Assembly: GCA_016934015.1 (NCBI GenBank)
Contig: JAFGTQ010000043.1
Location: forward strand, 1-32,691
Direction of reading: 5' to 3'
Length of the DNA: 32,691 bases
Origin: Acholeplasmataceae bacterium
Lineage (GTDB): Bacteria; Bacillota_I; Bacilli_A; Acholeplasmatales; Acholeplasmataceae
The translations under genes were made by a program, and so were the position numbers. The notes beneath the pieces were generated by a model, which saw only the letters and a list, made by a program, of their open reading frames with translations, was not told the origin of the DNA and searched no databases. Shown here piece after piece: positions 1-32,691 of this stretch (its first letter is position 1; every line of letters begins with the position of its first letter).

Positions 1-1
1 A

Positions 2-112
2 AGAAAACAAGGTTTAACTCCAAATCCAACAGATGAAGAAAAATTAGTACTTGAAAAAGTTACGGGTTATGCATACGATAATTTATGGAACAAAGAAAAT
101 GGAAAAGTATGA
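2..112 (+). CDS. 3' end of an upstream gene (partial)
   Basis: An open frame enters from the left edge and ends at TGA 110-112. The visible 36 residues are polar (ending NLWNKENGKV) and show no motif I can name. The next gene starts inside this one, a 14-nt overlap that suggests translational coupling. The missing gene may therefore belong to the same carbohydrate operon, possibly as a transporter, but that is only inference from position. Confidence 0.55.
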   Translation, partial: RKQGLTPNPTDEEKLVLEKVTGYAYDNLWNKENGKV

Positions 113-2060
113 TATAGAAAAAAAGTTTATCCATCGTCTTTTTGATTTTGATCTTGGTAAAACTTACATCGAAGTCGGACATGGAATTGCTTCATATAAA
201 ATGAAGCGTGGAACATTTAAAACAAAAGATTACATCAAACAAAAAACCAAGCTTTTTTATGCTGGTTTTTTTGATGATAGGTATCATTTTACTGATGGCT
301 TTGTAAACCTATATCTTATAATCACTTATCATGAAACCATTGAAATCAATTTTGAGATTGATCAAGATTACAATCGAATGACTTTATATCTTAAATCATC
401 ACAAGATGAAAAGTTTTATGGTTGTGGCGAACAGTATGCAAGTTTAAATCTAAAGGGTAAGAAAGTAAACATATGGGTAAGTGAACATCATTCACTTAAA
501 AAATTGCTTTTAAAATTTATACGCGAAACAATATTTGGTAGAAATCCCAATTACGTTGGCCATTTTAAACATCATCAAACTTATTATGCTCAACCAACTT
601 TCATGTCAAGTCAAAAGTATTTTGTGCATTTTAATACGACATCTTTTGCTACATTTGAATTTAAAAATGATCTTACTATTCTAAGTTTTAGAGAAATCCC
701 TCAAAAAATGATGATCGGACAAAAAGATAATTTTAAAGATCTATCATGCTTATTATCAAATGTTTTAGGTAAACAACCTGCTTTACCATCTTGGACCGAT
801 AAAGGTGCTATTTTAGCTATACAGGGTGGAACCGACATAATTAAAGAAAAAGTCTTAGCTGCAATCAAAAACGGTGTTGAAATTGCAGCAGTTTGGTCTC
901 AAGATTGGTCAGGACATATTGTGACTTCTTTTGGTTATCAAGTTAATTGGAACTGGACCGTTGATGACGTGACGTACTATGATCTTGAAGAACTTGTCAT
1001 TTGGTTGAAAAAAAGAAACATCCGTTTTATGGGATATATCAATACTTTTTTAAAAGAAAACTCACCTTTGTATTTGGAAGGAAAAACTAAAGGTTATCTC
1101 GTGCTAAATCAACAGAATTCACCATATCATATAAAATCAACAACTTTTAATGCTGGTATTGTTGATTTAACACATCCAAATGCTTTTCACTGGTATAAAG
1201 AAATCATTAAAAACCATATGATTGGATGTGGAATGTCTGGATGGATGGCTGATTTTGGTGAATATTTACCAACTGATGCGGTTATTCATCAAGGAAATGC
1301 TGAAGCAATGCATAATATGTGGCCAACTCTTTGGGCAAAATGCAATCATGATGCGATTATGGAATCCAATCAAAATGATGAATTATTCTTCTTTTCAAGA
1401 GCTGCATATACGGATACATTAAGATATACGAATTCGATGTGGTCTGGTGATCAACATGTCGATTTCTCACAAGCTTATGGTTTACCATCAGTCATAACAT
1501 CAACGTTAAGTATGGCGATGAGCGGTGTTGGAATTAATCATAGCGATATTGGCGGATACACAACAATTCTCCATATGAAAAGAGATAAAGATCTCATGAT
1601 GCGTTGGACAGAAATGAATGTATTTTCGCCGCTTTTTAGGACGCATGAGGGAAATAAACCTAACGTAAATGTACAGTATGATCATCAAGATGTTTTCAAC
1701 CACTTTACTCATATGACAAAAGTATATAAAATATTATCACCATATCTTAATGACATGAAAAAAATATATGCTGATCAAGGAATACCTGTTATAAGACCTA
1801 TATTTTATGAGTTTGATGATGTTAATTTTTATGAGATTGATGATGCATATATGTATGGTTCTGACTTGTATGTTGCACCAATTACTAAACCAAATACACA
1901 AACAAGAGATGTGTTACTTCCTAAAGGAGAATGGGTTCATCTATTCACTAAAGAGCATTATCATGAAGGTTTACACACCATTCTAGTTCCTTATGGCAAA
2001 CCTGCTGTTTTCTATCGAGAACATAGTATATATCATGAAATTTTTGATCAAATTTCTTAA
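99..2060 (+). CDS. GH31 family alpha-glycosidase, sulfoquinovosidase (YihQ)-like
   Basis: A glycoside hydrolase family 31 retaining alpha-glycosidase of 653 residues with no signal peptide, so it acts in the cytosol on imported glycosides. Compared from memory with E. coli YihQ, the nucleophile Asp is in MADFGEYLP (about residue 385) and the acid/base Asp in WSGDQHVDF (about 451). The stretches HSDIGGYTT and RTHEGNKP and the C-terminal GKPAVFYR also match that subgroup. Of the sulfoquinovose-binding positions, Gln in IQGG, Gln in QDW (268), Trp284 and the Tyr of DIGGY are present, but the position of the sulfonate-binding Arg reads Gln281 (GYQVNW). The substrate may therefore be a neutral glucoside. 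An in-frame TTG at 51 would add 16 residues. I prefer ATG 99 because it sits at the end of the upstream gene, although its ribosome site is weak. Confidence 0.88.
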   Translation: MEKYDIEKKFIHRLFDFDLGKTYIEVGHGIASYKMKRGTFKTKDYIKQKTKLFYAGFFDDRYHFTDGFVNLYLIITYHETIEINFEIDQDYNRMTLYLKSSQDEKFYGCGEQYASLNLKGKKVNIWVSEHHSLKKLLLKFIRETIFGRNPNYVGHFKHHQTYYAQPTFMSSQKYFVHFNTTSFATFEFKNDLTILSFREIPQKMMIGQKDNFKDLSCLLSNVLGKQPALPSWTDKGAILAIQGGTDIIKEKVLAAIKNGVEIAAVWSQDWSGHIVTSFGYQVNWNWTVDDVTYYDLEELVIWLKKRNIRFMGYINTFLKENSPLYLEGKTKGYLVLNQQNSPYHIKSTTFNAGIVDLTHPNAFHWYKEIIKNHMIGCGMSGWMADFGEYLPTDAVIHQGNAEAMHNMWPTLWAKCNHDAIMESNQNDELFFFSRAAYTDTLRYTNSMWSGDQHVDFSQAYGLPSVITSTLSMAMSGVGINHSDIGGYTTILHMKRDKDLMMRWTEMNVFSPLFRTHEGNKPNVNVQYDHQDVFNHFTHMTKVYKILSPYLNDMKKIYADQGIPVIRPIFYEFDDVNFYEIDDAYMYGSDLYVAPITKPNTQTRDVLLPKGEWVHLFTKEHYHEGLHTILVPYGKPAVFYREHSIYHEIFDQIS

Positions 2061-2177
2061 TCATTCATCATTGATTTAATCTAAATCTTTTTTAATTACA
2101 AAAACTAATATAATAATGTTTTTTTATAATTTTTATGATATATTAATTATTGAAATCTATAAAAAGGAAGTGTCAAA

Positions 2178-2612
2178 ATGAAAAAATGTATCATCTATTA
2201 TTCTAAAACTGGAAACACACTAAGCGTAGCACAAAAATTTAAAGACTTTGATTTACTCGAAATCAAAGCTAGCTCCGATGATCCAAATATTCAGAATCCT
2301 ATACTCACTAAAATTCCAGATATCACAAGTTATGATTACATCATTTTTGCAACACCAGTCCATGGTTTTCAAATTTCTAAAATTATGAAAACCTATTTAG
2401 AATCAATTTCCTCTTATAAAGGTAAAACTATTGATTTGTTTATTACACACTTTTTCCCATTCGCTTGGATGGGTGGTAACTCATCACTTAACCAAATGAA
2501 AAAAATTATCGAATCTAAAGATGGTAACATTCGTTATATGACTTCTATTAATTGGAAAAATCGAAAGAGAAATCAAGTTATCGGAAAGATGATTGAATCT
2601 TATCATGCATAA
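2178..2612 (+). CDS. flavodoxin-like protein
   Basis: A 144-residue soluble flavodoxin-fold protein. The N-terminus IIYYSKTGNT is the phosphate-binding loop for FMN, and ATPVHGFQISKIMKTYLE resembles the isoalloxazine-contact region of flavodoxin/MioC-type proteins. Such proteins carry electrons between reductases or act as small quinone or flavin reductases; the partner here is not identifiable. The ribosome site AAGGAAG lies 5-8 nt before ATG. Its 3' end overlaps the next gene, which encodes an FMN-binding membrane protein, so the two probably form one flavin redox unit. No cysteines suggest an iron-sulfur centre. Confidence 0.8.
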   Translation: MKKCIIYYSKTGNTLSVAQKFKDFDLLEIKASSDDPNIQNPILTKIPDITSYDYIIFATPVHGFQISKIMKTYLESISSYKGKTIDLFITHFFPFAWMGGNSSLNQMKKIIESKDGNIRYMTSINWKNRKRNQVIGKMIESYHA

Positions 2613-2994
2613 ACGAACAAAAATACTATTAATAGTTCTCATCGTTATAGGAATAATAAGTCTTTTAGGTACATATTTTATTCGTCAAATCAATCAAGAA
2701 ATGAATGAATTAACCGTTTCAGAAATTCCTACAATCAATCTATCAAATATCGAAGACGGAACTTATATGGGTACTTATCAAAGTATGCTTATTACGGTCA
2801 AGTTGGAAGTAGTTATACAAAATCATGTCATCACAAACATCACGATTATGGAACATCAAAATGGACAAGGTGATTCTGCAGAAGTTATCATAGATGATGT
2901 GATCAACATGCAATCAATTGAAGTTGACTTTATTAGTGGTGCAAGTTACAGTTCTAAAGCCATTTTGCTTGCAATCGGAGATGCCTTATCCTAA
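2605..2994 (+). CDS. membrane-anchored FMN-binding domain protein
   Basis: A 129-residue protein with one N-terminal transmembrane helix (ILLIVLIVIGIISLLGTYFI, about 7-26) followed by an extracytoplasmic FMN_bind-type domain like those of RnfG/NqrC. The end of the domain holds DFISGASYSSKA, which corresponds to the ApbE flavin-transferase target (D-x-x-S/T-G-A-T-x-S/T). The residue that normally carries FMN as Thr is Ser here. The gene overlaps the flavodoxin-like gene by 8 nt and is followed by a terminator. It may pass electrons from the cytosolic flavodoxin to an outside acceptor, which is inference. An alternative TTG start lies at 2593, closer to a GGAAAG ribosome site. Confidence 0.72.
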   Translation: MHKRTKILLIVLIVIGIISLLGTYFIRQINQEMNELTVSEIPTINLSNIEDGTYMGTYQSMLITVKLEVVIQNHVITNITIMEHQNGQGDSAEVIIDDVINMQSIEVDFISGASYSSKAILLAIGDALS

Positions 2995-3006
2995 TTAATT
3001 TCATAA

Positions 3007-3034
3007 AAAAAGCCATTTTGCAAAATGGCTTTTT
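3007..3034. terminator. bidirectional intrinsic terminator
   Basis: A perfect 28-bp palindrome (14-bp arms) centred on TTTTGCAAAA, with A/T runs on both sides. It lies between the convergent FMN-binding protein gene and gdhA and can end both transcripts. Confidence 0.85.
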
Positions 3035-3047
3035 CATTTATATGATC

Positions 3048-4394
3048 TTATACACCTTGTTGAATCATTGCTTGATAAACTTTGACGAAACCGGCAATAT
3101 TTGCACCAGTAACTAAATCATCTGGTTTACCTGTATATTCTAATGATGCTTCATGACAACGTCTAAAGATACGTTTCATGATTAAATGTAGTTTTTCATC
3201 AACTTCTTCAAATGACCAATTTTGGAATGTTGCATTTTGGGTCATTTCTAAACCAGAGACTGCAACACCACCAGCATTTGATGCTTTACCAGGAGCAAAT
3301 AAGACATTGTGATCTCTAAAATACTTCGTTGCTTCGATTGTTGTAGGCATGTTCGCACCTTCAGCAACTAACCAGCAACCATTTTTTACTAATTCTTCTG
3401 CTGAATCTAAATAAATTTCATTTTGAGTCGCACATGGCATCGCAATGTCACATGGAACTTTCCAAATATCTTTTGTATTCTTACTATAAATTGCATTTGG
3501 ATGATAAGATTGATATTTATCCATAACCACTAAATTTGTCTTTGATAAATTTTTAATTAAGTCAATATCAATGCCGTTTTCATCATGGATGACACCTGAA
3601 ATATCGCTCATCGCAATCACTTTACCACCAAGTTGAATAACTTTTTCTGCCGCCATGGATCCAACTTTACCAGCACCACTGATGATTACTCTCTTACCTT
3701 TAAAATCATCATTTTTGAATGCCTTTAGCATTTCTTCAACGAAATAGCATAAGCCATAACCTGTTGCTTCTGCTCTTCCTAATGAACCACCTGATTCGAT
3801 GCCTTTAGAAGTAAAAGTACCACTAAATTCATTTTCAATACGTTTATACATACCATACATATAACCAATTTCTCGGGCACCAACACCTAAATCACCAGCT
3901 GGAACATCCATTCTAGGTCCAATGTGACGATATAACTCAAGGATATAGTTTTGACAGAATCTCATGATTTCATTATCACTCTTGCCACGTGGGTCAAAAT
4001 CTGATCCACCTTTTGCACCACCCATTGGTAAGCAGGTCAAAGAATTCTTTAATGTTTGTTCAAAAGCTAAGAATTTCATAATTGATTCATTAACTGAACT
4101 ATGGAAACGAATACCACCTTTATATGGTCCAATTGCAGAATTGAATTGAACTCTCATCGCACGATTTACTTGTACTTTACCTGAATCATCGACCCATGAA
4201 ACTCTAAACTTAATAATTCTTTCGGGTTCAACAATTCTTTCAACAATCGCTTGTTGCTGAATTCTTGGATCTTTATCAACAAGTAAATCAATCGAAGATA
4301 AAACCTCTTCAACGGCTTGAAGAAATTCTGGTTGGTCTTGATACCGTTTTGTTAAATCCGCATAAACACCCATTAAATACGTACTTTTAAACAA
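3048..4394 (-). CDS. gdhA: glutamate dehydrogenase, NADP type
   Basis: Hexameric GdhA-type enzyme interconverting 2-oxoglutarate plus ammonium and glutamate. With a TTG start at 4394 the protein is 448 residues and its numbering matches E. coli GdhA: substrate Lys92 (PYKGG) and catalytic Lys128 (MGGAKGG). The nucleotide fold GAGKVGSMAAEK ends in SDISG rather than an acidic residue, which fits NADP(H). TTG is favoured because an AAGAGAGG ribosome site stands 9 nt upstream and the N-terminus then matches the family length. A GTG at 4448 (466 residues, AAGGAG 16 nt upstream) and an ATG at 4373 are alternatives. The promoter overlaps a cre-like site, so expression is probably linked to carbon supply. 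Confidence 0.93.
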   Translation of the reverse strand: MFKSTYLMGVYADLTKRYQDQPEFLQAVEEVLSSIDLLVDKDPRIQQQAIVERIVEPERIIKFRVSWVDDSGKVQVNRAMRVQFNSAIGPYKGGIRFHSSVNESIMKFLAFEQTLKNSLTCLPMGGAKGGSDFDPRGKSDNEIMRFCQNYILELYRHIGPRMDVPAGDLGVGAREIGYMYGMYKRIENEFSGTFTSKGIESGGSLGRAEATGYGLCYFVEEMLKAFKNDDFKGKRVIISGAGKVGSMAAEKVIQLGGKVIAMSDISGVIHDENGIDIDLIKNLSKTNLVVMDKYQSYHPNAIYSKNTKDIWKVPCDIAMPCATQNEIYLDSAEELVKNGCWLVAEGANMPTTIEATKYFRDHNVLFAPGKASNAGGVAVSGLEMTQNATFQNWSFEEVDEKLHLIMKRIFRRCHEASLEYTGKPDDLVTGANIAGFVKVYQAMIQQGV

Positions 4395-4425
4395 TTTGCA
4401 ATACCTCTCTTTTCTTATGTTAAAT

Positions 4426-4439
4426 TGCGACAAGTCGCA
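4426..4439 (-). promoter_or_regulatory. small hairpin in the gdhA leader
   Basis: TGCGAC and GTCGCA arms separated by two bases lie in the predicted roughly 125-nt leader of gdhA, about 15 nt before its ribosome site. It could influence initiation. There is no U-tract, so it is not a terminator. Confidence 0.35.
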
Positions 4440-4527
4440 TGCTTTCACGTGTTAAAAGTGATGGCTCCTTAATATATACCATCTCAAGTTTTCATATAAT
4501 CGACTAACCAAGTTTCTCACTAATTCT

Positions 4528-4555
4528 ATTATACTATGAAAGCGCTTTATTTCAA
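4528..4555 (-). promoter_or_regulatory. gdhA promoter (-35 TTGAAA, -10 TATAAT)
   Basis: On the minus strand TTGAAA (4555-4550) and a perfect TATAAT (4533-4528) are separated by 16 bp. The spacer is almost entirely filled by a cre-like palindrome. The predicted start near 4521 leaves a leader of about 125 nt. Confidence 0.75.
4536..4550. promoter_or_regulatory. cre-like operator in the gdhA promoter spacer
   Basis: ATGAAAGCGCTTTAT matches the Bacillus cre consensus (WTGNAANCGNWNNCW) at all but one position and has the palindromic core AAAGCGCTTT. It sits between -35 and -10, where bound CcpA or another LacI-family protein would block RNA polymerase. The identical 15-mer occurs at the mglB promoter (8627-8641). 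Confidence 0.65.
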
Positions 4556-4640
4556 GTCCATTTCGAGATAAATTCAGATTCTTACTCTTCGTGTCTACTG
4601 TTCTATATTAACAGCAATACTTTCAACACTCAAACAAAAA

Positions 4641-4674
4641 GAAAACACACCCAAGAGGAATAAGGTGTGTTTTC
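4641..4674 (-). terminator. terminator of the mgl operon
   Basis: On the minus strand GAAAACACACC pairs with GGTGTGTTTTC (11 bp, 12-nt loop) and is followed by TTTTTGTTTG. It lies 18 nt beyond the mglC stop codon. Confidence 0.85.
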
Positions 4675-4691
4675 AAGATAGGGGATTCGAT

Positions 4692-5987
4692 TTATCGTTT
4701 AATGATATATTTTCTGACGTCAAGTGCAACTGCAACAACAATAATGGTACCTTTAATGATGTATTGATAGAAGACATCCATGCCCAAAAAGTTCATACCA
4801 TAAGTAATGATGGTAAACATTAAAACACCGGTGATTGCACCACTAATCTTTCCGATACCACCTGAAAATGATATCCCACCAACAACTGCTGCAGCAATCG
4901 CATCAAGTTCATAGTTAACACCCGTTCCATTACTTGCACTTCCGATACGTGCCGCTTCTAAGAACCCGCCCATACCATAAAGTAAACCCGCAAGAACGTA
5001 AACCATGATGGTTGTCTTCACAATGCTGACACCCGATATTTTAGCAGCTTCTGGATTCCCACCAACTGCATACATATTTTTACCAAAGGTTGTTTTATTC
5101 CACATGATCCAGATAAAAATGGTTACAATCGTTGCATAAATAATTAGTTTGGGCATTTCAAATCCAAAGATATTAATTCTACCAACGACAAATTCTGTGT
5201 ATCGTGGATCAAAACTTCCGATAGGTTGTGCACCTTGAGCACCGCTTGCAAAATACATGGAAAGTATCCCGTAAAGTGCAACACTTGTACCAAGGGTAGC
5301 GAGGAATGGATGGATCTTAAACACAGAAACCACAAATCCATTAAGTGCACTAAAAAATGCACTCACAACCATCGCAATCAATAAAGGAACAATTAAGGGT
5401 AGTTCCCCAAGTTCTGGGTAAAACTTAAATGGATAATCTTTGAGTTGTAAGAGTGATGCTGAAATGATTGCTGCAAATCCAACACTTCTTCCAAGTGACA
5501 AATCTGTTCCTTGTAAAATGATAATTCCACCAACACCAAATGCCAAAATAAGACGAACGGATGATTGAGTCAAAATGTTTGTAAACACGACAACACTTAA
5601 GAAACTAGGTTCACTGATAATCACATAGAGGATAAAACCTAAGATTACGAAATAAATCGCATTGTTTACTAAGAAAGTTCCCGTATTTTTATCGGTCCAA
5701 TGAAGATATTTATCCACACGTTGCTGATGTTTTAGTCTTATTTTATGTGTAATCTTTTGATTCCATTTCAGTTTAACTTCTTCCTCTGCTTGCATCATCG
5801 ATTCATCTTTTTTAGATGAAAAGAGGTCTAAAAACTTACCATATCCTTTAAAAAGTTGTGTAATTCCTTTTGTTATATAGCCAAATACATATTTTAAACC
5901 CAAGAATAGCATACCAAAAGTATAATAATACACTAAGAGAAATATTTTCTTGATTGGGTTTTGTTGAGCTAAAGCTTTTTCTCTCAC
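4692..5987 (-). CDS. mglC: galactose/glucose ABC transporter permease with long N-terminal extension
   Basis: The membrane permease of an Mgl-type sugar importer (BPD_transp_2 family). From about residue 105 it follows E. coli MglC closely, including NILTQSSVR, QGTDLSLGRSVG, VGGNPEAAKISGV (the EAA-like loop that meets the ATPase) and AAAVVGGISFSGGIG. The protein has 431 residues against about 336 in E. coli. The extra roughly 95 N-terminal residues hold one hydrophobic segment (IFLLVYYYTFGMLFLGLKYVFGYI) and a charged stretch with KDESMMQAEEE. The GTG start has AGGAGGT 4 nt upstream, overlapping the mglA stop, and no other start is visible before the extension, so the extension appears to be translated. 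Last gene of mglBAC. Confidence 0.92.
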   Translation of the reverse strand: MREKALAQQNPIKKIFLLVYYYTFGMLFLGLKYVFGYITKGITQLFKGYGKFLDLFSSKKDESMMQAEEEVKLKWNQKITHKIRLKHQQRVDKYLHWTDKNTGTFLVNNAIYFVILGFILYVIISEPSFLSVVVFTNILTQSSVRLILAFGVGGIIILQGTDLSLGRSVGFAAIISASLLQLKDYPFKFYPELGELPLIVPLLIAMVVSAFFSALNGFVVSVFKIHPFLATLGTSVALYGILSMYFASGAQGAQPIGSFDPRYTEFVVGRINIFGFEMPKLIIYATIVTIFIWIMWNKTTFGKNMYAVGGNPEAAKISGVSIVKTTIMVYVLAGLLYGMGGFLEAARIGSASNGTGVNYELDAIAAAVVGGISFSGGIGKISGAITGVLMFTIITYGMNFLGMDVFYQYIIKGTIIVVAVALDVRKYIIKR

Positions 5988-5996
5988 ATTGACCTC

Positions 5997-7496
5997 CTAT
6001 AAATACCGAGCAGACAATCTAAATATGTCTTCTTGGGTTGTTTCATTTGAATTGACAATGCCTGCCAATCGTCCATTACTCATCACTGCAATTCGGTGTG
6101 AAACACCAAGTAATTCAGGCATCTCAGATGATACCATAATGATGGATTTTCCATCATTTATGAGTTTGATCATCAATTGGTAAATCTCAAATTTAGCACC
6201 TACATCAATACCTCTCGTAGGTTCATCCATAAGCAGTATATTGGGATTTGTTAACAACCATCGACCAATAACAACTTTTTGTTGATTTCCACCACTTAAT
6301 GCACGAATAAGTTCCAATTGATTTGGTGTCTTGACGCGCATGTTTTTAATCTGAGTATCCGTATCAACAATCATGCGTGCTTCAGAAAGAAGACCAAGTT
6401 TATTTTTATAGTTTGAGATATTTGAAATAGTTGTATTAAACCGAATTGTATTTGTCGCATAGATACCTGTTACACGTCTTTCTTCGGTGATTAATGCCAT
6501 CCCATGCTTAATTGCATCCCCAGGATGATTGATCGTTATCGGTTTACCTTCAAGCAAGATTTCACCCGATGCTTTCGTTCGTGCACCAAAAATTGCTTCA
6601 ACCAGTTCTGTTCGTCTCGCTCCAACAAGACCTCCAATACCCAAAATCTCACCTTTGCGGAGTGTCAAACTGACATCATGTACTTTAGGTGTGTATTCAG
6701 TTGATAAGTTTTTAACTTCTAAGTAAACATCACCATGACATGGTGGTATTTCAGGAAATCGTTGATTGAGTGTTCTGCCGACCATCATCTTAATAATCTT
6801 ATCCATATCAAGATCTTTCGTGAAGCTTGTTCCAACAAGTCCACCATCTCTTAAGACGGTAACTTCATCACTGATGGTAAAAATCTCTTCCATTTTATGC
6901 GAGATATAAATAATACCTACACCCTGTTTTTTTAAGGTTCTAAGTATTTCAAAAAGCTTATCAACTTCATTTTCAGTTAGAGATGATGTTGGTTCATCAA
7001 GGACAATTACTTTTGCGTTATAAGATACTGCTTTCGCAATCTCAACCATTTGTCTTTGTGAAACACTTAAGTCAGACATTTTTTTTCTGGGATCAACATC
7101 AATGTTTAATGAATGAAATAGTTTGATTGTATTCTCTTGCATCTTTCTCTCATCAATAAGTCCACGTTTTTTAGGATATCTTCCTAACCAAATGTTATCA
7201 GATACATTACGTTGTAGCACTTGATTTAATTCCTGATGAACCATTGATATCCCGTTTTCTAATGCATGTTTGGGGTCTTGAAAGTTAAATTGTTCACCGT
7301 TTAAGAAAAACTCACCATCATCTTGAATATAAATCCCAAACAAACACTTCATCAAGGTGGATTTACCGGCACCATTTTCACCCATTAGCGCATGAATAGA
7401 GCCTTTACGAATATTTAAACTTACTTTATTCAATACGGTAATGCCTGAAAATGCTTTGGTTACATTTTTGATCGATAATAGATATTGTTCATCCAT
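5997..7496 (-). CDS. mglA: galactose/glucose ABC transporter ATP-binding protein
   Basis: A 499-residue tandem ATPase that powers sugar import with MglB and MglC. Domain 1 has Walker [10 protein letters not shown] (Lys45), signature LSVSQRQ and Walker [11 protein letters not shown]. Domain 2 has the family's degenerate Walker A ([10 protein letters not shown]), an intact signature LSGGNQQ and [12 protein letters not shown]. This asymmetry is normal for MglA/RbsA/XylG. The ATG start at 7496 has only a weak GGGG-type ribosome site. A strong hairpin lies between this gene and mglB, so it is probably expressed at a lower level than the binding protein. Confidence 0.94.
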
Positions 7497-7521
7497 AACT
7501 CATACCCCATTTCAATAAAAA

Positions 7522-7567
7522 ATAAGCAAGATGATGGAAGTACGAAAACGTACTTCCATCTGCTTAT
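7522..7567 (-). promoter_or_regulatory. mglB-mglA intercistronic hairpin / attenuator
   Basis: Arms GATGGAAGTACG and CGTACTTCCATC form a perfect 12-bp stem with an AAAA loop. ATAAGCA/TGCTTAT extends it by 7 bp past a 4-nt bulge. On the minus strand it is followed by TTTTTTATTG. It may stop part of the transcripts after mglB or protect the mglB 3' end, a common way to make binding protein in excess. Confidence 0.75.
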
Positions 7568-7588
7568 GATTGTCAATTATAAACTAGC

Positions 7589-8605
7589 TTAGCTTAAGAA
7601 GTCTTGATAATTTGCTTTAGTTACTGCAACGTAAGCTACGCGAACTGCTTTTGTACCATCTGATTTAACAACCCAATCAGTACCTTCAGTCACATCTTTA
7701 CCTTGAGCAGCGTTAATTGCTAAATCAAGTGTAGCGCGTGCTTGGTTAACACCATCATTAAGAACAGTACCATTCATTTCATCATCACCAATCATGGTTA
7801 ATGCTTCAGTTAATGCATCAACACCATAAAGTGGTAAGAAAATGTTTGCTTCTTCCATAGCTGCATATGCACCAAATGCCATACCATCATTGTTAGAGAT
7901 AACTAATTCAATGTTGTCACCAAATGTTGTATTTGATAACCAAGATTGCATAGTTGCTTGTGCTTCACCAGTATTCCAAGTTGTAGAAGCTTGAATTGCT
8001 AATTGTTCAACTTCGATACCTGCATCAGCAAATGCTTTAACTGATTCTGTTGTACGAGCTTCAGCATCAGGATGGCCTGGTTCGCCTTTTAATAAAACGT
8101 ATTGAACTTTATTATCGCCATTCTTATCCCAAGTTGCTTTGTTTAGATTCCAGTCAGCAACCATCATTTCACCTTGAATTACGCCAGCTTCTGCTGAGTC
8201 AGTACCAACGTACCAAACTTTGTCATAAGTTGCCATAACGCCAGCTTCAGTTGCTTCTTTATTGAAAAGAATAAGTGGAATATCAGCTGCTTTAGCTTTG
8301 TTAATAATCGTTGAAGCTGCTGCTGGGTCAACTAGGTTAATCGCAAGCGCATCAACACCTTTAGAAATAAACACGTCTACTTGGTCGTTTAATTTAGCTT
8401 GGTCGTTTTCTGAGTCAACGATATCAAGTGTAATGCCTTTTTCCTCTGCATAACGTTCTAACTCTGGACGTACAACACCATTCATGAAGTTGTCACCATA
8501 TGTATAAATGTTAGCACCAATCACTATTTTGCCATCATCTTGTTTACATGCAGCAAAACCGAGTCCAATTAAAATAACTGCAACAAATAATAAAACTTTT
8601 TTCAT
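7589..8605 (-). CDS. mglB: galactose/glucose-binding lipoprotein of the Mgl importer
   Basis: An extracytoplasmic substrate-binding protein of 338 residues. The signal peptide MKKVLLFVAVILIGLGFAAC ends in a lipobox with Cys20, so it is a membrane-anchored lipoprotein, as expected without an outer membrane. All ten sugar contacts known from E. coli MglB have counterparts: Asp38, Phe40, Asn90, His178, Asp180, Arg184, Trp210, Asn239, Asp263 and Asn283. The calcium loop DKNGDNKVQ (Asp160, Asn162, Asp164, Gln168) and Glu233 are also present. I chose ATG 8605, just after AAAGGGAG; an upstream in-frame ATG at 8641 would destroy the signal peptide and overlap the promoter. A close paralogue lies immediately upstream. 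Confidence 0.94.
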   Translation of the reverse strand: MKKVLLFVAVILIGLGFAACKQDDGKIVIGANIYTYGDNFMNGVVRPELERYAEEKGITLDIVDSENDQAKLNDQVDVFISKGVDALAINLVDPAAASTIINKAKAADIPLILFNKEATEAGVMATYDKVWYVGTDSAEAGVIQGEMMVADWNLNKATWDKNGDNKVQYVLLKGEPGHPDAEARTTESVKAFADAGIEVEQLAIQASTTWNTGEAQATMQSWLSNTTFGDNIELVISNNDGMAFGAYAAMEEANIFLPLYGVDALTEALTMIGDDEMNGTVLNDGVNQARATLDLAINAAQGKDVTEGTDWVVKSDGTKAVRVAYVAVTKANYQDFLS

Positions 8606-8626
8606 TTTTTTCTCCCTTTCGTTTTT

Positions 8627-8641
8627 ATAAAGCGCTTTCAT
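8627..8641. promoter_or_regulatory. cre-like operator at the mglB start point
   Basis: Contains the same 15-mer as the gdhA operator in the other orientation (core AAAGCGCTTT, 8629-8638). Its centre falls on the predicted transcription start, about 7 bp past the -10 element, a position suited to a road-block by CcpA or a LacI-family repressor. Confidence 0.65.
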
Positions 8642-8648
8642 TTTATCA
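8640..8648 (-). promoter_or_regulatory. mglB promoter, extended -10 TGATAAAAT
   Basis: The minus strand reads TGATAAAAT (TGN plus a good -10). At 17-bp spacing the -35 is only TTTTTT (8668-8663), far from TTGACA, which points to an activator-dependent promoter. Confidence 0.6.
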
Positions 8649-8670
8649 TGTGAAAGAGACTAAAAAAATG

Positions 8671-8703
8671 TAAAATCTTATCATAACCTTTATAAAATCT
8701 TAT
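8671..8703 (-). promoter_or_regulatory. tandem 11-bp direct repeats, probable response-regulator sites
   Basis: Two exact copies of TAAAATCTTAT (minus strand ATAAGATTTTA) at 8671-8681 and 8693-8703 are offset by 22 bp, two helical turns. The proximal copy ends 2-3 bp from the poor mglB -35. This is the usual arrangement for AraC-type activators, and a YesN-type regulator is encoded just upstream. Confidence 0.6.
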
Positions 8704-8715
8704 GATTTGGTGATT

Positions 8716-9738
8716 TTATGAGACTAAACTATACTTTTTGTAGTCCACCCAAACATAATGTTCATCAACAATATCAATATCCACTGTTTCTGGATCTATA
8801 CCCTCTAAAATAACCCTTGCTAAAGCGATGGTTGCATACGCCTGATTCGACGCATCATTTAATACGGTTGCGTATAGATGCCCCGTTTGAATCCACTCAA
8901 CAGCTTCATCGATACCATCAATACCAATCACTGGATACCATGGTTCATTTTCCTTATCGATATAACCATCACTATTTGTATCAACAAACATCGATAATTC
9001 AATCATCGCACGGATCACACCGATTGCCATCGCATCGTTATTCGATATAATAAGTTCGAACTGATTCTCATACTGTGGAAGAAGTTCTAGTGCATCTTTG
9101 TACGCGATATCTTGATTCCAATTGGATACGTTGGTTTTTAAAATTTCAACTTGAAAATTGTCATCAGTCAATGTGGATATAATAAATTCCGTTCGTAGTT
9201 CAGCATCCTGATGACCTTGTTCACCTTTAAAGATGAGTGTTTGAATAATACCATCATCATTTAAATCATATTTATTTAAGTTAGTTGGTTGGTTTCCAAA
9301 TAGATCGGAAACGATTTCTGCTTGCAAAATACCCGATTGTTCAGCTTTCGCACCCACATAAAATGCGTGGTCATATAAATCTAAATCGACTTCCAATGGT
9401 TCTCGGTTAATAAAAATAATCGGTATATCCATGCTTTTCGCTTTATTTATAATTGGATACGCACCTAACCGATCCACTGGATTTATAATCAGTAATCTTG
9501 GATTGAGTTCTAAAACACGTTCAATCTCTTCATTTTGAATGATTTGGGAGTTTTTCGCATCATGTGTTTGCATGGGATAATAATTTTCACCAATGCGGGT
9601 GATATGATCAGATAATGCAGTAATAAAGGGATCATTCATGTCATAAATAAAGACATAGACCTTGGATTGGTTAGTTTGACATGAAGTAAGAAAGATGAGC
9701 ATGATTAGACTTAAGATCAGTTTAGTTATTCTTTTCAT
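8716..9738 (-). CDS. MglB-like sugar-sensing lipoprotein of a three-component system
   Basis: A 340-residue periplasmic-binding-protein-fold lipoprotein (lipobox LTSC, Cys20) and a diverged paralogue of the adjacent MglB. The ten galactose/glucose contacts are all kept: Asp36, Phe38, Asn86, His176, Asp178, Arg182, Trp207, Asn234, Asp274 and Asn294. The calcium loop DLNDDGIIQ and Glu228 are also kept. It has an insertion, DTNSDGYIDKEN (253-264), that resembles an EF-hand loop. Its gene overlaps the sensor-kinase gene by 17 nt and carries its own AGGAAG site, so it belongs to the regulator operon rather than to the importer. By analogy with clostridial XylFII-LytS-YesN it probably presents bound sugar to the kinase. 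A second importer binding protein is the alternative. Confidence 0.88.
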   Translation of the reverse strand: MKRITKLILSLIMLIFLTSCQTNQSKVYVFIYDMNDPFITALSDHITRIGENYYPMQTHDAKNSQIIQNEEIERVLELNPRLLIINPVDRLGAYPIINKAKSMDIPIIFINREPLEVDLDLYDHAFYVGAKAEQSGILQAEIVSDLFGNQPTNLNKYDLNDDGIIQTLIFKGEQGHQDAELRTEFIISTLTDDNFQVEILKTNVSNWNQDIAYKDALELLPQYENQFELIISNNDAMAIGVIRAMIELSMFVDTNSDGYIDKENEPWYPVIGIDGIDEAVEWIQTGHLYATVLNDASNQAYATIALARVILEGIDPETVDIDIVDEHYVWVDYKKYSLVS

Positions 9739-11458
9739 CGATTTCTTCCTTTCTCATGGGAATGATAATTTTAATGTTTGTCATTTCATCAAGTTCACTA
9801 GTGACTATGATGTCCGCTTCCTTACCATAATACAACTTAATGCGTTGGTAAACGTTTCTTAAACCTACGCTTTGCGCTTGACCTTCTTGTTTCATTTGGT
9901 TCGTTAATTCAACAATTTTTTCTGGAGTAATACCATAACCGTTATTTTCAATTTCAAAAATCAAATTTTTCTTTTGTGGGTATGCTTTGATTAAAATCAT
10001 GCCTTGTTCATATTCTGAATTAATACCATGATATATTGCATTTTCGATGATTGGTTGTAGTACTAATTTAACAATTGTATAATCATAGACTTTTGGATTA
10101 ATGTCTAACTTATAATCAAATTTTTTATTGTATCGTATTTTTTGAATGAGTAAATAATGTTGAGCATGCTCAAGCTCATCTTTTACCGAAATGACGTTCT
10201 TTCCTCTTGAAATACTAATTCTAAAAAAACGAGATAATGCAATTACCATTTCAACAACTTCTTTATTCATGTTGTTTTCTGCAAGCCATACGATCGAATC
10301 TAATGTGTTATAAAGAAAATGAGGGTGAATTTGAGTTTGAAGCGCTTGGAACTCAGATTTTCTTTTTTCTTTTTGTTCAACCACGATGTTTTGCATAAGC
10401 TGCTTAATCTCAACAACCATATGATTAAACGTCTTCGTTAATGCGACAACTTCTTTCTGACCTGAAATGTCAATTTCACTCATCTGTTCACCTTGTTCAA
10501 TCGCTTGCATATGATTTTTAAGTTTATTGAGTGGATTGGAAATGCGTTGTGATAAATAAATGGATAACCCTAAACTAATAATCAGTGAAACAACTAAAAC
10601 AAAGGTTGAAAAAAAGGTTGCTTGCTGCTTAGCATCATATAAATTATTAATATTAATGAAAGTTGCAATTCTCCAACGTGTGTTCTTTAAAGTGTTAATG
10701 TTGACATACATATAATCATCTGCAAGTTTAACTGAATCTCCACCTAAAATAATATTGTCCACATAGATCTTTGATTCACAAGTCTCATCTGTACATTCCG
10801 GGTTTGATGCGTAAACAAATTCAGATTGATCATTTAAGATTAAAATATGTCCATTTTCGCCTAAATTAGTTTTTAATGCAAGCTCAAATAAGTTCACGGT
10901 AATTAAATCAATCATCAAAACCCCATCTTGAAGTACGCCTTGATCATAAAATTGTACTTTTTTAGTAACGGTAATCACTTCTGTAAGAATACTTGAACCA
11001 AAAATCACTTGCTGATGTGGCGTTGAAAAATGAAATATTTCAGGGTTGTTAAATGCTGATGTAAACCAATCAAAATTCAAGACATCATTAACAACAACTT
11101 CTTCAGTTGCACTGAGCATGGCATCACCAGCTGTGTTAAATAAAATGATTGAAACCATATCTTCAGACAGTTTTGCAGCTTGTTCATACATACTGTTAAG
11201 ATCATCAAAGCGGCCATCTTCAGATAGTTCAATGGTTTGTGTTGTTAAATAGTTAGCTGTATTTATCACTTCATTAATATAGTTTTCATAATTCATGATG
11301 ACTTGTTTATTGATTTCACGCGATGATGATTGAATCACATCTTCAGTAACATTATCAAAAATGACGCGTTGTGAAATTCCTGTGACTAATAAGACAGCAA
11401 TAACCATCCCCATTAAGACTACAACAACAGCTTGGCTAATCGATAACTTTTTAAACAT
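9722..11458 (-). CDS. sensor histidine kinase, LytS/YesM type
   Basis: A 578-residue membrane kinase with TM1 at about 10-29, an extracytoplasmic Cache-like domain at about 30-280, TM2 at about 281-302, HAMP (SQRISNPLNKLKNHM) at about 303-355 and a His_kinase domain with the phospho-acceptor in QIHPHFLYNT (His378). The HATPase has N-box NAIYHGI and G-box VGLRNVYQRIKLYYG. The ATG at 11458 follows GGGAGG at 7 nt and overlaps the regulator stop by 8 nt; an upstream in-frame start at 11542 would put 28 residues inside the regulator gene. The order regulator, kinase, sugar-binding lipoprotein, then importer suggests it controls mglBAC. Confidence 0.93.
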   Translation of the reverse strand: MFKKLSISQAVVVVLMGMVIAVLLVTGISQRVIFDNVTEDVIQSSSREINKQVIMNYENYINEVINTANYLTTQTIELSEDGRFDDLNSMYEQAAKLSEDMVSIILFNTAGDAMLSATEEVVVNDVLNFDWFTSAFNNPEIFHFSTPHQQVIFGSSILTEVITVTKKVQFYDQGVLQDGVLMIDLITVNLFELALKTNLGENGHILILNDQSEFVYASNPECTDETCESKIYVDNIILGGDSVKLADDYMYVNINTLKNTRWRIATFININNLYDAKQQATFFSTFVLVVSLIISLGLSIYLSQRISNPLNKLKNHMQAIEQGEQMSEIDISGQKEVVALTKTFNHMVVEIKQLMQNIVVEQKEKRKSEFQALQTQIHPHFLYNTLDSIVWLAENNMNKEVVEMVIALSRFFRISISRGKNVISVKDELEHAQHYLLIQKIRYNKKFDYKLDINPKVYDYTIVKLVLQPIIENAIYHGINSEYEQGMILIKAYPQKKNLIFEIENNGYGITPEKIVELTNQMKQEGQAQSVGLRNVYQRIKLYYGKEADIIVTSELDEMTNIKIIIPMRKEEIDEKNN

Positions 11459-13046
11459 GGATAGCCTCCCGGTATTGTTTTGGTGAATAGCCCGTATACT
11501 TCTTAAAACTGTGACTGAAGTAATAAACCTCATTATAACCACAAAGATTTGCTACATCGACAATCTTGAGTGGTGATTGTTTCAGTAAACTTTTCGCGTG
11601 TTCCATTCTTACTTCGATGACGTATTTATTAAATGTGACATTTTTTTCTTTTTTAAGTAACATACTTAAATAAGATATTGAAATATCAAATTGATCACAC
11701 ACCATATTGAGTGATAAAAATGGATCTGTAAAATTTTGTTCAACATATTTGATGACCTCATCTAGAATGCGTTCTGTTCGAGATAAAGACGATTGAATTA
11801 AAATGGCTTTTAGTTCAAGAAGAACGTGTTCTGTCCAATCAAAGATTTCGTCAAGTGTCGAAAATGATAATAGTTTCTGAAGCAAATTCTCTTTAACAAC
11901 GGTTGATAAATCAATATTGATGGATTGTGCAAAGTCAATCATAAGATTAGCTAAACCAATCAAAAAGTAATCACTAGAAATCATCTTTTCATGATTTTTA
12001 ATTTCAATTTTCTTATGCTCTAGCAACTCATGAATCTCATGAGTTGATCCATATTTGATGGTATTTTCAATCGATTTAATTTCTTCAAAGTCAAAAGCAA
12101 TTCGCTCTGTTTGTTTATGTTCAACTTCGTTAATATAAACAATCCTACCAGTATTCAGAAACTTACCATAACGAATTGCTTCTTTCGCTTCTTGATAAGA
12201 TTTTTGAAGTTGATCGAATTCATAAAAGATATTAGAAATACCAATACGTACACGAATATCCATATATTGATCTGCAGTTTGAACTAACTCATATAAAAAA
12301 CCGTCAATCGCTTTGACAAGTGGTTGATCATATTCTTTGATCATCATCAAAATGCCGTTTTGAATTGATAAAAAATATTTAAACTGATAGTCATGAAAAT
12401 AACTTTGAAAAAGTTCGCCCAAAAGAACTTTAATTTTTTCTAATGACATGAGTTCATCAATATTTTTTGATGAATCAATCTCTAGTAGACATGATAGATA
12501 TTTGCCTTTTTCTGTATCAAGACCATATTGTTTCAATCGTTGAAGATTGTCTTTTGTTTGATCTTTTGAAATCAAAACAGAGCTAATTGTATGGTCGATT
12601 AATAAGGGTAAACTATCTTTATAGTTTTTCATAGCAACATCATCATTAAATTTTCTCGAATATTCATCATCTAGTTTCATCTTTAATGTTTGTAAAAATG
12701 AATTTATATCTGAAGAGGTTAAAGGCTTCATCAAATAACTGACGACATTTAGTTTAATCGCTTCTTGTGCATATTTAAATTCGTCATATCCAGAGATAAA
12801 AGCAACCTTAACGGTTGGAAAGTCACGTTTAAGCATACGTGCTAATTCAATACCATCAATAAAAGGCATTTTAATATCGGTTAAAACAACATCTGGTTTT
12901 AGCTCTTCAACTAGTTCATAAGCATCATGACCATTCCCTGCTTTACCAACAACGACAAATCCACTATCTTGATCAATGAGTGATGAGATTCTGCCACGCA
13001 CCTCATCCTCATCATCAACGAGCAACAATTTATATAATGTTTGCAT
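11451..13046 (-). CDS. YesN-type response regulator, AraC-family output
   Basis: A 531-residue regulator with an N-terminal receiver domain (LLLVDDEDEVR; phospho-acceptor Asp57 in VLTDIKMP; Lys of YLMKPL). A central region of about 270 residues resembles the linker of YesN proteins. The C-terminal AraC-type helix-turn-helix pair includes FDISISYLSMLLKKE, VEVRMEHAKSLL and VANLCGYNEVYYFSHSFKKYTGYSPKQYR. Two ATGs stand in tandem; the second (13046) has better spacing from GAGGTG. It is the first gene of the sensor operon. It probably activates the mglB promoter through the direct repeats at 8671-8703, which is inference. Confidence 0.93.
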   Translation of the reverse strand: MQTLYKLLLVDDEDEVRGRISSLIDQDSGFVVVGKAGNGHDAYELVEELKPDVVLTDIKMPFIDGIELARMLKRDFPTVKVAFISGYDEFKYAQEAIKLNVVSYLMKPLTSSDINSFLQTLKMKLDDEYSRKFNDDVAMKNYKDSLPLLIDHTISSVLISKDQTKDNLQRLKQYGLDTEKGKYLSCLLEIDSSKNIDELMSLEKIKVLLGELFQSYFHDYQFKYFLSIQNGILMMIKEYDQPLVKAIDGFLYELVQTADQYMDIRVRIGISNIFYEFDQLQKSYQEAKEAIRYGKFLNTGRIVYINEVEHKQTERIAFDFEEIKSIENTIKYGSTHEIHELLEHKKIEIKNHEKMISSDYFLIGLANLMIDFAQSINIDLSTVVKENLLQKLLSFSTLDEIFDWTEHVLLELKAILIQSSLSRTERILDEVIKYVEQNFTDPFLSLNMVCDQFDISISYLSMLLKKEKNVTFNKYVIEVRMEHAKSLLKQSPLKIVDVANLCGYNEVYYFSHSFKKYTGYSPKQYREAIHV

Positions 13047-13073
13047 CATTCACCTCGAGAAAAGTTTGACTTT

Positions 13074-13082
13074 ATTGTAGCA
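13074..13082 (-). promoter_or_regulatory. promoter of the sensor operon, extended -10 TGCTACAAT
   Basis: TGC directly before TACAAT on the minus strand, with only a T-rich region in place of a -35. The predicted start is near 13067, about 20 nt before the regulator start codon. Confidence 0.5.
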
Positions 13083-13099
13083 TGAATTACAAAAAAAAA

Positions 13100-13756
13100 T
13101 CACGGTTTCTGAATTAGTAAAGACATCGATTTGAAATAGTTTAACTTTCTAAATGCATATAGATTCATGGAGATCATCGGACCAAGAACGATAGCAAGTA
13201 GAAAACTACCAATATTCACCGCACCAAAACCAATACCTGCAAGAAATCCAAAACCAGTAGCAAGTATAATCGCGAACACTTCAATCATGATGCGCATGCT
13301 AAAAAATTTTTTGATTTTTAAAATCTTCATCATGGTAAATGTTAACTCTTCAAACACCATGGCAGGATACAAACTTAAGATCGTTAATGCTAATCCTAAA
13401 CTGAGTAAATAACCACCAATTACATAAAGAATTGCACGTTGATAAAACAATTCTATAAAAAGATCTTTAAAAATGAATAAATCCCAAAAATCAAAAAAGA
13501 AAGATAAAATCAAGATCGGTCCAATAATCAAAAGATATCCATAATTCTTCCGATTTAACACAACAAAGCCTAAAACAACTGAATAAACAATCGCGGTAGC
13601 TGTTCCAAGTGTAATTGTTAACCACTGACTTAAGTTACTTGATACCGTGTCCCATGCACCTGCACCAAGTCTACTTCTCAGTAAGACGTTAGCTCCAAGC
13701 GAAATGATAATCAATCCGATAATATAAATCAAAGTCTTTTTAAATGATATTTTCAT
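13100..13756 (-). CDS. YczE/YitT-type integral membrane protein
   Basis: A 218-residue, very hydrophobic protein with about five or six membrane helices and short loops. The N-terminal half has SLGANVLLRSRLGAGAWDT, the sequence typical of YczE-like proteins (DUF6198/YitT group), and MISMNLYAFRKLN near the end. The function of the family is unknown; roles in transport or in controlling peptide export have been suggested for relatives. The ribosome site AGGAG precedes ATG at about 5 nt. The stop is TGA, 51 nt before the regulator promoter. No functional link to the neighbouring sugar sensor can be shown. Confidence 0.75.
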   Translation of the reverse strand: MKISFKKTLIYIIGLIIISLGANVLLRSRLGAGAWDTVSSNLSQWLTITLGTATAIVYSVVLGFVVLNRKNYGYLLIIGPILILSFFFDFWDLFIFKDLFIELFYQRAILYVIGGYLLSLGLALTILSLYPAMVFEELTFTMMKILKIKKFFSMRIMIEVFAIILATGFGFLAGIGFGAVNIGSFLLAIVLGPMISMNLYAFRKLNYFKSMSLLIQKP

Positions 13757-13780
13757 GGTATTCTCCTGTTGATTAATTGG

Positions 13781-13810
13781 AAATAAGCTTTTTATATGTT
13801 GAGCTTATTT
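13781..13810 (-). promoter_or_regulatory. hairpin in the 5' region of the YczE-like gene
   Basis: Arms AAATAAGCT and AGCTTATTT (9 bp, 12-nt loop) lie 25-54 nt upstream of the start codon. A TATAAT occurs about 20 nt further upstream on the minus strand, with TTGCAT 14 bp before it, so the promoter spacing is not standard. There is no U-tract. Possible leader structure. Confidence 0.35.
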
Positions 13811-13976
13811 ATTGACATGTCTATATTATATAATAAAACCTATAATGCAATTTCTCATTTTTTTCCGTTTTACTTTTTATCAAACTTTATTCGTCATTAT
13901 GTCATTATCTTCACTCTAGAAATTTATTATATTCACTTCTTTCTATTAAATCAAAAACGACTAATCTTCTTCACAA

Positions 13977-14048
13977 TAAAAACAAAAGGCTATTGAACTT
14001 CAATAACCTTTCTCCAAAAACAAATTATTCAAAAAATGGTGCCGAAAA
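13977..14048. repeat. 72-bp direct repeat, left copy (tRNA-Thr 3' fragment plus its terminator)
   Basis: Matches 16105-16176 at 69 of 72 positions. The last 12 bases (14037-14048) correspond to the 3' end of tRNA-Thr including CCA, but the rest of the tRNA is missing. The copy also holds the tRNA's terminator hairpin. It looks like the displaced 3' end left when an element integrates at a tRNA gene (attR-like). Confidence 0.75.
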
Positions 14049-14368
14049 GGTGAGCCGAAGTTTATAATATATTTCTATGATTTTATCGCACCATATAGCC
14101 ATGCATTATTAATTTTAAATAATTGTGAAATGAGTTTGTAATTTTACTTTTGCTATATCTTTCAATGACTGTATGTATAGTGAATGGACATGCTAACTTA
14201 AAAACCCCACAAAAACAATTACATTTAAGTAGAAATGATATAATCCAAATCTATGCGATTGTTATGTCATAAAACATAGTGTTTTTAAGAAAATGACCTA
14301 CTCACATTCAGATACTCGCCAACATAGGTTTTACTGAAATCAAATCTCATCAATTACAGAATATGGTT

Positions 14369-15361
14369 TTAGGGTAATCTTAAGCCCAATAATTCTTCAT
14401 AAAAATATTTCAACTCGTTAATACCAGTCAAAGCATACTCGTTAAACACCTCTAATGCTTGGTTCAGATCATAATCACCGTTATATGTGTATGTATACAT
14501 GGTACTATGTAGTTCACCATAATCAACCAATGCATCAAAACTTTCGACACGTACCCTTGAATAAACCGTTGAACCATCGGGTTTAATATCTATTGTTAGA
14601 TAAGTTTCTCTCATGTTTTCAAATGAACCCCTTAAATAGACAAGCACGCTTCCACCCTCAAAAAAATAATATTTAGAATATCTAAATTTCCCGGATTTTG
14701 ATACCGTCAAATTGCCATGCAAATTATGGCCATAACTAATATCATATACTGGTTCCTCAAAATAAATATCACCACGATATGAATAAATATCAAAGTCGTC
14801 AGTTGACTGATCTATATACTCGATCAGATAAAACAAATCATGTCTCATTTCCAATTCAAACGTGTATTCTGCAATATTTCATTTTGGATCTTCGGCGGTT
14901 ACCGTGATTTCATAAAATCCATCTACATATTCAGACGCTATTTCATTAAGGTTGGAATGAAGTGATAATTCTTCGATTGGATAGTAATTATCCGTTATTT
15001 CAAATAGACTAAAAAGAGACTTTTCTAGTCCAAAATAAAGAAGAGGTTCACCCTTAAGAGTTATTGATGGAGGTGTTGTATCAACAACATTGATTACTCG
15101 TTTCATTTCTTTGTATACAACACCTTTATTATCAATAATTTCATAGTTGATTTCATAGACACCCAACAAGCTAGTGTTGACAATTCCCGATGCAGCAAGG
15201 GTAAAATCATCCGGCATCATAATTCCGGGATCGATATATACTTGAAATACTTCAATAGTAATTTCTGCATCTCCCTTTAATTGAACTACGTCTTGTTTGC
15301 TTTGACAAGAAAAAAGTAAAAAGCTTATAGATAATAACAAAACTAGTTTAATTTTATCCAT
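14369..15361 (-). pseudogene. lipoprotein with Ig-like region, interrupted by an in-frame TGA
   Basis: Two open frames lie in exactly the same reading frame, separated only by TGA at 14881-14879. Read together they give 330 codons. The first part begins MDKIKLVLLLSISFLLFSC, a lipoprotein signal with Cys19 (ATG 15361, GGGGAG 5 nt upstream). Next comes a DUF5011-like pattern (FQVYIDPGIMMPDDF, LLGVYEINYEI, VVDTTPPSITL) and a repeat ending YEITVTAEDPK. After the stop the frame continues NIAEYTFELEM, as expected for such a repeat, where a Gly would be usual (GGA to TGA by one base). The rest (about 160 residues) is unknown and Tyr-rich. TGA is a normal stop in this genome, so this is a recent nonsense mutation or a sequencing error; readthrough is less likely. 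Confidence 0.7.
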
Positions 15362-15372
15362 AACTTCTCCCC

Positions 15373-15429
15373 TAGATAATTTCATATTTTAATTGTAACA
15401 CTAATAGAGAAAAAATATGAAATTATCTA
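15373..15429 (-). promoter_or_regulatory. promoter of the lipoprotein gene framed by an 18-bp inverted repeat
   Basis: TAGATAATTTCATATTTT (15373-15390) and its exact complement (15412-15429) are 21 bp apart. Between them on the minus strand is the extended -10 TGTTACAAT (TACAAT at 15397-15392). One arm covers the -35 region and the other the start point, a layout suited to repressor binding or to a leader hairpin. Confidence 0.55.
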
Positions 15430-15456
15430 TGGTCTGCCTTAGCGACACAAGAAAAA

Positions 15457-15496
15457 ATAGCAAAAGAAGCTCAATCAATTGGCTTCTTAAAGGTAT
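15457..15496 (-). terminator. weak terminator-like hairpin
   Basis: On the minus strand AAGAAGC and GCTTCTT (7 bp, about 11-nt loop) are followed by TTGCTATTTTTTC. It could end transcription of whatever once lay upstream in the islet. Evidence is limited to shape. Confidence 0.35.
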
Positions 15497-15670
15497 GATG
15501 GTGGCTAATGTAGAATTGAACTGCTTACACAAGGATTTTCAGTCATTTCATGTAATTTTATTCTTAAATATCTTCATTAAGATTTCTTCTACATGTATAT
15601 TGATTGAGAATCCGTTGATTTTTATATCTAGAGAAACCATATCAAAATCAAGATGAATCATATAATAATT

Positions 15671-15701
15671 ATATAGTGATTTACTTTAGAGATCACTATA
15701 T
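15671..15701. repeat. 10-bp perfect inverted repeat
   Basis: ATATAGTGAT and ATCACTATAT are separated by 11 bases in otherwise empty islet sequence. There is no U-tract on either strand, so it is not a terminator. Function unknown. Confidence 0.45.
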
Positions 15702-15745
15702 TCTACTTTAAAATTAACTCTTCAATATTATCAATAGAAATAAGA

Positions 15746-15916
15746 TCATTCCATCATTTTTCTTGATTTACGTATATCACTTAACAACACTATTAGTTCT
15801 TCTTTATATAAATTGATTTTTTCAAAGTCGATGCCTTGTCTACTAAATAATTCATCATCAATGAGTTTTATAATCCAATTACCTCGAAAAACACTAACTA
15901 AAAATGTGCTATGCTT
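15746..15916 (-). pseudogene. headless coding remnant
   Basis: An open frame of 56 codons between TAA and TGA on the minus strand with no usable start codon near its beginning. The translation looks like real protein: hydrophobic start TFLVSVFRGNWIIKLIDDELF, then charged helix-like EKINLYKEELIVLLSDIRKSRK. I read it as the C-terminal end of a gene whose front is lost. Family not recognised with confidence. Confidence 0.35.
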
Positions 15917-16104
15917 TTAATAATGTGGACAAGATAAGTGAGGTTTTCTTGCTTTGTGTTACATACTCGATATGATGACTAGTATAATGAATGCCCTCGA
16001 AATCGATGGGTGTCAAAAAGTTTCAACTCATCTCTTTTCACCCTAGAAATTCATGGCTTGCAACTCTTATAGTTTTTATTAATATGAGTGAGTTTGTATA
16101 TTAC

Positions 16105-16176
16105 TAAAAACAAAAGGCTATTGAGATTCAATAACCTTTCTCCAAAAACAGATTATTCAAAAAATGGTGCCGAAAA
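16105..16176. repeat. 72-bp direct repeat, right copy (at the intact tRNA-Thr)
   Basis: Partner of 13977-14048 with three mismatches, offset 2128 bp. It spans the last 12 bases of the complete tRNA gene, the spacer and the terminator (attL-like end of the islet). Confidence 0.75.
16113..16139 (-). terminator. terminator after tRNA-Thr
   Basis: On the minus strand AAAGGTTATTGA pairs with TCAATAGCCTTT (12 bp with one G-U pair, 3-nt loop), then TTGTTTTTAG. A sequence-diverged copy stands at 13985-14011. Confidence 0.7.
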
Positions 16177-16240
16177 TAGGACTCGAACCTACGACCTGCT
16201 GATTACGAGACAGCTGCTCTACCACCTGAGCTATTTCGGC
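16165..16240 (-). tRNA. tRNA-Thr (anticodon CGT)
   Basis: A 76-nt cloverleaf read on the minus strand. Acceptor GCCGAAA/TTTCGGC pairs perfectly, D-stem GCTC/GAGC, T-arm GTAGG-TTCGAGT-CCTAT, 3' ACCA encoded. The anticodon loop CTCGTAA gives CGT, which reads ACG (Thr). The anticodon stem has one U-U mismatch at 31/39. The first 10 bases also serve as the end of the lipid-kinase gene, so the tRNA is likely cotranscribed with it and cut out by RNase P. Confidence 0.95.
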
Positions 16241-17145
16241 ACATGCATAAAATACTTGTTCTTAATTCTTTTACTTGCAAATACATAAATTGCTTCTTTG
16301 TGGGTTTGAATGACGATACTACCATTCGTTGAGTATTCGCCATCAGCGTTCCATCTTACATCTGGATTGGTTTTAATTTCAAATTTCGAAGCTGCAATTT
16401 GAACATCATCTCCAATACGTTTACCGCCACGTATGAACGATTGTAAAAATCTAAAACGCCAAAAACTTTTTGCACGAAGAAAAAGTCTAAGTTCAAATAA
16501 ACCATCATTTAGTTTAGAATTCGAAAAATTGATGAGTCTTACACCACCAACACGATTAGAATTTAACCCTAAAACCATCACAACTTCATATTTTTCTTCT
16601 TTACCATTATAGCAAATCGTAATTGGGTATCGGTAGTCTTTAGAAATATCTTGCATCGCTTCAATAACATAGGCTAAATATCCATATTTCTTAATTCTTC
16701 TTCGTGAAACATCATAACTTATTTTAGATAGCATCCCTGATGCAGTTGTATAAATGAAGTATTGATCATTGATTTGGTTGACATCAAGTTTCACAGGTTC
16801 TTCATTAAAAAACATATTTAAAGATCTCTTAATTGAGCGATTAATACCTAGTATCGCTGCAATATCATTAGCAGTACCAGAAGGTAAAACTCCTAAAATG
16901 GGTTGATCTTTAGAATTCATAATCCCATTGACGACTTCATTAATTGTACCATCACCACCTGCAGCCAAAAAAACATCATAGGATGATGAGAAATCTTTTG
17001 CAGTTCGAATTAAATCTTTTGGTGCTTTAGATTCATAAAAATCTACTGTATTCGAACTTTTTTCAAATATTTTCTTTACTTGAGGGATATAACGGCGGAA
17101 GTTAGCTCTTCCACTCATTGGGTTATAAAGAATTAAAAATTTCAT
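16231..17145 (-). CDS. diacylglycerol kinase family lipid kinase (YegS/DgkB-like)
   Basis: A 304-residue soluble or peripheral lipid kinase. NPMSGR at the N-terminus, the nucleotide loop AAGGDGTINEVVNG (GGDGT 63-67) and LPSGTANDIA are the DAGKc signatures. RVGGVRLINFSNSKLNDGLFELRLF and WNADGE are typical of the C-terminal beta domain. It probably phosphorylates diacylglycerol to phosphatidate for membrane lipid recycling; the exact lipid cannot be told from sequence. ATG 17145 has AGAGG 6 nt upstream. Its last codons (CCG AAA TAG) lie inside the 5' end of tRNA-Thr, so the stop codon is formed by tRNA bases 8-10. Confidence 0.9.
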   Translation of the reverse strand: MKFLILYNPMSGRANFRRYIPQVKKIFEKSSNTVDFYESKAPKDLIRTAKDFSSSYDVFLAAGGDGTINEVVNGIMNSKDQPILGVLPSGTANDIAAILGINRSIKRSLNMFFNEEPVKLDVNQINDQYFIYTTASGMLSKISYDVSRRRIKKYGYLAYVIEAMQDISKDYRYPITICYNGKEEKYEVVMVLGLNSNRVGGVRLINFSNSKLNDGLFELRLFLRAKSFWRFRFLQSFIRGGKRIGDDVQIAASKFEIKTNPDVRWNADGEYSTNGSIVIQTHKEAIYVFASKRIKNKYFMHVPK

Positions 17146-17163
17146 AGGGAACCTCTAATCCAT

Positions 17164-17172
17164 ATTGTATCA
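17164..17172 (-). promoter_or_regulatory. promoter of the lipid kinase-tRNA unit, extended -10 TGATACAAT
   Basis: On the minus strand TGA stands directly before TACAAT, with no good -35. Start predicted near 17157, about 12 nt before the ATG. Confidence 0.5.
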
Positions 17173-17203
17173 TAAATCAATAATGTTGGCTATTTAGAGA
17201 AAG

Positions 17204-17228
17204 AAAAAGACTGTGCAGTTGCACAGTC
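17204..17228 (-). terminator. terminator of the pyruvate dehydrogenase operon
   Basis: On the minus strand GACTGTGCA and TGCACAGTC (9 bp, 2-nt centre) are followed by TTTTTCTTTC, just after the E3 gene. Confidence 0.85.
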
Positions 17229-17233
17229 AGTTA

Positions 17234-18604
17234 TTATAAGTGAATTGGTTTATCAATCGCACCATGTGCGGCTTCCATCACAATTTCTGATAATGTTGGA
17301 TGTGGATGAATGGTGTGTGCAAGTTCGTATGCCGTACCTTCCAATTCCAATGTCACTCCAATTTCAGCAATTAAATCTGATGCGTTATACGCGAGTATGT
17401 GAGCGCCTAAGATTTCTTTATACTGCTCATTCACAATGAGTTTAATGAACCCATCTTTTTCATTATCAGCAAGTGCTTTTCCGCTTGCTTGAAGTGGAAA
17501 CATTGAAACTTTATAGGATAAACCTTTATCTTTAACTTCTTTTTCTGTTAACCCGATGGTTGCAATCTCAGGCGAACCATAAACTGCATTTGGGACGCGA
17601 TCATATCGCATGTTTCGTTTAATTCCTAAAATATTTTCAACAGCGATTAACCCTTCTGCAGATGCAACATGGGCGAGCATGTATTTACCATTCACATCGC
17701 CAATTGCATAAACATGTTTAACCGATGTCTCTAGTTTATCATTCGTATCAATAGCATTTCGATTCATCTTAAGATTTAAAGCTTCTAATCCAGAAAGATT
17801 TGGTTTCATACCAACAGAAACTAAAATTTTATCAGCATCAATCATTTTTTCTTCATGTTCAAGTTTATAAGTTACTTGATTTTTTTGAACCTTAACAACT
17901 TCTGCGGATGTATAAATATCAATGCCTTCTCTTTTTAGGATTTTAGTATAAGCATCACGAATATCATCATCCATATTAGGTAAAATGCCGTCCATCTTTT
18001 CAATAATCGTCACTTTAGAACCTAAAGAACTAAAGATCGTTGCAAATTCAGCTCCAATGACACCACCACCAATAATGATGAGCGATTTTGGTGTTTCTTC
18101 AATGGCAAGTAATTCTCTACTTGTCACAGCAATCTTTTGTTCGTAAGCATCTTTCAAACCAGGAATTGGTGGAATGATTGGACTTGCTCCTGTCGCAATA
18201 ATCAAATCTTTTGATTCATAGATTTCTCCATTCACCTCGACTTGATTTGGGCTTAATACTTTTCCAAAACCCGAAACAACCGTTACACCATTTTTCTTTA
18301 ATAATCCAGAAACTCCAGTCGTTAATCTTTTAACAACTAAATTCTTTCTTTTCATCATTAAAGACCAATCATAAGAAATATTTCCATCAATGACAATACC
18401 ATAATCTTTCGCATGTAAGAGTTGTTTATAAACTTTGGCATTCTTAAGTAATGCTTTTGTCGGAATGCATCCATGATTTAAACAAATGCCGCCCACAACT
18501 TCTTTTTCAATAAGTAAAACAGATTTTCCTGCTTGAGCTGCCTTAATTGCTGCAACATACCCGCCAGGTCCTCCACCTAAAACTGTAATATCAAATGTTT
18601 TCAT
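17234..18604 (-). CDS. lpd: dihydrolipoyl dehydrogenase (E3)
   Basis: The FAD- and NAD-dependent E3 subunit (456 residues) that reoxidises dihydrolipoyl groups on E2. FAD site GGGPGGYVAAIKAAQAG at the N-terminus, redox pair in GGICLNHGCIP, NAD site IGGGVIGAEFATIFSSLG, FAD/dimer motif YAIGDVNG and catalytic HPHPTLSE near the C-terminus are all present. Unlike many Gram-positive and mycoplasma E3 enzymes it has no N-terminal lipoyl domain. Last gene of the operon; the ATG has AGAGGTG 6 nt upstream and lies 10 nt after the E2 stop. Confidence 0.95.
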   Translation of the reverse strand: MKTFDITVLGGGPGGYVAAIKAAQAGKSVLLIEKEVVGGICLNHGCIPTKALLKNAKVYKQLLHAKDYGIVIDGNISYDWSLMMKRKNLVVKRLTTGVSGLLKKNGVTVVSGFGKVLSPNQVEVNGEIYESKDLIIATGASPIIPPIPGLKDAYEQKIAVTSRELLAIEETPKSLIIIGGGVIGAEFATIFSSLGSKVTIIEKMDGILPNMDDDIRDAYTKILKREGIDIYTSAEVVKVQKNQVTYKLEHEEKMIDADKILVSVGMKPNLSGLEALNLKMNRNAIDTNDKLETSVKHVYAIGDVNGKYMLAHVASAEGLIAVENILGIKRNMRYDRVPNAVYGSPEIATIGLTEKEVKDKGLSYKVSMFPLQASGKALADNEKDGFIKLIVNEQYKEILGAHILAYNASDLIAEIGVTLELEGTAYELAHTIHPHPTLSEIVMEAAHGAIDKPIHL

Positions 18605-18614
18605 GATGTCACCT

Positions 18615-19871
18615 CTAATTTAATAGTAACATCATTGGCTCTTTTAATAAAGACTTGATTTTTGTTAAAAATCTTCCGGCATCTGCACCATCAATCACTC
18701 GATGATCAATCGATAAAGACAATGGTAAAACATAAGCCGCTTTAATTTCTCCATCAATGACCATAGCACGTTGACTAATTTTACCAACACCAAGGATTGC
18801 TACTTCAGGATGGTTAATAATAGGTGTTCCTGAAATGAGATCTGATGCACCAAAGTTTGTAATACTGAATGTTGTATTTTGAAGTTCATGAAGTTGAACT
18901 TTTCGCTCAATAGTGCGATCTGCCACATCTCTGATTTCTCTTGCTAACTCAAGAATACTCTTCTTATCTGCATCTTTGATATTTGGCACAATTAAGCCAT
19001 CTTTCGTATCTACAGCCATACCGATATTATAGAACTTTTTATAAACCATTTGTTCTTTCACTTCGTCATAACTTGCATTAAAATATGGATATTCTTTTAA
19101 CGCTAAGACCACAGCTTTAATAATAAATGCCATATAAGTTAATTTAATATCCTGAGCAGCTGCTTGTTCTTTGACACGATTTCTTAGTTCAACCAATTTA
19201 TCGATTACAATTTCATCCATAATGGTTGAATGTGGAATAATGTCTTTTGCTTTTGTCATGGATGTGACAATGGCTTTTCTAAGTTTTGTAATTGGAACAT
19301 ACTCAACATCACCTTGAACAGAGACAGATACTTTAGCGCGTTCTACTTTTGGTGCTTGATTTTGTTCGGTTGCTTGATAAATGTCTTCTTTCATGATTCT
19401 GCCATGTTCTCCAGAACCTTGAATGGTTTGGATATCAACACCTAAATCTTTTGCGAGTTTTCTTGCAACTGGTGTTGCTAACACTTTTTTAGATTCAACT
19501 TCTTTTTTAGTTGATGACTCATCACTGGATGCCATAACCTCTGAAGTCACTTCAAGAGCTCCAATTACACTTGGAGCATTTTCACCTTCGGCTAATGGCT
19601 CAAGTTTCTTTTCTTCTTTTACGACTTCCTTAGCTGATCCATCATCAATGATAACAATCGTATCCCCAACTTCGATTTGATCACCTTCCATACCACCGAG
19701 TTTTTTAATAATCCCATCGACTGGTGATGGAAGTTCAGCATTTACTTTATCTGTTTCAACAACAACTAAAGTTTCGCCTTCTTTAACTTTATCGCCAACC
19801 TTAAAATACCATTTTAAGATTTTCCCTTCATGAATACCTTCACCGATATCGGCAAATTTGAAATCATACAT
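18615..19871 (-). CDS. pdhC: pyruvate dehydrogenase E2, dihydrolipoamide acetyltransferase
   Basis: Core E2 subunit (418 residues) that moves the acetyl group from E1 to CoA. There is a single lipoyl domain at about 1-78 with the lipoylated Lys42 in ETDKVNAE. An acidic linker follows, then the peripheral subunit-binding domain at about 131-165 (ATPVARKLAKDLGVDI...GEHGRIMKEDI). The catalytic domain ends with the active-site motif DHRVIDGADAGRF. GGAGGAATATT precedes the ATG. Substrate assignment to pyruvate rests on the E1 subunits next to it; a branched-chain 2-oxoacid complex is the alternative but less likely. Confidence 0.94.
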   Translation of the reverse strand: MYDFKFADIGEGIHEGKILKWYFKVGDKVKEGETLVVVETDKVNAELPSPVDGIIKKLGGMEGDQIEVGDTIVIIDDGSAKEVVKEEKKLEPLAEGENAPSVIGALEVTSEVMASSDESSTKKEVESKKVLATPVARKLAKDLGVDIQTIQGSGEHGRIMKEDIYQATEQNQAPKVERAKVSVSVQGDVEYVPITKLRKAIVTSMTKAKDIIPHSTIMDEIVIDKLVELRNRVKEQAAAQDIKLTYMAFIIKAVVLALKEYPYFNASYDEVKEQMVYKKFYNIGMAVDTKDGLIVPNIKDADKKSILELAREIRDVADRTIERKVQLHELQNTTFSITNFGASDLISGTPIINHPEVAILGVGKISQRAMVIDGEIKAAYVLPLSLSIDHRVIDGADAGRFLTKIKSLLKEPMMLLLN

Positions 19872-19882
19872 AATATTCCTCC

Positions 19883-20860
19883 TTAAAACTGAACAGTACG
19901 CTTAATTTCATGCGCAATTCGTTCAGGTGAAACAAAATGATACATCTCACCTTTAGCTAAAGGCACTGTGATATCAAAACCAGTGGCTCTTGCTGGTGCA
20001 GCTTCTAAATATAAGAATGCTTTTTCATTCACCAATGAAATGAGTTCAGCACCTGGGCCATAAGTCTTCACCGCTTCTTGTACGACAATAAATCGTCCAG
20101 TCTTTTTCACGGAATTAATAATCGTTTCTTCATCGATTGGATTAATTGATCTAAGATCAATAAGCTCAACTGAAATATTTTCATCTTCTAATAACTTTAG
20201 TGCTTTTTCTGTTTCTCGAATCATGGCACCCCATGCGACAACTGTTACATCTGTTCCTTCTTTAACGACTTTCGCTTTTCCAATTGGAATGCGATACATT
20301 TCTTCAGGAACCTCTTGTTTACCAGCACGATAAATACGTTTGGGTTCCATGAAAATCACAGGATCCGGATCTTCAATAGCAGAAATCATTAATCCTTTTG
20401 CATCATAAGGTGTTGAAGGAATCACGACTTTTAACCCTGGTATATGACCGAGCAATGTTTCAATGGATTCAGAATGGTGTTCTAAGGCACGAATACCTCC
20501 ACCTACAGGGAATCTCACAACAAGAGGTAGTCCATACCCACCTCTTGTGCGATTGCGGTATCTTGCCATATGGGTCACAATTTCAGTGTATCCTGGGAAC
20601 ACAAATCCATCAAACTGAATTTCTGCAACAGGAATCAATCCGTTAATTGCCATACCAATTGCACTGCCTGTTATAGCTGCTTCAGCAATCGGAGTGTCAA
20701 ACACTCGATCTTCACCATATTTCTTTTGGAGACCTGCAGTGACTCTAAATACGCCACCTTCATAACCAGCATCTTCACCATAAACAACAACTCTAGAGTC
20801 CTCATTCATTTTTTGATCAAGTGCTTGGTTAATTGCATCAAGTATCGTTAATAATGCCAT
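19883..20860 (-). CDS. pdhB: pyruvate dehydrogenase E1 beta subunit
   Basis: A 325-residue beta chain of the alpha2-beta2 E1, carrying part of the thiamine-diphosphate site. Family features: GEDAGYEGGVFRVTAGLQKKYG, DTPIAEAAITGSAIGMA (with the conserved Glu near the cofactor), QFDGFVFPGYTEIV, RFPVGGG followed by HHSESIE, and the C-terminal transketolase-like domain with ELIDLRSINPID. GGAGG inside the end of pdhA serves as the ribosome site, and the genes are 1 nt apart, so pdhA and pdhB are tightly coupled. Confidence 0.95.
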   Translation of the reverse strand: MALLTILDAINQALDQKMNEDSRVVVYGEDAGYEGGVFRVTAGLQKKYGEDRVFDTPIAEAAITGSAIGMAINGLIPVAEIQFDGFVFPGYTEIVTHMARYRNRTRGGYGLPLVVRFPVGGGIRALEHHSESIETLLGHIPGLKVVIPSTPYDAKGLMISAIEDPDPVIFMEPKRIYRAGKQEVPEEMYRIPIGKAKVVKEGTDVTVVAWGAMIRETEKALKLLEDENISVELIDLRSINPIDEETIINSVKKTGRFIVVQEAVKTYGPGAELISLVNEKAFLYLEAAPARATGFDITVPLAKGEMYHFVSPERIAHEIKRTVQF

Positions 20861-20861
20861 A

Positions 20862-21947
20862 TTATTTGCCTCCTTTTTCTAAAAAGTTTTTCATAAAATT
20901 GTATTGTTCTTGCAGTTGTGGTGTCATTTCTTGATAAGTATATTTAAAGATATCTTCAAGTTCTGCTAAACCCATTGCTTCAACTTTTTTGAAAGTATCA
21001 CCAACATATTTTGTGTATTCTTCTTCTAGTTTTTCATCCGATTCTTTAGTAATCATTTTTTTATCCATTAAATATTTTTTAAATCGAATAAATGGATCTT
21101 TCTTTTCCCACATTTCAACTTCTTCATTCTTACGATAAAGTGTTGGATCATCGGATGTTGTATGTGGCCCTAAACGATATGTCACAGCTTCAATTAAAAC
21201 TGGTCCTTTGCCTGATCTTGCGTGATCTATGGCAGCTTTAGTTGCAACATACATCGCTAAGATATCATTCCCATCAACTTGAATTCCAGGAATACCAAAA
21301 GCAAATGCTTTTTGAGCAAGTGTTTCAGCTTTAGTAGCTTTAGATCTAGGTGTTGAAATCGCATATTGATTATTTTGAATAATAACAACTAATGGGACAT
21401 CATAGCTAGCCGCAAAATTAAGTCCTTCATAGAACTCTCCATGGGATGTACCCCCGTCACCAATCATCGTTAACGCAACTTCATTTTTCTTTAAAATTTT
21501 AGACGCATAAGCAATTCCAGCAGCATGGTTAACTTGTGAACCAATGATGACATCGATTGGTAATACTCTAACGCCTTCATCAAAATGGTTACCCCATTCA
21601 TTACCTGCCCAATACATAAAGACTTGTTCCAAAGTCACACCACGATATAACATGGCATTCATTTCTCTAAATGCCGGAACAAACCAATCGTTTTCTTCGA
21701 GTACAGCTGCTGCACCAATTTGTGTAGCTTCTTGACCTCTATTGGGTGCATATGTAAGCATACGACCTTGACGTTGATATTGAATCGACTTAATATCTGC
21801 GATTCTACCTAACATCATCGTTTCATACATTTTCATGAGAGTATCTTTATCAATCTTAGGTTCTAATTCAGGATGTTTTAGATTTCCTTTTTCATCTAAG
21901 ATTTCTAATCTTTTTTTCTTGAGCGGATCATAATCTTTAAAATTCAT
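20862..21947 (-). CDS. pdhA: pyruvate dehydrogenase E1 alpha subunit
   Basis: A 361-residue alpha chain, first gene of the operon. The thiamine-diphosphate/Mg motif is GDGGTSHGEFYEGLNFA ending at VIIQNNQYAIS. RQGRMLTYAPNRGQEATQIG and YRLGPHTTSDDPTLYR (the phosphorylation-loop region of the family) are present. The complex converts pyruvate to acetyl-CoA and NADH, feeding acetate/ATP formation and lipid synthesis. GGGAGAG lies 9 nt before ATG 21947, and a standard promoter stands upstream. Confidence 0.95.
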   Translation of the reverse strand: MNFKDYDPLKKKRLEILDEKGNLKHPELEPKIDKDTLMKMYETMMLGRIADIKSIQYQRQGRMLTYAPNRGQEATQIGAAAVLEENDWFVPAFREMNAMLYRGVTLEQVFMYWAGNEWGNHFDEGVRVLPIDVIIGSQVNHAAGIAYASKILKKNEVALTMIGDGGTSHGEFYEGLNFAASYDVPLVVIIQNNQYAISTPRSKATKAETLAQKAFAFGIPGIQVDGNDILAMYVATKAAIDHARSGKGPVLIEAVTYRLGPHTTSDDPTLYRKNEEVEMWEKKDPFIRFKKYLMDKKMITKESDEKLEEEYTKYVGDTFKKVEAMGLAELEDIFKYTYQEMTPQLQEQYNFMKNFLEKGGK

Positions 21948-21977
21948 ATGATTTTCTCTCCCTTCACATTCACTCCC

Positions 21978-22006
21978 ATTATACTTGAGAGATGCTTTGA
22001 ATTCAA
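21978..22006 (-). promoter_or_regulatory. pdhA promoter (-35 TTGAAT, -10 TATAAT)
   Basis: On the minus strand TTGAAT (22006-22001) and TATAAT (21983-21978) are exactly 17 bp apart. Start predicted near 21971, with a short leader to pdhA. No cre-like site is seen here. Confidence 0.8.
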
Positions 22007-22090
22007 AAGCTTTGCTTGAGAGCCTTATAATGCGAAGAATTGTTCTAAATAATGTGATTTTTCTTATGTTTTTTATAAATAAAATTAGAT

Positions 22091-22119
22091 AAAAAAAAGG
22101 AAATGTTTAACATTTCCTT
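22091..22119 (-). terminator. terminator of the speA-speB operon
   Basis: On the minus strand AAGGAAATGTT and AACATTTCCTT (11 bp, single central base) are followed by a long T-run, 11 nt past the agmatinase stop. Confidence 0.9.
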
Positions 22120-22129
22120 AAGTTTTGTA

Positions 22130-23008
22130 TTATCGTCTTTTCTCTAAATTTTTCTGTAAGATTAAAACCAATTCACGAAGCGTCTTTGCGGCGACTGCAG
22201 TCGATGCTCCTGATGGGTCTAACATCGGTGAAAGTTCGACAAAATCAGCAGCGACAAGATGATTTAATTTTTCAAATTGGTCAAATGCCCAGAGTAAATC
22301 TTTATACTGCATACCGCCTGGTTCAGGAGTTCCTGTCCCTGGGAAGACTGCAGGATCTAAGACATCTAAGTCAATCGTGATATACACAGGTTTATCTTTT
22401 AAAAATTCACAAACTTTATCTAATCCTTCAAAGTCAAATTTACGCATTGTGACATGTCCAGATTTAGCCCAATCGAATTCTGGTTTTTCCCCACTTCGTA
22501 TCCCAAATTGATAAATCTTGCTATCACCAACAAATTCATGAACATGGCGCATAAATGTCGCATGTGATAGTTTTCTACCAAAGAATGATTCTCTTAAGTC
22601 GGTGTGTGCATCTAAATGAATAATATGCAGATCTGGATATTTTTCAAATACCGCTTTAATAACTGGATAGCTAACTAAATGTTCACCACCAACCATCATG
22701 GGTACTTTGTTATCTTTCAAAATCTTTTGAGTCGTTTTGTAAATGATTTTTAATGCATCATCAACAGCTCCAATCGGTAAATCAAGATCACCAATATCCG
22801 CTGTTTTAAACTCATTTAAATCTCTTTCGCGGTAGGGTGAATACCACTCTACTCCAAAAGAATCCACGCGAATAGCGTTACCAGCAAATCTTGTGCCCGG
22901 ACGAAAACTTGTGGTTGCGTCCATCGGTACACTAAAGATAACAACATCTGCATCTTTGTATTCACTTTTACAACTTTGAAACGATAAATCAACTTTATTC
23001 ATCTTCAT
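22130..23008 (-). CDS. speB: agmatinase / arginase-family ureohydrolase
   Basis: A 292-residue di-manganese hydrolase. The metal motifs are GGEH (His110), LDAHTDLRE (Asp133, His135, Asp137) and TIDLDVLDP. GTGTPEPGG is typical of agmatinases rather than arginases. It overlaps the upstream decarboxylase by 14 nt, so the pair would make putrescine from arginine via agmatine with release of urea. ATG 23008 has GGAG 8 nt upstream. Arginase or another guanidine hydrolase is possible, but the neighbour favours agmatine. Confidence 0.88.
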   Translation of the reverse strand: MKMNKVDLSFQSCKSEYKDADVVIFSVPMDATTSFRPGTRFAGNAIRVDSFGVEWYSPYRERDLNEFKTADIGDLDLPIGAVDDALKIIYKTTQKILKDNKVPMMVGGEHLVSYPVIKAVFEKYPDLHIIHLDAHTDLRESFFGRKLSHATFMRHVHEFVGDSKIYQFGIRSGEKPEFDWAKSGHVTMRKFDFEGLDKVCEFLKDKPVYITIDLDVLDPAVFPGTGTPEPGGMQYKDLLWAFDQFEKLNHLVAADFVELSPMLDPSGASTAVAAKTLRELVLILQKNLEKRR

Positions 23009-24485
23009 ATATTTCGCTCCATTTATCCCAATATTCTTTGTCGATTATTTTTATATATCCACCCTCAGTATCACTGAGAATGACTGAACCACTTTTTTGA
23101 TAAAATTCGAAATCATCGAGTATATCTTGACTAATGATTTCACCAGGAATAACAATTGGAATACCTGGTGGATAAATCATGATTGATTCTGCTGCAATTT
23201 CGTCCAAAGCCTGATATAAAGGCACATATTTCTTTGGTGCATGATAAGCTTCTCTTGGACGTGTGTATGCTTCAGGATAACTATATTTAACTTTAGGTAA
23301 AATTGGTCTTAATTTCATTGGGAAATATTTATTGGATAATTCCCATAATGCATTCACCAATGCATCCAAATCTTCTTGTCTCGTACCTATTGATAATACT
23401 GCTAAAATTAAATGTGTTTCAGCAAGTTCCATTTGAATATGATGTTCATCAAATAATTCTTTATACGCATCAAAACCTGTAAGTCCTAAATCAGAGACTT
23501 TTACAATGAGTTTGGTCTCATCATAATCATAAGCTCCATTTTGAATGAAATATTTATCATCTATCGCTTTTATTCCTGGAATTTCATTGATTCGATCGCG
23601 TGTTTTACGGGCCATATCAATAATTTTAGGAATTGTAGTTTCACCTTCGAGTGCCATTGTTTTTCTAGCTACATCCAGTGATGCCAATAACAAACTAGAT
23701 GGTGAAGTACTTTGAATCATGTTGATCGTCGATCTAAGTCGAACATGATCCACACGAGAACCTTGAGAGATAATAATTGAACTTTGTGTGAGTGATCCAA
23801 CAGTTTTATGAAGTGAACAAGAACTCATATCAGCTCCAGCTTCCATTGAACTTTGTGGAAGTTCCGATGAAAAAGGGAGATGAGAGCCATGTGCTTCATC
23901 ACAAATAACCATCATATCACGTTCATGCGCAAGCTCAACAATTGCTTTTAAGTCGGATGTTACTCCAAAATAAGTAGGATTAATCACAAAAACTGCTTTA
24001 GCTTCTGGATTATCTAACACGGCTCTTTCAACATCTTCATAAGCCATATGATTCGCAATCCCTAATTCAGTATCAATTGAAGGTTTTACAAACACAGGAA
24101 CAGCTCCACTCAAAATGAGTGCATTTATAGCTGACTTATGAACATTTCTAGGTAAAATAATCTTTTCTTTCGCACGGCATACAGACATAATCATGGCTAA
24201 GATCCCCATGGTTGTTCCACCGGTTAAAAAATAGGCTTTATCGCCACCAAAAGCATCCGCCATGAGTTCCGCAGCTTCCATGATGACACCTGTAGGACGA
24301 TTTAAATTATCAAGCCCACGCGGTGCATTCGCATCTAATTTATAAAGCATTTCACCGGCAACGTCTAAAAGGTCACTTTGAATATGACCGAGTTTATGAC
24401 CAGGAACATCATGTGAAATGGTGTTACTTGTCGCATATTCAAAAAGTTTGGTGAAAAAAGGCGTTTCTTTATGATCCTTTTCCAT
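22995..24485 (-). CDS. speA: Orn/Lys/Arg decarboxylase, probable arginine decarboxylase
   Basis: A PLP enzyme of the class I Orn/Lys/Arg decarboxylase family, SpeA/YaaO-like short form without the N-terminal wing domain (496 residues). PLP-binding Lys227 lies in SSCSLHKTVGSLTQSS. The Asp of ICDEAHGSH contacts the ring nitrogen, and PGHKLG and NAPRGLDNLNRPTG are family hallmarks. The agmatinase gene next door points to arginine. Start ATG 24485 is favoured because AAAGGTGG lies about 6 nt before it; ATG 24488 directly precedes it, and a longer in-frame reading to 24509 lacks a ribosome site. Confidence 0.88.
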   Translation of the reverse strand: MEKDHKETPFFTKLFEYATSNTISHDVPGHKLGHIQSDLLDVAGEMLYKLDANAPRGLDNLNRPTGVIMEAAELMADAFGGDKAYFLTGGTTMGILAMIMSVCRAKEKIILPRNVHKSAINALILSGAVPVFVKPSIDTELGIANHMAYEDVERAVLDNPEAKAVFVINPTYFGVTSDLKAIVELAHERDMMVICDEAHGSHLPFSSELPQSSMEAGADMSSCSLHKTVGSLTQSSIIISQGSRVDHVRLRSTINMIQSTSPSSLLLASLDVARKTMALEGETTIPKIIDMARKTRDRINEIPGIKAIDDKYFIQNGAYDYDETKLIVKVSDLGLTGFDAYKELFDEHHIQMELAETHLILAVLSIGTRQEDLDALVNALWELSNKYFPMKLRPILPKVKYSYPEAYTRPREAYHAPKKYVPLYQALDEIAAESIMIYPPGIPIVIPGEIISQDILDDFEFYQKSGSVILSDTEGGYIKIIDKEYWDKWSEIYEDE

Positions 24486-24513
24486 CATGTACCACCTTTC
24501 AAAATGCACACTT

Positions 24514-24522
24514 ATTGTATCA
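24514..24522 (-). promoter_or_regulatory. speA promoter, extended -10 TGATACAAT
   Basis: TGA plus TACAAT on the minus strand, identical to the element before the lipid kinase gene. No clear -35. Start predicted near 24507. Confidence 0.5.
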
Positions 24523-24587
24523 TGAAAATATCATATTCTCCATAGGAATACTAAATAAATTCTCTCAACACGTCAGAAAAACAAATC

Positions 24588-24618
24588 AACCATGGAATGG
24601 TTATTTATATGTTATAAT
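24588..24618 (+). promoter_or_regulatory. mscS promoter with inverted repeat in the -35 region
   Basis: Extended -10 TGTTATAAT at 24610-24618. In place of a -35 is the inverted repeat AACCAT-GGA-ATGGTT (24588-24602), which could be an operator. The leader is about 20 nt, with AAGGAGG-like sequence before the gene. Confidence 0.5.
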
Positions 24619-24644
24619 GAATAAGAAAAGGAAGGAGAATTTGA

Positions 24645-25688
24645 ATGCTTAACCTTATATTAATGAACGCAATCACTGTAAATACATTGATTACCATTGG
24701 GATTGTTATTGGATTATTTCTCTTCTTTTTTATCGAAAGAAAAATAATTAATCATTTCGAAGACAATCTCGAACGTTGGTTTATTACTGTGATATATATT
24801 TTATCTTTTTTTGTTTTATCAGCTGGGTTAATTGCGATATTAAGCACTTGGAACTATGACCTTATCTCACTCGTTAACACATCGTGGGATAATTTTCAAG
24901 AAAATCTTGAAGTTTCAATGGGTAGAATTATATCAAGTCTAATCATTCTTTTTATTGGTTTGATTATCCTTCGTATTGCTCGTATTACTTTTAGCCACAT
25001 TGGTAAAAAAGATGGGCCAATGCATAAACGGAAAAAAACAATAGCTAAAGTCTCAAATAGTATTGTAAAATATTTAGTTTGGATTATTATGTTCTTGATT
25101 ATTCTAGCTGTTTGGGGTGTTAATGTCGCACCTGCTTTAGCTGGTTTAGGAATTGCTGGACTTGTCATTGGTCTTGGTGCTCAAAAGTTTATTAACGACT
25201 TGATTGCTGGTATATTTATTATTTTTGAACGCCATTTTGATGTGGGTGATATTGTTGAAATACAAGGATTTAAAGGCGAGGTCATTGATATTGGACTAAA
25301 GACTACAAGACTAAAAAATTGGAAAGGTGATATTAAAGTTGTTGCAAATGGTGAAATTACAACTGTCATCAATTACACTGAAGATTTCTCAGTTGCTGTC
25401 GTTGAATTCGGTATATCCTATGGTGCTGATATCAATCATACGATTTCAATCTTAAATGAAAGACTTCCGATTGTGATGGCATCCTATGAAGAAATTATCG
25501 AAAAACCTGCTGTCATAGGCGTTACAAATCTTAATTCAAGTAGTGTTGATTTAAGAGTCACTGCAAAAACTATTCAAGAAAAGCATTATGCAGTCGAACG
25601 AGAATTGAGAAAACAAATCAAAATGATCCTTGATGAAAATCATATTGAAATTCCATTCCCTCAAGTTGTTATTCACCAATCAAAATAA
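24645..25688 (+). CDS. MscS family mechanosensitive channel
   Basis: A 347-residue small-conductance mechanosensitive channel that releases solutes on osmotic downshock. Helices at about 10-28, 45-68 and 87-110 are followed by a further helix at about 140-160. The pore-lining helix is APALAGLGIAGLVIGLGAQKFINDLIAG, and the cytoplasmic beta domain begins FDVGDIVEIQGFKGEVIDIGLKTTRLKNWKGD. The N-terminus is longer than E. coli MscS (286 residues), as in YkuT-type channels. AAGGAGAATTTGA precedes ATG. Single-gene unit closed by a strong terminator. Confidence 0.93.
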   Translation: MLNLILMNAITVNTLITIGIVIGLFLFFFIERKIINHFEDNLERWFITVIYILSFFVLSAGLIAILSTWNYDLISLVNTSWDNFQENLEVSMGRIISSLIILFIGLIILRIARITFSHIGKKDGPMHKRKKTIAKVSNSIVKYLVWIIMFLIILAVWGVNVAPALAGLGIAGLVIGLGAQKFINDLIAGIFIIFERHFDVGDIVEIQGFKGEVIDIGLKTTRLKNWKGDIKVVANGEITTVINYTEDFSVAVVEFGISYGADINHTISILNERLPIVMASYEEIIEKPAVIGVTNLNSSSVDLRVTAKTIQEKHYAVERELRKQIKMILDENHIEIPFPQVVIHQSK

Positions 25689-25712
25689 AAGGCTTCTAGG
25701 AAGCCTTTTTCT
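25688..25712. terminator. bidirectional terminator between mscS and the feo operon
   Basis: AAAGGCTTC-TAG-GAAGCCTTT, then TTTTC on the plus strand. On the minus strand the same hairpin overlaps the last codons and TAG stop of the FeoB-associated gene and runs into TTTTATTTTG. Confidence 0.88.
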
Positions 25713-25851
25713 TTGTAATTTTATCTGTACATCCTTTTGCATAACTACATGATGCACATATACTTTCATCTTTATGTTTAAACTGTCTATATAAAATGAA
25801 TCCTATTATGCCTAATATAACTATCACTATAATTACATCTGTAAAAGTCAT
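25696..25851 (-). CDS. FeoB-associated Cys-rich membrane protein
   Basis: A 51-residue protein with one N-terminal helix (DVIIVIVILGIIGFILY) and a tail holding CASCSYAKGC, the pattern of the FeoB-associated Cys-rich family. Its ATG (25851) overlaps the feoB TGA as ATGA, which fixes the start and shows TGA is a stop. Relatives accompany FeoB in many Bacillota; a role in handling ferrous iron or assembling the transporter is assumed, not proven. The last codons lie inside the shared terminator. Confidence 0.88.
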   Translation of the reverse strand: MTFTDVIIVIVILGIIGFILYRQFKHKDESICASCSYAKGCTDKITKKKAS

Positions 25852-27833
25852 GAGATTAGTCCTCCAATCAAAGAACCCATTTGAAATATAATGACTGCTA
25901 ATAACCAAGCAAGTCCTGTTTGAAATAATACAGCAACCCACATTCGTTTAGTCGTACCCAATTCCTGACGCATCGCACCAATTGAGCCAAAGCATGGCGC
26001 ACTAAATAAATTGAAGACCATAAATGCATACGCAGATGGTGCAGTAAAGAATGCAAATGTTTGACTACCAAAGATTAATAGTCCATCTGAATTTGCTTCA
26101 GACAAACCTGCAATGATTGCCATGGAAGCAACAACTTGTTCTTTCGCAATTAAACCTTGTATTGCAGAAACTGATGTTCCCCAACTTAATGTTCCAAGCA
26201 TTGGGTAAAAGATATAGGCTAAAACTTTACCAAGGGATGCAAGAATGCTTTGATCTGGATGAATACCATAAGTCATTGGCCATGAAAAACTGATGAGAAT
26301 CCAAATAATGAGTGATGCAAGTAAAATCACTGAACCAGCATGATGAATAAATTCTTTCACCTTTTCATAAGTATCTCTAATGATAAACTTCATATGTGGA
26401 ACTTTGTAATGTGGAAGTTCTAAGATAAATGCTGAAGGTTTACCCTTAACAAAAATTCGTTTTAAAATTAATGCCGATAATATAATAATCATGATGGCAA
26501 GAAAGTATAATGATGCACTCACTAAGCCTGCATATTCTTCAAAGAAATAACCCGCAAATAAAGTGACGATCGGGAGTTTTGCTGAACATGGTATAAATGG
26601 TGTTAACATGATGGTCATTTTTCTTTCAGTTTCATTTGGTATGGTTCTTGCTGACATGATGGCTGGAACGCTGCATCCACTTCCAATAATAAATGGAATG
26701 AGAGATTTGCCTGATAATCCAAGTTTTTGGAATAAACGATCAAGGAAAAAAGCAATACGTGCCATATAACCTGTAGTTTCAAGTAATGAAATCAGTAAAA
26801 ATAAAATGATAAGTTGAGGTAAAAAACTTAGGATTGCTCCAACACCAGCTAAAATCCCATCAACAACTAAAGATGCAGACCATTCTGAAGCGTTTAAAGC
26901 GATGAGCGTATCAAAAGTCCATGATTTTATGCTATCCATCCAACCACTCACAAGATCCACTGTAAATCCACCCACTGGACCAGCTGCAAGATAATAGATC
27001 AAAAACATAATGACTACAAAAATGGGAATTGCTAAATATCGATTGAGTAAAACATTATCAATTTTATCTGTCCAAGTTTCTTTTTCAAGTTTCGCATCAA
27101 TGGCTTCATCCCGAATGTATTCTATATAGCGATATCTTTCATCAGCGATGACTTGTTCCAAGTCACGTTGATAATTTTTTCTTAATGCTTGAATTTTTTC
27201 CAAAATAGGCTCTGTGACATAATGCTCATAACTCATGTCGCCTTCAATCATTTTAATTGCGATAAATCGTTTGTGATTCAATTCAATGTCTTCTTCAATC
27301 GATTGAACTGTTTTTTCCATCACATGGTCGTATATATGAGTATAATTATTTTTTCGATAATCTTGTTTTTTAATAGTTTGGATTAAATTAAAAACGTTTG
27401 TCTTTTTTGTCGCTGAAATCGGTAATATGGTTGTATCAAGCCGTTCCATTAACAATTCAAGATCAATTTTAATCCCTCGATATTCGAGTAAATCTGTCAT
27501 ATTTAAAGCAATAAGCATAGGAATTTTCAATTCGAGTAATTGAGTCGACAGATATAAACTTCTTTCAATGGATGTCGCGTCAATCACATTCAAAATTAAA
27601 TCAATATTTTCCTCAAATAAGAATTGACGAGCAATCTGTTCTTCTGAACTATAAGGACTTAAAGAATAAACACCAGGCAAATCAATGATTTCGTGTTCTG
27701 TGCCACGAATGATTCCAACTTTTTTTTCAATCGTTACACCTGGCCAGTTACCAATCTTTTGATTGTTACCTGTTAATAAATTAAAAAGAGTCGTTTTCCC
27801 TGAATTTTGATTTCCAACTAAAGCAATTCTCAT
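25848..27833 (-). CDS. feoB: ferrous iron transporter FeoB
   Basis: A 661-residue Fe(II) transporter. The N-terminal G domain has G1 GNQNSGKTT, G3 DLPGVYSL and G4 NMTD, followed by a helical spacer domain. The membrane part (from about 280) has the two inverted Gate regions: GYMARIAFFLDRLFQKLGLSGKSLIPFIIGSGCSVPAIMSART and TLSWGTSVSAIQGLIAKEQVVASM. The length is normal for Gram-positive FeoB. The ATG overlaps the feoA stop by 4 nt, so translation is coupled. Confidence 0.95.
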   Translation of the reverse strand: MRIALVGNQNSGKTTLFNLLTGNNQKIGNWPGVTIEKKVGIIRGTEHEIIDLPGVYSLSPYSSEEQIARQFLFEENIDLILNVIDATSIERSLYLSTQLLELKIPMLIALNMTDLLEYRGIKIDLELLMERLDTTILPISATKKTNVFNLIQTIKKQDYRKNNYTHIYDHVMEKTVQSIEEDIELNHKRFIAIKMIEGDMSYEHYVTEPILEKIQALRKNYQRDLEQVIADERYRYIEYIRDEAIDAKLEKETWTDKIDNVLLNRYLAIPIFVVIMFLIYYLAAGPVGGFTVDLVSGWMDSIKSWTFDTLIALNASEWSASLVVDGILAGVGAILSFLPQLIILFLLISLLETTGYMARIAFFLDRLFQKLGLSGKSLIPFIIGSGCSVPAIMSARTIPNETERKMTIMLTPFIPCSAKLPIVTLFAGYFFEEYAGLVSASLYFLAIMIIILSALILKRIFVKGKPSAFILELPHYKVPHMKFIIRDTYEKVKEFIHHAGSVILLASLIIWILISFSWPMTYGIHPDQSILASLGKVLAYIFYPMLGTLSWGTSVSAIQGLIAKEQVVASMAIIAGLSEANSDGLLIFGSQTFAFFTAPSAYAFMVFNLFSAPCFGSIGAMRQELGTTKRMWVAVLFQTGLAWLLAVIIFQMGSLIGGLIS

Positions 27834-28096
27834 AGAATCACCTCAACATCAATCATCTTTAAATCTTCTTTTCTTAAGCAGAGTTCATAGCCTCTGAGTT
27901 CACAATCCACAGGGTCTCCTAATGGCGCTATTTTTTTTACTTTAATTTGAACACCTTCAGTGATTCCCATATCGAGTAATTTTCTTCTTGTTGCACTATC
28001 AGTGGTGTTTAAAAAGAGGACTTTAGCTTTTTGTCCTTTTTTTAATTCTGCTAAATTAATATGATCGCCGATTTGTGGATTATTTCGTTTTTTCAT
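27830..28096 (-). CDS. feoA: FeoA, SH3-like partner of FeoB
   Basis: An 88-residue cytosolic FeoA-type SH3 protein with LAELKKGQKAKVLFLN, TRRKLLDMGITEGVQIKVKKIAPLGDPVDCELRGYELCLRKEDL. It binds the FeoB G domain and is needed for iron uptake. Start ATG 28096 lies 8 nt after GGAGAG; a TTG one codon upstream is also in frame. First gene of the feo operon, with a consensus promoter. Confidence 0.93.
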   Translation of the reverse strand: MKKRNNPQIGDHINLAELKKGQKAKVLFLNTTDSATRRKLLDMGITEGVQIKVKKIAPLGDPVDCELRGYELCLRKEDLKMIDVEVIL

Positions 28097-28122
28097 CAAG
28101 TTTTCTCTCCGTTTACATCTTC

Positions 28123-28151
28123 ATCATAAAGAAGTGTACATCAATTGTCAA
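28123..28151 (-). promoter_or_regulatory. feo promoter (-35 TTGACA, -10 TATGAT)
   Basis: On the minus strand a perfect TTGACA (28151-28146) and TATGAT (28128-28123) are 17 bp apart. No Fur or DtxR box that I can recognise lies over it. Confidence 0.75.
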
Positions 28152-28182
28152 AAGATATTATAAAGATTATGAATACATCTAT

Positions 28183-28217
28183 AAATAAGCGCATACGTTG
28201 AACGCATGCGCTTATTT
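28183..28217 (-). terminator. terminator-like hairpin after the diguanylate cyclase gene
   Basis: AAATAAGCGCAT and ATGCGCTTATTT form a perfect 12-bp stem with an 11-nt loop. The T-tail is short, so it may be a weak terminator. It lies 18 nt past the stop codon. Confidence 0.6.
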
Positions 28218-28234
28218 CATGTGAATTGACCGAT

Positions 28235-29371
28235 TTATCCCCGATGATGTTGTTCTTTTATGTCATACATTTTTTTATCTAACAATTTAAAAAATTCATT
28301 TAAATCTTGATGCTCATTTGGATTATAAATGAGCCCACCTGATGATACTTGTAATTCAAAAGGATACTCTTTCTTTTGATTAAACTCATGCAAGCCTTCA
28401 TTCATTTTTTCTAATATTTCATCAAGTCTTGAAGGGCTTTTAGATTCAAATATAATCGCGAATTCATCGCCACCTGTTCGAGCAACAAAATCATCTTCAT
28501 GCACACTTTCTCTTAAAATATTACTAAAAATGATAAGTGCTTGATCTCCAACATGATGTAGAAACTGATCATTAATTTTTTTGAAATCATCAATATCAAT
28601 TAAAATCCCACCCATCACATAGCCTTTACGCAAGTTTTGAGATTTTATCGATAGTATGCGATCATATTCTCTTCGGTTAGATAAACCTGTTAGGTGATCC
28701 GTATTAGTTAATTGTGATTGAATATAAATATAGACAATCATTAAAGATAATGCTACCCCTGGAAAAATAAGTGATAATCCTTCAAAGGATAATTGAATGA
28801 ACCCACCAATCATCGGTGGAATCGGGAAAATTAAAAGTGCGTAAAAGTCACCTTTGTGAACTCGATCTTTATATTTAATAGTTTTCAACATAGTTAAAAT
28901 AATTAGCCCATAGGTAATGATGGAGATCGCATAGAAATAATTGCCTCTTTCATAAATATTTCCTGCTGTAATCCTAAATAAAAAATCACCATTGATCGAT
29001 AAAATTGAAAAAAAGATGACCGCAATTTGAATTGGTGCAATCCATAAAACAATTTTCTTAAAGTTCTTTGTTGTATCATTAATTGTATATTCAGCATATA
29101 ACATCCATAATCCTGCAATTACAATGTGTAGTATAAAATACATCACTAGTGAAAATGGCAACCAAAATTTTGCCAAAGGAGTATTTATCCCATTGGCAAA
29201 AACGAAAGTTATATCCATCAATAAAATACCTACGGTTGTCCATAGAATAAATCGATAAAGCTTATTCATCACTGATTTTCTAATATTTTGTTTTCTAATG
29301 CTAAAAAGCAAAATCAACAACAGTACAATTGAAAAAAATGATAATTGTGTTTGTATGCCTATATTTATCAT
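28235..29371 (-). CDS. membrane diguanylate cyclase (GGDEF)
   Basis: A 378-residue protein. The N-terminal half has about seven membrane helices (to about residue 218) in the style of 7TM sensory kinases. The GGDEF domain follows, with TDHLTGLSNRREYD, DIDDFKKINDQF and an intact catalytic GGDEF at 300-304, so it should make c-di-GMP from GTP. The product-inhibition site, usually RxxD, reads HEDD (His in place of Arg). Start ATG 29371 lies 8 nt after GAGG. It is 41 nt downstream of the photolyase gene with no terminator between, so both are probably on one transcript. The input signal is unknown. Confidence 0.9.
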   Translation of the reverse strand: MINIGIQTQLSFFSIVLLLILLFSIRKQNIRKSVMNKLYRFILWTTVGILLMDITFVFANGINTPLAKFWLPFSLVMYFILHIVIAGLWMLYAEYTINDTTKNFKKIVLWIAPIQIAVIFFSILSINGDFLFRITAGNIYERGNYFYAISIITYGLIILTMLKTIKYKDRVHKGDFYALLIFPIPPMIGGFIQLSFEGLSLIFPGVALSLMIVYIYIQSQLTNTDHLTGLSNRREYDRILSIKSQNLRKGYVMGGILIDIDDFKKINDQFLHHVGDQALIIFSNILRESVHEDDFVARTGGDEFAIIFESKSPSRLDEILEKMNEGLHEFNQKKEYPFELQVSSGGLIYNPNEHQDLNEFFKLLDKKMYDIKEQHHRG

Positions 29372-29412
29372 GTACAATACCTCATTTCAACATTCATTCT
29401 ACCAAAGAAATG

Positions 29413-30798
29413 TTACTTTGTAAAAAGATTCATACGTTTAACGTAAGGCTCCATATTAAACTTTCTTAAAAGCCCTGCTTGATTCATGTATCGTAGTTTC
29501 CCAAAAATCGGTCGTTCTTGCCACGGACGATCATGTTTACCAAAACACCATGCAATCCCAGTAAAACTATTGGCATCTCTTCCATCAATAAAATATCGAT
29601 TATTTAAATACGTGATGATTTCAAATGCTTCTTTGTGTGTATTTGACCATTCAATAATTTTTTTAGCCCAATACATTCGCATATAATTATGCATATATCC
29701 TGTAAGTACCATTTCTTTCATCGCTGCATTAAAATAAGGATCATGCGTTTGGAAGTTAATGTAATCTTCGATTGAATAAAGATAATTTCTTAGATCTTCA
29801 TGATGCATCTCCATGGTTTGATAAGCCCATGGTTCAGTCATGGTTTCAAACTTATCATATCCTTTTTGATAGTAAACATAATTATGTGCGAGTTCTCTTC
29901 GAATGATTAGTTGTTCTACAAATCCATCAAAAGCTTCACCCGTAATTTGGTGTTGCAGAGTCAGTTGATAGAGTCTTTCATAAAGTTCTAAAGATGATAT
30001 TTGACCAAAATGAAGATACATTGATAATTTTGATGTTAAATTCAAACTTGGATCATTACTTTCTGGATATCTATTAATCTTTTCACTGACAAAATCATGA
30101 AATAGTTTCATTCCTTCGATATATCCACCATGATAAATTGGACTCTTTTTCACAGTGTGATCAATCGATAATTGAGTGACTAATTGTTTGATATCATCTA
30201 AATCATGATCACTTTTTATATTTAAAAGAGTTTGGTTTTTTACAACATGTAAGTGAAAGAAATCTCGAAAATTTTCAATTAGCTTGCGAATTTTAGGCCG
30301 AATCGTATAAGCACCATATTCCACCTTTTGTGAAGCAACTTCAACAGGGACCATTAAATCGGTATCAATCATTTCCACATGTAAATCATTTTCTTGATCG
30401 AATATATATTTAAGAACTTCTTGTCTCATTTCTTTTTGAATTTTTAAATATCCCATATCCATAAATAATGCTTCTGCATCATTTAATAGAGGCTTTATCT
30501 CTTCAACTGGATGACCAATCTTTAAAACAAATGTGATTTTAAAATGAGCAGAAATACGAGAAACTTCCTTTAATCCTTCAAGCATAAAGGTATAGTGCCT
30601 TTCATTTGCTTCAGGATAATGAGGGGTTAAGCCAAAAAATATAACAATCGGTAAATTTTTGTCATTACCATATTGTATGGCTTCATTAAGCGCATGATTA
30701 AAATGGATGCGCTGTGATTGTTGCATCCAATATAAGACATATTTTTTTGTAATTTCTCGTTCTTTGGAATTTATAATTTTACGTCTTAGTTCATTCAT
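29413..30798 (-). CDS. phr: class II CPD photolyase
   Basis: A 461-residue FAD- and light-dependent repair enzyme for cyclobutane pyrimidine dimers. It is class II rather than class I: the N-terminal fold begins YVLYWMQQSQRIHFNHALNEA, and the FAD domain holds SKLSMYLHFGQIS, FVEQLIIRRELAHNYVYY, DPYFNAAMKEMVLTGYMHNYMRMYWAKKIIEW and NNRYFIDGRDANSFTGIAWCFGKHDRPW. GAGG lies 6 nt before ATG 30798. It is divergent from the heliorhodopsin gene across 131 bp and followed by a diguanylate cyclase, so the cluster is devoted to light. Confidence 0.94.
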   Translation of the reverse strand: MNELRRKIINSKEREITKKYVLYWMQQSQRIHFNHALNEAIQYGNDKNLPIVIFFGLTPHYPEANERHYTFMLEGLKEVSRISAHFKITFVLKIGHPVEEIKPLLNDAEALFMDMGYLKIQKEMRQEVLKYIFDQENDLHVEMIDTDLMVPVEVASQKVEYGAYTIRPKIRKLIENFRDFFHLHVVKNQTLLNIKSDHDLDDIKQLVTQLSIDHTVKKSPIYHGGYIEGMKLFHDFVSEKINRYPESNDPSLNLTSKLSMYLHFGQISSLELYERLYQLTLQHQITGEAFDGFVEQLIIRRELAHNYVYYQKGYDKFETMTEPWAYQTMEMHHEDLRNYLYSIEDYINFQTHDPYFNAAMKEMVLTGYMHNYMRMYWAKKIIEWSNTHKEAFEIITYLNNRYFIDGRDANSFTGIAWCFGKHDRPWQERPIFGKLRYMNQAGLLRKFNMEPYVKRMNLFTK

Positions 30799-30820
30799 AC
30801 CTTACCTCACATACATCATT

Positions 30821-30829
30821 ATTTTACCA
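30821..30829 (-). promoter_or_regulatory. photolyase promoter, extended -10 TGGTAAAAT
   Basis: On the minus strand TGG stands directly before TAAAAT, with no recognisable -35. Start predicted near 30814, about 16 nt before the ATG. Confidence 0.4.
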
Positions 30830-30876
30830 CATCTATGTAAGTTTAAATTGTGCGAATATTGAATCATTTTAGATGA

Positions 30877-30901
30877 AAATCTTATTTAGATTTGATATGA
30901 T
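30877..30901 (+). promoter_or_regulatory. heliorhodopsin promoter with adjacent inverted repeat
   Basis: Extended -10 TGATATGAT at 30893-30901. The inverted repeat AAATCT-5 nt-AGATTT (30877-30893) fills the space where the -35 would be and could bind a regulator. Confidence 0.45.
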
Positions 30902-30929
30902 GAAAGTGTAAACTATTAGGAGGTTACAA

Positions 30930-31721
30930 ATGGATAATCAAAAACTTTTAAAACTTAAACGCTTTAACATGATTATGGGAGGATTACACCTCATTCAAGG
31001 TCTTATGATGTTAGTCTTAGCATCGACAGTCATTCAACAGATTGCTGAATTTCAACCAACCATCACACAAAACTATCTTGCATTTGTTCAAGGTCAAGGT
31101 TTAGTTCTACAGTCAAAAGACTTATTTGATCTACCATTCGGCATTTTTGTAGCAAGCTTCTTACTAATCTCAGCATTAGCACATGCACTTATTTCATTTC
31201 CAAAAAAACTTAACGACACCTATAATAAAGATCTACAAAAAGGTATCAATAAATTTAGATGGTTTGAATATGCATTAAGTTCTTCTGTGATGATTGTCTT
31301 AATTGCTACATTATTTGGTGTTTATGATATCGCTTCTCTAACACTTATCTTTATTGTCAATGCTGCAATGAACTTATTCGGTCTTGATATGGAAATTATT
31401 AACTCAAAACGCGAAGAAGGCGAAAAACTCAATTGGGGTCCATTCATTTGGGGTTCAATTGCAGGGATTGCACCTTGGATAGTCATTATCATCTATATGA
31501 CTGGTAATGGCAACTATAGCCAAGTTCCATGGTTTGTATGGGCTATTGTTGGTACATATTTCGTTGCTTTCAACACATTCCCAATTAACATGATTTTACA
31601 ATATAAGAAGATTGGTAAATGGAAAGACTATCTATATGGCGAAAGAACTTACATTGTTTTAAGTCTTGTTGCTAAATCAATTCTTGCTTGGCTCGTCTTA
31701 TTTGGAGCAATGCAACCTTAA
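30930..31721 (+). CDS. heliorhodopsin
   Basis: A 263-residue, seven-helix retinal protein of the heliorhodopsin family, distinct from type 1 rhodopsins. The Schiff-base Lys249 is in YIVLSLVAKSILAW, counterion Glu113 in RWFEYALSSSVMIVLIA, and the family's key histidines are His20 (GGLHLIQG) and His85 (ALAHAL), matching His23, His80, Glu107 and Lys241 of protein 48C12. IAGIAPWIVIIIYM and ILQYKKIGKWKDYLYGERTYIV are further family stretches. The N-terminus is expected inside the cell. AGGAGG lies 6 nt before ATG. No retinal-forming gene is in the window, so retinal may come from elsewhere. Heliorhodopsins do not pump ions and act in sensing or signalling. Confidence 0.94.
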   Translation: MDNQKLLKLKRFNMIMGGLHLIQGLMMLVLASTVIQQIAEFQPTITQNYLAFVQGQGLVLQSKDLFDLPFGIFVASFLLISALAHALISFPKKLNDTYNKDLQKGINKFRWFEYALSSSVMIVLIATLFGVYDIASLTLIFIVNAAMNLFGLDMEIINSKREEGEKLNWGPFIWGSIAGIAPWIVIIIYMTGNGNYSQVPWFVWAIVGTYFVAFNTFPINMILQYKKIGKWKDYLYGERTYIVLSLVAKSILAWLVLFGAMQP

Positions 31722-31739
31722 TTCAATTAACTAAAAAGA

Positions 31740-31761
31740 AAAGACCAAAGTTTTGGTCTTT
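31740..31761. terminator. bidirectional terminator between heliorhodopsin and arcC
   Basis: AAAGACCAAA and TTTGGTCTTT (10-bp arms, 2-nt centre) with T-runs on both strands, between convergent genes. Confidence 0.85.
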
Positions 31762-31763
31762 TT

Positions 31764-32681
31764 TTATGGCATAATAACCGTTCCACTCATCTGTTTAAAT
31801 GCTTCACTTGCAAATTCTAGTGATGCAATGACAGCAGGTTTGTGTGTGGATTCAACAAAAGCAATTGCAGCTTCAATTTTTGGAAGCATTGAACCTTTTT
31901 TAAAATGTTCATCTTTCAAATACTCTTTCAATTCTGCGACAGTTACTTTTTTCAAAGCTCTTTGTGAAGGTTTATTAAAATCAAGATAGACGTGATCAAC
32001 TGCAGTTAGAATAATAAGTTCATCTGCTTTTATAATTTCCGCCATTTTAGCTGATGCATAATCTTTATCAATCACAGCATCAATACCTACTAAATGACCT
32101 TCTCTAATGACGACTGGAATTCCTCCACCACCAGCAGCAATCACGATATGTTGATGCTCAAGTAATCTTGAGATGCTTTCTTTTTCAATAATATCGATGG
32201 GTTTAGGACTCGCAATGACTCTTCTATATCCTCTTCCACTATCTTCAACCATTGTATAGCCTTGACTTTTTTCTAAAGCTTGCGCTTCTATTTCAGAATA
32301 AAAAGAACCAATTGGTTTTGTAAGATGCTTAAAAGCTAGATCTTTCTCATCCACTAAAACTTGTGTAACCACAGTTGAAATGGGGCGTACTTGGTGTCTT
32401 TGTTGCATCATGTTATATATCGCATTTTGAATATGATATCCAATATATCCTTGACTCATAGCACCACATTCAGGAAATGGCATGTCTGGTGTTGATGAAG
32501 ATTCACTAAAAGCCAAATTGATCATCCCAACTTGTGGTCCATTTCCATGAACAATGACAATGTCATGATTCATTTCAATAAGTGGATAAATTGCTTTTGC
32601 TACATGAACAAGTAATCTTTTTTGTTCATCTGCAGTTTTACCAAGTGCATTACCACCTAAAGAGATAACATACCTAGACAT
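31764..32681 (-). CDS. arcC: carbamate kinase
   Basis: A 305-residue amino-acid-kinase-fold enzyme that makes ATP from carbamoyl phosphate and ADP. ISLGGNAL at the N-terminus, HGNGPQVG, ECGAMSQGYIGY, RRVIASPKP, AAGGGGIPV and IDKDYASAKMA are all typical of ArcC. It is usually the last step of arginine deiminase or agmatine deiminase pathways; the partner genes would lie beyond the right edge. GGAGAAGAAT precedes ATG 32681, only 10 nt from the window end, so an upstream gene of the same operon is likely. The stop codon is 2 nt from the shared terminator. Confidence 0.94.
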   Translation of the reverse strand: MSRYVISLGGNALGKTADEQKRLLVHVAKAIYPLIEMNHDIVIVHGNGPQVGMINLAFSESSSTPDMPFPECGAMSQGYIGYHIQNAIYNMMQQRHQVRPISTVVTQVLVDEKDLAFKHLTKPIGSFYSEIEAQALEKSQGYTMVEDSGRGYRRVIASPKPIDIIEKESISRLLEHQHIVIAAGGGGIPVVIREGHLVGIDAVIDKDYASAKMAEIIKADELIILTAVDHVYLDFNKPSQRALKKVTVAELKEYLKDEHFKKGSMLPKIEAAIAFVESTHKPAVIASLEFASEAFKQMSGTVIMP

Positions 32682-32691
32682 ATTCTTCTCC

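Follow-up and report, generated by a model that had tools for sequence, protein, structure and literature searches.

Does a heliorhodopsin (HeR) gene that lies head to head with a class II CPD photolyase gene (PHR2) in a wall-less bacterium mark a working partnership of the two proteins? The question was raised by the stretch of DNA analyzed here (hereafter, the window; 32,691 nucleotides), which represents contig 42 in an Acholeplasmataceae MAG (wall-less Mollicutes) whose assembly totals 1.17 Mb and is 83% complete. There is no settled function for HeRs, and a partnership with photolyase has been measured in a single genus. A divergent pair in 23 genomes of one order, together with co-occurrence outside it, provides comparative support from wall-less bacteria. 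The features of the locus are as follows.

28235-29377, minus strand: membrane diguanylate cyclase (GGDEF) gene, 35 bp downstream of PHR2
29413-30798, minus strand: class II CPD photolyase gene (PHR2), 461 aa; equivalents of Trp381, Trp388 and Tyr345 kept, Phe in place of the Trp360 equivalent
30799-30929, no strand: divergent intergenic region between HeR and PHR2, 131 bp
30873-30901, plus strand: promoter-like match with an extended -10 in the HeR/PHR2 gap
30918-30923: AGGAGG ribosome-binding site for HeR
30930-31721, plus strand: HeR gene, 263 aa; Lys249 (Schiff base), Glu113 (counterion position), His20 and His85
31739-31762: terminator-like hairpin with a 10-bp stem, between HeR and the amino acid kinase gene
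31764-32681, minus strand: amino acid kinase family gene (provisionally named carbamate-kinase-like), convergent with HeR

The two genes and their products

Both the HeR and PHR2 open reading frames were intact under table 11. The HeR product matched Pfam PF18761 with 325 bits (cut-off, 26.7) and NCBIfam NF038020 with 301 bits (cut-off, 100), in each case over the full length, and all six of its solved-structure matches were heliorhodopsins. Lys249, Glu113, His20 and His85 were invariant across 19 aligned HeRs and also aligned with the solved HeRs, indicating that the Schiff-base Lys in the last helix, the Glu counterion and the two conserved His residues are all present. Judged by its sequence, the protein is a genuine heliorhodopsin. 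A second genome of the same genus (G079) encodes a HeR that is 98% identical to it.

The PHR2 product matched TIGR00591 (class II phr2) over its full length with 450 bits, which is under the NCBI curated cut-off of 550 bits, and the runner-up family reached 50 bits. Its closest PDB chains were class II enzymes (E about 2e-82), so the best match was to class II and not to class I, cryptochrome or DASH. The photolyase of Trichococcus flocculiformis, TfPHR (L154), also fell under the cut-off with 526 bits, and 550 bits was reached nowhere among the genomes of the order or the phylum samples. The cut-off is therefore a naming threshold and not a class boundary, and by these matches the window enzyme is a genuine class II CPD photolyase. 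The first-pass annotation had called both genes at these coordinates, with the same four HeR residues and the same photolyase class, and was right in each respect.

The electron-transfer chain of class II enzymes, Trp381-Trp360-Trp388-Tyr345 (M. mazei numbering), is almost strictly conserved (PMC5885780). The window PHR2 keeps the equivalents of Trp381, Trp388 and Tyr345 and has Phe at the Trp360 position, within the motif THDPYFNAAM, whereas TfPHR has Trp as this middle residue. Phe occupies the position in most Mycoplasmatota PHR2s; Trichococcus, Erysipelothrix and a small number of relatives have Trp. This replacement may slow FAD photoactivation, while repair itself need not suffer. Phe at this position was also considered as a mark of HeR-linked photolyases and rejected, since unlinked Mycoplasmatota enzymes have Phe and the Trichococcus enzyme does not.

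As the HeR and PHR2 genes of the window are on opposite strands, they have no common transcript. The terminator-like hairpin 3' of HeR suggests that the HeR transcript stops there, and the GGDEF gene, whose product combines a multi-spanning membrane part with a C-terminal GGDEF domain, is probably on one transcript with PHR2. Promoter-like matches in the 131-bp region were not above the shuffled expectation. On reading the divergent intergenic sequences by eye, no conspicuous shared regulatory motif was noticed apart from ordinary promoter and ribosome-binding elements, and an Rfam search returned no element except a tRNA.

The Trichococcus precedent and conservation of the pair

In T. flocculiformis, Shim et al. 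(2022) found that TfHeR binds TfPHR with a Kd of 21.7 uM, raises TfPHR repair about 3-fold and extends repair to green light; they assigned TfPHR to the class 2 CPD photolyases and reported HeR-containing photolyase operons in 12 genera (PMC9769723). As in that system, the window HeR is encoded beside a class II CPD photolyase, and it is 75% identical to TfHeR over residues 8-263. Unlike the Trichococcus genes, which lie on one strand in the order PHR2 - DUF2238 - HeR, the window genes are divergent and without DUF2238. The first-pass annotation was right that a HeR-photolyase link is reported from Trichococcus (PMC9769723), but its idea that the class II enzyme was the new element fails, because TfPHR itself belongs to class II, both as published and by its TIGR00591 score. 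As to its suggestion of an independent case, the tree placed the PHR2s of Trichococcus apart from those of Acholeplasmataceae, separated by unlinked enzymes, and one old pairing with later losses may also account for this. The class II HeR-photolyase pairing is already published, and the window locus adds to this known kind a divergent, well-conserved member.

Loss of R162, K227 or E97 in TfHeR abolished or weakened TfPHR binding (PMC9769723), and the corresponding residues of the window HeR are Arg161, Lys227 and Asp96. These residues were rejected as a diagnostic of PHR2 partnership; they are about equally common in HeRs unlinked to PHR2, and their presence in the window HeR therefore proves nothing. 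A published survey listed photolyase and DUF2177 among ten frequent HeR neighbour groups and counted genes predicted in one promoter/operon with HeR (PMC11109279), so that divergent pairs such as that of the window would be left out. Photolyase and DUF2177 recurred in the neighbourhoods found here, similar to the photolyase group of that survey, whereas the carotenoid and tocopherol-cyclase-like neighbours described below are outside its ten groups.

The order sample comprised 160 genomes, with an intact HeR in 33, PHR2 in 44 and both in 31. HeR and PHR2 lay within 7 kb of each other in 23 of the 31, always divergently (23/23), compared with a chance expectation for such proximity of about 0.8% per genome (Fisher p = 2e-20 and binomial p = 9e-42, which are descriptive only as the genomes are related). 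This strongly counters the refuting case named in the first-pass annotation, namely that no relative has the two genes side by side. The linked genomes come mostly from one family. In 8 of the 31 genomes, the assembly does not link the genes, in 3 of them because the genes are on different contigs.

Among other ARRANGEMENTS, divergent pairs were found with gaps of 8 bp in Tenericutes HGW-1 (L141), 107 bp in a Bacilli MAG (L125) and 168 bp in an Erysipelothrix MAG (L165). HeR precedes PHR2 co-directionally in G211, and in a further family (L231-L233) it is divergent from a DegV/Dak2 - (DUF1295) - PHR2 - DUF2177 operon. Two Anaerolineaceae records have HeR preceded by a class I photolyase. Separately, the neighbourhood of HeR and the class II enzyme in genus g14 (L096, L098, L090) also encodes a class I photolyase together with a photolyase-related protein of the DPRP type, placing three photolyase families around one HeR.

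Presence and absence of the genes were lopsided. HeR occurred without PHR2 in 2 of 33 genomes of the order, both incomplete assemblies, and PHR2 without an intact HeR in 13 of 44, of which 4 keep HeR remnants or frameshifted copies. Outside the order, PHR2 was present in 13 of the 16 HeR genomes of the phylum-wide sample, mostly unlinked. Therefore, HeR looks like an accessory of PHR2, and not the reverse, although exposure of the habitat to light could instead explain the co-occurrence. The gene identities, the arrangement, the conservation of linkage and the co-occurrence support a conserved divergent pair.

The larger cluster and the probable role of the pair

Clusters of other Acholeplasmataceae, such as those of Peloplasma aerotolerans (L110) and UBA5769 (L131), share the divergent HeR/PHR2 core of the window, and many are flanked in the same way, with FeoB and GGDEF genes on one side and the kinase gene on the other. 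In 21 family genomes, a tocopherol-cyclase-like gene (~320 aa, Pfam PF14249) is the next gene 3' of HeR and has the same orientation; 20 of these come from the neighbourhood count, and the other is G076, in which HeR had been overlooked by the ORF caller. The gene is also in tandem with HeR, 91 bp upstream on the same strand, in a complete genome of 1,496,992 bp (G005; L061), and follows HeR after 25 bp in a Clostridia MAG (L122). The predicted fold of its product (mean pLDDT 90) resembles AttH, kievitone hydratase and fungal cyclases (pericyclases). As modeled, the protein thus resembles a double lipocalin, with lipocalin-type barrels of the kind that handle hydrophobic molecules, and its name does not imply a tocopherol pathway. 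On the opposite strand, several genomes carry the series phytoene-desaturase-family gene (TIGR02734) - phytoene/squalene synthase - 219-aa membrane protein - DUF92 - PHR2. From its motifs, we take the 219-aa protein to be perhaps a phytol/dolichol-kinase relative.

In contrast to these clusters, the window and UBA6181 are without tocopherol-cyclase-like and carotenoid genes; the place between HeR and the amino acid kinase gene, where relatives have the tocopherol-cyclase-like gene, lacks it in the window. Neither this gene nor an SQS_PSY (phytoene synthase) gene was found in the window's genus, which makes its pair of two genes look reduced. Our literature search found no paper joining heliorhodopsin with tocopherol or with Acholeplasma, and the published description of P. 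aerotolerans does not mention a rhodopsin or photolyase. The recurrent tocopherol-cyclase-like neighbour offers a new clue to the partners of heliorhodopsins; this association and the slot history described below are the new leads.

One tentative proposal, to which we give a minor share of belief, is that HeR in Acholeplasmataceae is part of a unit devoted to photoprotection. HeR would be co-transcribed with a lipocalin-like protein that makes or carries its terpenoid (retinal, carotenoid or chromanol) and would face a PHR2 operon that includes carotenoid/prenyl-alcohol genes in many species, the window's genus having a reduced version. If true, this would define a new class of heliorhodopsin partner and a possible chromophore route for HeR hosts without known retinal synthesis. 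Blh/BCD genes were above the cut-off in no genome of the order, and retinal must therefore come from elsewhere. With these genes apparently missing throughout the order, the question of the chromophore becomes a concrete one.

For the pair itself, we lean towards a role of HeR as a membrane light sensor or helper of a photoprotection and DNA-repair module, expressed with PHR2 and contacting and modulating it. Both genes would be expressed from the common 131-bp region in a light-dependent manner, and HeR, having bound scavenged retinal, would act as the membrane light sensor for light-driven repair and photoprotection. Contact with PHR2 would be made, as reported for TfHeR-TfPHR, by cytoplasmic loops of HeR that carry positive charge (Arg161, Lys227), and by the same analogy this contact would modulate PHR2 and stimulate repair. 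We infer the physical partnership of the window proteins from the Trichococcus pair, whose weak published binding (the Kd given above) counts against this reading. The cultured relative P. aerotolerans makes it testable.

A light-stress regulon without contact is a reasonable but less probable explanation. Here, light or oxidative stress would switch on the HeR, photolyase, carotenoid and tocopherol-cyclase-like genes together, and the target of HeR would be elsewhere (membrane, transporter or redox). The presumed divergent promoters of HeR and PHR2 fit such a regulon, as do the other photoprotection genes nearby, which in g14 include the class I photolyase and DPRP-type genes, and the oxidative-stress neighbours of HeR known elsewhere (PMC8612252). 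Nevertheless, direct binding and stimulation of repair have been measured in Trichococcus (PMC9769723), and the window retains just HeR and PHR2 as a pair.

Far less likely is signaling by HeR through the membrane diguanylate cyclase, with light altering c-di-GMP and the photolyase as a mere neighbour. The spacing of 35 bp between PHR2 and the GGDEF gene in the window, and the presence of a GGDEF family gene beside PHR2 in several relatives, would suit this scheme; however, crt-containing clusters are without the cyclase at this position, yet HeR and PHR2 stay, and the cyclase is present where the slot has no HeR (L245, L246). Least credible of all is a chance neighbourhood without function passed down in one bacterial family, which agrees with the concentration of linked genomes in that family but not with linkage in other families and arrangements, with co-occurrence that persists where the genes are unlinked, or with a slot filled by HeRs of different lineages.

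History of the heliorhodopsin slot

The HeRs in the PHR2-facing slot did not form one clade; in the careful tree, they were monophyletic in 0% of bootstrap trees, and AU tests of their monophyly gave p = 1.6e-4 for all and 1e-7 without genus g14, values weakened by the naming of the groups after the first tree was seen. The slot was thus occupied over time by HeRs of different lineages. The slot HeR of g14 shares only 54-60% identity with those slot HeRs to which it was compared and grouped at 100/100 with HeRs located elsewhere in genomes G023, G024, G046, G035 and G150. In G023 and G024 (L245, L246), the slot is without HeR and PHR2 faces the tocopherol-cyclase-like gene directly. Another HeR lineage occupies the slot in G036 and G078, and the HeR of G076, when added to the tree, was placed near this lineage with weak support.

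The simplest reading of these sequences is replacement of HeR in place within the slot, for which the case is firmer in g14 (with its 100/100 grouping and low identity) than in G036/G078; independent assembly of the slot or outward transfer of HeR is possible. A clean in-place replacement in every case was tempered, since the placement of the G076 HeR near the G078/G036 lineage leaves transfer out of the family possible there.

A search for HeR on phages gave no match, and plasmids gave two distant matches with 46-60% identity; the 10.5-kb Lactococcus petauri plasmid NZ_CP141705.1 carries an annotated heliorhodopsin that is ~60% identical to the window HeR. Three heliorhodopsin genes were observed on one contig of another genome (G355, contig 2; L235; contig place 28924-29661). 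Furthermore, a second, very different HeR type is present in the family (L092-L095, L097, L087). It ends in ILLA or ILLT, not QP, is unlinked to class II photolyase and, at three loci, is followed by a gene of cluster c37 (133-169 aa).
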